Source: Acinetobacter proteolyticus (GTDB lineage Bacteria > Pseudomonadota > Gammaproteobacteria > Pseudomonadales > Moraxellaceae). From it: a stretch of DNA of 64,000 bases. The notes under the pieces are model-generated. The model saw only the letters and a list, made by a program, of their open reading frames with translations. It did no database searches and was not told where the DNA came from. Of the stretch, positions 1 through 64,000 are shown piece by piece. Made by a program: the position numbers and the translations under genes. The first letter of the stretch is position 1; the number at the start of each line of letters is the position of its first letter. The stretch spans positions 2,193,747-2,257,746 of the forward strand of contig NZ_KB849179.1 of the NCBI RefSeq assembly GCF_000367945.1, given 5' to 3'.

Positions 1-55
1 ACACCATCCACAACGAACGTACAATCGATCCAAAGCCAGCTAGAATTTTATACAT
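1..55 (-). CDS. nuoI: NADH-quinone oxidoreductase subunit I (N-terminal fragment, runs off window)
   Basis: The first 55 bases hold the start of a minus-strand gene that leaves the window. Its 18 visible residues read MYKILAGFGSIVRSLWMV, which resembles the amphipathic N-terminus of NuoI, the peripheral-arm subunit carrying two 4Fe-4S clusters in complex I. A GGGAG ribosome-binding site lies about 7 bases upstream of the ATG. It starts 18 bases after the nuoH stop, the usual nuoH-nuoI order. The cluster-binding cysteines are outside the window, so the assignment rests on position and the N-terminus. Confidence 0.8.
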   Translation of the reverse strand, partial: MYKILAGFGSIVRSLWMV

Positions 56-73
56 TTTGTACTCCCTGCTGTC

Positions 74-1090
74 CTAGGCCTGATTCATCAGAATCACAGC
101 ACCAGTCACTAACAAGTTGACCAACGCCAATGGCAAACAAACTTTCCAACCAAAGTTCATCACTTGGTCATAACGAGGACGCATTAACGAACCACGCGCC
201 AAGACAAACATCATTACAAAGAATGCTGTTTTAATCACGAACCAGAATAATGGTGGAACAAATGGAATTTCTAAGTTGAAGGGTGCAAGCCATCCGCCGA
301 AGAATAAAGTCACGATTAAAGCCGAGATCAGTACCACGTTGACGTATTCCGCAACGAAGAACATCCCCCACTTCATCCCACCGTATTCAACGTGGTAACC
401 TTCGGCCAATTCTTGCTCAGCTTCTGGTTGGTCAAATGGATGACGATGCGTAACTGCAACACCCGCAACCACAAAGATCAAGAAACCTAAGAATTGAGGA
501 ATGATGAACCACATATCACGTTGTGCTTCAACGATTTCACGCATGTTGAATGAGCCTGCAATTGCAACCACACCCATCAACGAGATCCCCAAGAACACTT
601 CATAAGAAATGGTTTGCGCAGCAGAACGAAGACCACCGAGTAATGAATATTTGTTGTTCGATGCCCAACCACCAAATAACACGGCATAAACTGCAATACC
701 TGCCATTGCCATAAAGAACAATAGGCCGATACTCATATCCGCAACGCCCAGTGTCGGACTTACTGGAATGACCATAAACGAAAGTACCGCAGTTGCCATC
801 GCAACGGCTGGTGCTAAACGGAAAGTCAGCTTATCCGCAAACTTTGGTGTCCAGTCTTCTTTGAACATGATTTTGAGCATGTCAGCAACAATCTGGAACA
901 TACCACCAGGACCCACACGGTTTGGACCGTAACGGTCTTGCCATAATGCCAAGAGACGACGCTCAATAAATGACATCAAAGCCGCAACCAAAACCACCAC
1001 CAGCAAGATCACAATCGCCTGAATCACTGAATAAGCGATTGGCCAGTTCTCAGCCCAAAGTGGCGTTTGACGTATAATTTCTTGATTCAT
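74..1090 (-). CDS. nuoH: NADH-quinone oxidoreductase subunit H (membrane subunit)
   Basis: NuoH is the ND1-type membrane subunit of complex I that joins the peripheral arm to the membrane arm and helps form the quinone site. The 338-residue protein has about eight hydrophobic segments and the family signatures [25 protein letters not shown] (around residues 37-61) and [20 protein letters not shown] (around 219-238), both near the quinone cavity in known structures. Length is normal for the family (E. coli about 325). It lies 3 bases after nuoG and just before nuoI, so it is part of a tightly packed nuo operon. No anomalies were seen. Confidence 0.97.
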
Positions 1091-1093
1091 GAA

Positions 1094-3778
1094 TTACACT
1101 CCTACCGCCACAGACACAGGCTCTGCCAATGAAACTGTTGGTGCTAGACCAATTGGATAACCAATATAGCCTGTTGGTAAATATTCAATCACCTGTACAG
1201 GTAAGCTAATGCTGGTTTCGCCCGCTTGCACGGTAATACGTTGACCATCTTGAACATTTAAGCGAGTTGCATCTTGTTCACCCACCGCAAACATTGCTTC
1301 AGGAATACGAGATTCCATCGCAGGTGTTTTAATGGTGAATTCGCCAGAACCAAAGATATGGTGCATTGGTACAAGACGGAAGCTTTCAGGGTTCACCACC
1401 ACAGCAGTTGGCGCCACATAGCTACGTGCAGGACGTTTAGCTAAACGATCGAATAGACGGATACCTGAATCACCACCTTTTAAGTGACCACCCACTTCAT
1501 CTTGGTATTTGTTCCAAGCTTGTGGTGAGTTCCACCCCGCAGACCATGCGAAAGGTACTAATGAAGATGCCGTTTGATTCCCCACATAACCTTCCATCGA
1601 GAATGTTAATGCTGAATCTGGATCGGTCGGCTGTTTTGGTTCGTGAATCGATAATGGCGCACGCATTGCGGTACGACCTGAGTAACGACGTGGTTCACGT
1701 GCAATTTTCAAACCGTGGATACGATAGCCTGCATCTGGCGCAACCTCTTCAATTGCAGCAAGCACAGGAACATTTTTCACGATGTCTTCAATCACATCAT
1801 CCAACAATGTCCAATCGACTGCTTTGCCTTTAAGACCTGTCTCAACGGCATGTAACCAGCGCCATGATTCTTTGATCGCGTATTCAGGCTTGTAGTAGCT
1901 TGGGTCATACACTTGATAGAAACGTTGTGCACGGCCTTCTTGGCTGACCACAGTACCATCGCCTTCGGCAAAGCTTGCTGCTGATAGTACGATATCTGCA
2001 AGTTTCAAGGTTTCAGTTTCGCTATGATCGAGTACGATCACAGTTTCAGCTTTATCCAGTGCAGCTTTCACTTGTGCAGCAGGTAAACGACGGGTTAAGT
2101 CATTTTCAACCACAACCACAGCATCAAAATCTTGCGCAAACGCTTGTTCTAGGCTTAAGCCACCAAACAATGCCAAGCCCATTGAGTTCACTTCAGGAAC
2201 AGTCAATGACAAGCCTGCATTTGCACCGAGGTTCTGCGCAACTTGTGCAGCAGCTTCCATAATCGCTGGATCTTGTAAGCTGGTGCCCGAGATAATCAAT
2301 GGCTTTTTCGCCGCTTTCAAGGTATCTGCAATAGTTTGTGCAAATGCTTTGGCATCATCCGCTAAACCAGTCAAAGCTTCGCCTTTCACCGCAGCAGCAA
2401 CTGCAAAACCTAAACGTGCGATATCATTTGGTGATGCAACCACTTCACCTGTTGCCACATCCGCTAAACGCGTTTGTGTTGCAGCAAGGATATAGATTGG
2501 TGATTTTGCATCTTGACCGATACGTTGTACAGGTTCAGCCAACCAGTCTGGTGTACGTGTTGCAGCAGCCATTTCTTTGGCTTTGTTTTTCGCCGCTTGA
2601 CGCACAGACAAGGCCATACGTGGCGCAGTTTGAGTTAAGTCTTCACCCAAGATCAACACCGCATCATAGCTTTCAATTTCACGCATGTTCGGGTTGTAAA
2701 TACCCTGTGTTTGCATGATTGAAGCAGCTAACTCAACCAAGTTCTGCTCTTTTTGAGACATCCCTGTTGAGTAGTTATCTTGTCCAACCAATTCACGCAG
2801 TGCATAGTTTGATTCCAAGCTCGCGCGTGGAGAACCAATACCTAACACTTTTTTACCTTGAAGCTTCGTAATCACTTGATCAAGCGCCTGATCAACAGTC
2901 ACGGTCGCAACAGTTTCACCATTACGGAACTGCGGTTGGCGTGGGCGGTCTTCACGATTCACATAGCCAGTACCGAAACGACCTTTATCGCAAAGGAAGT
3001 ATTGGTTGACTGAACCATTGAAACGGTTTTCAACGCGACGGATTTCACCATAACGCTCACCCGGAGAGATGTTACAACCTGAAGAACAGCCGAAACATAC
3101 GCTTGGCGCATATTGCATGTCCCATTTACGGTTATAGCGTGCTGAATGGGTCTTGTCGGTAAATACACCCGTTGGACACACTTCAGTCAAGTTACCTGAG
3201 AATTCAGATTCTAAAGTACCTGATTCTGGACGACCGAAGTAAACACGTGATGCATTGGCATAGACACCAAAATCGGTACCGCCAGCATAGTCTTTGTAGT
3301 AACGCACACAACGGTAGCACGCGATACAACGGTTCATCTCATGCGCAATAAACGAACCCAACTCTTGGTTATAGTGAGTACGTTTGGTAAAGCGATAGCG
3401 ACGACGATCGTGCTGAGTCATCACGGTCATATCTTGTAAATGACAGTGACCACCCTCTTCACAGACTGGACAGTCATGTGGGTGATTAGTCATCAAGAAT
3501 TCAACGATCGACGCACGGAAATCCGTTGCTTCTTTGTCTTCAATCGAAATATAGGTATTGTCGGCAGCGGGTGTCATACATGACATCACCAAGCGTCCAC
3601 GTGTGTCCTCAGGATTTGCATACTGAGTCACCGCACATTGACGACAAGAACCAACAGAACCTAAGGATGGGTGCCAACAAAAATACGGGATGTCGATGCC
3701 AAGGCTGAGACATGCTTGTAGCAAGTTTTCTGAGCCGTTGACTTCATACGATTTTCCATCGACATGAATTGTAGCCAT
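1094..3778 (-). CDS. nuoG: NADH-quinone oxidoreductase subunit G (iron-sulfur subunit)
   Basis: NuoG is the large iron-sulfur subunit of the complex I peripheral arm and passes electrons along a cluster chain. The 894-residue protein starts with a 2Fe-2S ferredoxin domain (cysteines in [17 protein letters not shown]), followed by the His/Cys cluster region ([14 protein letters not shown]), the [13 protein letters not shown] 4Fe-4S motif and a further CFGCSSGC motif near residue 228. The rest is a molybdopterin-oxidoreductase-like fold, which in complex I carries no molybdenum cofactor. Length matches gammaproteobacterial NuoG (about 900). It lies between nuoF (11-base gap) and nuoH (3-base gap). 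Confidence 0.97.
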
Positions 3779-3789
3779 AGTCGAATTCC

Positions 3790-5115
3790 TTAAGCTTGTT
3801 CTACGTCTAGAGCTGGAGCATGGGTTTTAACCTTAGCTTCAAACTCGTTACGGAAATATTTAAGTGCGCCCATAAGCGGCTCCATCGCACCCGGTGCGTG
3901 AGCACAGAAAGTTTTACCAATCCATAATTTACGCGTCAGTTCTTGTAAATGATCGATATCTTCTTTCTTACCTTCGCCTGTTTCCAGTGCTTTAAGCGCT
4001 TTCACTGCCCAAGGTAAACCATCACGACATGGTGTACAGAAACCACATGATTCACGCGCGAAGAATTCTTCTAAGTTACGTGTCGCAGAGACCATACATT
4101 GGGTTTCATCCACCACCATGAGTAGACATGTTCCTAAACGAGAACCTGCTTTCATGATCGTTTCAGAATCCATTGGCAAATCAATGTGTTCAGCGGCCAA
4201 GAAGTCCGTTGATGCACCACCCGGTAACCAAGCTTTCAAAGTTAAGCCATCACGCATACCACCCGCGTGTTCTTCAATTACTTCACGCGCAGTTGTACCG
4301 AATGGAAGTTCCCAAAGACCCGGGAATTTCACTTTGCCTGATGCCCCATAAATCTTGGTGCCAGGATCTTTCGACTTACCCGCAGACAGATTGATATACC
4401 ACTCTGGGCCACGCAACATGATCGCTGGCAAGTTATTATAAGTTTCAACGTTGTTGACAATCGTTGGACGACCCCATGCCCCTGCAACTTGCGGGAATGG
4501 TGGTTTAGTACGCGGATTGGCACGGCGACCTTCGAGCGAGTTGATCAAGGCAGTTTCTTCACCACAGATATAACGACCTGCGCCAGTGTGAACATGCATC
4601 TCAAAGTTCCAGCCTGTTCCAAGGATGTTGTCACCCAAGTAACCTTTGGCACGGATTTGCTCTAATGCTTCATTTAAGTATTGAGCCGCTTCGACATATT
4701 CGCCACGGATGAAGATATAACCTTGAGTCGCTTCTAAGGTATAACCTGCAATCAGCATGCCTTCGATCAATTGATGAGGAAGTTTTTCCATCAACAAACG
4801 GTCTTTAAAGGTGCCTGGTTCCATTTCATCAGCATTACAGATCAAATAACGTGGACCACCATCATTTGGTGCCATCAATGACCATTTAATTCCCGCTGGG
4901 AAACCTGCACCACCACGACCTTTAACCGTCGCAGCTTTAATGACTTCAAGCACGTCTTTTGGCGGCATGCTCAATGCTTTTTTAAAGCCAGCATAACCTT
5001 CCAGTGCTTCATACTCATCTGCCGCCCGCACAAACTCTTGCTTGCTCAAACGCCAAGTCAATGGATGCGTTTCTGGGTTACCGTCGCCATAAATTGGTTT
5101 TGGTTCAGTATTCAT
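3790..5115 (-). CDS. nuoF: NADH-quinone oxidoreductase subunit F (NADH/FMN-binding)
   Basis: NuoF binds NADH and FMN and is the electron entry point of complex I. The 441-residue protein carries the glycine-rich [13 protein letters not shown] motif (about residues 66-78), [25 protein letters not shown] around the FMN/NADH pocket, and the C-terminal 4Fe-4S (N3) ligands [12 protein letters not shown] plus a later Cys in FCAHAPGA. Its start codon overlaps the nuoE stop by four bases, which indicates translational coupling. Length is normal for the family (about 440). Confidence 0.97.
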
Positions 5116-5621
5116 ACATACTTCTCCAATAACTGTTTAACTGATGACACATCCACAAGACCGTGAGTATCTTCATCAATCATTAAAGTTGGACCTTTAT
5201 CGCAGTTGCCTAAACAGCAAATTGGGAGCAAGGTAAAACGACCATCTGCTGTGGTTTGTCCATACTGGATACCCAACTCGCGCTGGAACGCTTCTGCCAA
5301 AGTTTCTGCACCCATCAAGAAGCATGCAATTGAGTCACACAATAGAATCACGTGGCGACCAACTGGTTGACGGTAGATACGGTTATAGAACGTCGCTACA
5401 CCTTCCAGATCCGCCACACTCATACTCAACAACTGTGCAATCGCATTCATTTGTGCATCATCCACCCAACCATTACGGCGCTGTACACACTTCAAAGCAT
5501 CCAAAGAGGCTGCACGTGGGTACGGGTAGTGACCAAGGTGATGTTCAATGTCATGAATTTCGTCCGCAGTCAAAATCCCTTCAACATTCACACGTGGTTT
5601 TTTATCAGTCAAAATCATCAT
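5112..5621 (-). CDS. nuoE: NADH-quinone oxidoreductase subunit E (2Fe-2S)
   Basis: NuoE is a thioredoxin-fold 2Fe-2S protein that pairs with NuoF in the NADH dehydrogenase module. The 169-residue sequence has the four expected cysteines in two pairs, CDSIAC and CCLGNC, separated by about 40 residues. Length is close to E. coli NuoE (166). The ORF begins MMILTDKK, so either of the first two methionines may be the true start. It overlaps nuoF by four bases and follows nuoCD by 12 bases. Confidence 0.96.
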
Positions 5622-5633
5622 AATCGTTTACCC

Positions 5634-7421
5634 CTAGCGATCCACGTCAGCCATTACTACGTCAATAGTCGCCAAATAAATGATCAAGTCAGAAACCAAA
5701 CTGCCATTAATCACTGAAGGCATTTGCTGTAAATGCGTGAACGTTGGTGTACGAATACGGGTACGATAGCTCATGGTTGATTTATCAGAAGTGAGATAAT
5801 AGGTACTCGCACCCTTCACAACTTCAGTCATAAATGATGACTCGCCCGCTGGCATTACAGGACCCCAAGAGACGCTTAGGAAGTGCGTAATCAAGGTTTC
5901 AATATCTTGTAATGTCTTATCTTTCGGTGGTGGAACTGCCAATGGATGATCCGCTTTATATGGACCAGAAGGCATGTTATCCAAGCACTGCTGAATGATT
6001 TTCAATGATTCAGTGATTTCACGGAAGTGAACCAAGACACGTGCATAGGCATCGCCTTCGTATTCCACTGGAATATCAAAGTCGAAGTTTTCATAACCAC
6101 TGTATGGACGATATTTACGCACATCAAAATCAATACCCGTTGCACGTAAACCTGTACCCGTCACACCCCAAGCCAACGCAGATTTCGCATCGTATTGCGC
6201 AACATTGCGGGTACGACCGATAAAGACTGAGTTTTTAAGCGCTGCAGTGTAGTACTCGTTCAAACGTTTCGGCATCCATTCCAACAATTCTTTCACCAGC
6301 TTTTGCCAGTTATTTGGAAGGTCATGCGCGGTACCACCGATACGGAACCATGCTGGGTGCATACGGTAACCGGTGATCGCTTCAACGATGTCATAGACTT
6401 TCTGACGGTCTGCGAACATATAGAATACAGGGGTCATACCACCCGCATCCTGAATCGCGGTACCACAGAACAACAAGTGGTTATTGATACGGAATAATTC
6501 GTTCAACATCACACGAATGACTTGTGCACGCTCTGGGACTTTAATACCAGCAAGCTGCTCAACCGCCATTACATATGGCATGTTTTGCGCACAACCTCCG
6601 AGGTAGTCAACACGATCGGTATACGGAATGAATGAATGCCAGGTTTGACGTTCAGCCATCTTTTCCACACCACGGTGGTGATAACCGATATCCGGCACAC
6701 AGTCTTTGACTTCTTCACCGTCCAACTGTAATACCACACGGAACGCACCGTGCGCAGATGGATGGTTAGGACCCAAGTTCAGGAACATGAAGTCTTCGTC
6801 ATCATTACCGCGTTTTAGACCCCAGTCTTCTGGGACAAAGCGTAAGTGTTCTTGTTCGAAATCTTGCTTCGCTTGGTCTTGCATATACGGGGTATATTCT
6901 GTCGCACGGGCAGAATATTCTTTACGTAACGGATGACCTTCCCAATAGGTTGGCAACAAGATACGACGGAGCATTGGATGCCCAGCGAAATCAATACCAA
7001 ACATATCGTAAGCTTCACGCTCGTACCAGTTGGCATTTGGCCAAATATTGGTTGCGGTTGGGATGCTTAAATCATTTTCATTCAATGCAACTTTAATACG
7101 AATATCACTATTACGCTCAAGCGATAACAAGTGATAGAACACAGTAAAGTCAGATGCTGGCAAACCGTCACGGTGAACACGTAAACGCTCATCGACTGCT
7201 GACAAGTCAAACAACATCACATAAGGACGTTCCACTTTACGGAGGAACATAAGGACTTCTTGCACGCGTGCGCGCTCAACCCAGACTGTTGGAAACTCTT
7301 CAAAAGTCGCCTGCACATAGAAGTTCTCACCAAACTTGGTTTTGAGCTCTTCTACGATTGCAAATGCTGGGCGTGAATCAACTGGAGTTGATTCTGGCAT
7401 AGCAATGTCAGTTTCAGCCAT
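5634..7421 (-). CDS. nuoC: NADH-quinone oxidoreductase fused subunit C/D
   Basis: This is the fused NuoCD connecting subunit of complex I, as found in many gammaproteobacteria. The first ~190 residues are the 30-kDa NuoC domain, with the signature [20 protein letters not shown]. The remainder is the 49-kDa NuoD domain, with [22 protein letters not shown] and [15 protein letters not shown] near its start; its conserved His and Tyr residues line the quinone headgroup site in known structures. At 595 residues the length matches E. coli NuoC (about 596-600). It is followed by nuoE; an 88-base gap separates it from nuoB upstream. Confidence 0.97.
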
Positions 7422-7509
7422 TGGCTTGGCTTCCTATTTAATACAAATTTTGTCAATTTTCCCGACGACCATATTCATCATGGAATATGTCAAAAACTCA
7501 TCGTTAAAA

Positions 7510-8187
7510 TTATTTAATGTCATCCATAGAGCGTAGGTTTTTCACCGCAATACGTTCCGCATTTTTACGGTCACGTTCTGGCATCATCTTTGGCTTATAC
7601 ACAGGCTGAAGATCATCACCAATAACCGCTGAAAGTGGACGGCGCTCAAGTTGAATTTGGTCTTGCAATAACATCAATGCTTGGATTAATGCTTCTGGAC
7701 GCGGCGGACAACCTGGGATGTACACATCAACAGGAATAATTTTGTCTACGCCTTGAACCACTGAATAGATGTCGTACATACCACCTGAGTTAGCACAAGC
7801 ACCCATTGAAATGACCCATTTCGGCTCAAGCATTTGTTCATACAAACGTTGAATTACAGGCGCCATTTTGACAAAGCATGTCCCTGCAACAATCATCAAA
7901 TCGGCTTGACGTGGTGAAGCACGAATAACCTCGGCACCAAAACGAGACAAGTCATGCACACCTGTTAATGTGGTTGCATATTCGACGTAGCAGCATGATG
8001 TACCAAAGTTAAATGGCCACAAAGAGTTTTTACGCCCCCAGTTCACTGCTGTATGCAACACATCCTCAAGACGTGTCATCATCACACTTTTATTCACTTC
8101 TTCCTCAAGTGGATCAGTGACGATTTGACGATCTTGTAATGGATATTGATCGGCATCCGGATTCGCACGGGTTAAAGTATATTTCAT
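7510..8187 (-). CDS. nuoB: NADH-quinone oxidoreductase subunit B
   Basis: NuoB carries cluster N2, the last iron-sulfur cluster before quinone. The 225-residue protein has the tandem cysteines of GTSCCYVEY, then [14 protein letters not shown] and GCPPRPEAL, which together supply the four N2 ligands in the family. Length is near E. coli NuoB (220). It lies 6 bases after nuoA. The 88-base gap before nuoCD is the widest inside this part of the operon but shows no clear terminator. Confidence 0.97.
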
Positions 8188-8193
8188 CCCGAC

Positions 8194-8745
8194 TTACTCC
8201 TTTTTAAGTAATGATGTAGTCGGTGTTTTAGATTTAACACGACCAGAAGACTGTGCTGGAATATGACCAGTAGGATCGACAACTAACTCTTCAATGTTAT
8301 TGAATCGCGTAATGTCAGCAATGTTCATATTTGGCGAACCGATTTTGGTCTTCACACCAGCTGCTTTACGACGATCTGAAGGTGCCCAGTTAAGTGCGCC
8401 AGTAGAAAGCTCATAAATCAAACCAATCAATAAAACCAAAATAAACACGGCAGCCGTTGCAAAACCTACCCAACCAACTTCACGAACTGAAGTTGCCCAA
8501 GCGTAGAGATAGAGGGCTTCTAGATCGAAAACCACAAAGAAAATTGCAACTAAATAGAACTTGGCTGACAAGCGGATACGAGCACCGCCCGCACCAACTA
8601 CACCTGATTCAAACTGCTCTTGCTTTGCACGTCCCCATGCTTTACCCCCGAGGAGTAAGGGAACTGTCAGCATAAAAACGCAAAGAAATGTAACGCCGAT
8701 CACGAAGGCAATTATTGCCCATTCGTATGGAGTAATGGCACTCAT
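8194..8745 (-). CDS. nuoA: NADH-quinone oxidoreductase subunit A
   Basis: NuoA is a small three-helix membrane subunit at the junction with the peripheral arm. The 183-residue protein has three hydrophobic segments and the family signature KFYLVAIFFVVFDLEALYLYAWA. It is longer than E. coli NuoA (147) because of a hydrophilic C-terminal tail of about 50 residues. It is the first gene of the operon, so the promoter should lie in the 395-base gap upstream. Confidence 0.96.
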   Translation of the reverse strand: MSAITPYEWAIIAFVIGVTFLCVFMLTVPLLLGGKAWGRAKQEQFESGVVGAGGARIRLSAKFYLVAIFFVVFDLEALYLYAWATSVREVGWVGFATAAVFILVLLIGLIYELSTGALNWAPSDRRKAAGVKTKIGSPNMNIADITRFNNIEELVVDPTGHIPAQSSGRVKSKTPTTSLLKKE

Positions 8746-9140
8746 GCGGGGATAACTCCTGGCAGGCCTATTTTTAACAAAGAATGTATGTATTGGCCTT
8801 CAAATACACCAAACACAAAATTAATCCCGCCAATTGTACCTGATTTCTAATTTCTCATGCTAGTTGAAGCGCTTTAGTCTTTCGGATGATTTTGTCCTTA
8901 AATTTACGGATATATCCAAGATCACGGTTAATTCACCCCTAAAAATCGAATTATCTAATCAAGAACAGAATGTTGATCATTTTTTTCTTTATTTGAGCAT
9001 TAAAAAACATTCGTGTTTTGAACCACTGCCCCAATTTATTGCAGCACGAACTAAATCATTGCATTGATACAAATTTATGATGAAAATTTAAGCAGAATTT
9101 ATATAATAGCGACCTTATCTCCCCATAGAACCGTGTCAGA
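8746..9140. other. Intergenic region between nuoA and the diguanylate cyclase gene
   Basis: This 395-base divergent gap must hold the nuo operon promoter (minus) and the cyclase promoter (plus). A TATAAT hexamer on the plus strand at 9102-9107 is a candidate -10 box for the cyclase gene, with no convincing -35. A 67-codon open frame at 8864-9067 has no good ribosome-binding site or recognisable features and was not called. No riboswitch or strong terminator was seen. Confidence 0.5.
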
Positions 9141-10559
9141 ATGCCCCAAGCTCATGCAGCATTAAAACCACGCTCGCTGTTACAATTATTTTTACTCTTT
9201 GCGGGGGTGATTCTACTGTGCTGCCTACTCGGCATCGCCACCCGACATCTTACTTTTCTCGTCTCTTTTTGGCCTGCCAACTCAGTACTACTGGGACTCC
9301 TAATTCGCTTTCCACAAACTCGGCACCCAATCAGTTTTATTGGGGCAATCGTGGGTTATCTACTTGCCGATACCTCACAAGATACGCCGTTTCTACTCAA
9401 TATTTGTCTAACCTCAGCAAACCTACTCTATGTCATCACCACACTGGCGTTGTATATCAAATTTAATGCCTATATCCGTTCACTGCATCATGGTTATTTT
9501 TATCTCTTTCTATTCAGCTTCTGCTGTATCGGCGCTTTGGCCAGTTCGTCATTTGCAGCACTGACCCTGCCCTTATTCAACACCAAATTCGCGCTCGGTT
9601 CATTCTGGACTGATTTTGGCTATTGGTTTACCGCTGAAATCCAAAATGCCTTGTTACTGCTCCCTGCAATGATCAGTGCGCCGCATTTCGCCGAGTTTAA
9701 ACAGCAGCTCAAAGAATTTAAAACCCAGACTGTGCAAGAAAGCTTACCCTTGTTTGCCGTGTTTTTTTCGATTGCAATTGGCTACTACGATACAGGTCCC
9801 GGTTCACTGCTGTATCCGATTGCCGCCCTGATTTGGTGTGCTTTGAGTTATCGCCATTTTTCAGTAGCAATTATTACCTCGATCAGCTGCGGCTTCGTGA
9901 TCTATCATGTCTCGCAAAACTATCTCCTGCTTTACCCCGAGCAGTTTTTAAATAATGCTATCTCAATCCGCCTTGGGCTGATTATGATGACCATTGCCCC
10001 GCTCACGGTTTCCAGTATCAATATGGTGCGGTCCAAGCTGATCCAAGAGCTGCAACACACCATCGCCCATGACGAACTAACCTCAAGCCTGACCCGACGC
10101 CAATTTCTGCAATCGGTGCAACTATTCCAACAACAGGCAACCCACACCGGTCAAACGACTGCTTTTCTGATGCTCGATATTGATCACTTTAAACAGGTAA
10201 ATGACAGTTATGGACACCAGATGGGTGATCGTGCTTTACAAAGCTGTGTACACACCATTCAGAGCCTACTCAGGCCGCAAGATTTGCTGGGCCGTTTAGG
10301 CGGTGAAGAATTTGCCATCTTTATGACCAATACCGATGCTGATGCCGCCTATCTGTGTGCGGAAAACATTCGTCTGCAAATCAGTCAAACCCCGATTGAA
10401 TATGCAGCACAGCTGAGCTTTTCGATCCAGATCAGTATCGGTATCTGTATTTGTGAGCCTGAAAATCAGCACTCGATTGAGCAATTATTCAAACAGGCCG
10501 ATGATGCGCTCTACCAAGCCAAACGACAGGGCCGCAACCAAGTTGTCATTTCGACATAA
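9141..10559 (+). CDS. MASE1-type membrane diguanylate cyclase (GGDEF)
   Basis: This is a probable inner-membrane enzyme making cyclic di-GMP from two GTP. The first ~295 residues hold about eight hydrophobic segments with a MASE1-like opening (SFWPANSVLLGLLIR near residues 42-56). The C-terminal domain starts at HDELTSSLTRRQF, the common start of GGDEF domains, with metal/GTP residues in DIDHFKQVNDSYGH (346-359) and an active-site GGEEF at 387-391. An RPQD motif at 378-381 lies exactly five residues before GGEEF, the position of the product-inhibition I-site. All key residues look intact, so activity is expected; the input signal is unknown. It appears monocistronic. Confidence 0.92.
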   Translation: MPQAHAALKPRSLLQLFLLFAGVILLCCLLGIATRHLTFLVSFWPANSVLLGLLIRFPQTRHPISFIGAIVGYLLADTSQDTPFLLNICLTSANLLYVITTLALYIKFNAYIRSLHHGYFYLFLFSFCCIGALASSSFAALTLPLFNTKFALGSFWTDFGYWFTAEIQNALLLLPAMISAPHFAEFKQQLKEFKTQTVQESLPLFAVFFSIAIGYYDTGPGSLLYPIAALIWCALSYRHFSVAIITSISCGFVIYHVSQNYLLLYPEQFLNNAISIRLGLIMMTIAPLTVSSINMVRSKLIQELQHTIAHDELTSSLTRRQFLQSVQLFQQQATHTGQTTAFLMLDIDHFKQVNDSYGHQMGDRALQSCVHTIQSLLRPQDLLGRLGGEEFAIFMTNTDADAAYLCAENIRLQISQTPIEYAAQLSFSIQISIGICICEPENQHSIEQLFKQADDALYQAKRQGRNQVVIST

Positions 10560-10651
10560 TATGTTGCAATTCAGCTAAATACTTTAATTATCTTTATACA
10601 CAGCAGCGCGAATAGATGAGTATTCTAGAATGAGCACAAAAGGAGAAAAAC

Positions 10652-11008
10652 ATGCATCTAGAATACACACACGACTCGGATTATTTCTTTTTTTCACAAC
10701 TGCTGATGCGTCATATAGAAAGTTATGTTCGAAAACATCCAGATGCTGATAATGCGATTTTTGATTTAAGAGACATTTACGAAGTATTTAGAGAGGATTT
10801 TGCCGCTACAACCACCAACTTAGAAAGTATTCTGAATATTGCGGACAGCTATAAAGTCGAAACATTAAATGGAGATCAAGCGCTAATCAAAGGCTATAAA
10901 ATCGATATTAAGAACAATGCACTGCTGATCGACTTCAATGCAGATGCTTTGCAAGGTCTTCGCTCAGGAAAACCATTGATTGAACCCGATCCATCTGTTC
11001 ATGAGTAA
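10652..11008 (+). CDS. Conserved protein of unknown function (118 aa)
   Basis: I do not recognise a characterised family. The 118-residue protein is acidic, has no signal peptide or membrane segment and no cysteine, and looks like a small soluble cytoplasmic protein. It has a clear AGGAG ribosome-binding site about 9 bases before the ATG, and its own intrinsic terminator at 11045-11072, which together support real expression. It lies alone between the cyclase gene and the convergent bfmS. Confidence 0.75.
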   Translation: MHLEYTHDSDYFFFSQLLMRHIESYVRKHPDADNAIFDLRDIYEVFREDFAATTTNLESILNIADSYKVETLNGDQALIKGYKIDIKNNALLIDFNADALQGLRSGKPLIEPDPSVHE

Positions 11009-11044
11009 ACAGCGATAAAACAAGGTCATTTAAAACCCTGATTT

Positions 11045-11072
11045 AGCCAAAGCATTGCGCTTTGGCTTTTTT
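11045..11072 (+). terminator. Intrinsic terminator after the 118-aa gene
   Basis: Nine-base perfect stem AGCCAAAGC / GCTTTGGCT with a five-base loop, followed by six T on the plus strand. It is 37 bases after the stop of the 118-aa gene. Confidence 0.9.
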
Positions 11073-11083
11073 ATTGCTCTACA

Positions 11084-11111
11084 TAAAAAGGAATGATGAG
11101 TATCATTCCTT
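11084..11111 (-). terminator. Intrinsic terminator of bfmS
   Basis: Ten-base perfect stem AAGGAATGAT / ATCATTCCTT (11088-11097 / 11102-11111) with a four-base loop. On the minus strand it is followed by a run of T, and it lies just after the bfmS stop codon. Confidence 0.85.
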
Positions 11112-11120
11112 GTTCATAGT

Positions 11121-12761
11121 TTATTTTTTAATGACTTGCTTATAACGCTTAGCAGGCCAGATCATGATAAAGCGCGCGCCACCCAAGTTTGGACTCTGAT
11201 CCACTTGAATGGTACCACCAAACCAGTAGGCAATCCGACTGACAATCGACAGACCTAGGCCATAACCACCCGAAGCACGGGTACGGCTGTCATCTAAACG
11301 GGCAAAGGCTTCAAAAATACGACTACGCTCCTGCTCAGGAATCCCCGGTCCGTCATCTTCAACGCAGACATAGGCATTACCATCGGCACGAATTCCACCG
11401 CTGATACGCACTTTATGATCACAATAACGGACCGCATTACCCACCAGATTCTGCACCACACGGTGTAGATAACGGCGTTCCGCATCCACTTTTAAAGCCA
11501 AAGGTGGGGCAATCAATTCAATTTCTTTTTGCGTCTTCAGCGCTTCAGTTTCCATTGCCACTTGATCAAGCACTTCAACCAAGACAATGTCTTCGAAATC
11601 TAAAGAAGGCGTGCCCTGCTCCAACTTGGCATAGGTCATGATCTCATCAATCAAGGTATTGAGGGCTTCAATATCCTTATCGATCATGTCGACCTGCTGA
11701 ATACGATAATTATAGTCGTCTTCTTCTGCCAGCATTTCCATACCGAAGCGAATCCGCGCTACAGGGGTTCTGAGCTCATGCGACACCGCACGCATCAATT
11801 CACGCTGTGCCTCGATCAGACGCTGAATATGATCCGACATGTTGTTATAACTGGAGGCCAAATTCGCCATTTCATCGCTGCCCTCAATCGGAACTCGCAA
11901 GGACAAATCACCAGACTTCATTTTGTTTAAGGCATAACGCACCTGACGGATTTTACGCTCAAGCGGCAGAATCAAACCATAAACACCCAAACTCAACAGG
12001 AATAAGCTAAATAAGGTAATGCCAGCGGAAAGCTGGAATGGCATCCAATTGAACATCGGCACAGGCCCTAAAACCAGCACTTGTGCAGAATGATTCGGCA
12101 TTGGCGAAACAATGGAAATGGTGGTACCGCGTACCGTAGCACTGTCTTTATACAACAACACGCTTTGATCTTGGCGCAAACGCCCAATTTGTTCCGAATC
12201 CAGATTGATATCTTTAATATCTGCAATTTCAATTGGATAATAGAAGTGCTTTTTGATTTTGTCTAAATACTCACGCTCCTGCCCCGGATAAAAAATCAAA
12301 TAATCCAGTACAAAGATCGGTAGCGCTTTCATTTGGCGTTCGCCAATTTTATCGACTTTAATATAGAGGTAATGCTTAGGATCGTCTTTCAGACCGATAA
12401 TGATATAGCCAATGCCATTATTGGCATCGTAACGAACCACTGACTTTTGCTCAGCAATACGCTTTTTCTCGGTACGCGATAGTTCGACCCGTTCTGCATC
12501 CACATAATAGATCGGCAATTCCAGCAAATCAGAAGCATCGGAAATCCAATCTAACTTTTGTTGCTTTTCTGGCTGACGAGACACCCCTTCACTAATGACA
12601 TAGGAAATACCATCAGTAAGAGATTCACGATATTCTTGCGCGCGTTGATAGTTAATGATCTGCACCAACAAATAACAAAATGCGGCAACCACAACAACCA
12701 AAACCACCAAACCAGCATAAATACGCAAGAATATGCTGTTTTTCAGTACTCGACTTACCAT
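11121..12761 (-). CDS. bfmS: Sensor histidine kinase BfmS
   Basis: BfmS is the inner-membrane sensor paired with BfmR, the envelope-stress and biofilm two-component system of Acinetobacter. The 546-residue protein has one transmembrane segment at about 12-35, a periplasmic sensor region to about 240, a second segment at about 243-265, a HAMP region, and the DHp motif AVSHELRTPVARI with His328 as the predicted phosphoacceptor. The ATPase domain shows an N box (QNLVGNAVRYC), G1 (DDGPGIP) and G2 (GYGLGLS). All catalytic motifs are intact. It is downstream of bfmR, separated by 106 bases that can fold into a hairpin. Confidence 0.95.
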   Translation of the reverse strand: MVSRVLKNSIFLRIYAGLVVLVVVVAAFCYLLVQIINYQRAQEYRESLTDGISYVISEGVSRQPEKQQKLDWISDASDLLELPIYYVDAERVELSRTEKKRIAEQKSVVRYDANNGIGYIIIGLKDDPKHYLYIKVDKIGERQMKALPIFVLDYLIFYPGQEREYLDKIKKHFYYPIEIADIKDINLDSEQIGRLRQDQSVLLYKDSATVRGTTISIVSPMPNHSAQVLVLGPVPMFNWMPFQLSAGITLFSLFLLSLGVYGLILPLERKIRQVRYALNKMKSGDLSLRVPIEGSDEMANLASSYNNMSDHIQRLIEAQRELMRAVSHELRTPVARIRFGMEMLAEEDDYNYRIQQVDMIDKDIEALNTLIDEIMTYAKLEQGTPSLDFEDIVLVEVLDQVAMETEALKTQKEIELIAPPLALKVDAERRYLHRVVQNLVGNAVRYCDHKVRISGGIRADGNAYVCVEDDGPGIPEQERSRIFEAFARLDDSRTRASGGYGLGLSIVSRIAYWFGGTIQVDQSPNLGGARFIMIWPAKRYKQVIKK

Positions 12762-12812
12762 AGGGTAAATAATTCCAATCTAGTTAATATCTCCCCTGAA
12801 CAGTCACACTGC

Positions 12813-12862
12813 CTAAGGCCCCTCTATCAAGGGAAAAGCCCCCTGTGATCAGGAGGCCTTAG
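12813..12862 (-). promoter_or_regulatory. Branched hairpin in the bfmR-bfmS intergenic region
   Basis: CTAAGGCC at 12813-12820 and GGCCTTAG at 12855-12862 form a perfect 8-bp outer stem enclosing shorter C-rich/G-rich stems. There is no clear T run, so it may be a processing site or partial attenuator setting the BfmR:BfmS ratio rather than a full terminator. The role is inferred from position. Confidence 0.5.
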
Positions 12863-12867
12863 AGAAT

Positions 12868-13584
12868 TTAGATACCGTTGGTTTCTTTAACGAATAAATA
12901 ACCTTTACTACGTACTGTTTTAATACGTTTTGGATTTTCTGGGTCATCCCCGATTTTTGGACGGATACGGGAAATACGCACGTCAATCGAACGGTCCTGA
13001 CCATCGTATTCGATACCACGTAAACGCTCGAAGATATCTTCACGAGACAGGATACGACCCGCATTCGATGCCAATAACCATAACAGATCATATTCAGCGC
13101 TGGTGAAGTCAACCAACTCACCATTTAAAGTCACTGAACGACCACCGTTATCAATCACCAAATCATCAAATTCGATACGCTGTGCCACTTCGTCTTCTAC
13201 TGTTTTGTCAGTGCGACGTAATAGAGCACGGATACGCGCTAATAACACACGTGGCTGAACAGGTTTAGCAACATAGTCATCTGCACCCATTTCTAAACCA
13301 AGCACCTGATCCATATCTTCAGTACGTGCAGTGAGCATCAAAATCGGTTGATGATAATGTGGACGTACTTCACGACAAACGGTCAGACCATCTGCACCCG
13401 GTAACATAACATCCAGCACCACAAGATCGGGTTGCTCGCTGATAATGCGACGGATTGCACGGTTACCATCAGTTTCGACTCCAACTTCTAAACCGTTACG
13501 AATCAAATACTCTTGTGTTAAACGTGCTAAGCGTTCATCATCTTCTACGATTAAAATCTTCGGTAACTTTTCTTCTTGGCTCAT
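12868..13584 (-). CDS. bfmR: Response regulator BfmR (OmpR/PhoB family)
   Basis: BfmR is the DNA-binding partner of BfmS, controlling envelope, capsule and biofilm genes in Acinetobacter. The 238-residue protein, the length I expect for the A. baumannii regulator, has a receiver domain with acidic pocket ED-D at 14-16, phosphoacceptor Asp58 (DLVVLDVMLPG), Thr in LMLTAR and Lys in YVAKP. A winged-helix Trans_reg_C domain follows, ending GYLFV. It is the first gene of the pair; its promoter lies in the 544-base gap shared with nrdA. Confidence 0.96.
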   Translation of the reverse strand: MSQEEKLPKILIVEDDERLARLTQEYLIRNGLEVGVETDGNRAIRRIISEQPDLVVLDVMLPGADGLTVCREVRPHYHQPILMLTARTEDMDQVLGLEMGADDYVAKPVQPRVLLARIRALLRRTDKTVEDEVAQRIEFDDLVIDNGGRSVTLNGELVDFTSAEYDLLWLLASNAGRILSREDIFERLRGIEYDGQDRSIDVRISRIRPKIGDDPENPKRIKTVRSKGYLFVKETNGI

Positions 13585-13871
13585 TTGTTGCCCCTAAAAT
13601 CTGAGTGAATCCATCTATAAAAATCTGATAGATACATTGGTTTATGTTTTGCAATATACACACGTTTACATTGTAAACAAGTAGCCGTTCACCAAACTGA
13701 TACACGCTTACCCTGTTTTGTTATCTTTTTATTAAAATTATGAATTTTAATATCTTTTTCAGAAATATATGCATTTTCCGACAGGATGAATATTTAGTAT
13801 AGATTTTGTGCCAATGTTAAACAATTTGTTTCTTTATTCGCCCAAAACAATTTAAGTGTCTGTTTTTTGAG

Positions 13872-13892
13872 TTATCCACAGAGTTATCTATA
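13872..13892 (+). promoter_or_regulatory. Paired DnaA-box-like sites upstream of nrdA
   Basis: A perfect consensus DnaA box TTATCCACA at 13872-13880 is followed by TTATCTATA at 13884-13892, head to tail with a 12-bp period. DnaA boxes upstream of nrdAB are known in E. coli, where DnaA links dNTP synthesis to replication. The sites are seen directly; regulation by DnaA here is inference. Confidence 0.65.
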
Positions 13893-13994
13893 AGCCTTTT
13901 TTAACGGCTTTGATATGCTATGTGACTGTGATTTCAGCAGTTAAGACATGAAAAAAAAATTAGTAAAATGTCAAGGATTGATCTACTCCAAAAA

Positions 13995-14010
13995 ATCCCG
14001 TATCTTGTGT
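13995..14010 (+). promoter_or_regulatory. NrdR box candidate 1 (nrdA promoter)
   Basis: By eye, 11 of 16 positions match the NrdR consensus ACACWATATATWGTGT; the right half (TATCTTGTGT) is good and the left half is poor. It starts exactly 32 bp before the second box, about three helical turns, the usual NrdR tandem spacing. Confidence 0.55.
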
Positions 14011-14026
14011 TGAAAATAAACTTTAA

Positions 14027-14042
14027 CCACTAAGTATTGTGT
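14027..14042 (+). promoter_or_regulatory. NrdR box candidate 2 (nrdA promoter)
   Basis: CCACTAAGTATTGTGT matches the NrdR consensus at 13 of 16 positions by eye. NrdR represses ribonucleotide reductase genes when dATP is high. It lies 87 bases before the nrdA ATG. Confidence 0.65.
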
Positions 14043-14128
14043 TTATCCCTCAAACATCGTGGCATACTTTTTGCTCGATTCAAACGGTCAATGAACATAA
14101 AAATAGATGATAATGGAGCTATGCTGAC

Positions 14129-16969
<2,841 letters not shown>

Positions 16970-16993
16970 TTTTATTCCTCTCTGCATAAATTC

Positions 16994-17012
16994 CCTCTCC
17001 TTTTAGGAGAGG
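16994..17012. repeat. Short inverted repeat after nrdA
   Basis: CCTCTCC and GGAGAGG form a 7-bp perfect stem with a five-base loop, followed by a smaller stem (GCGAC/GTCGC). There is no T run, so it may be a processing or stability hairpin in the nrdA-nrdB transcript. Confidence 0.5.
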
Positions 17013-17062
17013 TGATGAGCGACTAAAGCGTCGCAAGAGAGGTTTCTATAGAGGCATCGATC

Positions 17063-17194
17063 ATGTTCCATCTCAGTCATAATTATCAATTTGGTGTGAT
17101 TGTTCTGATTTGTGCCTTTCTAGTGTTTTATATCCCCCTCGTTTACGCATTTTTTAAAATACGTAGACAACAGCGTAATCAAAATAAGTCTTAG
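17063..17194 (+). CDS. Possible small membrane protein between nrdA and nrdB (43 aa)
   Basis: A 43-codon frame starts MFHLSHNYQFG, continues with a single hydrophobic segment of about 20 residues (about 11-31), and ends with a strongly basic tail (KIRRQQRNQNK). That layout is typical of a single-pass membrane microprotein with a cytoplasmic C-terminus. No strong ribosome-binding site precedes it, although GAGG lies 9 bases upstream. It is in the nrdA-nrdB operon gap. I do not recognise it; conservation between relatives would be needed to call it firmly. Confidence 0.45.
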   Translation: MFHLSHNYQFGVIVLICAFLVFYIPLVYAFFKIRRQQRNQNKS

Positions 17195-17336
17195 GGATTG
17201 TCAGTGTCCATTGGTCACTTTTTAAAACTCAATCAATAAAACTTAATTTTGCTTACACAAATTGAGCGTATAGTAGGGCATCTCCTTGCTTGAGATGTCT
17301 AAATAAAAGATATAAAGCAACGAAGAGAGAATTGAT

Positions 17337-18620
17337 ATGTCTATCCTTAGTTGGGACGATTTTGAAGATGATTCGCAAAAACCGACTGCACCTGAACACA
17401 AGTCTGCGCCCATCGACACGCAAAAAACGGTTAATACGCAAGTGGTATCTGATTCAGAGCAATCATCGCCGCGCGTGGCAGCTGCACAACCCGCTGGAAC
17501 CAATTCCGTGCGATCAACAAATCCAACCGATTCGTTGGCACGAGCATCTGCTGCCTTAGAACACCTAGATGCTGCACCGGGCTTGGAAGAGCTTGAGATG
17601 GGTGCACAGCGTGTACAGGTTGATGATAAAGCGATGATCAACTGTCGCGCAGACTTAAACCAGCTTGTTCCGTTTAAATATGAGTGGGCTTGGCAGAAGT
17701 ATCTTGACGGGTGTGCAAACCACTGGATGCCACAAGAAGTCAACATGAACCATGATATCGCGCTTTGGAAGTCTGAAAATGGCTTAACTGAAGATGAGCG
17801 TACCATCATCATGCGTTCTTTGGGTTTCTTCTCGACTGCGGACTCATTGGTTGCAAACAACTTGGTATTGGCGATCTACCGTCATATTACTAACCCTGAA
17901 TGCCGTCAGTACATCTTGCGTCAAGCGTTTGAAGAAGCGATTCACACCCATGCTTATCAATACTGTATCGAATCTTTGGGTATGGACGAAGGCGAAGTCT
18001 TCAACATGTACCGCGAGATTCCAAGTGTTGCGCGTAAAGCATCGTGGGGCTTGAAGTATACTCAATCTTTAAGTGATCCGACGTTCAACACTGGTACGCC
18101 TGAAAACGACCAACGTTTATTGCGTAACTTGATCGCGTTCTATTGCGTTCTTGAAGGGATCTTCTTCTACTGTGGCTTTACTCAAATCTTGAGTATGGGT
18201 CGTCGTAACAAGATGAATGGTGTTGCTGAGCAGTTCCAGTACATTTTGCGTGATGAGTCTATGCACTTGAACTTCGGTATCGACATGATCAACCAGATCA
18301 AGATCGAGAACCCACATTTGTGGACGGCTGAGTTCCAAGAAGAAGTGATTCAAATGATTCTTGAGGGCACCATGCTTGAGATCGAATATGCGCGTGACAC
18401 CATGCCACGTGGTGTATTGGGTATGAATGCAAGCATGATGGAAGAATACTTGAAGTTCATCTGTAACCGTCGTTTAGCACAACTTGGTTTACCTGAGCAG
18501 TTTGCTGGTGTAACCAACCCGTTTGGCTGGATGTCTGAGATGATGGACTTGCGTAAAGAGAAGAACTTCTTTGAAACGCGTGTAACGGATTACCAAACTG
18601 GTGGTGCGTTAAGCTGGTAA
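17337..18620 (+). CDS. nrdB: Class Ia ribonucleotide reductase small (radical) subunit
   Basis: NrdB holds the di-iron centre and tyrosyl radical used by NrdA. The 427-residue protein has a long low-complexity N-terminal extension of about 85 residues before the ferritin-like core. The core shows the metal ligands in EEAIHTHAY and [10 protein letters not shown]; the Tyr four residues after the first ligand His matches the radical tyrosine position (E. coli Tyr122). The C-terminus ends in an acidic/aromatic tail that normally docks on NrdA. It lies downstream of nrdA with a 367-base gap that holds a small ORF, and is followed by a strong terminator. Confidence 0.96.
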
Positions 18621-18643
18621 GTCAATAGAATAAATACGCAGTT

Positions 18644-18674
18644 AAAAAAGGGCTACCAATGGCAGCCCTTTTTT
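18644..18674 (+). terminator. Intrinsic terminator of nrdB
   Basis: AAAAAAGGGCT pairs with AGCCCTTTTTT (11 bp) around an eight- to nine-base loop, ending in six T. It lies 24 bases after the nrdB stop. Confidence 0.92.
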
Positions 18675-18853
18675 ATATCATCTTTTTAATCTAGCTTTGA
18701 GCCTTAAAGTCGTTTTCTACATTTTAAATGGCTAATCAAAAAGATATTTTACATCTCAAAATTAACCCAATAAAAATAGAATCAACCCTACTCAAAATAT
18801 TAATTTAAATACATTTAAAGTAGGTTTGATGACCATAACTGGAATTTCACCAA

Positions 18854-19732
18854 ATGTTCAGCAAGACAATTATTAATAAATATCAAGAAAATTTACTTTT
18901 TTGTACTAATTATTGGCTAAATGACAATCATGGACATAGTGGCTCTCTTTTAAATTTGGATGACTTATCTCAAGTCGAACAGGATAAAACTTGGAATCAT
19001 ATATTTGAAACCTATAAATCAGATTCACTAACTATAAAAAAATTTCGTGACATATTAAAAAGATTGATTCACAAGGAAACAATAAGTCAATGTGAATTAG
19101 ATCTTTCGGAAGTTAAGTATATATGTGGAGGTAAAAGCGCCAAACACTTCAACTTTACTCAAGCTTGTGATTTAGTTAACTGGTGGAAATTGGCAACTAT
19201 TTCAAATTCAGGGGATGAACACATACATAAAACTGAAGTAAAACATCTAAAAGAGTGTTTCAATAAGGATGGGAAATTAAATGGAGTGTCTGGATTTATT
19301 AAAAGAAGCTGGCACAAAGGTCTAATGGTTAGTAATAGCGATGGCAATCATAGAATTGGAAATATTGCCAATATTTGCACCCAAAATCCACAGCTTAAAA
19401 TACCTTACATTGAACAACTAACTAAATACCAAATAAATCAAGAATCCTTACAAGAATTATTAAAAAATTACGCTATATATCTCATTATTGAAAAATCTGA
19501 TAGAGAAATCTCTATTACAATGGATAATATTTGTGAAAATCAAAAATCTTTTTGTTTAATACTTTCAGAAAGATGTACTATTTACTCACTTTCACATGCA
19601 CATTTCGATTGCTTTAATATAAGAATATATTTTTTAGAAAAATCATACAAAAACTTTCTACTAAGAGCTCAGCTAAACAAAAAGTTTCACAAAAATAATT
19701 TAATTAGAGACCTATTAAGAGATAAATTATAA
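18854..19732 (+). CDS. Protein of unknown function next to the Hxs cassette (292 aa)
   Basis: I do not recognise this protein. It is 292 residues, AT-rich in codon use, Lys/Asn/Ile-rich, with no signal peptide or clear membrane segment. The central part holds SNSDGNHRIGNIA (about residues 163-175); the D-G-x-H-R core resembles nucleotide-binding loops of ParB/sulfiredoxin-like proteins, but that link is weak. The tail is Lys/Leu-rich. It converges on hxsA with a 14-base gap and shares its low GC, so it probably arrived with the same island. Whether it works with the Hxs proteins is unknown. Confidence 0.7.
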   Translation: MFSKTIINKYQENLLFCTNYWLNDNHGHSGSLLNLDDLSQVEQDKTWNHIFETYKSDSLTIKKFRDILKRLIHKETISQCELDLSEVKYICGGKSAKHFNFTQACDLVNWWKLATISNSGDEHIHKTEVKHLKECFNKDGKLNGVSGFIKRSWHKGLMVSNSDGNHRIGNIANICTQNPQLKIPYIEQLTKYQINQESLQELLKNYAIYLIIEKSDREISITMDNICENQKSFCLILSERCTIYSLSHAHFDCFNIRIYFLEKSYKNFLLRAQLNKKFHKNNLIRDLLRDKL

Positions 19733-19746
19733 AATATTTTGCATTA

Positions 19747-20421
19747 CTATTCATAATAATTAACTGCAGAAATTCCCAAGCTGTTCAAAAGCTCAGTTGT
19801 CATCCGACCATTAATTGATAGGTTTTTATCAACTTGGTAGTTAGCAATAGCTTTACGTGTATTTTTACCTAGATCACCATCAATTTTCCCAGAATAGTAT
19901 CCTAATTGTAACAAGGCTACTTGTACCCGCTTGATCTGCATAACCTGCATTAAGATTGGATCTTCTGATGATGAGGGTGCACTCGTATTTAAGTTAGTTC
20001 CATAATAATTATTAACTGGAGTATCTGTTTTAGTTGGAACATTTGAGTAAGTTTTTACAGTTATATTCGAACTATTTCTATTTGAAGATGAGGATGTACC
20101 TGAAGAACTAGTTGAGTTCGAGCTTGAATAACTCGGTGGAGTATAGCTTGGTACAGAATAAACAGGTGTTCTTGAACTGGAATAACCTGAATATCCCGAG
20201 CCAGAGTAATGACTTGAATGACTTCTATGGCTTGAATGACTTCTATGACCTGCAAACATGTTTTCATATTCATAATTTAAAGGACGTATAGAAACTGGTT
20301 CTAAATTTTCATAAGAATCCACATTAGTATTAATTGCTGCGGCTGCTTTATTATTAATAACTGGTGCCGATGCAGCAAAAACAGCTAATGATTTTATAAA
20401 TTTACTCAAACACCACCCCAC
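19747..20421 (-). CDS. hxsA: His-Xaa-Ser repeat protein HxsA with peptidoglycan-binding domain
   Basis: HxsA is the His-Xaa-Ser repeat protein of the Hxs cassette and a plausible substrate of the paired radical SAM enzymes. The 224-residue frame has a basic/hydrophobic N-terminus like a signal sequence (about 5-29), five consecutive H-x-S triplets at 59-73 (HRS HSS HRS HSS HYS), a Ser/Tyr/Pro/Thr-rich low-complexity stretch to about 145, and a C-terminal PG_binding_1-like domain (QLGYYSGKIDGDLGKNTRKA, then LSINGRMTTELLNSLGI). The start is uncertain: the frame opens with GTG at 20421, but a TTG four codons later sits better behind a GGGGTGG sequence. It is last in the operon, 42 bases after hxsC. 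Confidence 0.85.
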   Translation of the reverse strand: MGWCLSKFIKSLAVFAASAPVINNKAAAAINTNVDSYENLEPVSIRPLNYEYENMFAGHRSHSSHRSHSSHYSGSGYSGYSSSRTPVYSVPSYTPPSYSSSNSTSSSGTSSSSNRNSSNITVKTYSNVPTKTDTPVNNYYGTNLNTSAPSSSEDPILMQVMQIKRVQVALLQLGYYSGKIDGDLGKNTRKAIANYQVDKNLSINGRMTTELLNSLGISAVNYYE

Positions 20422-20463
20422 TAAAAAATATATTGTTATTAAAATTTTATATTATGCAAGCGT

Positions 20464-21648
20464 TTAACCTTGTTTATCAACAAGTTTTATAGGATTCAGA
20501 GCAGATGGTGCCCAGCCATTTTGATACCAAGTAAATAAACCACAACATTTTTTCTTTACATCACAATTTTCACAAACTTTATCATAAGTATTTTTCCAAT
20601 CTGAAATACTTTTAGCAGAAAATTCCCATAAAGATTCAGGTAAGCAACACAAAGGAATATTCATTAGTACTAAACGGATTTTTGAGTTTACCAATACATT
20701 TATTGCAATTATCAGTTCTTCCCACCACTCTTTGATATCAACTTGACTCAATTCTTTATTAGCCAATGCAAAACCTATAGGTTCACAGCCAATCAGAGCG
20801 ACCTCATTCACAAATGGAAGGTTGGTTCGTATATAAGTACAGAGATCAATTAATTTCTCTAATACAGGCTTAACCAAAACAATTCTTAATTGTATCGGTT
20901 GTTCGTAATGCTGGAGGACATAAAGACCTTCTAATGTTTCTTCAAAAGCCGAATGTTGCTGCACTACAAAATCATGTAAGAGATCTGCATGACCATATAG
21001 TGGGATAAGCCAATTCACTTTCGTTTCAAGATTAGATAACACTGATTCCGCTATCTTAGGATTACTAAACAAGCGACCATTCGTTAGTACATCAATTACG
21101 ATTGAAGGAAATTTATTATGAATAGTATCGATGATTAATCTTAACTGTGTATCTAGTAGTAATGGCTCACCACCCGTTAAGCCAATATTCATCGGTTCAT
21201 AGCTAAGATGATCAATAATTTCTAATGCTTGTCGTACCAACCATGAATCATCATGCTTAGTTGGTGGTTGAGAGCACATGATGCAGTAGTTATTGCATCT
21301 GTTGGTTAAAAATAAAGTATGATGAGTATCACTTGCTCTCAAAAGTACACTTAGATTCTTTTTATATGGGTCAATAGTAACCACATCATTTGATTTTAGT
21401 ACTTGTTGTTCTGGAATAAAGAGATTGTTTGCACCAACCTTATCAAGCAAGTCTGGACTATAAATTGAATAAAGATTGTCTAATCCTGCCTGAATATATC
21501 GATCAAAAATCTCGACTTCCTGGACATTAGTAACTGGCACTAGAATAGATTGATTAGGTAACCACTCTACATCCAAATTATCAAGACTAAGTACCCTAAA
21601 GATTTGTGGAGTATGTTTTGTGACTGAGTCTAGCTTTATTTTTCTCAT
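20464..21648 (-). CDS. hxsC: His-Xaa-Ser system radical SAM maturase HxsC
   Basis: This is a radical SAM enzyme of the HxsC type, thought from gene context to modify a partner peptide or protein. In its 394 residues the CxxxCxxC cluster motif sits at Cys118, Cys122 and Cys125 (TNRCNNYCIMC), followed by a GGEPLLL S-adenosylmethionine motif near residue 158. A C-terminal cysteine group (CENCDVKKKCC) could bind an auxiliary cluster. The ~110 residues before the radical SAM core are an extra N-terminal domain. It starts 5 bases after hxsB, so the two are likely coupled. The chemistry is not established here. Confidence 0.88.
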   Translation of the reverse strand: MRKIKLDSVTKHTPQIFRVLSLDNLDVEWLPNQSILVPVTNVQEVEIFDRYIQAGLDNLYSIYSPDLLDKVGANNLFIPEQQVLKSNDVVTIDPYKKNLSVLLRASDTHHTLFLTNRCNNYCIMCSQPPTKHDDSWLVRQALEIIDHLSYEPMNIGLTGGEPLLLDTQLRLIIDTIHNKFPSIVIDVLTNGRLFSNPKIAESVLSNLETKVNWLIPLYGHADLLHDFVVQQHSAFEETLEGLYVLQHYEQPIQLRIVLVKPVLEKLIDLCTYIRTNLPFVNEVALIGCEPIGFALANKELSQVDIKEWWEELIIAINVLVNSKIRLVLMNIPLCCLPESLWEFSAKSISDWKNTYDKVCENCDVKKKCCGLFTWYQNGWAPSALNPIKLVDKQG

Positions 21649-21653
21649 CTTAT

Positions 21654-23075
21654 CTACTTACTAAAGGCCCACTGGTTTGCTAACTTTCTAAACTTTTCAG
21701 AATTTTGGTACTTATTAAATATCAAATCGAACAAACCCATGTAACGCTTACAATGACTAGTTAAATGGGTAGGTGGAGTCATCGTTCTAAATTCGTTATA
21801 AGCACTAATTGGATCAGGCCCACAATACGGTAGATAAGCACATTGACTACAACTTGGATCATTGAAATTCAAACTCGAAGTAATGATATTTCTTTGTAGA
21901 TCAGAGCTTAACAATTCAGATAAAGGCTCACCAATTCTACCTAAACGTAAAGAAATATCCCCTGTTTCTTTTAGCATACGAGATTCATCACTAGGATATA
22001 CGTATCCATCATAGTTATAAACAATACACCCCAGTCCTGCGCCTGATGGACTCTGGAGATCAATATAACCGTGGTCAAATGGAGAAAGGATTTTGTTTAA
22101 TAAGATTGCGGAATGAACTTCTATTAGTTCATATCCTTTATCATTCCAATGGATAACACGCTCCAATGCTTTCTCATAAAAATCTAAGAACTCAGCGTGA
22201 GTTGGTGCAAGTCGCTTTGAGTTTTTCTTTGCAAATCCATAATCACTCAAACTACGGATAAAAATATCCTTAAATCCTAATTTAACATATGCATCCACAA
22301 TTTCATTAGGATAATCCAAGCTTTTACGTGTAGTAGTCATTAATGCAGAAACCGAGTCTTGACCTAATTCTTTACGAGCTAGCTCTAAGCCTGTAATAGT
22401 TCTTTCATAAGCATCTCGATTAGCAATCGGTCTATTTTTATTATGCAAGTCTGCAAGACCGTCGATACTTGTAGACAATACCACTTGATGTTCTTTGAAA
22501 AATAAGCACATTTCAGAGGTTAATTGGTGCAATGTTGTAGTTACTACAAAACGAATAGATCTATTGTGCTCATTATTTTTTTTAGTAATGTAGTCAATCG
22601 CAAGTTTTACTAAATCATATTTGATTAAAGGATCTCCCCCTTGGAATTCAACTGTTAAAGTATCTGATGTACTTTCAAAGATGGTATCACACGCCAAGAG
22701 TAAATTTTTTCTGGAAATAGTGAACTCATCTCCTGCATGTTGACGACTGACTTGGCAGTAAGAACATGAGTGCATACATTGAATCGTCACAACAATAATA
22801 TGGAGTGAAGTTCCTTCTAAAATTGTTGATTTTTTTGCATGTAACCTTGAAATTAAAGCTCGTTTTGAACCAATAGCATTTTGACTCATCAGGAAGAATT
22901 TAGATTTCAAGTTCAGATAAAGAGCCATATCTAAAGATTCATCTTTAGCAATTATTTTTTTAAAATTTTCTCTAGAAATAAACTCAAAATCCCCCGTCAC
23001 ACTAGTTATGAGATATTTCTCATTTTCCATTCGTTTAAAATTAAATGGTAATAATTCAACATTTTTAAAAAGCAT
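21654..23075 (-). CDS. hxsB: His-Xaa-Ser system radical SAM maturase HxsB
   Basis: This is the second radical SAM enzyme of the cassette. The chosen start (473 residues) is the ATG one base after the hxsD stop; an in-frame start 11 codons earlier would overlap hxsD. The cluster motif CMHSCSYC is at Cys100/104/107, and FQGGDPLIKYDLV supplies the SAM-binding GGD-P motif. The C-terminus has a SPASM/twitch-like cysteine set (GLGCIVYNYDGYVYPSDE, then CSQCAYLPYCGPD), typical of peptide-modifying radical SAM enzymes. AT-rich like its neighbours. Substrate identity is inferred from context. Confidence 0.88.
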   Translation of the reverse strand: MLFKNVELLPFNFKRMENEKYLITSVTGDFEFISRENFKKIIAKDESLDMALYLNLKSKFFLMSQNAIGSKRALISRLHAKKSTILEGTSLHIIVVTIQCMHSCSYCQVSRQHAGDEFTISRKNLLLACDTIFESTSDTLTVEFQGGDPLIKYDLVKLAIDYITKKNNEHNRSIRFVVTTTLHQLTSEMCLFFKEHQVVLSTSIDGLADLHNKNRPIANRDAYERTITGLELARKELGQDSVSALMTTTRKSLDYPNEIVDAYVKLGFKDIFIRSLSDYGFAKKNSKRLAPTHAEFLDFYEKALERVIHWNDKGYELIEVHSAILLNKILSPFDHGYIDLQSPSGAGLGCIVYNYDGYVYPSDESRMLKETGDISLRLGRIGEPLSELLSSDLQRNIITSSLNFNDPSCSQCAYLPYCGPDPISAYNEFRTMTPPTHLTSHCKRYMGLFDLIFNKYQNSEKFRKLANQWAFSK

Positions 23076-23076
23076 T

Positions 23077-23352
23077 TTATTTACTAATACTCGCCATGAT
23101 GATTGCATCTACAAAAGATTTCTGTTGAAGACTGATTTTTTGACTTAGCTCTTGACGTAATTTGTAATCACTAAGAAAATTAAGAATTACTTTTTTTTGT
23201 TCAGCATCTTCAACTGTGAAAAAGAAATTATGAGTATCTAATTGCTTTATCTCATACTTAAGGGGACAAAATTTCAATGCCTGTACTACTTCATCTAATG
23301 ACATCTCATAATAAACATCAAAACCAAATTGAATTAGCGTCTGAGTCCCCAT
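23077..23352 (-). CDS. hxsD: His-Xaa-Ser system protein HxsD
   Basis: HxsD is the small fourth component of Hxs cassettes. The 91-residue protein has no signal peptide or membrane segment. FLSDYKLRQEL (about residues 59-69) fits the LLNDYxLRE motif by which this family is known; the Asp-Tyr-x-Leu-Arg core is intact. Its role is unknown; a small partner next to radical SAM enzymes often acts as a leader-binding or chaperone protein, but that is a guess. AAGGGG lies about 6 bases before the ATG. It is the first gene of the operon. Confidence 0.82.
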   Translation of the reverse strand: MGTQTLIQFGFDVYYEMSLDEVVQALKFCPLKYEIKQLDTHNFFFTVEDAEQKKVILNFLSDYKLRQELSQKISLQQKSFVDAIIMASISK

Positions 23353-23701
23353 ACTAGCCCCTTTAAGTCGATAAATTCACTGAAATTTATTTCTATCAAT
23401 ATTTAATATCTACCACAATTAGCACTATAGAGTTATAGTTGCAGTTATATTATAGAATAGATTCACTTCAAAACAAGATCTTATTTATTATAAGGTTTTT
23501 TAGCAAAATTTTAAAAATAAAACTATATTTAGAAATAACTCCTATTTCATCATTTATTAAAAAGCCATACTAGTTATATAAAAGTATAATGAAATTAAAA
23601 TTCCCAAATTTTTTTAATTAACTGACCTGCTGGGCTTTAAAATACAACTTCAGCATACAATACCATCCGCATAATAGAAACAGATTACCACCAGCTTCCT
23701 C
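23353..23701. other. AT-rich gap upstream of the Hxs operon
   Basis: About 350 bases between the hxsD start and the stop of the TetR gene. It is very AT-rich in its middle and must hold the Hxs promoter on the minus strand, but no single promoter pair is convincing. No terminator, direct repeat or attachment-site pair was recognised. Confidence 0.4.
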
Positions 23702-24253
23702 CTACCCCACCCCCACTAACCACCCTTCCAACAACTTCCCTTTATCCACTTTATTCCCACTCAACAACTGTACCATTGCCCCGTCCACCACAAACAAAAA
23801 CATCTGTGCATCTGCTTTGGCAGCATGGATATCCGTCCTTGCCAACAACATATAAATTTCACGAATCAACCAGTTTCGGTACTCCACCACGATCTCATAT
23901 GCCTTTGGATAACGTGCTTTAATTTCAAAAACTGCTCTAAATAATAGATGGTACATCCCTTCTAGATCGGCATGCAGAAAGAAAATCCGTTTCAGCCTTT
24001 CACGCCCCGATAGATTTTTATTGGCATACAGAATTGAGCGGACTTCTTTCTTGAGTGCCGTTCTCTGCAAGCTCAGCGTCATTTCAACCAAATGCTCTTT
24101 GGAGTGAAAGTATTTATAAAACGTGCCTTTGGCAATTTGTGACGCATCAATAATCAGGTCGACCCCAACATGATGAAAGCCATCTTGGTTAAACAGCGTT
24201 TGCGAGGTATCCAAGACTTTTAAAGCACGATAAGTCAAAGCAAAAGGTGGCAT
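23702..24253 (-). CDS. TetR/AcrR-family transcriptional regulator
   Basis: A one-domain repressor of the TetR type. The chosen ATG gives 183 residues and starts MPPFALTYRALKVLD, the normal beginning of a TetR helix-turn-helix; 60 further open codons upstream do not look like protein. The HTH reads GVDLIIDASQIAKGTFYKYFHSKEHLVE (about 29-56), with the usual G-T-F-Y-x-Y-F-x-S-K-E recognition motif. The C-terminal ligand domain is unremarkable. No target gene is adjacent except across the structured gap, so the regulon is unknown. Confidence 0.85.
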   Translation of the reverse strand: MPPFALTYRALKVLDTSQTLFNQDGFHHVGVDLIIDASQIAKGTFYKYFHSKEHLVEMTLSLQRTALKKEVRSILYANKNLSGRERLKRIFFLHADLEGMYHLLFRAVFEIKARYPKAYEIVVEYRNWLIREIYMLLARTDIHAAKADAQMFLFVVDGAMVQLLSGNKVDKGKLLEGWLVGVG

Positions 24254-24860
24254 ATCATTTCCATGATTGAATAATTTTTTGTTGTTGCATAACCCGATCA
24301 AGCGGCCATTTATGCTGCAATAAGCAAAAAAGGCATGCAAAGACCCGCTAAGACGGCCTGAGCGCATCTCAAGTTTTATTGTTGATATGATTTTTAGTTG
24401 TGACAAAGCAGCGCTTGAAAAGCCTAAAGGCAATCAAACGGCGTCAAAGACTAATGAAGAAGAATAAAAATACAGTGCATGGCCAACTCCTACAAAATTC
24501 GGAATACTGCCAAGACATAAAGATTATGGTGGCAGGGAGAAAGAGGGTTGACAGACTGAACCTAAGAATCAGCACGCCCGAAGGCGTCCCCCTTTCGCCC
24601 TACCGCTACAAAAGGGGGACGAACGAGTCTACATCAAAAAAACGAGGTTTTTCAATGCACTTAGGAAACGGTCTGTCAAAACCGGCTGGCGATGTAGGCC
24701 AGCGCTTAAAGAATAAGCGGTGAGTTTAAGGGTGTCAATCTTACACTTTGGGCCAAAGTAATTTTATTATTATTTTTCAATTGATTAAATTATTTATTAT
24801 TTTTAAATTATGATATAAATGTATTTTAATAATCAGCCAATCGGCTTAAAGCATCCTGCT
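24254..24860. other. Gap with structured element, TetR gene to flavin reductase
   Basis: A 607-base stretch without a convincing gene. It contains the branched inverted-repeat element at 24550-24703 and, just after it, the palindrome ACTTTGGGCCAAAGT near 24747-24761. The last ~100 bases are AT-rich and lie downstream of the flavin reductase gene. A 107-codon open frame at 24400-24723 runs through the hairpins and looks like chance. Confidence 0.6.
24550..24703. ncRNA. Branched structured element, possible non-coding RNA
   Basis: Nested pairings show a compact fold. Outer stem: GACAGAC (24550-24556) with GTCTGTC (24671-24677), continued by CCTAAG (24561-24566) with CTTAGG (24660-24665). Inside are CGCC-CGAA-GGCG (24575-24586), a perfect 10-bp stem GTCCCCCTTT / AAAGGGGGAC (24586-24595 / 24611-24620), and AAAAA/TTTTT around 24640. 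A further hairpin GCTGGC/GCCAGC lies at 24685-24703. On the minus strand the first inner hairpin becomes a stable UUCG tetraloop, so minus transcription is slightly favoured. I do not recognise the family. Confidence 0.5.
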
Positions 24861-25367
24861 TTAAGCGACTTCAGTTTGCCCCACTTGGTGATAAGCACGA
24901 TTAAAATATACCAAACTTTGATCATGCCCACTTTGTTGAACTGCCACAATACGACAAATAAAAATCGTATGCGTTCCCACTTCCTGAATCTGATCAATCT
25001 CGCAATCGAAATTCACCAAGGCATCATCCAAAACCGGCGCACCTGTTTCCAACGCTGACCAAGTACCATGTTTAAAACGTTCTTCTGGACTTAACTTAGA
25101 CGAAAAGGCTTTCGAAATATGTTGATGATCTGCACTTAACACATTCACACTTAAGATTTTATTGTCAACGAAATGCACATGCGAACTCGATGCCCGATTC
25201 ATACACACCAATAATGTCGGAGGCGTATCAGTGACGCTACATACAGCAGATGCAGTAAAGCCAAAACGACCAGACATGCCTGTGGTGGTAATCACACTAA
25301 CCGCACTGGTGAGTAAAGACATTGCATCTCTAAAATCTGTTGCTTCAACCATCACTTTATACCTCAA
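24861..25367 (-). CDS. Flavin reductase family protein
   Basis: A short flavin reductase (NADH:FMN oxidoreductase-like split barrel). The 168-residue protein shows family features: AVSVITTTGMSGRFGFTASAVCSVTDTPPTLLVCMN near residues 17-53, SVNVLSADHQ, and a C-terminal LVYFNRAYHQVG. The N-terminus reads MRYKVMVEATDFRDAM, so Met6 (25352) is an alternative start. It lies 72 bases downstream of mesD on the same strand. Because MesD-MesX methionine synthesis needs oxygen, a reductase supplying reduced flavin would make sense, but this is inference. Confidence 0.85.
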   Translation of the reverse strand: MRYKVMVEATDFRDAMSLLTSAVSVITTTGMSGRFGFTASAVCSVTDTPPTLLVCMNRASSSHVHFVDNKILSVNVLSADHQHISKAFSSKLSPEERFKHGTWSALETGAPVLDDALVNFDCEIDQIQEVGTHTIFICRIVAVQQSGHDQSLVYFNRAYHQVGQTEVA

Positions 25368-25439
25368 TTAAACCCGAGCTTTGCGGTGGTATCAAGGGCG
25401 CACATACTCGCCCTTTCTACCTCATAACATCAGTGCATT

Positions 25440-26474
25440 TTAGCCTTGCAGTTCTTGACGAATAATTTCCGCACCTGCACTTAAAGCATTCAGCTTGCCA
25501 CGTGCAACATCACGCGCCAAAGGTGCCATACCACAGTTGGTTGATGGATAGAGCTTATCTGCATCGACAAACTGAAGTGCTTTACGTAAGGTATCGGCTA
25601 CTTCTTCTGGCGTTTCAACCGTATTGCTCGCCACGTCAATCGCACCCACCATCACCTTTTTACCGCGAATCAATTCAATCAGATCCATCGGCACACGCGA
25701 GTTGTGACATTCCAGTGAGATGATATCAAGTTTTGATTGCTGTAACTTTGGAAAAGCCTCTTCATATTGACGCCATTCTGAACCAAGGGTCTTTTTCCAG
25801 TCGGTATTGGCTTTGATGCCGTAACCATAGCAAATGTGCACCGCCGTTTCACATTTCAAACCTTCAAGCGCACGCTCTAAAGTCGCCACACCCCAGTCAT
25901 TTACTTCATCAAAGAACACGTTAAAAGCAGGTTCATCGAATTGGATAATATCCACGCCCGCCGCTTCTAACTCTTTGGCTTCTTCATTCAGGATTTTGGC
26001 AAATTCCCACGCCAATTTTTCACGACTTTTATAATGTGCATCATACAGCGTATCAATCATGGTCATTGGGCCTGGCAACGCCCATTTGATTGGTTGATTG
26101 GTTTGCTGACGTAAGAACTTGGCATCTTCAACAAAAACAGGCTTTTGACGCGATACCGCACCAACTACAGTCGGAACACTGGCATCATAACGATTACGAA
26201 TACGCACCGTTTCACGTTTCTCAAAATCGACACCGGTAAGATGCTCAATAAATGTCGTCACAAAGTGCTGACGGGTTTGCTCGCCATCACTGACAATATC
26301 AATCCCTGCCACTTGCTGTTCATGCAAAGACAAACGCAGTGCATCCTGTTTACCTTCAATCAAACCCTGCTCTTGTAGTTTCCACGGTGACCAAAGCTTT
26401 TCAGGCTCTGCCAGCCAAGACGGTTTCGGTAAGCTACCCGCAGTCGACGTTGGTAATAATCTTTTCATCATCAA
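25440..26474 (-). CDS. mesD: Core-MetE type methionine synthase MesD
   Basis: A 344-residue protein equal to only the C-terminal catalytic half of cobalamin-independent methionine synthase MetE (about 750). The zinc ligands are present: His213 and Cys215 (VHICYGYG), Glu255 (ISLECHN) and Cys314 (STNCGMAPL). The missing half binds methyl-tetrahydrofolate in MetE, so a folate-independent methyl donor is expected, as described for the Mes families. Pairing with a DUF1852 gene (mesX) identifies the MesD subtype, whose activity depends on MesX and oxygen. The frame starts MMMKR; the third Met is an equally good start. Confidence 0.88.
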   Translation of the reverse strand: MMMKRLLPTSTAGSLPKPSWLAEPEKLWSPWKLQEQGLIEGKQDALRLSLHEQQVAGIDIVSDGEQTRQHFVTTFIEHLTGVDFEKRETVRIRNRYDASVPTVVGAVSRQKPVFVEDAKFLRQQTNQPIKWALPGPMTMIDTLYDAHYKSREKLAWEFAKILNEEAKELEAAGVDIIQFDEPAFNVFFDEVNDWGVATLERALEGLKCETAVHICYGYGIKANTDWKKTLGSEWRQYEEAFPKLQQSKLDIISLECHNSRVPMDLIELIRGKKVMVGAIDVASNTVETPEEVADTLRKALQFVDADKLYPSTNCGMAPLARDVARGKLNALSAGAEIIRQELQG

Positions 26475-26495
26475 TAACCTTATATTTTCAATAAA

Positions 26496-27509
26496 TTAGT
26501 GCGCGTAACTTTTTTGCGAGTTGCTTTGTGCTGTATAACTGGCAGACCACTGTTCCAGAATGTTTTGATAAGGTTTGATAAATTGTTCTTCAACAAATTT
26601 GCCTTGCTCAATCGCCAAACGACTACGTTCTTCTCGGTCATATACAATGCGCGTCAGTGAATAATCTTGGTTGCTCAAACTTGGTTGATACGATTTGCCT
26701 GCCACTGAATTGGCATTGTAAATTTCAGGACGGTAAATCTTCTGGAAGCTTTCCATGGTGCTGATGGTGCTGATCAATTCTAGATTGCTGTAATCCGCCA
26801 ACAAATCACCAGAGAAGTAGAAGGCCAACGGCGCAACACTATTTGGCGGCATGAAATAACGCACTTTTAAGCCCATTTTCTGGAAATACTCATCCGTTAA
26901 TGAATATTCATCTTGCAGATATTCCGTCCCCAATACTGGATGTTGGTTTTCAGTACGTTGATAGACCTTGCTGCTGGAAACACTGAGGCAGATCACAGGC
27001 GGTTTTTTAAAGTTTGCCTTGTAAGTCTCTGACTCAATAAAGCTCTTAAACAAGTTGCCATGTAAGTCGCCGAAGTTCTCTGGTGTGCTAAATCCAGACT
27101 GGTTTTTATTATGCTCAAGCAATAGCACACTGAAATCATAATCACGTACATAAGAAGAGAAGTTATTGCCCACAATACCTTCAATCCGTTCATTGGTTTT
27201 TTTATCGACAATATTGGTTTTTAAAATTTCAATCAAAGGCAATGCATTGCTATCAGTGCCCGCTTCAACCTTCATCTCAACAGAAATAATCTCAAGCTCG
27301 ACCGCATAACGATCCCCTTCTGGATTATCCCAATGCGCCAAGGTATTGAAACGATTGTCGATCATTTTTAGGGTATTACGCAGATTTTCTTGGCGGCTTT
27401 GACCACGAGCCAAATTGGCAAAGTTGGTTGTAATACGGGTATTTTCTGATGGGTAATAGTTCTCATCAAAACGAATACTCTTGATCGTAAAATTAAATGC
27501 GCTACTCAT
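26496..27509 (-). CDS. mesX: DUF1852 protein MesX, partner of MesD
   Basis: This 337-residue protein fits the DUF1852 family, opening FTIKSIRFDENYYPSENTRITTNFANLARG. No signal peptide, membrane segment or metal-binding cysteine cluster is visible. MesX proteins are required with MesD for oxygen-dependent, folate-independent methionine synthesis; their reaction is not well defined. It precedes mesD by 21 bases on the same strand, so the two are co-transcribed. The assignment combines sequence appearance with the diagnostic neighbourhood. Confidence 0.87.
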   Translation of the reverse strand: MSSAFNFTIKSIRFDENYYPSENTRITTNFANLARGQSRQENLRNTLKMIDNRFNTLAHWDNPEGDRYAVELEIISVEMKVEAGTDSNALPLIEILKTNIVDKKTNERIEGIVGNNFSSYVRDYDFSVLLLEHNKNQSGFSTPENFGDLHGNLFKSFIESETYKANFKKPPVICLSVSSSKVYQRTENQHPVLGTEYLQDEYSLTDEYFQKMGLKVRYFMPPNSVAPLAFYFSGDLLADYSNLELISTISTMESFQKIYRPEIYNANSVAGKSYQPSLSNQDYSLTRIVYDREERSRLAIEQGKFVEEQFIKPYQNILEQWSASYTAQSNSQKSYAH

Positions 27510-27924
27510 TTTAATCCGCCACCCTAATTTCTGAGATAAATCTGAATTTCTGTATAGAGTGATTTATACCGTAATCAAGAGATGAATAAAAATGATTTAA
27601 TCTAAGTCTAAAATGAATGAAATTCATGTTTAGAAATTTGCTGAGATGAAAATGATTCAGCATCAGCGCTGCAAGCCACATTTTCGGATGGGCAATGCCA
27701 AGAGAATCGAGAGCTAAGATGGATCGATGCCATCAGATACATCTCTACACGCAATATGGTCAAAATCCACTGAATAGCCATACAAAATCACAGCGCTGAC
27801 GAAGCAGAATACTGCACATAACAAACTGAATTTATTTATTGTTCAGGCTGTAAATAGCTATCATTCTCAACTATAATTCAGGCCAATTTAAAAGCAATCT
27901 CAGGCTGAGATCAAGGGACATAAG
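27510..27924. other. Divergent gap between mesX and the TonB receptor gene
   Basis: 415 bases holding the mesX promoter (minus) and the receptor promoter (plus). A Fur-box-like stretch lies at 27853-27868. No methionine-type riboswitch (S-box) or T-box was seen. The remainder shows nothing recognisable. Confidence 0.5.
27853..27868 (+). promoter_or_regulatory. Fur-box-like site upstream of the TonB receptor gene
   Basis: Read on the minus strand, GAGAATGATAGCTATT resembles two to three GATAAT hexamers of a Fur box, and it lies 57 bases before the receptor ATG. The match is partial; iron control is plausible but not proven. Confidence 0.4.
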
Positions 27925-30153
27925 ATGAAAAAAGACCGTGTATTTAATCGAAAAAAAGCAGCCAGACCGCTCATTCCCCTGTTATCTTTTGGTGGATTTA
28001 TTTTATTTTCAAATTCATCTTTTGCAGTAACGCCAACAGAGGTGACCAATCCAGATAAATCCTCGGAAGTGCTTCCGACCATTAGCATTACCGCTTCTCG
28101 TGCAGATGAATTGTCTTCCTCAGCCAAACAAGTCACCAAGCTCGATGAAACACAGATTGAGCTATTAAAAAATGCATCTTCTGGCAATATTGCGACCGTT
28201 CTCGCCAAAATCGTTCCAGGCTTATCGGATTCAAGTCGTACCATTACTGATTATGGACAAACTTTACGTGGCCGTAATGCGTTGATCTTGGTCGATGGTG
28301 TACCCATGAATTTGACCCGAGATACCTCAAGAGGTCTTTCTGCGATTGATCCCGAAAGTATTAGCAGCATCGAAGTGATCCGAGGCAGTAATGCCATCTA
28401 TGGCAGTGGCGCAGCTGGTGGAACCATTTCGATTACAACCAAAGCGGCTGGCGGCGAACCGAGTGCGAAAACAGTGATTGGACTGCAATCTGGCCTAACC
28501 AATTTTCGTTCCGATGCCTTAAGTGGCGACATCCATCAATATTTTTCTGGCAGCCTGAATAACTTCGACTATGCCTTAGACTTTGGGTATCAACGGATTG
28601 GCAGTCCATACGATGCGCGTGGCAGACGGGTTGCGCCTGAACCAAGTCAAGGTGATCTGTTTGATGCAGATGCCTATAGCATCGGGACTAAACTTGGCTA
28701 TCATCTGGATGACAATCAATATCTTCAGTTTGCAGCAAATTATTATAATGCTGAACAAGACTCAGACTATGCCTCCGATCCAAGTGTGGCGCAACTGCCT
28801 GCAGGAACTGTCCCTGCGAAAGCAATCAAGGGGCTCAAGTTAAAAGACCAAAATAAAAACGAAAATCAGATCTACAATTTGACCTATAGCCATCAAGATT
28901 TCTTCGGTAATAAAGTTGATGCGCAATTGTATTATCGGGACTTTTTTACCCGCTTTGCACCCTTTGATGCGCGTAAAGTCGCGACCCGTGGCGGGCAAGT
29001 CGATCAGGTCTATCAAGAAAATAATGTGCTGGGCAGCCGTTTAACCGTGAATACACCGCTTGAATTTTTAGGCGACACTTCACTGGTTTGGGGCGGTGAT
29101 TTCAGCCGTGAAAAAAGTGAAATGCCCTTAGATACCTTCGACCCGCAAATTTATGACCAATCAGGTGGTCTGGAATTTGTCAAAAATGGCAAACTGATTT
29201 ATTTACCTGAGCTCACCACGCAAAGTATCGGTGGATTTGCGCAATTGAAGCACCGTTTCAATGACCAATGGTCAGCAGAAGTCGGCACACGTTATGAAGA
29301 CAGTTATGCCAAAATTGACAGCTTTATTCCCTTGTCTCAACTCGGCAAAGCCAATCCTTATACGGTTCAAGGTGGTAAAGTCAAAGCAGACGCGTGGCTT
29401 TACAATGCCAATCTAACTTTTGCAGCAAACGACCAACACTCGATTTATGCCTCATTTAATCAAGGCTTCCAACTCCCCGATGTCGGTGTCATCATCCGTA
29501 ATGCTGGGGCAGGTTTTGATTTAGGCTCTTCCTTCTTAGAACCAGTAAAAGTGGATAATTATGAACTGGGCTGGAATGGTCATTTTAATAATTTTAGTTC
29601 TAGTTTAGCGGTGTTCCACTCCACTTCTGATTTGGGCGGTGTGCAATCCTTTAATAATGGACTGGTGCTTACCCGAACCAAGGAAAAAGTGACCGGTGTT
29701 GAAGCAACACTTGATTATCTTGAAGATGATAAAATTTGGGGTGCTGGTGGAAGTGTAACGTGGATGAAAGGACGCGAAACCCCTCAAAATACCCATACCG
29801 AGCAAGATATGACCGGTTATCGTATCCCACCGCTAAAAGTCACAGGCTATATTTCTTATAGTCCAACCGATACGTGGACCAACCGCATTCAAGCCACTTA
29901 TTTTGGTGCAGAAGACTACCGTCTCAATGGTGTAAATAGCTTTGGACGTTATGATGTCAAATCTTATACCACCGCTGATTTACTCAGTAGCTTTGCGCTG
30001 AACAAGAAAGACAGCGTGACCATTGGTATCGAAAATATGTTTAACAAACAATATTACCCGCTATATAGCCAACTGATGAGAAACAGCAACAATACCAGTC
30101 ATTTGCTCGCCAATGGCATCACCCTGAAAGTGTCTTATAGTCATAAGTGGTAA
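27925..30153 (+). CDS. TonB-dependent outer-membrane receptor
   Basis: A TonB-dependent beta-barrel receptor, most likely for a ferric siderophore or similar metal complex. The 742-residue precursor has a basic start, a hydrophobic stretch and a signal cleavage site after SSFA (about residue 34). A TonB box-like TISITAS follows, then the plug domain with RGRNALILVDGVPM and IEVIRGSNAIYGSGAAGGTISI. The rest is the barrel with alternating strands; it ends in HKW, so the terminal aromatic is Trp rather than the commoner Phe. It has its own terminator. The ligand cannot be told from sequence. Confidence 0.92.
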   Translation: MKKDRVFNRKKAARPLIPLLSFGGFILFSNSSFAVTPTEVTNPDKSSEVLPTISITASRADELSSSAKQVTKLDETQIELLKNASSGNIATVLAKIVPGLSDSSRTITDYGQTLRGRNALILVDGVPMNLTRDTSRGLSAIDPESISSIEVIRGSNAIYGSGAAGGTISITTKAAGGEPSAKTVIGLQSGLTNFRSDALSGDIHQYFSGSLNNFDYALDFGYQRIGSPYDARGRRVAPEPSQGDLFDADAYSIGTKLGYHLDDNQYLQFAANYYNAEQDSDYASDPSVAQLPAGTVPAKAIKGLKLKDQNKNENQIYNLTYSHQDFFGNKVDAQLYYRDFFTRFAPFDARKVATRGGQVDQVYQENNVLGSRLTVNTPLEFLGDTSLVWGGDFSREKSEMPLDTFDPQIYDQSGGLEFVKNGKLIYLPELTTQSIGGFAQLKHRFNDQWSAEVGTRYEDSYAKIDSFIPLSQLGKANPYTVQGGKVKADAWLYNANLTFAANDQHSIYASFNQGFQLPDVGVIIRNAGAGFDLGSSFLEPVKVDNYELGWNGHFNNFSSSLAVFHSTSDLGGVQSFNNGLVLTRTKEKVTGVEATLDYLEDDKIWGAGGSVTWMKGRETPQNTHTEQDMTGYRIPPLKVTGYISYSPTDTWTNRIQATYFGAEDYRLNGVNSFGRYDVKSYTTADLLSSFALNKKDSVTIGIENMFNKQYYPLYSQLMRNSNNTSHLLANGITLKVSYSHKW

Positions 30154-30172
30154 ATTTAAATACGCCAATAAA

Positions 30173-30204
30173 AAATAAACCGTCATTCATGACGGTTTAT
30201 TTTT
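30173..30204 (+). terminator. Intrinsic terminator of the TonB receptor gene
   Basis: A 13-bp perfect stem (AAATAAACCGTCA / TGACGGTTTATTT) with loop TTCA and a T-rich tail, 19 bases after the stop codon. Confidence 0.92.
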
Positions 30205-30686
30205 CTGCCCCATTCCCTAAGACTAGACCGAAAATCAATTGGGATTTCTAGCTTGAATCCATCCTGCAGTCACAACCTCAATGTCAGAGCGAGATGGTGG
30301 ATTTGATTGCTGCATCTATTCGGCTAGCAGCAAGTTAAACGCTTGTCGCAGTTTGATTTTTTAGCAAAACTGATTTTTTATGCATTAATTCGGTTAAAAT
30401 GTGACTCATCTCTCTAAACCATAAGTCCAAGATTTACTAGAACTTTCTACAACTTTCACACAATAAATCATCAAAGTTGGCTTGATTTGTACATTTTGAA
30501 ACATTAGTTCAACCAAAATACCGTCTAAATTAAAGTAAAATTCATGAACTAACTTCTTTATCATCAGTGCGAAGGCGATCCCTTGCCATACTGATGTGCC
30601 TTTATTGCGCCTGTATCATCATTTAAATTCTTTCTCTCTATATGCTTTGTCATATAGAGCGTCATTTAATTTTTAAGGTAAATTGA
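30205..30686. other. Long leader region upstream of mqo
   Basis: 482 bases before mqo with two stem candidates near its end: CATCAGT/ACTGATG at 30562-30596, enclosing AAGG/CCTT, and CTCTATATG/CATATAGAG at 30636-30659. The rest is AT-rich with no ORF that looks real. The promoter was not pinned down. Confidence 0.5.
30636..30659 (+). promoter_or_regulatory. Hairpin just upstream of the mqo start
   Basis: A perfect 9-bp stem (CTCTATATG / CATATAGAG, loop CTTTGT) ends 27 bases before the mqo ATG, close to the ribosome-binding site. It could affect mRNA stability or translation; no known riboswitch is recognised. Confidence 0.45.
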
Positions 30687-32327
30687 ATGAAAAAATTTTG
30701 GAAATATTTATTAGTACTGATCGTGGTACTAATTATTATTGCAATTGCCTTTCTTTTTAGACCAGTTGCGTCTAAGGCAATTAAAACCACCAACAATGAA
30801 CCTACTGTCGATGTCGTACTGATCGGTGGTGGAATCATGAGTGCCACGTTGGGTACTTACCTCAACGAATTACAACCTGACTGGAACATCCGCATGTATG
30901 AACGTCTTGATGCAGTTGCACAAGAAAGTTCAAACGGCTTTAACAATGCGGGTACAGGTCACTCAGGCTTTATGGAAATGAACTATACCGAAGAAAAAGA
31001 CGGTAAAATGGACGTTTCTAAAGCTGTGAACGTGGCTGGCCAGTTTGAAATTGCCAAGCAGTTCTGGGCATACCAAGTGAAACAAGGTGTATTACAAACA
31101 CCAAACACTTTCATTAATCCAGTACCGCACATTGCATTTGTGTGGGGCGATAACGTGAACTTCATGGAAAAGCGTTATGCTGCCATGGTTCAAAATCCGT
31201 TATTCGCGGGCATGAAATTGAGTGAAGACCCTGCTGAAATTCAGAAGTGGGCGCCTTTAGTCATGGACGGTCGCGACCCTCAACAAAAAGTGGCTGCAAC
31301 TCGTATGGACGTTGGTTCTGACGTGAACTACGGTGCAATCACGACCCAGTTGATTGGCAACCTTGAAAAGAGTCCAAACTTCAAACTCAGCACTTCAACT
31401 GAAGTGACGGGTATCAGCAAGAATGACGACAACACCTGGTCTGTGGCTTTCAAAGATTTGAAATCTGGCAAAGTCGATCATGTCAAAACACGTTTTGTGT
31501 TTATTGGTGCAGGCGGTGCTGCAATTAAATTATTGCAAATGACTGGCTTACCAGAAGCACAACAATATGCTGGCTTCCCTGTGGGCGGTGAGTTCCTTGT
31601 AACGGACAACCCAGCAGTAACAGCAAAACACACAGCGAAAGTCTATGGTCGTGCTGATCTTGGTGCGCCTCCGATGTCTGTGCCACATATCGATACCCGT
31701 TATATCGACGGTAAAAAATATGTGTTGTTTGGCCCATTCGCAACGTATTCAAACAAGTTCCTGAAAAACGGTTCACAACTTGATTTGCTTGCATCGACCA
31801 ACAAAAACAACGTGTTGCCAATGGCTGCTATTGGTTTACAAAATGCTGATCTTGTTCAGTATCTGGTCAGCCAAGTGTTAATGTCTGATGCAGATCGTTT
31901 CAATGAGTTGAAAAAATACTACCCTGAAGCTGATCCAAAAGACTGGCATTTACAACAAGGTGGTCAACGCGTTCAGATCATCAAAAAAGAGCCGGGTAAA
32001 CCTGCAAAATTGCAATTCGGTACAGAAATCTTTGCATCTAAGGACAAGTCTGTAACGGCATTGTTAGGTGCTTCTCCGGGTGCGTCTACTTCACCTTACA
32101 TCATGCTCAACTTGCTTGAAAAAGCCTTCCCTGAGCAGACCAAAGGTGAATGGAATGGCAAGTTGCATGAAATCGTGCGTTCTTATGGTAAAGACCTTTC
32201 AACCGATCCAGCGTTGTTAGATCAAATCCGTCAGTACTCAAGTTCAACTTTAGGCTTGAACTATACGACTCCAGCAAACTTGGTTCCTGCCAAGAAAGTT
32301 GAAAAAGCTGAAGCTGTTGCTCAATAA
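30687..32327 (+). CDS. mqo: Malate:quinone oxidoreductase
   Basis: Mqo oxidises malate to oxaloacetate at the membrane and passes electrons to quinone. The 546-residue protein begins with a hydrophobic helix (about 5-26) that may anchor it, then the FAD-binding [16 protein letters not shown] (about 44-59) and the family signature [21 protein letters not shown] (about 86-106). The C-terminal [14 protein letters not shown] is also typical of Mqo. Length matches E. coli Mqo (548). It is preceded by a structured leader and followed by a terminator. Confidence 0.95.
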
Positions 32328-32344
32328 GTAACGCTAAGCACATC

Positions 32345-32376
32345 AAAAAGGGAGGAGTTTCAGCTCTTCCCTTTTT
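32345..32376 (+). terminator. Intrinsic terminator of mqo
   Basis: AAAAAGGGAGGAG pairs with CTCTTCCCTTTTT (13 bp, one G-T pair) over a six-base loop, with a terminal T run. It begins 18 bases after the mqo stop and ends 7 bases before the next gene. Confidence 0.88.
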
Positions 32377-32382
32377 CTTTAT

Positions 32383-33648
32383 TTGTATGTTTTAAATCTA
32401 CGCCTTATGTCTTCTGCTGTACCTCATTCTGCTTTTGCTGCATTTGCCAGTCGTGACTTTAAGTTATTGACCCTCAATCAATGCTGCCTGACTTTTGCGG
32501 TGCTGATTCAAGAAGTACTGGTGGCCTTTCATCTCTATCAAATCACCAAGAATCCGCTCATTCTCGGCTTGGTCGGGATCATGGATTTCTTGCCTTTCCT
32601 CGCCCTGTCTTTATGGGGCGGTTATATTGCTGACCGCTTTAATCGGCAGCGTATTTTACAAATCAGTTTTAGCCTAGCCATTCCCCTGTCGGTTGGCTTA
32701 TGGATCTGCTTTGATCTGTATAACACCCAGATGTTCAGTGCCAATGTCCTGCTGATTGCGACCTTCAGTATTCTGTTTTTATTTGGCTGTATTCGCGGTA
32801 TTTACAGCCCCTGCTTTAACTCCTTACGTCCTTTTGTTGTACCCGAGCATCTGTATACCAATGCAGCGACATGGACCAGTATGTGCTGGCAAGCTTGCGG
32901 CATACTTGCACCCGTAGTTGGCGGTTTTCTGTTGGCTCATCTCAATTTGGATATTACCTTTGCCGTGATTGTGGCGCTTTTTCTTGCTGGCAGTATGGCA
33001 TTGTGGCGCTTGCAGCAACGCGATTTCCCGCAAATCCAAACGGAGTCAGTGACTCAAAGTCTAAAACAAGCACTGCAATTTATTTTTAAAACCAAAATTA
33101 TTTTTTGGGCCATGTTTCTCGATCTCGGCTCTGTTTTCTTTGGTGGCATCATCGCACTGCTGCCCATTTTTGCCCAAGATATTTTGCATGTCGGTGCCGA
33201 TGGTTTTGGTCTATTACGCGCCGCGCCTGCATTTGGTGGCTTGATCATGATGCTAATCTTGGTGCGTTATCCACCCAAATCCAGACCGTGGCAGATGATG
33301 CTGATTGCAGTCACTGGCTTTGGTCTGTGTACCTTGTTATTTGCTGTTACCAGACACCTCTATTTTTCCATCGCAGTTCTCATTATTATGGGGGCATGTG
33401 ACAGCATCAACATAATAATTCGTCAAACCATACTGCAATTGATTCCACCCAAAGACATGCTTGGACGTGTCGCTGCCATTAATGGCATCTTTGTGACGTC
33501 TAGTAATGAGCTGGGCGCATTGCAGTCCAGTGTGATGACACGCTTTTTCAGCGTGGTGCCAGCAATGTTGATTGGTGGTTCACTGTCTTTGTTCTGTGTA
33601 CTACTGACCAAGATCAAAACCAAAGATTTATTGAAGTTTCGTTTTTAA
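32383..33648 (+). CDS. MFS transporter (EntS/MFS_3-like)
   Basis: A 421-residue major facilitator superfamily permease with about twelve hydrophobic segments. The loop after helix 2 reads GGYIADRFNRQRIL (about 86-99), the MFS signature A. The open arrangement and FASRDFKLLTLNQC start resemble the EntS/MFS_3 group, which includes siderophore and drug exporters, but the substrate is unknown. The first Met follows the mqo terminator closely; Met9 (32407, MSSAVPHS) is an alternative start. It is followed after 37 bases by a small membrane protein. Confidence 0.87.
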   Translation: MYVLNLRLMSSAVPHSAFAAFASRDFKLLTLNQCCLTFAVLIQEVLVAFHLYQITKNPLILGLVGIMDFLPFLALSLWGGYIADRFNRQRILQISFSLAIPLSVGLWICFDLYNTQMFSANVLLIATFSILFLFGCIRGIYSPCFNSLRPFVVPEHLYTNAATWTSMCWQACGILAPVVGGFLLAHLNLDITFAVIVALFLAGSMALWRLQQRDFPQIQTESVTQSLKQALQFIFKTKIIFWAMFLDLGSVFFGGIIALLPIFAQDILHVGADGFGLLRAAPAFGGLIMMLILVRYPPKSRPWQMMLIAVTGFGLCTLLFAVTRHLYFSIAVLIIMGACDSINIIIRQTILQLIPPKDMLGRVAAINGIFVTSSNELGALQSSVMTRFFSVVPAMLIGGSLSLFCVLLTKIKTKDLLKFRF

Positions 33649-33685
33649 CCCCCCAACAAACCGCTATTTAAAAAACCAACATCAT

Positions 33686-34141
33686 ATGAAACACACTTTG
33701 CCCACGTCTTCAGGCCTCTCTAAATTTATTATTTTTTCCGTCTTTGTATGGCTGGTCCTGCTGTGGCTGCAATCGACCTATATTGTGGTGATTGGCGGTC
33801 ATGCCTATCTGTTCTGGACCTCTTTGGGTCTATTGATCCTGAACGTACTCAGCTTGCGTCCAAATATCTTAAAAAATCGAATTGCCTTGGCCATCACTGC
33901 CGTATTGCTGGTCTATCTAGTGTTTAACTCGCTGTTTTGTACCTATCTGATGATTGCCTTCTATTGTATTTTCTATCTCTATTCAGGCGAATATAAAAAT
34001 AAACGTGCCATTAAGCTGATCAGCCTGTTTTTAATTATGATCATTTTTGCGATCTATCAGACTCAATCCTTGCACGAACTGAAAAGCCACTATGCCCCTT
34101 ATGAAACGGGTGAAACATGGCAGCAACACGGCGCTTTATAA
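33686..34141 (+). CDS. Small membrane protein of unknown function (151 aa)
   Basis: A 151-residue protein with about four hydrophobic helices (roughly 13-32, 38-52, 61-95, 108-124) and a soluble tail of about 20 residues with YAPYETGETW. I recognise no family. It shares strand and close spacing with the MFS gene and the same downstream terminator, so the two are probably co-transcribed. Confidence 0.7.
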   Translation: MKHTLPTSSGLSKFIIFSVFVWLVLLWLQSTYIVVIGGHAYLFWTSLGLLILNVLSLRPNILKNRIALAITAVLLVYLVFNSLFCTYLMIAFYCIFYLYSGEYKNKRAIKLISLFLIMIIFAIYQTQSLHELKSHYAPYETGETWQQHGAL

Positions 34142-34151
34142 GTCAATCCAT

Positions 34152-34184
34152 AAAAAAAACCTCACATGACGTGAGGTTTTTTTG
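34152..34184. terminator. Bidirectional terminator between the small membrane gene and betT
   Basis: CCTCAC/GTGAGG stem extended by A/T tracts on both sides (AAAAAAA and TTTTTTT) around a five-base loop. It can end transcription of both convergent genes. Confidence 0.9.
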
Positions 34185-34193
34185 TTGCAACAA

Positions 34194-36254
34194 TTAGTCT
34201 TGTGAATCGGGATACAAAGGACGGTTGCCAGGACTAATGCGATTGATATGCAAGAAAGTCATATGACGTTCGTACTTATCCAAGATGTCATTAATCACCT
34301 GTTCTTTGGTATATCCAACTAAGTCATTGTCCTGAGAGCCTTCATACAAGAAGGTTTCCAGACGGTAATAGAACTGCTTGCCGCGTTTACCACGCTCACT
34401 GAAGGTCGGCGCAATATAACGTACTGGCCAGATCTGGTACACGAAGTTATGTTCTTCTTCAATGTAAATGGTGAGATCAAGATGATACAGGCTTTCGCTT
34501 TCTTCGACTTCGCCCTGCGTCACTTCGACATTCATGCCACGCTTCACCAACTCATCCGCCACGGTTTGCACTGCAGGTTTACACACGCTATCGAGCATGC
34601 GCTGAGTTTCACTACTGCCTGGATGATGCATTACACGCGACAGACGCTGTTTCCAGTTTAAGATGTCGACGTTTCCAACCACAGGTGCAGCATTCAGGCT
34701 ACGACTGGCTTTACGATAGTCCTCTAAGCGTAAGGATTTATATAAGCCCGCCATCACCAACAGCATCACAAAACTAAACGGCAAGCCCATGATTACGGTG
34801 GCACTTTGCAGTGCGGTAATCCCATTGGCCATCAGCATCGCCACGGTAAGCAAGCCAATCGCAGTTGCCCAGAAGATTCGGAGCCAACGTGGTGCATCAT
34901 TATCGACATTAGAAAACTTGGTGGTAAAGTTACCCAGTACCAGCGCGCCTGAATCGGCAGACGTCACATAAAACAATAGACCGGTAATGGTGGCGATACC
35001 TGCAATAAAGGCAAAGCCCGGATATTGCGCCAACAAGTCATAAAAACCATGTGCAGGATCAGTCAGAACGGTTTGTGCCAGTGCCGTATTGCCTTCAAAA
35101 ATCACGTTATATAAAGCACTATTTCCGAAAATAGACAACCACGTAATCGTGAACAATAAAGGAATGATCAAGGTGCCGCAGACAAATTCACGAATGGTAC
35201 GACCACGCGAAATACGTGCCAAGAATAGCCCTACAAAGGGCGACCATGCGACCCACCATGCCCAGAAGAACAAGGTCCAACTGTTCATCCAGTCTTTTGG
35301 TCGGTCAAAGGCAAAGCTTTCCAAGGCCAAACTCGGGAAACGACTGATATAGTCACCAAAGTTTTGCACCAAGGCATTGAGCAAGAATTCGGTATTGCCG
35401 AGGAACAGGACGAACAACATCAAGCCAATCGCGGCATAAATATTGATTTCGGATAAAACCTTAATGCCTTTATTGACCCCTGCCGTCACCGAAATAATGG
35501 TCACGATCACAGCAAGACCAATCAGTGCGATCTGAATCCATAGGTTTTCAGGTACATCAAACAGCACATGCAAACCATAATTGATCTGCACCACCGCAAT
35601 ACCACAGGTGGTCGCGATACCAAAGATCGTACCAATGACTGCGGCTGTGTCGACGGTATGCCCAATCGGCCCATCAATTTTATTACCAAAGATTGGATAT
35701 AAAGCAGAACGAATGGTCAGAGGTAGGTTATAGCGATAACTAAAATAACCCAAGGCCATCCCGACCAGTGCATACATGCCCCAACCAGTTAAACCATAGT
35801 GGAACAGGGTCCAAACCATGCCCTGACGGGCCGCTTCATAGGTCTGGCCTTCGCCCACAGGAGGATTCATATAATGAGACAGCGGCTCTGCCACCGAGAA
35901 GAACATTAAGTCCGTGCCGATCCCTGCTGCAAACAGCATGGCCGACCAACTCAACAGGCTAAACTCAGGTTTGGAGTGCTTCGGACCCAGTTTGATATCA
36001 CCATAACGCGAGCAGGCAATAAAGATCACGAAGATCAAATACAGCGTTGCTGCCAGCAAGTAATACCAGCTAAATTTATCACTGACCCAAGCCAGCACCA
36101 CATTGAGTAAGTGGTTGGCAAAGTCATTAAAAAAAATCGTAACCAGTGCAAATGTTAAAATAAGTAGAGCTGAAACATAAAAGACCACACGATTTAAATG
36201 GTCTTTATTCGCTAATGTAGAATCATCAACCGCTCTTGGATTATCTGTTGCCAT
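34194..36254 (-). CDS. betT: BCCT-family choline transporter, BetT type
   Basis: A betaine/choline/carnitine transporter that probably imports choline with protons. The 686-residue protein has twelve predicted helices and the BCCT signature FFWAWWVAWSPFVGLFLARISRGRTIREF. A hydrophilic C-terminal domain of about 170 residues follows the last helix, a feature of BetT-type carriers linked to osmotic sensing. The adjacent choline oxidation genes support choline as the substrate. It lies downstream of a second BCCT gene with a 117-base gap. Confidence 0.9.
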   Translation of the reverse strand: MATDNPRAVDDSTLANKDHLNRVVFYVSALLILTFALVTIFFNDFANHLLNVVLAWVSDKFSWYYLLAATLYLIFVIFIACSRYGDIKLGPKHSKPEFSLLSWSAMLFAAGIGTDLMFFSVAEPLSHYMNPPVGEGQTYEAARQGMVWTLFHYGLTGWGMYALVGMALGYFSYRYNLPLTIRSALYPIFGNKIDGPIGHTVDTAAVIGTIFGIATTCGIAVVQINYGLHVLFDVPENLWIQIALIGLAVIVTIISVTAGVNKGIKVLSEINIYAAIGLMLFVLFLGNTEFLLNALVQNFGDYISRFPSLALESFAFDRPKDWMNSWTLFFWAWWVAWSPFVGLFLARISRGRTIREFVCGTLIIPLLFTITWLSIFGNSALYNVIFEGNTALAQTVLTDPAHGFYDLLAQYPGFAFIAGIATITGLLFYVTSADSGALVLGNFTTKFSNVDNDAPRWLRIFWATAIGLLTVAMLMANGITALQSATVIMGLPFSFVMLLVMAGLYKSLRLEDYRKASRSLNAAPVVGNVDILNWKQRLSRVMHHPGSSETQRMLDSVCKPAVQTVADELVKRGMNVEVTQGEVEESESLYHLDLTIYIEEEHNFVYQIWPVRYIAPTFSERGKRGKQFYYRLETFLYEGSQDNDLVGYTKEQVINDILDKYERHMTFLHINRISPGNRPLYPDSQD

Positions 36255-36371
36255 ACAATCCTCAGGGAGTTAGAGAACAAAAAGAAAATATTCATCGACG
36301 TCTTTCCACCTTTGATTCAATGAAAAGACATGTCTGAATAAAAAATGAAAAATAAAAGTCATTTACCCGAA

Positions 36372-37982
36372 TTACAATGTTTCTGATTTTTCAGTTATAG
36401 CTTGTGATGACTGAGTGTCCTGCGTTATCACTTGCGGCGGTGTAGGACGAAACTGATCCTGTTTTAGTGCTTTGGCGAGGCCAAACATATACAGCAAAAT
36501 AATAACGGAGAATGGTAAACCACACAGCACTACGGCACTTTGCATGGAGTGGAAACTCCCTGCCAACAGTAGACCAATACTGACGATGGTAATCACCACA
36601 GACCAGAAAATTCTTAACCAAATCGGCGAATCACTTTCATTGCTACCCCCTTTCGAGGACAGATTTGCGATCATGAGTGTACCAGAACCCACAGGGGTCA
36701 AAAACAATACGAAACAAATCACAACAACAATCCCAGCAATATAGGGATTGAACGGTAAAAATTCGAGAAGCTTAAATAAGGACAAAGCAGGGTCAGTCAG
36801 CACCAAGTCACCGAGGATTTTTTGCTTCTGTTCCAGAATAAAATAGATTGCGGTGTTGCCAAAAATCGAGATCCAAGCCAGCGTAAAACCAAGTGGAATC
36901 AGGCAGACACCCAACACCACTTCGCGAATGGTACGGCCTTTAGAAATACGCGCAATGAACATACCCACGAATGGCGCCCATGCAATCCACCATGCCCAAT
37001 AGAACACTGTCCATGAACCTAACCACTCACCTGCTTTGGCATTGTAGAGGTACATATCAAAGCTTTTTGCCAGAAAATGATCCAGATAATCGCCCACGTT
37101 CTGTACTAATCCATTGAGCAAATGATTGGTTGGACCTGTCAGGAACACGAATAGCAATAAAGCATAGAGTAAACGTAGATTAATACGCGACAACCACGCC
37201 AGACCTTTTTCAATCCCGACCACAGTGGTGATGGTCGCCACTGACATCATCAGCAATACCACCGTAATCAGCGTGGTTTGATTGTTTGGAATTTCTGGAA
37301 GAAGATAATGCAAACCTGAGACCAGTACCAAGGCTCCAATGCCCAAATTAGTGACCAGAGAAATGACTGTGGCTAAAATCCCGAAACCATCGACAAAGTC
37401 ACCGATCAAGCCATGAATCCGTTCGCCAAAGATCGGATACAGTGCAGAACGCAAGGCCAACGGTAAATCTCGACGGAAGGCAAAATAACCGAGTGTCACA
37501 CCCAACAAGGCATACAACACCCAACCATGAATGCCCCAATGTAAAAAGCTATACATCATGGCATCACGTGCAGCTTGTATGGTGCCGCCCTGACCTTCTG
37601 GTGGTCGAATAAAATGGTCAACGGGTTCAGCTACACCGTAATACAACAGTGCAATCCCGATCCCTGCTGAAAACAGCATCGAGACCCAAGCCAGATAGCC
37701 AAACTCAGGTTTATCGTCATCTTTGCCTAAAGGAATCTGCCCAACCCGTGAAAAAGCCAGCCAAGCAACAAAACCTAAACAAACCACAATCACCAGCATG
37801 TAGTACCAACCAAACAATTGATTGGCCTGCCCTTGTATATAGGTTAACCAGAACTGGCTGCGCTGTGGAAACAACACAAACAATAGGCCAAAAATGCCGA
37901 TACTGACTGCGGAGCTCCAAAAAACAAACAAATTTAAACGTATAGGTTCAGATGGGGACCCTTCATGACTGTTTGACACCAT
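36372..37982 (-). CDS. BCCT-family transporter (choline/betaine)
   Basis: A second, shorter BCCT carrier (536 residues) with twelve predicted helices and the signature FYWAWWIAWAPFVGMFIARISKGRTIREV. It lacks the long C-terminal tail of its neighbour. The gene is divergent from betI across a 265-base gap with a strong palindrome, so BetI probably regulates it together with betIBA. Choline is the likely substrate, betaine or carnitine being alternatives. Confidence 0.9.
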   Translation of the reverse strand: MVSNSHEGSPSEPIRLNLFVFWSSAVSIGIFGLLFVLFPQRSQFWLTYIQGQANQLFGWYYMLVIVVCLGFVAWLAFSRVGQIPLGKDDDKPEFGYLAWVSMLFSAGIGIALLYYGVAEPVDHFIRPPEGQGGTIQAARDAMMYSFLHWGIHGWVLYALLGVTLGYFAFRRDLPLALRSALYPIFGERIHGLIGDFVDGFGILATVISLVTNLGIGALVLVSGLHYLLPEIPNNQTTLITVVLLMMSVATITTVVGIEKGLAWLSRINLRLLYALLLFVFLTGPTNHLLNGLVQNVGDYLDHFLAKSFDMYLYNAKAGEWLGSWTVFYWAWWIAWAPFVGMFIARISKGRTIREVVLGVCLIPLGFTLAWISIFGNTAIYFILEQKQKILGDLVLTDPALSLFKLLEFLPFNPYIAGIVVVICFVLFLTPVGSGTLMIANLSSKGGSNESDSPIWLRIFWSVVITIVSIGLLLAGSFHSMQSAVVLCGLPFSVIILLYMFGLAKALKQDQFRPTPPQVITQDTQSSQAITEKSETL

Positions 37983-38129
37983 GTTCTTGCTCCTTGCAAT
38001 TGGTGCTTTTTTCTTAAAAAATAATGTGATAAGTGCGATTTAACACTTAGCTTCTTATCCATAAGAATCTTTGATTTATTACTTTAACGCTGATCTTTTC
38101 AATCAAAAATTCATTGATTTTTACAGATT

Positions 38130-38169
38130 ATACTTTTTATTGATTGAACGTTCAATCAATAAAAAGTAT
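38130..38169. promoter_or_regulatory. Probable BetI operator (40-bp perfect palindrome)
   Basis: A perfect 40-bp palindrome centred between 38149 and 38150. Its core, TTGATTGAACGTTCAATCAA, closely resembles the E. coli BetI site (inverted TTGA/TCAA repeats around ACGT). It lies 78 bases before betI and 147 bases before the divergent BCCT gene, placed to control both. Binding is inferred from sequence and location. Confidence 0.8.
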
Positions 38170-38247
38170 GATAAAAAAATGTTATGATGCTCTACATCGA
38201 GAAATGTTGAATAAAAAGCACCTTGGCAGGGCTTTAAATGGATAAGC

Positions 38248-38874
38248 ATGACAAAGCGTAGAGTAAAACCAGAGCATGTGCGACGTGAAGAGATTATTAA
38301 CGCCGCATTTTATGTAATTTCTGAAGTGGGGTTATCCAATACCACCATTGCACAGATTGCAAAAAAGGCCGAACTATCGACCGGTATCGTGAGTCACTAT
38401 TTTGGTGACAAACAGGGCTTAATCAATACCTGTATGCAAGAAATGCTCAACGTTTTGCGTCAAAAAACTGACCAATACAAAACCGAAGCAGATGCGCATC
38501 CAGAAAGCCAGATCAAAGCCATTATTGATTCCAACTTCGATATCAGTCAGGTCAACAAACAAGCCATGCGAGTCTGGTTAGACTTCTGGTCGGCAAGTAT
38601 GCACCTTCCCGAACTTGGACGTTTACAACGAATTAATGATCAACGCCTGTACTCCAACCTGAAACATTATTTCCTCATGTTGGTGGATGATAAACAACAG
38701 GCCAGCATTGCCGCTCGCGGATTGGCGGCTTTGATTGACGGATTATGGTTACGTGGCAGTTTAAGCAGTCATGATGAGTTTGACAGCCAGTTGGCACGTT
38801 CCATTGCTTACGATTATGTAAAAACGCAATTGCAATTTGCGAACAAACCTTTGCAGGAGAAACAGAATGAGTGA
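38248..38874 (+). CDS. betI: Choline-responsive repressor BetI (TetR family)
   Basis: BetI represses the choline genes when choline is absent. The 208-residue protein has an N-terminal TetR helix-turn-helix ([28 protein letters not shown], about 30-57), with the BetI-like [12 protein letters not shown] recognition helix, and an all-helical ligand domain. It overlaps betB by 8 bases, which indicates coupled translation in betIBA. The upstream palindrome is its probable operator. Confidence 0.95.
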
Positions 38875-40339
38875 TGCACAAGTTCACCAGTTATATATCC
38901 ACGGACGTTATGTCGCAGCAACCAGTGGTCAAACATTTAACAGCATTAACCCTGCCAATGGTGAAGTGATCGCAACACTTCAACAAGCCTCACAACAAGA
39001 CATTGAAGCGGCTGTTCAAAGCGCACAACAAGGCCAGAAAGTCTGGGCTGCCATGACCGCGATGGAGCGTTCACGCATCCTGCGCCGTGCGGTTGATATC
39101 CTACGTGAACGTAATGATGAACTTGCCCAACTCGAAACTCTCGATACCGGTAAGGCCTACAGCGAAACCTCAACCGTCGATATCGTGACCGGTGCCGATG
39201 TACTTGAATACTATGCAGGTCTTGCAACCGCGATTCAAGGCGAGCAAGTGCCACTGCGTGAATCCAGCTTCTTCTATACCCGTCGTGAACCACTTGGTGT
39301 GGTGGCTGGTATCGGTGCCTGGAACTATCCAATCCAAATCGCAATGTGGAAATCTGCGCCTGCCCTAGCAGCAGGTAATGCCATGATTTTCAAACCAAGC
39401 GAAACTACCCCACTGACTGCATTTAAACTGGCTGAAATCTATACTGAGGCGGGCGTACCAGACGGCGTGTTTAACGTGGTGCAAGGTGCGGGTCGTGACA
39501 TCGGTCAATGGTTAACCGAACATCCTGTGATTGAAAAAATCTCGTTCACCGGTGGTGTCGAAACTGGCAAAAAAGTGATGGCCAGTGCTGCGGGTTCAAC
39601 CTTGAAAGAAGTCACCATGGAGCTGGGTGGTAAATCACCGCTGATTATTTGTGATGATGCCAACCTTGACCGTGCTGCGGATATCGCAGTGATGGCCAAC
39701 TTCTTTAGTTCTGGTCAAGTGTGTACCAACGGTACCCGCGTATTTGTACCAAAAGCCATGCTGGCTGATTTTGAAGCAGCGGTTGTAGAACGGGTCAAAC
39801 GGATTCGTATCGGTGATCCGATGGCTGAGCAAACCAATTTCGGTCCTCTCACCAGTTTCCCACATATGGAAAAAGTATTGTCTTTCATTGAGTCAGGCAA
39901 ACAGCAAGGTGCAAAACTATTGATTGGTGGTGGTCGTGCCACAGAAGGTGACTTAGCCAAAGGAGCTTATGTTCTCCCGACGGTATTCAGCCACTGCCAA
40001 GATGATATGGCGATTGTGCAAGAAGAAATCTTTGGCCCAGTGATGAGTATTCTCAGCTATGAAACTGAGGAAGAAGTGATCCGTCGTGCCAATGACACCA
40101 CCTTTGGCTTAGCCGCAGGTGTGGTGACCCAAGACATCAGCAAAGCGCATCGCATGATTCATCAACTTGAAGCAGGTATCTGCTGGATCAATACCTGGGG
40201 CGAATCGCCTGCGGAAATGCCAGTGGGTGGCTACAAGCAATCTGGTGTTGGCCGTGAAAATGGCTTAACCACTTTGGGTCATTACACCCGTATCAAATCC
40301 GTTCAAGTTGAGTTAGGTGAGTATCACAGCATTTTCTAA
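38867..40339 (+). CDS. betB: Betaine aldehyde dehydrogenase
   Basis: BetB oxidises betaine aldehyde to glycine betaine with NAD(P). The chosen ATG gives 490 residues (MSDAQVHQ) behind a CAGGAGA ribosome-binding site; an upstream frame of 10 more codons lies inside betI. Aldehyde dehydrogenase motifs are intact: [17 protein letters not shown], the catalytic Glu in [11 protein letters not shown] and the catalytic Cys in [14 protein letters not shown]. Length matches E. coli BetB (490). It sits between betI and betA. Confidence 0.96.
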
Positions 40340-40429
40340 TGCCCTCAGCTTTCACCCTCAAAATTAATCCTCAATGCCGAGCAATCCCATGATTGCATCG
40401 GCATCCTCAAGAATAGAAAAGGGATAACG

Positions 40430-42124
40430 ATGAATACTCAAGCATATGACTACATTATCATTGGCGCAGGATCTGCCGGAAATGTACTCGCAACACGTCT
40501 GACTGAAGACAAAGACGTGACTGTTTTATTATTGGAAGCCGGTGGCCCAGACTACCGTTTAGATTTCCGTACTCAAATGCCAGCCGCTTTGGCCTTTCCT
40601 TTACAAGGTCGTCGCTATAACTGGGCCTATGAAACCGATCCTGAACCCCACATGAACAATCGCCGTATGGAATGTGGTCGTGGTAAGGGCTTAGGTGGTT
40701 CTTCATTGATTAATGGCATGTGTTATATCCGTGGTAATGCCATGGATCTGGATCAGTGGGCAACCATGAAAGGTCTGGAAGACTGGACCTATGCAGATTG
40801 CTTGCCGTATTACAAAAAAGCCGAAACCCGTGATATCGGTGGTAATGACTACCACGGTGACCAAGGTCCTGTATCCGTCGCAACCCCTAAAAATGGCAAC
40901 AATGTCTTGTTCCATGCCATGGTTGAAGCAGGCGTACAGGCAGGTTATCCACGTACCGATGACTTAAATGGTTATCAACAAGAAGGCTTTGGTCCAATGG
41001 ACCGTACTGTGACCCCAAAAGGTCGTCGCTCAAGTACTGCCCGTGGTTATCTGGATCTAGCCAAAGGTCGTCCGAATTTAACCATCATCACCCATGCCAC
41101 CACCAATAAAATCTTGTTTAATCAAAAACAGGCGGTGGGTGTGGAATATATTATTGGCGCAGACAAAGCCAATATGAAACAGGCACAAGCGAAACGTGAA
41201 GTCTTGCTCTGTGCAGGTGCAATTGCATCGCCACAAATCCTGCAACGCTCAGGTGTGGGTGAAAGCAACTTCCTGAAATCGATGGATATTGATGTTGTAC
41301 ATGACTTACCGGGTGTGGGTGAGAACCTGCAAGACCATCTGGAAATGTATTTACAATACCAATGTAAACAGCCTGTATCACTCTACCCTGCACTGCAATG
41401 GTATAACCAGCCTGCAATCGGTGCTGAATGGTTATTCAATGGCACAGGTGTGGGTGCAAGCAACCAGTTCGAAGCGGGTGGTTTTATTCGTAGCTCGGAA
41501 GAGTTTGACTGGCCGAATATCCAATATCACTTCTTGCCTGTTGCGATTAACTACAACGGTAGTAATGCAGTAAAAGAGCATGGCTTCCAAGCGCATGTCG
41601 GTTCAATGCGCTCACCGTCACGTGGTCGCATTAAGCTGAAATCAAAAGATCCGTTTGAGCATCCAAGTATTCTGTTCAACTACATGTCAACAGAACAAGA
41701 CTGGCGTGAATTCCGTGATGCGATTCGTATCACCCGTGAAATCATGGCGCAACCTGCACTTGATCCGTATCGTGGTGAAGAAATCAGTCCGGGTAAACAT
41801 ATCCAGACCGATGCAGAACTGGATGAATTCGTCCGCAGCCATGCCGAAACAGCATTTCACCCATCATGCAGTTGTAAGATGGGCGAAGATGAGATGGCTG
41901 TAGTCGATGGTCAAGGTCGCGTTCACGGCGTACAAGGCTTGCGTGTGGTCGATGCGTCCATCATGCCATTGATCATTACAGGTAACTTGAATGCCACCAC
42001 GATTATGATCGCAGAAAAAATTGCCGACAAAATCCGTGGTCAAAAACTCTCTCGTTCTGAAGCGGCTTATTACAAAGCGGGTACAGCACCTGTACGTCAA
42101 GCGCCATTACGTCCAATACAATAA
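40430..42124 (+). CDS. betA: Choline dehydrogenase
   Basis: BetA is a membrane-associated FAD enzyme of the GMC family that oxidises choline to betaine aldehyde. The 564-residue protein has the N-terminal dinucleotide motif [17 protein letters not shown], the GMC signature [20 protein letters not shown], and the C-terminal active-site region [13 protein letters not shown] with a catalytic His. A GGGA element precedes the ATG. It is 90 bases after betB, in the usual betIBA order. Confidence 0.95.
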
Positions 42125-42146
42125 GCAAGAAATTCCTTTAGGGGAT

Positions 42147-42170
42147 ACCCGAAGCTTGACTTCGGGTTTC
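42147..42170 (+). promoter_or_regulatory. Hairpin between betA and the TorF-like gene
   Basis: CCCGAAG/CTTCGGG stem with loop CTTGA, extended by one A-T pair, then a short T run (TTTC). It may weaken or process the betA transcript before the next gene. Confidence 0.55.
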
Positions 42171-42187
42171 ACTTCATTCAGGGAGAA

Positions 42188-42973
42188 ATGATGAAAAAAA
42201 CCTTATTTTTAATTGCACCTTTAGCTTTTTATTTTCAAAGCACCCACGCCACTGAAACCACCTCACCCTACTCTGCCAATATCACTGCGGCTAGCCAATA
42301 CGTTTCTCGCGGTTTTCAACAAACTTGGGGCAAACCAGCCTTACAAGGTGGACTGGATTACAACCATGCCAGTGGTTTTTATGCAGGGACTTGGGCATCC
42401 ACGGTGAGTGATCATTTTATTCGGGATGCCTCGGTCGAATGGGATGTGTATACCGGCTATAGCCGCAGTTTTGGCGATTTAACTGTCGGCACCAAAGTTG
42501 CCTATTACTATTATCCAGGGGCAAAAACCACTGCGGATACCGGCAATACCCGTTTTGATTATGGGGAAATTATCCCTGAGATTAGCTATGGGCCGCTTAG
42601 CGTTAAATATGCGATTACCTATACCCAAGATTATTTCGGCAATAATTCGGATACCTTAGGCGTCGGTAACAATAAGCATTCACGTGGTTCGGGGTATTTG
42701 GATGTTAATTGGCACCAACCGATTACGCAAGGTTGGTCGGTCGATGCGCATTATGGTAATCAACGCATTAAAAACTTTTCTGCAGCCAGCTTTCAAGATG
42801 CCAGTTTTGCCGTCAACAAAGAACTACCCTACAATCTTTCCAGCAGCTTGACCTATAGCAAAGCATGGGATAAAGACGGTTTTTATCAGCAATACAGCAA
42901 TGGCAATCCCAACGCCAAAGTCTCCAATCCGATTGATTCAACTGTGACCCTGTCATTGACTAAAAGTTTCTAA
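42188..42973 (+). CDS. TorF-family putative outer-membrane porin
   Basis: A 261-residue outer-membrane protein of the TorF/Gcw_chp type. It has a signal peptide cleaved after THA (about residue 21), then the family hallmark ITAASQYVSRGFQQTWGKPALQGGLDYNHASGFYAGTW. The rest has alternating beta strands and ends in Phe, as expected of outer-membrane barrels. Following betA on the same strand suggests a link with choline uptake or osmotic response, but this is inference. Confidence 0.85.
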   Translation: MMKKTLFLIAPLAFYFQSTHATETTSPYSANITAASQYVSRGFQQTWGKPALQGGLDYNHASGFYAGTWASTVSDHFIRDASVEWDVYTGYSRSFGDLTVGTKVAYYYYPGAKTTADTGNTRFDYGEIIPEISYGPLSVKYAITYTQDYFGNNSDTLGVGNNKHSRGSGYLDVNWHQPITQGWSVDAHYGNQRIKNFSAASFQDASFAVNKELPYNLSSSLTYSKAWDKDGFYQQYSNGNPNAKVSNPIDSTVTLSLTKSF

Positions 42974-43000
42974 CCCAAGCCAGATGGCATCATCTGACAT

Positions 43001-43032
43001 AAAAAAGCCGCTTGATTGAAAGCGGCTTTTTA
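43001..43032. terminator. Bidirectional terminator (porin / dehydrogenase)
   Basis: AAAAAGCCGCTT pairs with AAGCGGCTTTTT-type sequence around a short loop, with A and T tracts on both sides. It lies between the convergent TorF-like and dehydrogenase genes. Confidence 0.88.
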
Positions 43033-43044
43033 GGATCTTGGATA

Positions 43045-44220
43045 TTAAGGCTTGATCAGTTCAATCGTTGAACCTGCACGTTTTGGATCAATCAGAATCT
43101 TGGCATGTTGCTCTGGATCACGCAACGCCTCAAAGGCATTACTCACCCCTTCCAAACCGACAACACCTGTAATCAATGGCGAACAATCCACTTTGCCTTC
43201 TGCAATCATATGTAGCGTGTCACGGAACTCAAGCGGTGTATAACCCAATACATACTGGATTTCCAATTCCTTATTAATCGCCAAGGCAGGTTCAATCTTG
43301 TCGCTTTGCATACAGACCCCCACTCCGACAATACGTGAGAACAGCGGTGCACCTTCCAAGATCTGCTGCATAATCCCAGCCACACCCACGCACTCAAAAA
43401 TCACCGGACGTTTTGGCAATAACCCAAGTTTATCCCCGACACGCATGGCATTCACCCAAGGTAATGAGTAAGTCTGAACCTTGTCAAAAATCCCCATCCC
43501 CATATTAATCGCTTCAGAGACATTACCTAATAAGCCAAGCTCTTTCCAACTGCTAAATGGCGATTGCTGTTTAGGATCAATCAAGATATCTGCGCCACAC
43601 TGCTCGGCTAAGCGACGACGGTTCGGTGAGAAGTCACTGGCAACCACGGTTTTGACGCCTGCTGCCTTGAGCATAATAATCACACCCAAACCAACGGGAC
43701 CACAGCCAATCACAATTGCCGGCTCATTTTTTTTGATTCGACTACGACGCACCGCATGTAAGGCAACCGCCATCGGCTCAGTCAGTGCGGCACTGTCTGC
43801 ATCTAGACCATTCGGCACTTCAAACATCAGACTGGATTGCACCAAGACCTGTTCTGCATAACCACCTGAAGCACTCGGTGACAGTCCGGTCGGCATATAA
43901 CCTTGCGGATCGACATTTAACAAGGGCATGGCACAAACCAAAGTATCGGCTTTCAATTTACGCCGTGTTTTTGGGCCGTAGTCCAAGACTTTGCCACAGA
44001 ACTCATGACCAAACACCAGTTTATCCGAGGACTTTGCTACCCCATTAAAGCCGACTCGCGCTGCCAAATCATGCATGTGATCGCAGTGATGTTGCATGTG
44101 CAAATCAGAACCACAGATACCGCAACGTACCACTTCAAGTAAGACTTGCCCCTTTGCAGGAACCAATTGAAGGCTGTCTTCCAGTTTTAATTCAGCGTTA
44201 TGGCAAATCAGAGATTTCAT
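43045..44220 (-). CDS. Zinc-type alcohol dehydrogenase-like oxidoreductase
   Basis: A medium-chain dehydrogenase of unknown substrate. The chosen start (391 residues, MKSLICHN) follows an AAGGAAAG site; an upstream in-frame Met adds 10 residues. Catalytic-zinc residues are seen in RCGICGSDLH and GHEFCG, and a Rossmann motif in VIGCGPVGLGVIIMLKAAG. The usual four-cysteine structural zinc lobe is missing: the region reads CAMPLLNVDPQGYMPTG, so only the catalytic zinc seems possible. An insert at about 230-255 (FSSWKELGLLGNVSEAINMG) lengthens the cofactor domain. It stands alone, divergent from the NAD-salvage genes. Confidence 0.83.
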   Translation of the reverse strand: MKSLICHNAELKLEDSLQLVPAKGQVLLEVVRCGICGSDLHMQHHCDHMHDLAARVGFNGVAKSSDKLVFGHEFCGKVLDYGPKTRRKLKADTLVCAMPLLNVDPQGYMPTGLSPSASGGYAEQVLVQSSLMFEVPNGLDADSAALTEPMAVALHAVRRSRIKKNEPAIVIGCGPVGLGVIIMLKAAGVKTVVASDFSPNRRRLAEQCGADILIDPKQQSPFSSWKELGLLGNVSEAINMGMGIFDKVQTYSLPWVNAMRVGDKLGLLPKRPVIFECVGVAGIMQQILEGAPLFSRIVGVGVCMQSDKIEPALAINKELEIQYVLGYTPLEFRDTLHMIAEGKVDCSPLITGVVGLEGVSNAFEALRDPEQHAKILIDPKRAGSTIELIKP

Positions 44221-44574
44221 CGAATGCTTTCCTTTTTGTTTTATTCCCATTGTTCACCTTCAGCACGTCGATCCGTTGCTGCACCAAGCAAACAATACAT
44301 GACTCAATCCTGACAAGGATAATTGTCAAAAACTATGACCTAAACATCAATATATCGCAGCAATAAAGTCAGCAGCTGATCCATTTGAGAATGGTCCCAA
44401 TGATTAAAAAAAGTTTAAAAAATATTCTCTTTTAACTTCAAATAGATGTATCTATTTTTCTAAATAACTTCCCTATTTTTATTAAAACGATCAAATATAA
44501 ACCTTGCATTTAATAGTGTCCTTATGCCAATATATATTTACTGGCTTTAAGCCACTATAAAAGAGAAGTTAAAA
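44221..44574. other. Control region of the NAD-salvage genes
   Basis: 354 bases between divergent genes. It contains the palindromic candidate NrtR operator at 44440-44457 and AT-rich promoter sequence before prs. Nothing else was recognised. Confidence 0.55.
44440..44457. promoter_or_regulatory. Candidate NrtR operator
   Basis: AAATAGAT and ATCTATTT form a perfect 8+8 inverted repeat with a 2-base spacer, 118 bases before the prs-like start. The nearby NrtR-type regulator and NAD-salvage genes make this the natural operator. The binding motif for this subgroup is not known to me, so the link is inferred. Confidence 0.55.
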
Positions 44575-45453
44575 ATGGCGATTCAACTTATGACAGCTCA
44601 AGCGAATGTTCCCATCGAGTTTTTGCAGTTTTCAGGTGGTGAACGTCATATTCAACTACAACCTGAGTTATTAAACCAATTAACAGCTGACACTCAGATC
44701 AAAGCCTCTCTACAGAACAGCGCAGATGTGATGGATTATCTATTACTGGAAAATGTGTTACTTGAACAAGGCACTCACCTTTCCGTAGAAATCCCTTATT
44801 TTCCCTATGCACGTCAAGACCGTATCTGTGCACAAGGTCAGGCCTTCTCACTGGATTTAATGACCAAGTTATTGAATAGCAATAGTGAAAAATTTGCAGG
44901 ACAGCGTCAGAAAATTGTGGTGTGGGATTGTCATAGCCCAGTGACCCTTGAGTTGTTACGCAAAAATACCAGCTTCCAAACGGTGATCAATATCGAACCG
45001 ATTGAGATTATCCAGCAAAGCCCTGCATTGATGCAGATTTTAAGCGCCGACAATACGGTATTGATCTGCCCTGATGCAGGTGCAACACAACGCACCCAAG
45101 CGATTGCAAACGGTATTAATCCGCAACGCCAACAGGCCATTGAAGTGATTCACTGTGAAAAGAAACGCGATCCAAGCACTGGAAAAATTAGCACAACGGC
45201 GGTGGATAGCTCTGATTTGACAGGAAAAACAGCCGTGATTACCGATGATATTTGCGATGGTGGTGCCACCTTTATTGGGATTGCCAAACAATTACGCAGC
45301 CTAAACTGCCAAAACATTATTTTGTATGTCACGCATGGCATTTTTAGCAAAGGTCTCTCGGTATTTGATGGCTTGGTCGATCAGGTCTTTACCAGCAATA
45401 GCCTGCCACAAGCAGAAGCAAGCAAACTCAACATCATCAATTTTCAAAATTAA
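44575..45453 (+). CDS. prs: Ribose-phosphate pyrophosphokinase-like protein (NAD-salvage paralog)
   Basis: A shorter relative of PRPP synthetase (292 residues; housekeeping Prs is about 315). It has PYFPYARQDR (ATP-binding region), DCHSPVTLELL and the PRPP motif VITDDICDGGATF. It lies 25 bases before nadV, so it probably supplies PRPP to NadV. Divergence from canonical Prs fits a dedicated paralog in NAD-salvage clusters. The symbol is given on family only; the housekeeping copy would be elsewhere. Confidence 0.87.
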   Translation: MAIQLMTAQANVPIEFLQFSGGERHIQLQPELLNQLTADTQIKASLQNSADVMDYLLLENVLLEQGTHLSVEIPYFPYARQDRICAQGQAFSLDLMTKLLNSNSEKFAGQRQKIVVWDCHSPVTLELLRKNTSFQTVINIEPIEIIQQSPALMQILSADNTVLICPDAGATQRTQAIANGINPQRQQAIEVIHCEKKRDPSTGKISTTAVDSSDLTGKTAVITDDICDGGATFIGIAKQLRSLNCQNIILYVTHGIFSKGLSVFDGLVDQVFTSNSLPQAEASKLNIINFQN

Positions 45454-45478
45454 GATTTAAAGCAAGAGGCCGATAAAA

Positions 45479-46966
45479 ATGAGTATTAAAATTAACCCAC
45501 TCAATGCAATTGATTTCTATAAAGCAGATCACCGTCGTCAGTATCCAGTGGGAACTGAATACGTCTATGCCAACTTTACCCCGCGTTCATCACGTTTAGC
45601 CAAAATGCTGCCTGACTTTGATGACAAGATTGTGTTCTTTGGTCTGCAAGGCTTTATTAAACATTTTCTGATTGAAACTTGGAATGAGGGCTTCTTCAAT
45701 CAAGCTAAAGCCAAAGTGGTGGCAGCCTATAAACGCCGTATGGACAACGCTTTAGGTGAAGGTGCGGTGCCGGTCGAGCACATCGAAGCCTTGCACGACC
45801 TCGGCTATTTACCATTAAAAATTAAAGCCTTGCCAGAAGGTAGCCGAGTCAATATCAAAGTGCCTGTATTGACCATTATCAATACTGATCCGAATTTCTT
45901 TTGGTTAACCAACTATATTGAAACTGTGCTCAGTGCCGAGCTATGGAAAAGCTGTACCACCGCCAGCATTGCCTATGAATACAAACGCTTGTTAACTCAA
46001 TATGCAGAAAAAACAGGTGCGCCTTTAGATTTTGTTGCGGTTCAAAGCCATGATTTTAGTAGCCGCGGGATGAGTGGGATCTATGATGCAGCCCAATCAG
46101 GTGTGGGTCACTTAACCAGTTTTATCGGTACCGATTCAGTTGCTTCCATTGATTATGCAGAAGAATATTACAATGCAACTGGTGTCGTGGGCGTTTCAGT
46201 ACCAGCCACAGAACACAGTGTGATGTGTATGGGCAGTGAAGAAAGTGAAATCGAGACCTTTAGACGTTTGATCTGTGAACTCTATCCTGCTGGTGTGGTC
46301 AGTATCGTTTCAGATACTTGGGATTTCTGGCGTGTGATTACCGAGTTTAGTGTGGAACTAAAAGCAGAAATTTTAAAACGCCAACCAAATGCTCTCGGAC
46401 TCGCCAAAGTGGTGTTTCGCCCCGACTCAGGTGATCCCGTGAAAATTATCTGTGGCGATCCTGATGCAGAGCGAGATAGTCCCGCTTATAAAGGTGCGGT
46501 GCAATGTTTATGGGAAATTTTTGGCGGTACCGAAACAGCGCAAGGCTATAAAGTACTGAATGAGCGGGTTGGCTTAATCTATGGTGACTCGATTACCCTA
46601 GAACGTGCCCAAAATATCTTAAAAGGTTTGGAAGCCAAAGGCTTTGCTTCCAATAATCTGGTTTTTGGAATTGGCAGCTATACCTATAACTATTTGACTC
46701 GCGATAGCTTTGGTTTTGCTGTAAAAGCCACTTGGGGGCAGGTCAATGGCGTCGGTCGTGAACTGTTTAAAGACCCTGTAACAGATTCAGGTGTAAAAAA
46801 ATCAGCCAAAGGTCTATTACGGGTTGAACAGACTGAGAATGGTTTTGAGTTATTTGATCAACAAAGCTTTGAGCAGGAGAAGATGGGCGCACTGCAAACG
46901 GTATTTGAAAATGGTCAATTGCTAAGAGAATGCTCACTTGATCAAATTCGGGAGAGATTGGTCTAA
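45479..46966 (+). CDS. nadV: Nicotinamide phosphoribosyltransferase
   Basis: NadV condenses nicotinamide with PRPP to give nicotinamide mononucleotide, salvaging NAD without deamidation. The 495-residue protein has the NAMPT-family features FYKADHRRQYP, YVYANFTPRSSR, HDFSSRGMSG and VSDTWDFWRVI with the later FRPDSGDP motif, which contain substrate- and phosphate-binding residues. Length matches NAMPT (about 490). It is co-transcribed with the upstream prs-like gene and lies just before the NrtR-type gene. Confidence 0.95.
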   Translation: MSIKINPLNAIDFYKADHRRQYPVGTEYVYANFTPRSSRLAKMLPDFDDKIVFFGLQGFIKHFLIETWNEGFFNQAKAKVVAAYKRRMDNALGEGAVPVEHIEALHDLGYLPLKIKALPEGSRVNIKVPVLTIINTDPNFFWLTNYIETVLSAELWKSCTTASIAYEYKRLLTQYAEKTGAPLDFVAVQSHDFSSRGMSGIYDAAQSGVGHLTSFIGTDSVASIDYAEEYYNATGVVGVSVPATEHSVMCMGSEESEIETFRRLICELYPAGVVSIVSDTWDFWRVITEFSVELKAEILKRQPNALGLAKVVFRPDSGDPVKIICGDPDAERDSPAYKGAVQCLWEIFGGTETAQGYKVLNERVGLIYGDSITLERAQNILKGLEAKGFASNNLVFGIGSYTYNYLTRDSFGFAVKATWGQVNGVGRELFKDPVTDSGVKKSAKGLLRVEQTENGFELFDQQSFEQEKMGALQTVFENGQLLRECSLDQIRERLV

Positions 46967-47148
46967 AGCGATATCAAGATCACTCATTTCAAATTTGAAA
47001 TTCATCTACGCTACATTGATAGACGGCATGGATGCTGCCTCTTTAACTGTCTTGCACGAAGTTCAAAGTGTTACTTCGAACTTCGCTCAGGATGTACCAT
47101 CAGCTCATTCAAATCTATAAAAAACCTTTATACTTGATTCACTCATCC

Positions 47149-47919
47149 ATGAGACAACGCCAAATGACCTATACTTCCGAACAGGAATACCTTGCCCACT
47201 ATCAAAAAACAGACTATGACACGCCTCTGTTTACAGTCGATATGGCAATTTTTTCTGTGGCAAAAGGTCAATTACAAGTCTTAATGATTCAACGCTCCAA
47301 CTTTCCCGAAAAAGGCAAATGGGCGCTACCGGGTGGCTTTGTCAATTTAAAAACCGATCCAGATTTAATGGCAACGGCGCACCGTAAACTGCTTGAAAAA
47401 ACAGGGATTCATTCCCCTTACCTAGAACAAGTCGAAACCATTGGCAATCAACATCGTGATCCACGCGGCTGGTCGATTACCGCTTTATATTTTGCCCTGA
47501 TTGATTTTGACAAATTTGAAATTCAAGCAAGTCACACCACCGAGCATAGTCAATGGCTTCCAATCGATCAGGCATTACAGCTGGATTTAGCCTTTGATCA
47601 TCAACAGCTACTCCAACTCGCTTATGATCGCCTTGGCAATAAAACCCGTTACACCGCTCTACCCGCCAGTCTCATGCCTGAGTTTTTTACCCTGACCGAA
47701 TTACAAACCATTTATGAAATTATTTTAGGTCATACATTAGAAAAAAAATCATTTAGACGGCGTATGCAGGAAGCAGGTGCCGTTGAAGAAACAGGGCAGC
47801 AAAAAATTGTTGGCAAGCGCCCTGCTCAATTGTTTCGCTATGCACTGGAAAATTATAACTTCACCTTTCCACGTATGCTGGAAACGCCACGCAACAACGC
47901 TGAAAATGAAAAGAGCTAA
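47149..47919 (+). CDS. nrtR: NrtR-type NUDIX-related transcriptional regulator
   Basis: A regulator of NAD metabolism of the NrtR type: an ADP-ribose-sensing NUDIX domain fused to a winged-helix domain. The NUDIX box (about 60-85 in this frame) reads GGFVNLKTDPDLMATAHRKL then LEKTGI, where catalytic REXXEE residues are replaced (RE by RK, EE by EK), as expected for a binding rather than hydrolysing domain. The C-terminal part (LPEFFTLTELQTIYEIILG, then RPAQLFRYAL) matches the NrtR winged helix. The start is uncertain: Met at 47149 or 47164; the frame is open further upstream to 47068 but without protein-like sequence. It probably represses prs-nadV. Confidence 0.83.
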   Translation: MRQRQMTYTSEQEYLAHYQKTDYDTPLFTVDMAIFSVAKGQLQVLMIQRSNFPEKGKWALPGGFVNLKTDPDLMATAHRKLLEKTGIHSPYLEQVETIGNQHRDPRGWSITALYFALIDFDKFEIQASHTTEHSQWLPIDQALQLDLAFDHQQLLQLAYDRLGNKTRYTALPASLMPEFFTLTELQTIYEIILGHTLEKKSFRRRMQEAGAVEETGQQKIVGKRPAQLFRYALENYNFTFPRMLETPRNNAENEKS

Positions 47920-47958
47920 GACATTGCTAGCTTAGCTCCAATTACTGATCGTTTCAGT

Positions 47959-49563
47959 TTACTTCCACGTTTGACGAATTAAGTCCACCGCTTTTTCAGC
48001 AATCATAATGGTCGGTGCATTGGTATTACCATTGACCACAGTTGGCATAATTGAGGCATCAACCACGCGCAAACCTTCAACACCATACACTTTCAGCTCA
48101 GGATCGACCACGGCCATCTCATCCACACCCATTTTACAACTGCCGACTGGGTGATACACCGTATCGACACGTTGCCGTAAAACTTCACGGATTTCGTCAT
48201 CGGTTTTTACACTCGCTGTGAACATATCTTCTTTGATTTTGTCTTGTAAAGCAGGTGCCTGCATCAACTTTTGCGTGACTTTATAACCATCAACCATATC
48301 CTGAAGATCTTGCTCATCCTCAAGGAATTTAAAGTCGATCAGCAATGGATCATCCACATTTTTACCACTGAGTTTGACTGAACCACGTGCACGTGGATTC
48401 AACAAACAGACGTGACATGAAATCCCGTGTCCCATATGCATGGTACGTGCATGGTTATCTACCACGGCGATCACAAAGTGTAATTGCAAATTTGGTTTAT
48501 CCAATTCAGGACGGCTCTTTAAGAAACCACCACACTCGGCATAGTTCGTCGTGAGCAGACCACGACGCTCTTTACGGTACAGACCAATCTGTTTAAACAG
48601 ATCCAGGCTGCCCCCCATTGAAACCCCAAAAGTGCCATCCATCAGTTTAGTTTTATAGGCAAAGATAAAATCTGGGTGGTCATGTAAGTTTTCACCCACT
48701 CCCGCAAGCTCTTTAAGCACTGGAATGCCGTGCTTTTCCAGTTCCTGACGTGGACCAATACCAGAAAGCATCAAGATATGCGGTGACTGGAAAGCTCCCG
48801 CAGATAGCAACACTTCCTTCTTGGCTTTAACGACTGTGCTCTGACCTTTATGCTTATACTCAACACCTACTGAACGGCCATTTTCAATCACAATGCGTGA
48901 AACTTTGGCTTGGGTGATCACATGCAGATTGGGTCGTTTTCCAATATAAGGAAACAAATAACCACGTGCAGCACTCCAGCGCTCACCTTTTTTCTGGGTA
49001 ACTTGATAAACACCTAAACCTTCTTGTTCAGCACCATTGAAATCATCATTCAGTGGATAACCGACCTGTTTTGCCGCCTCGATGAAAGTTTTCTGATAAG
49101 GGTTATCTGAATATAACTCACTAACGTTTAAGGGACCATGCTGACCATGATATTCATTATGAATACGTTCGTTATGCTCTGATTTTTTGAAATAAGGCAG
49201 TACATCTTCATACGACCAGCCCATATTACCTAATGCGGCCCAGTGATCATAGTCACTGCGATGCCCACGAATATACACCATGGCATTGACCGCAGAACTT
49301 CCACCCAAACATTTGCCACGCGGTTGATAACCTCGACGACCATTCAAGCCTTTTTGTGGAATAGTTTCAAAAGCCCAGTTATTAATTTTAGTGGGAATAC
49401 TGATGACAGCGGCGGCAGGTGTATTCACAAGCCAACTATTACCCTCCCCACCCGCTTCTAATAAACATACCGAAATATTCGGGTTCTCTGTTAATCGTCC
49501 AGCCAGTACCGAACCTGCTGAACCACCACCTATAATTACAAAATCAAAAGCTGTTTCTGTCAT
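47959..49563 (-). CDS. GMC-family FAD oxidoreductase (choline/alcohol dehydrogenase-like)
   Basis: A second GMC-family enzyme resembling BetA. The chosen start (MTETAFDFV, 534 residues) begins just before the FAD motif DFVIIGGGSAGSVLAGRL; 28 further open codons upstream look non-coding. Other GMC motifs are GKCLGGSSAVNAMVYIRG and the C-terminal VYHPVGSCKMGVDEMAVVDP with the catalytic His. It likely oxidises an alcohol; it may be an AlkJ-like alkanol dehydrogenase rather than a choline enzyme, as it lies away from betIBA. No partner gene is adjacent. Confidence 0.88.
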   Translation of the reverse strand: MTETAFDFVIIGGGSAGSVLAGRLTENPNISVCLLEAGGEGNSWLVNTPAAAVISIPTKINNWAFETIPQKGLNGRRGYQPRGKCLGGSSAVNAMVYIRGHRSDYDHWAALGNMGWSYEDVLPYFKKSEHNERIHNEYHGQHGPLNVSELYSDNPYQKTFIEAAKQVGYPLNDDFNGAEQEGLGVYQVTQKKGERWSAARGYLFPYIGKRPNLHVITQAKVSRIVIENGRSVGVEYKHKGQSTVVKAKKEVLLSAGAFQSPHILMLSGIGPRQELEKHGIPVLKELAGVGENLHDHPDFIFAYKTKLMDGTFGVSMGGSLDLFKQIGLYRKERRGLLTTNYAECGGFLKSRPELDKPNLQLHFVIAVVDNHARTMHMGHGISCHVCLLNPRARGSVKLSGKNVDDPLLIDFKFLEDEQDLQDMVDGYKVTQKLMQAPALQDKIKEDMFTASVKTDDEIREVLRQRVDTVYHPVGSCKMGVDEMAVVDPELKVYGVEGLRVVDASIMPTVVNGNTNAPTIMIAEKAVDLIRQTWK

Positions 49564-49744
49564 CGCTATACTCTGTTTTTTCTTTTTAAAAAGTGGACGC
49601 ATTATGCCGAACATGGCATTTAAATACTGTTGTAGTTGTCTAACCAATTCATATCAATATAAGCAACTTAACTGCAACGCAATAAAAGCGCAATAGCCAA
49701 ATCAAGCAATGCTCTTGCAGTAAAAAAGCAATCTTATTTAAAAG

Positions 49745-50381
49745 CTAACTTAATTTCTCTTTCTCTAATTTTTTCTGTTTCAAATACTCAACATGTTGAC
49801 GATCTGTTTTCCACGATTGTTCCAATACTTCTTTTTCAATACGACAGCGAATTCTTTTCTGTTTCATGGGGCTGATCACCTCCTCATTGAAACTTTTCAC
49901 ATATTTCAGCCAAGCCTTACCTCGAAACACATTTTCAGGCATTTCTGTTTTAAAGTCACTGCGAGGCGTAAAAACAATAACCGAGTGCAAATATTGTAGA
50001 TCTAACACGTCATTTAGCACCATCTCTAGTACTTTGCTATGTTTGTAATTCTGATGTAAAGGATTTTGAAATTTATAGCTTTTCTTATAGATCTTTTGCG
50101 TCCATTGTTTTTGTCGAACACCACCAAAAATCCACCCCGTATAGTTCTTCGCTTCTATAATAAAAACCCCATAAGGACTTATTAAAATATGATCAATTTG
50201 AGTTGTGCCTTGCTCGCCATCAGGCGATCGTCACATTGTTGAATAACATGTACTCCTCTCCTAATCCCTTTTCTACGTGAGCCTTAACCATCAACTCTCC
50301 TATTCTCCCCTTAAAATATGATGATTTCAAATAAGTGATAATAGAAAGAATAATAATGAAAAACATAAAATATAAAAGCAT
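49745..50381 (-). pseudogene. NERD-domain protein, broken by a frameshift
   Basis: The intact-looking start is an ATG at 50381 behind a GGGGAGGAAT ribosome-binding site; it encodes a membrane helix, then KGRIGELMVKAHVEKGLGEEYMLFNNVTIA and a stop near 50226. In another frame the protein resumes at once with DGEQGTTQIDHILISPYGVFIIEAKNYTGWIFG, the core of a NERD (nuclease-related) domain, and continues to the stop at 49745. One extra base near 50222-50226 joins the two perfectly; removing it restores a ~211-residue protein. It is a pseudogene or a sequencing error. NERD proteins are linked to nucleic-acid cleavage, but this one is not characterised. Confidence 0.85.
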
Positions 50382-50465
50382 ATTCCTCCCCCCAGTAATT
50401 TTAAATTTAATTTATTAAGAACAAAAAAGATCTAAAATTTTAAAATATATTTTATTAATATTCAC

Positions 50466-50939
50466 TTAATTATTTATATTTTTATATTCATTATAAATTA
50501 AAATCAAACCACCCATAAAGATAAAAAACAGACCTAACAGCTTTAATCCATCTATTTTTCTAATTTGCATTCCTAGAAGTCCAGTACTATCAATAATCGT
50601 TGCAAAGAGCATTTGTCCTAAGAAAACCCATAACAATGTATTTGTTGCTCCTATTTGAGGAGCTGCAAGAAACATACAAAGAATATAAATAGAGCCAAGA
50701 AAACCTGGAAACCACATCCACCATGAGGCTTGTTGGTATAATAGAGGTTTAATTGTACCATCAACGATTAATGCGATAATTAGTGATGCAATTGCTCCAC
50801 CAACATAAAGCACAAAAGTTGATTGAATTTGAGAAGCACCACTTGTATTTCGAAAAGTATTTACCATTGCGAGCTGTAATGGAACGATCACACCTCCCAA
50901 TATGCTAATCATAATATAACTCATATTATGCATGGTCAT
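50466..50939 (-). CDS. YdcZ-type (DUF606) DMT-family transporter
   Basis: A 157-residue inner-membrane protein with about five hydrophobic helices and family features GGVIVPLQLAMVNTFRNTSGASQIQSTFVLYVGGA and QIGATNTLLWVFLGQMLFATIIDSTGLLG. It belongs to the DUF606 half-size DMT transporters, which usually act as dimers or two-gene pairs; substrates are unknown. The start is MTMHN; Met3 is an alternative. It lies alone between the NERD pseudogene and the PAAR-Tae4 module. Confidence 0.85.
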   Translation of the reverse strand: MTMHNMSYIMISILGGVIVPLQLAMVNTFRNTSGASQIQSTFVLYVGGAIASLIIALIVDGTIKPLLYQQASWWMWFPGFLGSIYILCMFLAAPQIGATNTLLWVFLGQMLFATIIDSTGLLGMQIRKIDGLKLLGLFFIFMGGLILIYNEYKNINN

Positions 50940-51137
50940 TTTCTCTTTTTTATTTTGATTTAATCATATCGCAAATACCTAGCTTAACTCACCATTTTAG
51001 CCACTTCCTCTTAACACATCAGGACAATGTTTGCATTCCACTTTACTTTGAATAGCTAAACCAAGTAAATAAACCATTTATTAGTTTTATTAAAACAAAT
51101 TTTTTAAATAACTGAAGATTATTTACTGGATAAAATA

Positions 51138-51668
51138 ATGAAGGCACTCATCACCAAAGGTTGTCATACAGACCACGGTGGCATAGTACAAGAAGCGGAT
51201 AACACCTTTCTCGTCGAAGGGATTCCTGTACACGTAGAAGGCATGAGACACTATTGCCCCAAATGCCAAGTGATGGCTACAGCTCAATCCTCAGGCAAAG
51301 GCTTTTTAATGGCAGGCACTAGAACAATTATTATGGCAGGTGACAAAGCCACTTGCGGTGCAACTTTTTTCCCGAATCAAAGCCTTGTGGTGAGAGATAA
51401 CGGAATCGGTGCAGGCGCGAATAGTTCATCCGCTGTTAGCAACTTTCTCAATACCAGTAGCCCTCAAGTTTTTGATGAGCAAGTTGCAGCTGAGTTTAGT
51501 TTTGCCGAAGGTATGCCCTACTTGATCGAAACAACTGACGGTAAAATCTTTCAAGGCACAATTGGCGCTGATGGGAAACTGCCAAGGATTGAAACCGAGG
51601 GACATGCTTCTTATAAACTCTATTTAGGCGAAGAAGCACTCACCAAGCGTGGTGGTGATGCCAGTTAA
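51138..51668 (+). CDS. PAAR-domain protein (type VI secretion spike tip)
   Basis: PAAR proteins cap the VgrG spike of type VI secretion systems and carry effectors. The 176-residue protein has an N-terminal PAAR fold (about 1-95) with metal-site residues in HTDHGG, MRHYCPKCQVMA and GDKATCGATFF. A C-terminal segment of about 80 residues follows and probably loads the cargo. It overlaps the tae4 start by 20 bases, which couples spike tip and toxin. No other T6SS structural gene is in the window, so this is an orphan effector module. Confidence 0.9.
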   Translation: MKALITKGCHTDHGGIVQEADNTFLVEGIPVHVEGMRHYCPKCQVMATAQSSGKGFLMAGTRTIIMAGDKATCGATFFPNQSLVVRDNGIGAGANSSSAVSNFLNTSSPQVFDEQVAAEFSFAEGMPYLIETTDGKIFQGTIGADGKLPRIETEGHASYKLYLGEEALTKRGGDAS

Positions 51669-52287
51669 TCAATCGGGGACGGTTAAAACAAATCCCAAAC
51701 GAGGTTCTGTTGCTGCTTGTAGTATGGTCGGTATTGTGCCAATAACATTTAAGGAGCTATGGACAAGCTATGTTAAGGGTACGCCGTATACAGTAAAGGG
51801 AGATATTCCAAAGGGCTTTGAAAACCAGTGTGCAATTCGTATGAGTGCAACGCTACATAAAGTTGGCGTTAAAATGAACACATTTTCGCAGAATAATATC
51901 AAACCAGAAGGCAAAGCCCCTTCCCTTGGGCGCATTCTCCTTAATGGTATGGCTACAGCTACACGCGCCAACGAAATGTCGAAATGGCTTGAAACCCGTC
52001 CTGTTTGTGGGATTGGTCCAGCACAGAATATTACAGGAGTCAATTGGAAGGATAAAATTAAGGGCAAAACAGGGATCATATTCTTTGGAGACTATTGGCA
52101 ACGAGATGGGGAGAGTTCAGATGCTGCTAGTGGAGGACATATTGATTTATGGAATAAAACAACAATGACACCGAATCTAGCTTCCACAATACGATTTACA
52201 CTCGGTATAGACAGCCTCGATTTTTACTTTTACCAATTATCTGATTTGAGCAAGGCGAAGAAGATAATATTTTTTGAGGTGAAATAA
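51649..52287 (+). CDS. tae4: Type VI secretion amidase effector Tae4
   Basis: Tae4 is a peptidoglycan amidase delivered into the periplasm of rival bacteria. The 212-residue frame has the catalytic Cys61 in GFENQCAIRMS and His164 with Asp166 in SGGHIDLWN, as in the Tae4 cysteine-peptidase family. It has no signal peptide, fitting T6SS delivery. The start could be Met1 or Met4 (51658). Its stop overlaps the ATG of the next gene (TAATG), the usual toxin-immunity arrangement. The neighbours are not recognisable Tai4. Confidence 0.9.
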   Translation: MVVMPVNQSGTVKTNPKRGSVAACSMVGIVPITFKELWTSYVKGTPYTVKGDIPKGFENQCAIRMSATLHKVGVKMNTFSQNNIKPEGKAPSLGRILLNGMATATRANEMSKWLETRPVCGIGPAQNITGVNWKDKIKGKTGIIFFGDYWQRDGESSDAASGGHIDLWNKTTMTPNLASTIRFTLGIDSLDFYFYQLSDLSKAKKIIFFEVK

Positions 52288-52586
52288 TGAGATATGTATC
52301 TGCAATTTTAAGTGTAATTATCGCTTTCATATTGTCCGTTTTAGCTCAAAGCTCAATGCACAAAATGACAGGGCGTTATTATGCTGTTGAACATGCATCT
52401 GGCACATTCAGTTATATGTATTTTGGAATAATCATGCTTACACCTTTTTTTGGACTGTTAATCGGTTGGAAATATTGGACTAGCAAACGTATTTCATTTC
52501 TGTGGTTCTTCCCAATCTATTTTATTGTAATGTACTTATTTCATTGGTACTCAGCTGTATATGCAGGTTATCCCTTCTTTTCATAA
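52287..52586 (+). CDS. Small membrane protein, candidate immunity protein 1 (99 aa)
   Basis: A 99-residue protein with three predicted transmembrane helices (about 5-22, 42-62, 70-95). It begins inside the tae4 stop codon, so it is translated with the toxin and is the best candidate immunity gene by position. It ends with FHWYSAVYAGY, similar to the WYxxxYGYG tail of the three proteins downstream, but lacks their CxEGC motif. Known Tai4 immunity proteins are soluble periplasmic, so this would be an unusual type. Function is inferred. Confidence 0.7.
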   Translation: MRYVSAILSVIIAFILSVLAQSSMHKMTGRYYAVEHASGTFSYMYFGIIMLTPFFGLLIGWKYWTSKRISFLWFFPIYFIVMYLFHWYSAVYAGYPFFS

Positions 52587-52622
52587 TTCTGAAATGAGAA
52601 AATATTCTTAATAGAGTAAATA

Positions 52623-52937
52623 ATGAAGAAAATAATTTACCCAATTTTAAGTATCATCCTTGTAATAATTATTTTTTTGGGACTACCTCTAATCTATGAA
52701 TTTATGATTCCTAATTCATCTGTATGTTCCGAAGGGTGCGATCCAATATTTAGGAAATTTGTATTTGTATTTGGCCTTATAAGTTTAATCATAGCACCCA
52801 CACTTGGTTATTTATTAGCAAAAAAAACTGTTAATCGTAAAAATATTTATTTCTTTCTTACCTTCTATTTAATGATTTATTTAGTCATTGTTTGGTACAG
52901 CACAGGTTATGGCTACGGACTCAATTTAAGCTATTAA
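52623..52937 (+). CDS. Small membrane protein, immunity-like paralog A (104 aa)
   Basis: Three predicted helices (about 5-27, 46-66, 75-96) with a loop holding SVCSEGCDP (CxEGC) between the first two, and a C-terminus ending WYSTGYGYGLNLSY. It shares the CxEGC and WYxxxYGYG motifs with two later proteins, so it is one of a tandem family. Its final 32 bases, from within the gene past the stop, are identical to those of the fourth gene (53571-53602). No known family is recognised. Confidence 0.7.
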   Translation: MKKIIYPILSIILVIIIFLGLPLIYEFMIPNSSVCSEGCDPIFRKFVFVFGLISLIIAPTLGYLLAKKTVNRKNIYFFLTFYLMIYLVIVWYSTGYGYGLNLSY

Positions 52938-52959
52938 ATGGATGACTCTTTAAAAAAGA

Positions 52960-53262
52960 ATGAATAAATTTTTATATATTTGCATTGGAATCATAGTAAC
53001 TTTTGTTCTGATGATCATAGTCCCTAATTTGTATTTAACTATTATTGACAGAGATACTTGTCGGGAGGGATGTAGTCGAGCATACAATGATTTTTGTTTG
53101 TGGGTATTTCTTATATCAATTTTCTTTGGAGCTGCTTTAGCCTATCTAAAAAGTCTTAAAAAAATTTCATATAAAAGCATATTTTTCTGGGCAATTTTAT
53201 TTTCAATCATTTGTATAGCAACAACATGGTACGGTCTAGATTATGGATATGGAAAAACCTAA
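52960..53262 (+). CDS. Small membrane protein, immunity-like paralog B (100 aa)
   Basis: A second member of the tandem family: three helices, RDTCREGCSRAYNDF (CxEGC) after the first helix, and a WYGLDYGYG C-terminus. It differs in sequence from its neighbours more than at their ends. It lies 22 bases after paralog A on the same strand. Confidence 0.68.
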   Translation: MNKFLYICIGIIVTFVLMIIVPNLYLTIIDRDTCREGCSRAYNDFCLWVFLISIFFGAALAYLKSLKKISYKSIFFWAILFSIICIATTWYGLDYGYGKT

Positions 53263-53282
53263 GTTATTAATTTTGAGGTCAA

Positions 53283-53600
53283 ATGATAAAAAAGATTATA
53301 TACCCTATCTTAGGTCTCATCATTATCATTGTTTTGATGCAACTTTCGCATGAAATTTTTATTAACTTACTAAAACATAAAAGGCCATGTATAGAAGGTT
53401 GCAGTGGTTCATTTAAGAACTTTTTAATGATCTACACTTGGTTTTGGTTCATCTTAAGCATGTTGACTGGTTACCTTATAGCGGCCAAAAAAGCGAGCCA
53501 TAAACTCATCATGATCTTAGTTCTTATATTTGTAATCTCTACATTTATCGTGAATTGGTACGCCTCGACCTATGGCTACGGACTCAATTTAAGCTATTAA
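53283..53600 (+). CDS. Small membrane protein, immunity-like paralog C (105 aa)
   Basis: Third member of the tandem family: three helices, KRPCIEGCSGSFKNF (CxEGC) in the first loop, and the C-terminus WYASTYGYGLNLSY, identical over its last nine residues to paralog A. The shared 3' DNA suggests recent duplication or gene conversion with paralog A. It is followed by a terminator. Confidence 0.7.
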   Translation: MIKKIIYPILGLIIIIVLMQLSHEIFINLLKHKRPCIEGCSGSFKNFLMIYTWFWFILSMLTGYLIAAKKASHKLIMILVLIFVISTFIVNWYASTYGYGLNLSY

Positions 53601-53620
53601 ATTCAAAAAATCCAGACGTA

Positions 53621-53648
53621 AAAAAACCGCTAACTTAGCGGTATTTTA
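53621..53648 (+). terminator. Terminator after the immunity-like array
   Basis: ACCGCTA/TAGCGGT (7 bp) with a three-base loop, an upstream A tract and a T-rich tail, 20 bases after the last stop of the array. Confidence 0.75.
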
Positions 53649-53666
53649 TCTCATCTTTTAAGATGA

Positions 53667-53743
53667 TGGTCGGAGCAGTAGGATTCGAACCTACGACCCC
53701 CTGGTCCCAAACCAGGTGCACTACCAGGCTGTGCTATGCTCCG
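53667..53743 (-). tRNA. tRNA-Pro (anticodon TGG), copy 1
   Basis: A full cloverleaf on the minus strand with acceptor CGGAGCA/TGCTCCG, anticodon loop TTTGGGA (anticodon TGG), T arm GGTTCGAATCC and encoded CCA. It is identical to the copy at 54005-54081. Confidence 0.95.
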
Positions 53744-53747
53744 AAAT

Positions 53748-53823
53748 TGGGGTGAATGACGGGATTCGAACCCGCGACAACTGGAATCACAATCCAGGGC
53801 TCTACCAACTGAGCTACATCCAC
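53748..53823 (-). tRNA. tRNA-His (anticodon GTG)
   Basis: Cloverleaf on the minus strand with acceptor GTGGATG/CATTCAC (one mismatch/wobble), anticodon loop TTGTGAT (GTG), T arm GGTTCGAATCC and encoded CCA. The base before the start is G, matching the extra G-1 of tRNA-His. It lies 4 bases upstream of tRNA-Pro copy 1. Confidence 0.95.
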
Positions 53824-53859
53824 CATCAAAACTTTGATTCTATATACCAAGCTGCCAAA

Positions 53860-53936
53860 TGGCGCGCCTGACAGGATTCGAACCTGTGACCATCCGCTTA
53901 GAAGGCGGATGCTCTATCCAACTGAGCTACAGGCGC
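53860..53936 (-). tRNA. tRNA-Arg (anticodon TCT)
   Basis: Cloverleaf on the minus strand with acceptor GCGCCTG/CAGGCGC, anticodon loop CTTCTAA (TCT), T arm GGTTCGAATCC and encoded CCA. It lies in the same minus-strand tRNA cluster. Confidence 0.95.
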
Positions 53937-54004
53937 ATAACGATGATAATACTATCACGATACTTCGCCGATATTTAAAACTATGTTTTTCAACATATTT
54001 TAAA

Positions 54005-54081
54005 TGGTCGGAGCAGTAGGATTCGAACCTACGACCCCCTGGTCCCAAACCAGGTGCACTACCAGGCTGTGCTATGCTCCG
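54005..54081 (-). tRNA. tRNA-Pro (anticodon TGG), copy 2
   Basis: Identical in sequence to the tRNA-Pro at 53667-53743. It is the first gene of the cluster, giving the order Pro-Arg-His-Pro. Confidence 0.95.
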
Positions 54082-54224
54082 ATTTCTTTTCAGCTTTTAG
54101 TGTATCGCACATCGTGCGGTACGGTGTGCATTCTAGGCGCGACGCCCTAGAACGTCAACACCTATTTTCCAAAAAACTAATAAATCCTTATCAAATGTAT
54201 ATTTAACAAGCATTTTCAGACATT

Positions 54225-55289
54225 TTAGCGTTTCAAAGAAGCACTAAAGTTCAACATTCGATCTAAGGGTAATTTCGCGCGTTCAGCTAAGGCTGGATCG
54301 ACGTGTATTTCTTGATCAGCATGCTGCAATACATGCAAAATACCATCCAATTCGTTCATTGCCATCCACGGACAATGTGCACATGAACGACACGTTGCAC
54401 CCTCACCTGCAGTTGGTGCTTCAAATAATTCTTTATCTGGTGCGGCTTGCTGCATTTTATAGAAAATGCCGCGATCTGTTGCCACGATCATTTGTTTATG
54501 CGGCAAGGTCTGTGCTGCTTTAATCAATTGCGAGGTACTTCCCACCGCATCAGCAATATCTACCACTGATTCAGGTGACTCAGGATGAACCAATACCGCA
54601 GCATCTGGGTAAAGTGCTTTCATTTGTGCAATACCACGCGCACGGAATTCTTCATGCACGATACATGCGCCATCCCACAACAACATTTCAGCGCCAGTTT
54701 TCTTTTGAATATAGCGGCCTAAATGCTGATCTGGTGCCCAAATAATTTTTTCGCCCAAACTGTCCAAGTGCTCAATGATCTCCACCGCACAGCTTGAAGT
54801 CACGACCCAATCGGCACGTGCTTTTACAGCCGCCGAGGTATTGGCATACACCACCACGGTATGATCAGGGTGCTGATCACAGAATGCAGTGAACTCATCG
54901 ACAGGACAGCCCAAATCGAGTGAACAGGTTGCTTCTAGGGTTGGCATCAATACGGTTTTTTCAGGGGATAAGATTTTTGAAGTTTCGCCCATAAACTTCA
55001 CGCCTGCCACCACAAGCGTTGTTGCAGGATGATCACGACCAAAACGCGCCATTTCCAATGAATCAGAAACACAGCCACCTGTCAGTTCGGCAAGCTCTTG
55101 CACTTCCGGATCACAGTAATAGTGAGCCACAAGCACTGCATTGCGTTTTTTCAACTCTGCTGCAATTTGGGCAAACTTTTCTTGTTTCACTTCTGGGCTA
55201 AGGCTATTGTCCTTTGGCTCGCCCAAACGATCTAAATGCGCCTGCACAATATTTTTGGCTTCGTTCGCAATTAAATTCGCATCATTCAT
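54225..55289 (-). CDS. nadA: Quinolinate synthase
   Basis: NadA condenses iminoaspartate and dihydroxyacetone phosphate to quinolinate in de novo NAD synthesis, using a 4Fe-4S cluster. The 354-residue protein has [29 protein letters not shown], then the cluster-region cysteines in [14 protein letters not shown] and [16 protein letters not shown]. Length is near E. coli NadA (347). It stands alone after argJ. The window also holds nicotinamide salvage (nadV), so both NAD routes occur. Confidence 0.95.
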
Positions 55290-55392
55290 AAAACGTCTTC
55301 TCTATCCTGCGTGCTTGCATCACTGCAAACTTTTAACGTGGGTAATGGCGTGATCATTTGGGAAAAATCACCTCATCCACAAACTAGCTTAT

Positions 55393-55418
55393 AAAAAAAG
55401 CCCCACTGTGGAGGCTTT
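55393..55418 (-). terminator. Intrinsic terminator of argJ
   Basis: Read on the minus strand, AAAGCCTCCAC pairs with GTGGGGCTTT (with one mismatch) and is followed by a T run, 15 bases after the argJ stop. Confidence 0.8.
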
Positions 55419-55432
55419 ATTATAACGCAAAT

Positions 55433-56653
55433 TTATGAGCGATAATCGGCATTAATTTTGACATAGTCGTAAGAAAAGTCACAGGTATAAACCGTATCTT
55501 TTGCTGTACCACGACCGAGGTCAATACGAATGCTAATTTCCTTCTCAGCCATGACGGCTGCGCCCGCTTCTTCGGTATAGTCTGGGTTTGCACCACCATC
55601 CAAGCAGATTTGTACATCACCAAGCCAAACTTGAACTTTGCTGCTATCTAGGTTTGGCACACCCGCTTTACCAATCGCCATCACAATACGACCCCAGTTT
55701 GGATCTGAAGCGAATAAAGCAGTTTTAATGAGTGGCGACTCGGCAACGCTATAGGCCACATCACAACATTCTTGGGTATTGGCTCCGCCTTCGACCTGTA
55801 CCGTAATGAACTTGGTTGCACCCTCACCATCACGTACAATCAATTGCGCCAAACGATTCATGATACGTGCAAGCACATCGAGCACTTGTTGATAACGTGC
55901 ATCGTCTTGGTTCTGGATTTCAGCACCGCCAGCTAGACCCGTTGCGACAAAGATACAAGAGTCATTGGTCGAGGTATCGCCATCAATGGTAATGCGGTTA
56001 AAAGAGTGCTCAACCGTGGTTTGCAGTAAACGCTGTACCAGTTCAGTACTAATCGGAGCATCAGTTGCAACAAAACTGAGCATGGTCGCCATATTCGGAC
56101 GAATCATGCCTGCACCTTTGCTGATTCCCGTCATGGTATAGGTCACACCATCCAGCTCAAACTGTTCAGATGCACCTTTTGGTGTGGTATCGGTAGTCAT
56201 GATGCCTGATGCCGCATCCGCCCAACGATCGGCATTTAAATCATTTAATGCAGGCTGAATGCCTTGTACTAAACGTTCAATTGGGAGTTGCTCACCAATC
56301 ACGCCAGTTGAAAACGGTAAAATCTGATTGGCTTGAACACCAGTTAGCTCAGCCAACTTTGCACAAGTCGCCTCTGCATTTTGATAACCAACTGTTCCTG
56401 TTGCAGCATTGGCATTACCCGTGTTGATGATCAGGAAACGTGGGGTATTTTCTGCCAAATGCTTTTTACTCAATTGAACAGGTGCAGCAGCAAAGGCGCT
56501 TTGGGTAAATACCCCTGCAACCTTTGAGCCTTCGGCAAATTCAAAAATAACTAAATCTCGTCGATTTGGATAACGTACATACGCCTCAGTTGAGCCAATT
56601 TTTACACCCTGCACCACATGCATAAGTGGCATAGTTACGTCACCAACAGCCAT
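55433..56653 (-). CDS. argJ: Bifunctional glutamate N-acetyltransferase / amino-acid acetyltransferase
   Basis: ArgJ transfers acetyl from acetylornithine to glutamate, the cyclic arginine route. The chosen start gives 406 residues ([11 protein letters not shown]) behind a GGAAG element; 25 more open codons upstream have no family match. The self-cleavage site is intact: [14 protein letters not shown], cutting between Ala189 and Thr190, where Thr becomes the N-terminal nucleophile of the beta chain. [13 protein letters not shown] and the C-terminal ending NADYRS are also typical. Confidence 0.95.
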
Positions 56654-57002
56654 TTTTAAACTTCCATTCAATTTGTTATGAAAAAGAAAATGAATACATA
56701 CCCTATATATGAGACTCGGAAAGGTCATCTACAACCTGGGTGGTATTTGTAATATCCCGTTTCTGCGATAGATAAAACAAATGCAACAAGTGAACAGGTT
56801 TTGTAGATGACAATGCCTTTGGTTACTTTGGGTGAAACCAAAGTAACTCGAACCGAAGGTTATTCCTAATATTGAATTACACTAAGCAAGACACCGCCTC
56901 GCGAATAACTGAGTTACGGTTCAAGTCATAAAATATGTCGATTCATATCTGTTAAGTAGCTTATTCCAAAAAGAAATGAAAATCGAGTATTAACACTACA
57001 GA
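56654..57002. other. Gap upstream of argJ with a perfect hairpin
   Basis: 349 bases between argJ and ogt. It holds the perfect hairpin GTTACTTTGG/CCAAAGTAAC at 56822-56847 (loop GTGAAA). A shorter relative, ACTTTGGGCCAAAGT, occurs near 24747-24761, which suggests a dispersed repeat family. No gene is evident. Confidence 0.5.
56822..56847. repeat. Perfect hairpin, possible dispersed intergenic repeat
   Basis: Ten-base perfect stem GTTACTTTGG / CCAAAGTAAC with loop GTGAAA. There is no T run on either side, so it is not a simple terminator. Confidence 0.55.
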
Positions 57003-57491
57003 TTATGGAATTTGGCTTTGCTCTAAACTCAGTAAAATCTGCTTCTTATCCAAACCACCTGCAAAACCAACTAATGCGCCACTCGACCCAATCACCCGAT
57101 GACACGGCGCAATAATCGAAATCGGATTCTTACCATTGGCTGCCCCAACCGCACGCACCGCTTTTTCATTACCCAACTGAACGGCAATGTCTTTATAACT
57201 GCGTGTTTCCCCATAAGGAATGCTCAATAAAGCCTGCCAAACCTGTTGCTGAAATGCAGTGCCTTGAAAATCCAAAGGTAAATCAAACTGCTGACGTTGC
57301 CCAGCAAAATACTGTTCTAATTGTTGTTTAACTCGATGCAGCATCGGATGCTGACGATCTTCTACCAGTTCAGAAAGCCGCACCCGTTTATGGTCTTCAT
57401 TGTCCCACATCACGGCGACCAGTGCCTGATCGTGAGCAACCAGCTTTAATGCACCCACAGGAGAATCCATGTACATATAGACCAGTTGCAT
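57003..57491 (-). CDS. ogt: Methylated-DNA--protein-cysteine S-methyltransferase
   Basis: A suicide DNA-repair protein that removes methyl groups from O6-methylguanine. The chosen ATG (162 residues) has a GGAGAG site 5 bases upstream; the frame's earlier ATG, 6 codons up, overlaps the gdx stop. The active-site motif IAPCHRVIGSSGAL and the helix-turn-helix/Arg-finger region PYGETRSYKDIAVQLGNEKAVRAVGAANGKNP are intact. It lacks an Ada N-terminal domain. It is downstream of the SMR gene, possibly in one transcript, so guanidine could influence its expression. Confidence 0.93.
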   Translation of the reverse strand: MQLVYMYMDSPVGALKLVAHDQALVAVMWDNEDHKRVRLSELVEDRQHPMLHRVKQQLEQYFAGQRQQFDLPLDFQGTAFQQQVWQALLSIPYGETRSYKDIAVQLGNEKAVRAVGAANGKNPISIIAPCHRVIGSSGALVGFAGGLDKKQILLSLEQSQIP

Positions 57492-57508
57492 CACACTCTC
57501 CTCAACCA

Positions 57509-57826
57509 TTAATTTGATGATAACTTCATCAATACAAGACCTGAAACGATTAATACCGCTGCGATCATACGCATAGCCGTCATCGGTTCATTCAAGATCA
57601 AAATGCCAACAACAAACGATCCAATTGCACCAATTCCCGTCCAGATGGTATAGGCCGTTCCAAGTGGAAGTGTCCGCATCGACATGGAAAGTAATACCAC
57701 ACTTAAAATCATGAAAACAATGGTCACGATACTTGGCGTTAACTTGGTAAATCCTTCAGACATCTTCATGGAATATGCCCAAATCACTTCAAAAATACCT
57801 GCCAAAATTAGAATTGCCCATGCCAT
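57509..57826 (-). CDS. gdx: SMR-family guanidinium exporter (Gdx/SugE type)
   Basis: A four-helix small multidrug resistance protein of 105 residues. MAWAILILAGIFEVIWAYSMKMSEGFTKLTPS, with the essential Glu13 and the SugE/Gdx-type WAYSMKMSEGFTKL region, separates it from QAC exporters such as EmrE. A guanidine-II riboswitch just upstream makes guanidinium the likely substrate. SMR proteins work as antiparallel dimers in the inner membrane. It is followed at once by ogt. Confidence 0.92.
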   Translation of the reverse strand: MAWAILILAGIFEVIWAYSMKMSEGFTKLTPSIVTIVFMILSVVLLSMSMRTLPLGTAYTIWTGIGAIGSFVVGILILNEPMTAMRMIAAVLIVSGLVLMKLSSN

Positions 57827-57851
57827 TTTATTACGCTCAACTTTATCGATT

Positions 57852-57895
57852 GTCGGGTCGTCCCAACGTGATTATTTCGAGGGAGGTCGTCCTCC
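57852..57895 (-). promoter_or_regulatory. Guanidine-II (mini-ykkC) riboswitch
   Basis: On the minus strand two short hairpins with identical ACGA loops lie 15 bases apart: GGAGG-ACGA-CCTCC (57882-57895) and GTTGGG-ACGA-CCCGAC (57852-57867). Paired short stems with ACGR loops define the guanidine-II class. The element ends 25 bases before the gdx ATG, the usual place for control of a guanidinium exporter. Type and target agree. Confidence 0.92.
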
Positions 57896-57994
57896 TAGGT
57901 GCAGCAGTGTACTGTAAAACATGAAAATTATGTGATTTGTTCTGTATCTAAAATCACTAAAACATTGAAAAAATTAGTCTTCTATTAAAATACA

Positions 57995-58540
57995 TTACTG
58001 CCAGATAATCTGATCGACCCGCATCAGCTCACATGAGCCATTACCTGTATCTTCTCGAGATAAAGAACTCTTCCAGCGCCAGCCATCTTGGCTCTGAATC
58101 TCAATCAGAGAACCCTTTAAATATACCAAGTCATCTTGTTTAATTTTTTTCATTTGTGCTGCAATTGTGGAATTGGCGGGAACCAGATGCATATTGGCAC
58201 TATGTGTTGCAATCTGCCGCAGTGGAATGGGTGGCTCGTGATCGACAGACCAACGATACCAACGGTTACTTTGGGAAATATCAATCTGTTTGTAAACCTG
58301 AGGATTGGCCATTTCACCCCAACCTACCGCAATATCCATAGGAGAAAACTCAGCTTCACGCCCTAAGTGATAGTCTTCTCTTGAAAGCACGCGAAATGAA
58401 CCCTCATAATTTTCCAGTGCCACAACCTGCACGCCTTGCTGAGTCGTAATCTGACTAATATCAGGTGTAGGCTTAATCCATTTTGTCCACAGCATCCAGC
58501 CGAGTGCAATCACCAGCAAGCCATACATCCATCTCGGCAT
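57995..58540 (-). CDS. Conserved protein with N-terminal membrane anchor, function unknown (181 aa)
   Basis: The 181-residue protein has an N-terminal hydrophobic helix (about 4-19) and a soluble, probably periplasmic domain with VSREDYHLGREAEFSPMDIAVGWGEMANPQVY-like sequence and SVDHEPPIPLRQIATHSANMHLVPA. I do not recognise a family. It starts one base after the gene for a heavy-metal-associated-like domain, so the two form an operon. Confidence 0.7.
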   Translation of the reverse strand: MPRWMYGLLVIALGWMLWTKWIKPTPDISQITTQQGVQVVALENYEGSFRVLSREDYHLGREAEFSPMDIAVGWGEMANPQVYKQIDISQSNRWYRWSVDHEPPIPLRQIATHSANMHLVPANSTIAAQMKKIKQDDLVYLKGSLIEIQSQDGWRWKSSLSREDTGNGSCELMRVDQIIWQ

Positions 58541-58541
58541 G

Positions 58542-59039
58542 TTATTGATCCTGTTTATTTCTCAAGGCTTTTACCCATTGCTTAAATCGCGCTAAAGCAG
58601 TTGAAAAAAACTGTTGAATCAGGCTGAAGACATTTTCATCTTGCTGATATTTATTCTGAGCGACTGGTGGTTTAGAGGTCGCTAGTTCCATCGGTTCATA
58701 ATGCGGCATGGTTTGTTGTAATTCCGCACCAAGATTCAAACGCTGTAATGCGGCAGTCACCTCAGCAATCGAGTCCTGATGATAGAGGGCTAAATGGCGT
58801 GCTTCTAAATCAATACAGTGTTCAATGAGTTGATCTGAAAAAGGCAATAATGCTTTTCTTACGCGCTGCTCTTCTACAGCACTACTCATATGAGGAATAT
58901 AGTAAAAACTCACATTCATACTGCCATCGGCAGGAATCAACTCAAGCTGAGAAGCCGACAAACGTTGAGATTTTTCTCGCAAGTTAGTCGATGCGTTTAG
59001 TTTATCTATTATTGGATTGTCTTGTTGTTCTAAAGCCAT
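58542..59039 (-). CDS. Protein with degenerate HMA-like domain, function unknown (165 aa)
   Basis: Residues about 40-106 have the beta-alpha-beta-beta-alpha pattern of a heavy-metal-associated domain (MNVSFYYIPHMSSAVEEQRVRKAL, then HCIDLEARHLALYH and EVTAALQRLNLGAEL) and resemble the N-terminal domain of ZntA-like ATPases, but the CxxC metal motif is replaced by MSSAV. A linker and a basic C-terminal helix (FSLIQQFFSTALARFKQWVKAL) follow. There is no signal peptide. It lies between copB and the 181-aa gene, but a terminator separates it from copB. The HMA link is inferred from pattern. Confidence 0.68.
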   Translation of the reverse strand: MALEQQDNPIIDKLNASTNLREKSQRLSASQLELIPADGSMNVSFYYIPHMSSAVEEQRVRKALLPFSDQLIEHCIDLEARHLALYHQDSIAEVTAALQRLNLGAELQQTMPHYEPMELATSKPPVAQNKYQQDENVFSLIQQFFSTALARFKQWVKALRNKQDQ

Positions 59040-59058
59040 TTATGCACCATGAATGACT

Positions 59059-59094
59059 CAAAAAAGATACTGTTAGTATAAACCAACAGTATCT
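59059..59094 (-). terminator. Intrinsic terminator of copAB
   Basis: A perfect 10-bp stem AGATACTGTT / AACAGTATCT with a 10-base loop, followed on the minus strand by six T. It lies 28 bases after the copB stop and separates copAB from the downstream genes. Confidence 0.88.
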
Positions 59095-59121
59095 CGAAAA
59101 AATGACATTTTAAGTAAAATA

Positions 59122-60024
59122 TCAGAACTTTAGCGATAGACCTGCACCATAGACCCAACCTGTTTTGGAGTCACTGGCCGTTTGCCAATTGGTTTCTTTA
59201 CGCCCGTTGCTATAACCATAGCCGACATCGATAAAAGGCATCACTCGATTCTTGACGATTTCATAGCGAGTTTTGATCCCCACTTCTGCATCAGCAAGGC
59301 CTGTTTTAGCGGCATACTTGGATTCATCCCTCAGTACCCATTCCATTTCCAGATATGGCTGCAGGATCAACTTTTGAGTCAGCAACAAATCTCGTTCAGT
59401 TTCCAATACAAAGCGCCATTGTTGGTCTTGCCCAACATACAGATGTGCATCTGTTTCAAAGAAATACTGCGCCATGCCGTGAAAACCGACGACACCCTCA
59501 AATTGTTCCTTATCCACCTCACGCTCAGGGTTATAGCTGTAATTTACTCCAGCTTGCACATCCCAGAAATCTGCAATATTCCGACTGTATAGCGCAGCCA
59601 GACTTTGCTCCGATTTCTCTGACTCGGCCTTGGCATAGTCCGCAATGATGAATAATTTATTTTCATCGGTTCCCACCCAAGTTTTTAACTTGGACTTGAG
59701 CGTGCCCTGCCCATCTTCATCAAGTAGCCATTGTGTATCTAACTGCGTCGACTGATAAATCTGTCCGCCATGCTCCTTATAATGGTCAGCATGTCCATCT
59801 TGATTCTGCGTTTGAGCGGAAATGCTTGGGCTTTGATGCTGTGAATGGTCCATCGGCATCGATGCATTCATTGTCATGTTCTGCTGTGCTGACATATCCA
59901 TTTGCATCGAGTGATCATGTCCTTCATGTGCATAGGCCAATGCACTGAAAGAAGAGACAATGCCGCCAATCGCCAGTAATTGTGTATAACGTTTCATCTT
60001 AGAAGATTGCTTAGTGATGTGCAT
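59122..60024 (-). CDS. copB: Outer-membrane copper resistance protein CopB
   Basis: CopB is an outer-membrane beta-barrel partner of CopA in copper resistance. The chosen start (300 residues, MHITKQSS) has an AAGGAG site; a frame 23 codons longer lies within copA. A signal peptide (cleavage near AYA) is followed by a Met/His-rich copper-binding stretch (HEGHDHSMQMDMSAQQNMTMNASMPMDHSQHQ). The barrel domain contains QLDTQWLLDEDGQGTLKSKLKTWVGTDENKLF and a C-terminal Phe. It overlaps copA by 14 bases. Confidence 0.93.
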   Translation of the reverse strand: MHITKQSSKMKRYTQLLAIGGIVSSFSALAYAHEGHDHSMQMDMSAQQNMTMNASMPMDHSQHQSPSISAQTQNQDGHADHYKEHGGQIYQSTQLDTQWLLDEDGQGTLKSKLKTWVGTDENKLFIIADYAKAESEKSEQSLAALYSRNIADFWDVQAGVNYSYNPEREVDKEQFEGVVGFHGMAQYFFETDAHLYVGQDQQWRFVLETERDLLLTQKLILQPYLEMEWVLRDESKYAAKTGLADAEVGIKTRYEIVKNRVMPFIDVGYGYSNGRKETNWQTASDSKTGWVYGAGLSLKF

Positions 60025-61966
60025 GGCTCGCTCCTTGAGATGATTGAACTGGTGTTGTTGGTGCTGCTTTGCTGTCATCCACATTGGCGACAATTAACTT
60101 ACTCATCATACCCGCACTCATGTGATACAACAGATGACAATGGATCGCCCATTCACCGATTTCATCCGCAGTCAGTAAAGCCGTAACCGTCTTGCCTGGT
60201 GGTACAATCAAGGTATGTTTATTTGGCATATCTTGAGGTGCCTGACCATTTTCCAGCTGCATAAACATGCCATGTAAATGCATCGGATGCGCCATCATAC
60301 TGTCATTGACAAATTTGAGTCGGATACGCTCACCATAACGCACAGTTAAAGGCTTGAAGTCAGGATCACTAAATTTCTTGCCATCAATGGTCCAAATATA
60401 ACGCTCCATGGTTCCACCCAAACGAATCACCACTTCACGTTCCGCAGGGCGACTATAGCTCTCAGGCTGTGGCTTTAATGATTGCAAATCTGCATAACTT
60501 AACGCTTTATGGCCTGCTGGTGTTGCCGCATTAGCCCAGCCCTGCACAGTATCCGTGTTTGATGTGTCCGTAGTCGCAGCTGATTGATGCTGGCTATGGT
60601 CCATATTGCTCATATCCATTTGAGCATGTGCACTATGATCCATAGCGGGCTGTGAAGTTGCTGCCGTCTTCGCCTTGTCTTGCGGCATCTGATGCTGGCT
60701 ATGATCCATATTCGCCATATTCATCTGCTGGTCTGATCCAGTATCCATTTTGCCCATATTCATTTGAGCATGTGCACTATGATCCATAGCGGGCTGTGAA
60801 TTTGCTGCAGCCTTCGCCTTGTCTTGCGGCATCTGATGCTGGCTATGATCCATCTTGCCCATATTCATTTGACCATGTGCACCATGATCCATACCCATAT
60901 CTTCCATGGTTAATAAAGCACGTGGACGCGCTTTAGGGATCTGAACCTTTTGCGTATTGGGCGTCATGCTATTGTGTAATGCACCAATAGCAAAGCCTGT
61001 ACGGTCAATCGACTCTGCTTCAATTTGATAATGGGCCTGTTTTGGTTCAACCAATACATCATAAGTTTCGGCTGTTCCAATACGGAATTCATCCACAGGA
61101 ACAGGTTTCACGGGCTGGCCATCGGCACTGACCACGGTCATTTTTAAATTGGGAATACGCACATCAAAGAAAGACATTGCTGAAGCATTGATAAAACGTA
61201 AACGTACTTTTTCACCCGCGTTAAAAGCACCGGTCCAGTTTTGTTGTGGTGTCTGACCATTGACCAAGAAGGTATAACCGTCTACATCGCCCATGTCAGT
61301 TTTGGCCATACGCATCTGATTCCATGCAGAACGGTCTTGCCACGTAGCTTTTAAACCCTGCGTTTTAACCTGTTTCCAGACATCACCCAATGTTTCACGA
61401 TGGTTTTGGTAATATTCAGCAGACTTTTTCAAATTCGCCATGATCTTGTCACTTTCCGTTTCATGGAAATCCGACAACATCACCACATAATCACGTTCAG
61501 CTTTCTCATGTGCAGCAACAGGTTGCTTGCCTTTTGGATAAATCACCAACGCGCCATACAAACCATCTTGTTCCTGCCCTTTACTATGTGCGTGATACCA
61601 ATAGGTCCCGTTTTGACGTACCTTGAAACGGTACTCAAAACTGCCATTCGGCTTAATTCCTTGGAAACCATTAAAACCTGGTACACCATCCATCAATCCA
61701 GGCAACAGCAGTCCATGCCAATGCAAAGAGGTATCTTGATTTTTGAGTTGGTTATGCACATGAATGACCGCTTCATCACCCTCTTCAAACTCTAAGAGCG
61801 GGGCGATAAATTTACCGTTTACGGTAATACGTTTGACGGGCTTGCCAGTAACATTCACCATCCCTTCATTAATATTCAGATGATATTCTTTAATTGCAGC
61901 CAAAGTATAAGGCGCAAACAATAGGCTTAAGCTAGCGACAACACCAGCATATAGTTTTGAAGACAT
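60011..61966 (-). CDS. copA: Copper resistance multicopper oxidase CopA
   Basis: CopA is a periplasmic multicopper oxidase that protects against copper. The 651-residue protein has the cupredoxin copper ligands in LHWHGLLLPG, GTYWYHAHSKGQ, HPMHLHGMFM and HCHLLYHMSAGMM, all intact. Between about 355 and 465 lies a Met/His-rich insert with a 48-residue repeat (MDHSQHQMPQDKAK ... ) present almost twice. The signal peptide (MSSKLYAGVVASLSLLFAPYTLA) has no twin-arginine motif, whereas many CopA proteins use Tat. It precedes copB. Confidence 0.94.
   Translation of the reverse strand: MSSKLYAGVVASLSLLFAPYTLAAIKEYHLNINEGMVNVTGKPVKRITVNGKFIAPLLEFEEGDEAVIHVHNQLKNQDTSLHWHGLLLPGLMDGVPGFNGFQGIKPNGSFEYRFKVRQNGTYWYHAHSKGQEQDGLYGALVIYPKGKQPVAAHEKAERDYVVMLSDFHETESDKIMANLKKSAEYYQNHRETLGDVWKQVKTQGLKATWQDRSAWNQMRMAKTDMGDVDGYTFLVNGQTPQQNWTGAFNAGEKVRLRFINASAMSFFDVRIPNLKMTVVSADGQPVKPVPVDEFRIGTAETYDVLVEPKQAHYQIEAESIDRTGFAIGALHNSMTPNTQKVQIPKARPRALLTMEDMGMDHGAHGQMNMGKMDHSQHQMPQDKAKAAANSQPAMDHSAHAQMNMGKMDTGSDQQMNMANMDHSQHQMPQDKAKTAATSQPAMDHSAHAQMDMSNMDHSQHQSAATTDTSNTDTVQGWANAATPAGHKALSYADLQSLKPQPESYSRPAEREVVIRLGGTMERYIWTIDGKKFSDPDFKPLTVRYGERIRLKFVNDSMMAHPMHLHGMFMQLENGQAPQDMPNKHTLIVPPGKTVTALLTADEIGEWAIHCHLLYHMSAGMMSKLIVANVDDSKAAPTTPVQSSQGASHAHH
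60593..60885 (-). repeat. 144-bp internal tandem repeat in copA
   Basis: The copA segment encoding the Met/His-rich insert repeats with a period of 144 bp (48 codons): for example the same TGAGCATGTGCACTATGATC string starts at 60621 and 60765. The copies are nearly identical over about 95 bases. Copy number is likely to vary between strains. Confidence 0.85.
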
Positions 61967-62036
61967 GATAATTTCCTAATCTGTTAACTTTTCAAATTGC
62001 TCTGTTCATGGATAGAAAGAGCCGAGTAAAGACAGA

Positions 62037-62462
62037 TCAGGCTTTAGGAGGGCGTAAAATCTCTTGCCAATAACCAGCAAGATGTCGAGCTTGATAGTCC
62101 GTATTGGTACGGGTACTCAACTCTAAAAATGGTAAAGATGCTAAACTTGGGCTGTTTTGATCTAAGCCCAGATTTATGCTTTGACAATGTGAGGTACTAT
62201 TGCAGTCCAGACAATGTTGATCGCTATGCATTTTCCCATCATGGCACTGTGCTGAACTCAGTGAGTCACTTTTCGAACTTGGCATCTGATGATGTTGATC
62301 CATCATTTGCTGATCGTGACATGCCATCGCTGGAATTGTAGTTGAAGTATTTTGATCGGATTGAATCGCTTGAACAGCAGCAACAGCCACACCACTTCCC
62401 CCGATGAAAAATATCATCAGGAATACAAACCACAGGCGTTTGTATCGCTTAAGAAGTTGCAC
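62037..62462 (-). CDS. Exported His/Cys/Met-rich protein upstream of copAB (141 aa)
   Basis: The 141-residue protein has a basic N-terminus and a hydrophobic helix (about 12-30, ending AVAAV), consistent with a signal peptide or anchor. A metal-binding-rich stretch follows: MACHDQQMMDQHHQM, then CHDGKMHSDQHCLDCNSTSHC with four cysteines and several histidines. The C-terminus reads WQEILRPPKA, a tail seen in some small metal-resistance proteins. It is 70 bases upstream of copA on the same strand, so a copper role is likely. No family was recognised with certainty. Confidence 0.75.
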   Translation of the reverse strand: MQLLKRYKRLWFVFLMIFFIGGSGVAVAAVQAIQSDQNTSTTIPAMACHDQQMMDQHHQMPSSKSDSLSSAQCHDGKMHSDQHCLDCNSTSHCQSINLGLDQNSPSLASLPFLELSTRTNTDYQARHLAGYWQEILRPPKA

Positions 62463-62660
62463 TTATGTTCCTTATTCCAATCATCAAAAAATTACTTAAT
62501 GTGCCTAGGATAATTTCTTTTGCAGTTATGCACAATCATCTTTGTGTTTGAATTTCGATAATTCCACCCAAATCCCGCTGTAAACTGCTGTTTTATCGAG
62601 CTAAACGGCACATCAATAAGCATGAGCAAAAATAAAGCAAAATGAATAAGTTAATGCACA

Positions 62661-62688
62661 AAAAAAGGACAGAAAATTGTCCTTTTTT
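62661..62688. terminator. Intrinsic terminator downstream of rpe
   Basis: AAAAAAGGACA pairs with TGTCCTTTTTT (11 bp) around a six-base loop. On the minus strand it would end the rpe transcript after it passes the DnaA-box array. Confidence 0.85.
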
Positions 62689-62745
62689 CATTATTTTGTT
62701 GTGAATATAAACAACTGAAATCATTTTGTTTATTTTAACAACATC

Positions 62746-62814
62746 TTATCCACCTGCTTATCAACACGGTTATCCACCGAGTTATAAACAAAGTTATCCA
62801 CAAGTTTATGTGAA
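62746..62814 (+). repeat. Array of DnaA-box-like 9-mers with 12-bp period
   Basis: Five head-to-tail 9-mers start at 62746, 62758, 62770, 62782 and 62794: TTATCCACC, TTATCAACA, TTATCCACC, TTATAAACA and TTATCCACA. A weaker sixth (TTATGTGAA) starts at 62806, in phase. The last of the five is the exact DnaA consensus and the others differ from it by one base. Spacers are always three bases. No origin genes are adjacent. Confidence 0.85.
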
Positions 62815-62830
62815 TAATAGAATGAAAATA

Positions 62831-63517
62831 CTAAACTTCTTTTGCACCAACTTGTGCCAACTCTGCACGCATTTGATCAATCACCGTTTTATAGTCAGGC
62901 TGACCAAAAATTGCTGAGCCTGCAACAAACATATCTGCACCTGCTTCCGCGATTTCACGAATATTGGCTGGTCCTACACCACCATCCACTTCTAAACGGA
63001 TATCACGACCACTGGCATCAATAATTTGACGGGCTTGACGTAATTTTTCCAACGTCATTGGAATGAATTTTTGCCCACCAAACCCTGGGTTTACACTCAT
63101 CAATAGAATTTGATCGACTTTATCCAATACATAATCAAGATAGTGCAACGGGGTTGCTGGATTGAACACTAAGCCTGCTTTAGCTCCACCGGCCTTAATC
63201 AACTGTAACGAGCGATCAATATGATCCGTTGCTTCTGGGTGGAAGGTAATAATGTCCGCACCTGCTTCCAAGAAATCACCGATCATACGATCAACAGGTG
63301 AAACCATCAGATGCACATCAATCGGCGCTTTGATGCCATAGTTTTTCAGTGCCTTACATACCCCTGCACCAAAAGTCAGGTTAGGTACATAGTGGTTGTC
63401 CATCACATCAAAATGTACAACGTCTGCGCCCGCAGCTAGAACTTTCTCTACATCTTCACCTAAACGTGCAAAATCAGCAGATAAAATCGAAGGCGCAATT
63501 AAATAAGGCTTGGACAT
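62831..63517 (-). CDS. rpe: Ribulose-phosphate 3-epimerase
   Basis: Rpe interconverts ribulose 5-phosphate and xylulose 5-phosphate in the pentose phosphate pathway. The 228-residue TIM barrel has [35 protein letters not shown] with catalytic Asp and His, [19 protein letters not shown] and EVDGGV, covering metal and phosphate sites. Length is normal (about 225). It is convergent with nothing; its 3' end runs into the DnaA-box array and a terminator. Confidence 0.96.
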
Positions 63518-63698
63518 GGACGACCTGGCAAACTCTAAGAAAATAATGCAAGGATTATAGCAAATTTAGCGAACTTAAGTCTGTTACAAAGTCATTATTA
63601 GGACATTGCAAACTTGCAACAACGCGTTGCATCTGAACTATTTTTATCTTTTCTCAGCTTTGCTATGGTATGGAGTGAAATAAGAGGATGTCTAAAAC

Positions 63699-63974
63699 AT
63701 GAACAGTACGACTCAAATCACAACCACTGAAGGAAAACGAATCAGTAAGCGCTTACTGAACCATTGGAAACATAAATTTGAAGTCTTGGAAACCGAAACC
63801 CATTCAAAAATTTTTATGCCGACGGCTACGGTGACACTTACACCACAGGAACAACATTTGGCTGTACTGATTGAAAATCAACAAGAAGATGTAGCGCGTC
63901 TAGAACAGGTGGTACTGGATCATTTAAACCGTATGGCACAACAGGAATTTGTTGCTGAATGGCAGCATAGTTAA
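63699..63974 (+). CDS. DUF2218-family small protein (91 aa)
   Basis: A 91-residue protein that fits DUF2218: RISKRLLNHWKHKFEVLET, and a C-terminal half with AVLIENQQEDVARLEQVVLDHLNRMAQQEF. There is no signal peptide. The family is often found near iron-uptake genes, but no function is established. The start is 181 bases from the divergent rpe start, with AAGAGGATG 7-15 bases upstream as a likely ribosome-binding region. Confidence 0.85.
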   Translation: MNSTTQITTTEGKRISKRLLNHWKHKFEVLETETHSKIFMPTATVTLTPQEQHLAVLIENQQEDVARLEQVVLDHLNRMAQQEFVAEWQHS

Positions 63975-64000
63975 AAAACTGAAAAGTGTTAAATCAGCGG

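Follow-up and report, generated by a model that had tools for sequence, protein, structure and literature searches.

Among described systems, the closest to the locus studied here is the Hxs system of NCBIfam (TIGR03979, TIGR03978, TIGR03977 and TIGR03976, with HxsA2-A4), and the cassette described below agrees with it in the gene order D-B-C-A, in the presence of both radical SAM enzymes, in the HxS array and in a peptidoglycan-binding type of HxsA. The Hxs name is said to originate with Haft and Basu 2011. PMC9062424 cites that paper. The initial annotation of this locus had called it the best candidate for an undescribed modification system; the family proved to have been described already, and public records of plasmids and phages annotate it by name, whereas neither its chemistry nor its product was found in the open-licence literature searched (a paper behind a subscription may deal with the chemistry).

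Several other maturase systems bear on that chemistry. The triceptide systems (GrrM/OscB, XyeB/XncB, FxsB/MscB, HaaB, YhhB and ChlB) share with Hxs a motif spaced i to i+2 and a peptide-modifying fold, and PMC11002830 gives this spacing for triceptides, together with a C4(Phe)-Cbeta(Ser) link made by MscB, HaaB and YhhB being credited with C2(His)-Cbeta links; a reference list names ChlB a "multiple cyclophane synthase". The bicyclostreptin Hgh system, as described in PMC11002830, resembles Hxs in combining two radical SAM enzymes with a small protein D and in linking Ser and His, as we propose for Hxs, although the spacing differs. The SCIFF maturases (CteB, PapB) and anSME, which targets the C-beta of Ser or Cys, are compared with HxsB below.

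An Hxs cassette in an AT-rich island

The window, a stretch of 64,000 nucleotides from Acinetobacter proteolyticus, carries a His-Xaa-Ser (Hxs) cassette on the minus strand at 19747-23352, an assignment carried by the HMM matches of HxsA, HxsB and HxsC.

18623..23709, no strand: acquired island, bounded by the 3' ends of nrdB and of a TetR gene, from flank alignments and GC
18854..19732, plus strand: DUF6685 ORF within the island, convergent with hxsA (PF20390, 31.7 bits, cut-off 24.6)
19747..20421, minus strand: hxsA, predicted modified protein, GTG start (TIGR03979, 143.1 bits, cut-off 121.65)
20464..21648, minus strand: hxsC, second radical SAM enzyme, 394 aa (TIGR03977, 347.8 bits, cut-off 267.9)
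21654..23075, minus strand: hxsB, radical SAM/SPASM-type maturase, 473 aa (TIGR03978, 558.6 bits, cut-off 370)
23077..23352, minus strand: hxsD, 91 aa, divergent, named by its position upstream of hxsB

Re-reading of the sequence confirmed the order hxsD-hxsB-hxsC-hxsA, the common strand and the gaps of 1, 5 and 42 bases claimed in the initial annotation, and its CxxxCxxC motifs (HxsB C100/104/107, HxsC C118/122/125) and five tandem H-x-S triplets (HxsA residues 59-73, window 20203-20247) were likewise present. Its interval had started at 18854, which was too early because 18854-19732 is the plus-strand DUF6685 ORF; the cassette begins at 19747. DUF6685 had been considered as an Hxs partner, and phmmer (E<1e-3) found no match to it in 115 hxs loci, the first 19 of which extend only about 1.5 kb past hxsB; we did not judge this ORF to be part of the Hxs system.

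The HMM check that had been suggested for HxsA-D succeeded for the first three proteins and failed for HxsD, whose gene name is provisional and rests on position. No NCBIfam match was obtained for HxsD at a maximum E of 10, with TIGR03976 among the models searched, and no Pfam match exceeded its cut-off. In this respect the window differs from the NCBIfam system, since its HxsD is too divergent for TIGR03976 (cut-off 50 bits), a model that matched four of seven other ORFs at the HxsD position and also failed for L005 (Acinetobacter), L049 and L050. Against a profile of other HxsD proteins it scored 4.1 bits (E 0.23), and hhalign gave a probability of 39 (E 3e-4). The AF2 model, a weak one (pLDDT 71), predicts a beta-alpha-beta-beta-long helix arrangement. 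An assignment of HxsD as an RRE protein, which is how PMC11002830 describes HghD, was not favoured, given the different element order of this weak model. The search of known structures with it reached a best Z of 6.4 and had no PqqD-like entry among the best 50, which for so weak a model excludes nothing; the HxsD profile against PDB sequences returned two chains, with a best E of 0.49.

The island measures 5,087 bases and has 32% GC (0.318), compared with approximately 0.40-0.46 in most of the flanks. Transfer had been suggested from this AT-richness, and acquisition was supported by sharp island edges: the flank alignments of three close relatives stop at 18622 and resume at 23710-23711, and a comparison of syntenic loci, also proposed earlier, found other inserts or only 746 bp in their nrdB-TetR gaps. 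Only hxsA-D are common to the window and three Acinetobacter relatives that carry hxs. Searches at the island boundaries revealed no convincing terminal repeats, and promoter-like sites numbered 20, against 27.5 in shuffles.

Hxs genes are also found on mobile elements. HxsB exceeded its cut-off in 14 of 398 phylum genomes, scattered through Proteobacteria; hxs occurred in 409 plasmid records, and its carriers include conjugative plasmids and a Leptospira phage. In genome G066 hxs is flanked by Tn7-like genes of tnsA/B/C/tniQ type on one side and by thsA/thsB on the other, and in G010 type I R-M genes, read from the sequence, occupy the same nrdB gap. Taken with the plasmid and phage carriers, these two settings would suit hxs as a conflict or defence module on mobile elements. 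However, the PADLOC matches to 21 families in 108 neighbour proteins (A5) and to 39 families (25 listed) in 61 others (A6), which cover 169 of 237 proteins with L129 to L142 and some others omitted, had single members in nearly all cases, and many traced to one helicase. A control set of 119 proteins taken at arbitrary positions of genomes with hxs (A7) gave matches to 18 families, most of them belonging to a single UvrD-type set; the matches near hxs were more varied than this, but families rather than proteins were counted, which does not by itself establish enrichment. HxsB and HxsC themselves matched PADLOC weakly, as viperin-type radical SAM proteins. We regard a defence role as rather unlikely. 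In a survey of neighbouring ORFs of at least 90 aa (simple longest-ORF calling), a LysR-type family was the widest besides the Hxs genes (7 of 46 lineages; 9 of 12 listed loci in Pseudomonas), an ABC-ATPase-like family occurred in 3 lineages, lying about 7 kb from hxsB in L053, and no transporter or protease family was found beside hxs in more than 3 of the 46 lineages.

HxsA and its H-x-S array

20335..20409, minus strand: HxsA signal-peptide-like N-terminus, read directly from the sequence
20248..20283, minus strand: HxsA motif PLNYEYENMFAG, directly before the array, candidate recognition sequence
20203..20247, minus strand: five tandem H-x-S triplets (HRS HSS HRS HSS HYS), predicted modified region, read directly
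19777..19935, minus strand: HxsA PG_binding_1 domain, residues 163-215 (PF01471, 42.8 bits, cut-off 23)

HxsA may start at a TTG at 20409, as relatives would use. A hydrophobic stretch precedes the array in 40 of 42 lineage representatives, and HxsA is presumably exported by Sec; a peptidoglycan-binding-like domain was present in 31 of 32 long-tailed HxsA proteins. The five-triplet array, which contains no Cys, was the sole run of at least three tandem HxS in the six frames of the window. In a set of 55 distinct arrays drawn from 92 loci, with the Acinetobacter loci lying outside that ORF set, the inner triplets had His in 237/237 and Ser in 237/237, and Xaa was free, with 13 different residues. 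The serine codon types TCN and AGY were mixed in 34 of these arrays and both His codons occurred in 54; thus, the invariance of His and Ser was not the mere result of recent duplication. Directly before the array, column counts over the same 55 were 22 each for P, L and N, 28 for N at -5 and 45 for A at -2.

Arrays of three or more tandem H-x-S triplets were located near hxsB in 113 of 115 loci, and an hxsC-like ORF accompanied hxsB in 114. By lineage the array count was 42 of 46; the remaining four were the Acinetobacter sets L177 and L178-L180, which were scored as separate lineages despite HxsB more than 90% identical and which both have arrays, and L096 and L138, where no array was found. 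A whole-genome search for the HxS pattern that allowed only TCN codons for serine gave 35 matches, compared with 16 when the pattern was reversed, and was uninformative. Histidine-rich periplasmic proteins can bind metals, and the array might therefore be a plain metal-binding His/Ser repeat, with both radical SAM enzymes acting elsewhere. The near-constant association of array, hxsB and hxsC, with the His/Ser register intact, argues against this reading, which we consider very improbable.

Cluster ligands of HxsB and related maturases

22833..23060, minus strand: HxsB residues 6-81, RRE-like N-terminal domain, from model secondary structure and whole-chain alignments
22755..22778, minus strand: HxsB C100-x3-C104-x2-C107, radical SAM cluster ligands, in 67/67
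21984..21989, minus strand: HxsB D363-E364 in VYPSDE, D and E in 67/67
21750..21851, minus strand: HxsB C409-x2-C412-x5-C418-x23-C442, AuxII ligands, in 67/67
21274..21297, minus strand: HxsC C118-x3-C122-x2-C125, radical SAM cluster ligands, 56 HxsC compared
20545..20649, minus strand: HxsC C334, C359, C362 and C368, invariant in 56 HxsC

The start of hxsB is most likely at 23075. In the AF2 model of HxsB (pLDDT 93.4), the N-terminal domain has strands at 6-34 followed by helix, helix, short strand and helix, an order that would fit a PqqD-like domain. Residues 6-81 fall within whole-chain matches to CteB 5wgg (model 9-460) and TigE 8vpo (model 3-459), and the N-terminus of CteB is, we assume, an RRE fold. 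Among the 56 HxsC proteins, C122 and C125 were invariant and C118 was kept in at least 90%; C334, C359, C362 and C368 are predicted ligands of one auxiliary cluster.

The AuxII assignment of the four C-terminal cysteines of HxsB was taken from PMC5715301. The zones expected to supply AuxI held no Cys in 58 of 67 HxsB proteins and one Cys in 8, the window included; therefore, a four-Cys AuxI cannot be assembled in 66 of the 67. The exception is L139, with Cys at 344, 355, 362 and 421, which could bind AuxI judging from these residues. In the alignments, the conserved Asp of HxsB corresponds to residue 277 of anSMEcpe, and Ser stands where AuxI Cys276 would be (residue 362: S in 60/67, C only in L139). 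We take Asp277 of anSME to be the catalytic base.

By structure, the HxsB model matched anSMEcpe best (Z 35.3); CteB 5wgg (33.8), TigE 8vpo (26.1) and EpeE (about 17) were also among the matches, and ChlB (32.9; rmsd 3.0 over 351 residues) was one of the closest. The match to anSMEcpe and the Asp at position 277, kept in 67/67, speak for an oxidation of each Ser by HxsB in the manner of sulfatase maturases (to formylglycine or a related residue; -2 Da, no ring). However, anSME keeps the AuxI ligand set that is missing in 66/67 HxsB, and Ser oxidation would not need an invariant His two residues ahead; we consider it distinctly unlikely. anSME also has no counterpart of the N-terminal domain, since the alignment covers HxsB 87-473 only. 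Epimerisation, or a different C-alpha change that leaves the net mass as it was, is improbable: there are known epimerases among radical SAM enzymes, one of which, EpeE, is among the matches, but that match is much weaker and the invariant His would be left unexplained.

After its own model, the best HMM family for HxsB was PapB (thioether), at 102.6 of 340 and below the cut-off. Scores were also below the cut-offs of SCIFF (73.2 of 425), sulfatase maturase TIGR03942 (64.5 of 349.45) and the cyclophane families GrrM (60.2 of 310), AmcB (51.7 of 425), YhhB (38.8 of 445) and XyeB (34.9 of 450). CteB shares the layout of HxsB from the first residues; in contrast to HxsB it keeps AuxI, and HxS arrays are almost without Cys (one of 342 triplets, as Xaa).

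The pattern of HxsB, with AuxII but no AuxI set, recurred in the triceptide enzymes examined, namely curated GrrM L205, curated XyeB L208 and the ChlB crystal sequence; the AuxI set was also absent in the sub-cut-off cyclophane-type L206, L207 and L209-L211, with one Cys near the zone in L206 and L209. AuxI was kept in the curated sulfatase maturases L008, L012 and L214 and in the SCIFF maturase L212. We infer from this comparison set (seven proteins, two of them above a curated cut-off, plus ChlB) that the pattern defines the cyclophane class; other AuxII-only families may have different chemistry. In the tree, whose rows PapBlike_L212 and FxsBlike_L208 are the curated SCIFF maturase and the curated XyeB (450.3 of 450), HxsB stood apart from the XyeB-type clade, and its neighbour, on a long branch (91/73), was the SCIFF maturase. 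A constraint placing all AuxII-only rows in one clade was weakly rejected (p-AU 0.039), with long branches and with L139 counted as AuxII-only, a status that may be doubtful; thus, the shared signature may be convergent. Neither the tree nor the HMM scores put HxsB with the cyclophane enzymes, and Hxs differs further from triceptide systems in its two radical SAM enzymes and its exported substrate protein with tandem triplets. The family itself is known; what is new is the AuxII-kept, AuxI-lost pattern of HxsB and the His/Ser invariance of the arrays with free Xaa.

A proposed His-Ser cross-link

Because HxsB carries the cyclophane-type cluster signature, the Hxs reaction can be guessed and tested. 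We proposed, as a plausible reading held with less than even confidence, that HxsB, acting together with HxsC, cross-links His to the Ser at i+2 in an exported protein that usually binds peptidoglycan. The mobile cassette would supply an HxsA that has a Sec-type signal peptide followed by a short conserved motif, the H-x-S array and the peptidoglycan-binding domain. Before export, the RRE-like domain of HxsB would hold the region preceding the array; HxsB, together with HxsC, would take a hydrogen from the C-beta of Ser and bond this carbon to the imidazole ring of the His at i-2. Each triplet would yield a three-residue cyclophane (-2.016 Da), up to five here (-10 Da). HxsC might introduce a second change or divide the triplets with HxsB, and HxsD may be an accessory. 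The product would be a stiffened, imidazole-rich rod anchored in the periplasm, for which a use in binding metal or in protecting the envelope is a guess.

In favour of the cross-link we counted the fit of H(i)-x-S(i+2) to the aromatic-x-acceptor spacing, the invariance of His and Ser, the AuxII-only cofactors, the fold match to ChlB and the evidence of export, in which we include the scarcity of transporter and protease families beside hxs. Against it stand the sub-cut-off cyclophane scores with PapB as the best family, the tree placement and p-AU value, L139, the equally good matches of the HxsB model to anSMEcpe and CteB, the small comparison set, a curated GrrM (L205) without a clear Asp at the 277 place, and the need for two radical SAM enzymes, for which the cross-link does not account. 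The motif and cluster evidence would apply equally to another His-Ser or Ser-centred link, for example an ether or a C-N bond between an imidazole N and the C-beta of Ser, at -2 Da per link. Radical SAM enzymes form C-O and C-N links, including a two-enzyme Ser-O to His-Cbeta link, according to PMC11002830, and DarE, measured with two clusters, forms an ether and a C-C link (PMC9055067). However, the Ser-O to His link is spaced i to i+3 from Ser in the former source, as opposed to i, i+2 in HxS, and the radical SAM three-residue precedents that we found are C-C bonds; such a link is therefore somewhat unlikely.

Loss of AuxI and the i to i+2 fit give a concrete mass-spectrometric prediction for Hxs. 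More broadly, and still more tentatively, Hxs may build imidazole cyclophanes in tandem on an entire exported protein rather than on a released peptide, with HxsB having lost AuxI separately, as the known cyclophane synthases did, giving a rigid peptidoglycan-moored rod spread by plasmids, phages and Tn7-like elements. If true, this would be the first class of cell-wall-anchored polycyclophane proteins, cyclophane chemistry would reach from small peptides to the tandem repeats of an envelope protein, and AuxI loss would serve as a sequence marker with which to find more cross-linking enzymes.

The hxs operon and its family assignment

The cassette comprises four genes:

window 23077-23352, minus strand, hxsD
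window 21654-23075, minus strand, hxsB
window 20464-21648, minus strand, hxsC
window 19747-20421, minus strand, hxsA

The compact hxsD-hxsB-hxsC-hxsA operon, with gaps of 1, 5, and 42 bases, was confirmed. The four family names of the initial annotation were borne out for HxsA, HxsB, and HxsC, which exceeded the curated NCBIfam cut-offs, but not for HxsD, which had no match to TIGR03976, a model present in the searched NCBIfam library that detects four of seven other HxsD-position ORFs (51 to 94 bits). Compared with a profile of other HxsD proteins, similarity was weak (4.1 bits, E 0.23; hhalign probability 39, E 3e-4); the name hxsD is based on position and this weak profile similarity. The modification system had also been proposed as undescribed; the family is already known, and the window cassette is a member of it with a divergent HxsD.

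Chromosomal site and mobile carriers

In this 4.31-Mb genome, alignment to three close relatives ended at window 18622, directly past nrdB, and restarted at 23710-23711, in the 3'-terminal part of a TetR gene. Between these flanks, G017 carried 746 bp; G024 carried 3.8 kb, including an 898-aa protein read as a putative nuclease/NTPase; and G010 carried 6.8 kb with three large ORFs read as probable type I R-M subunits. The island, with a GC content of 31.8%, was the same in a further genome, G071 (96% over 14.7 kb). The cassette sits in a swapped chromosomal site. C4 antisense RNAs are a family from P1/P4-type phages. One such RNA (Rfam RF01695), scoring 61.6 bits against a gathering threshold of 45, was found at window 24525-24610, minus strand, in the gap separating the TetR gene from the flavin-reductase gene.

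Counting its own genome, hxsB was over the cut-off in 5 of 149 genomes of the genus and 14 of 398 of the phylum. Three genomes (G066, G088, and G121) had only hxsA-D in common with the window (19750-23336, approximately 84% identity), located elsewhere. There, the segment came after TnsA/TnsB/TniB/TniQ-type genes, and G066 had Thoeris genes (ThsB and ThsA) on the opposite side of hxs; these neighbors were HMM-tested in G066, and TnsB also in G121. TnsA-type transposon genes adjoined hxs in three Acinetobacter loci (L178, L179, and L180) and on Aeromonas salmonicida plasmid 4 (L183), as if hxs were a recurrent Tn7-like cargo in two genera. Among plasmids, 409 records matched, 316 from Klebsiella and 325 typed conjugative; two phage records matched, one a Leptospira phage. 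On an IncN conjugative plasmid of Klebsiella pneumoniae (L181), hxsD, hxsB, and hxsC were annotated and open, but the hxsA-like ORF terminated ahead of any H-x-S array, and a search of that stretch for three consecutive HxS triplets gave none.

The same three Acinetobacter loci encoded, after hxsA, a 312-315 aa protein that appeared membrane-like by eye (L178 8301-9248, L179 8518-9465, L180 7833-8771); a Pfam search of the L179 copy gave no match. A small membrane-like protein was seen at L049 (16222-16617, 131 aa), where it directly followed hxsA, and at four other loci (three lineages).

The HxsA array and its proposed export

At least three tandem HxS triplets were encoded in 113 of 115 hxs loci, and the 55 distinct arrays drawn from 92 loci had 4 to 8 repeats. 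Where triplets were flanked by in-register HxS on both sides, H was always first and S always third (237/237 each), and Xaa was one of 13 residues, chiefly S, R, Y, and A. Because arrays mixed serine codons (TCN and AGY both used in 34/55) and histidine codons (CAT and CAC both used in 54/55), we concluded that the register is kept by selection and not by fresh duplication alone. Alternation of R and S at Xaa (HRS HSS) was frequent, as in RSRSSY in 24 of 92 loci, and absent from many arrays.

Upstream of the array, the motif PLN-x4-N-[LM]-[YF]-A-[GA] was clearest, judged by its P, L, and N columns, in 22 of the 55 arrays, and A stood at -2 in 45. Among 42 lineage representatives, 40 had a hydrophobic stretch upstream, 32 had a long tail, and 10 a short one; 31 of the 32 long-tailed proteins carried a PG-binding-like domain. 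Any given transporter or protease family was seen beside hxs in at most 3 of 46 lineages, with one ABC-ATPase-like family present in three, which suggests that HxsA uses the general export route.

Cofactor signature and phylogeny of HxsB

The HxsB model, built from a 67-sequence alignment (pLDDT 93.4), best matched anSMEcpe, an anaerobic sulfatase maturase (Z 35.3), followed by the SCIFF maturase CteB (33.8), ChlB (32.9), and TigE (26.1); Foldseek ranked CteB first. CteB and TigE were alignable from the first residues of the model, and its predicted N-terminal element order would fit an RRE. The anSMEcpe residues C317, C320, C326, and C348 are given as AuxII ligands, and C255, C261, C276, and C330 are named for AuxI (PMC5715301). 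The AuxII-matching C409, C412, C418, and C442 were kept in 67/67 HxsB. Position 362, equivalent to anSMEcpe C276, was Ser in 60/67, D363 was invariant, and the AuxI-matching zones held no Cys in 58/67 and one in 8/67, including C350 of the window protein.

Cyclophane-type enzymes showed the same pattern. In L205, L206, and L208-L211, no Cys occurred in the aligned AuxI columns (one lay nearby in L206 and L209), and C-x2/3-C-x5-C-x21/22-C was retained; ChlB, viewed via its alignment, likewise kept AuxII without AuxI Cys. In this set, GrrM L205 was over its cut-off, XyeB L208 barely so (450.3 of 450), and L206, L207, and L209-L211 below theirs, L207 being judged from its Cys list only. In contrast, AuxI Cys were kept in sulfatase maturases (L008, L012, and L214, over cut-off), a SCIFF maturase (L212, 747.8 of 425), anSMEcpe, and CteB. 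HxsB therefore has the same cofactor signature as the cross-linking enzymes compared with it, a small sample, and the H-x-S array shares the i to i+2 spacing described for motifs of such enzymes (PMC11002830). For DarE, the authors of PMC9055067 took the approximately 7.8 Fe that was measured to represent two clusters.

Other results stand against a cyclophane chemistry. After its own model, HxsB ranked PapB, TIGR04083, nif11, and SCIFF maturases, with cyclophane families not among the best, and in the tree it formed a single clade (100/99) apart from the XyeB-type clade, weakly joined to the SCIFF maturase on a long branch. Constraining all AuxII-only rows together, L139 included, was weakly rejected (p-AU 0.039). 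There are two readings: AuxI may have been lost repeatedly, in which case the tie between signature and function would be more telling, or the AuxII-only signature is less informative than supposed. Within HxsB itself, L139, from a viral contig, is the exception to AuxI loss: with Cys at 344, 355, 362, and 421, it might bind AuxI, and is perhaps an older form with this cluster still present. At this locus (5430-7982), hxsC precedes hxsB, and a His-Ser protein has interrupted H-x-S blocks, both of them unusual features as well.

HxsC, whose closest solved relatives by sequence were SkfB and viperin-type enzymes, was as constant as HxsB. For the family, what is new here is a testable reading of Hxs chemistry.
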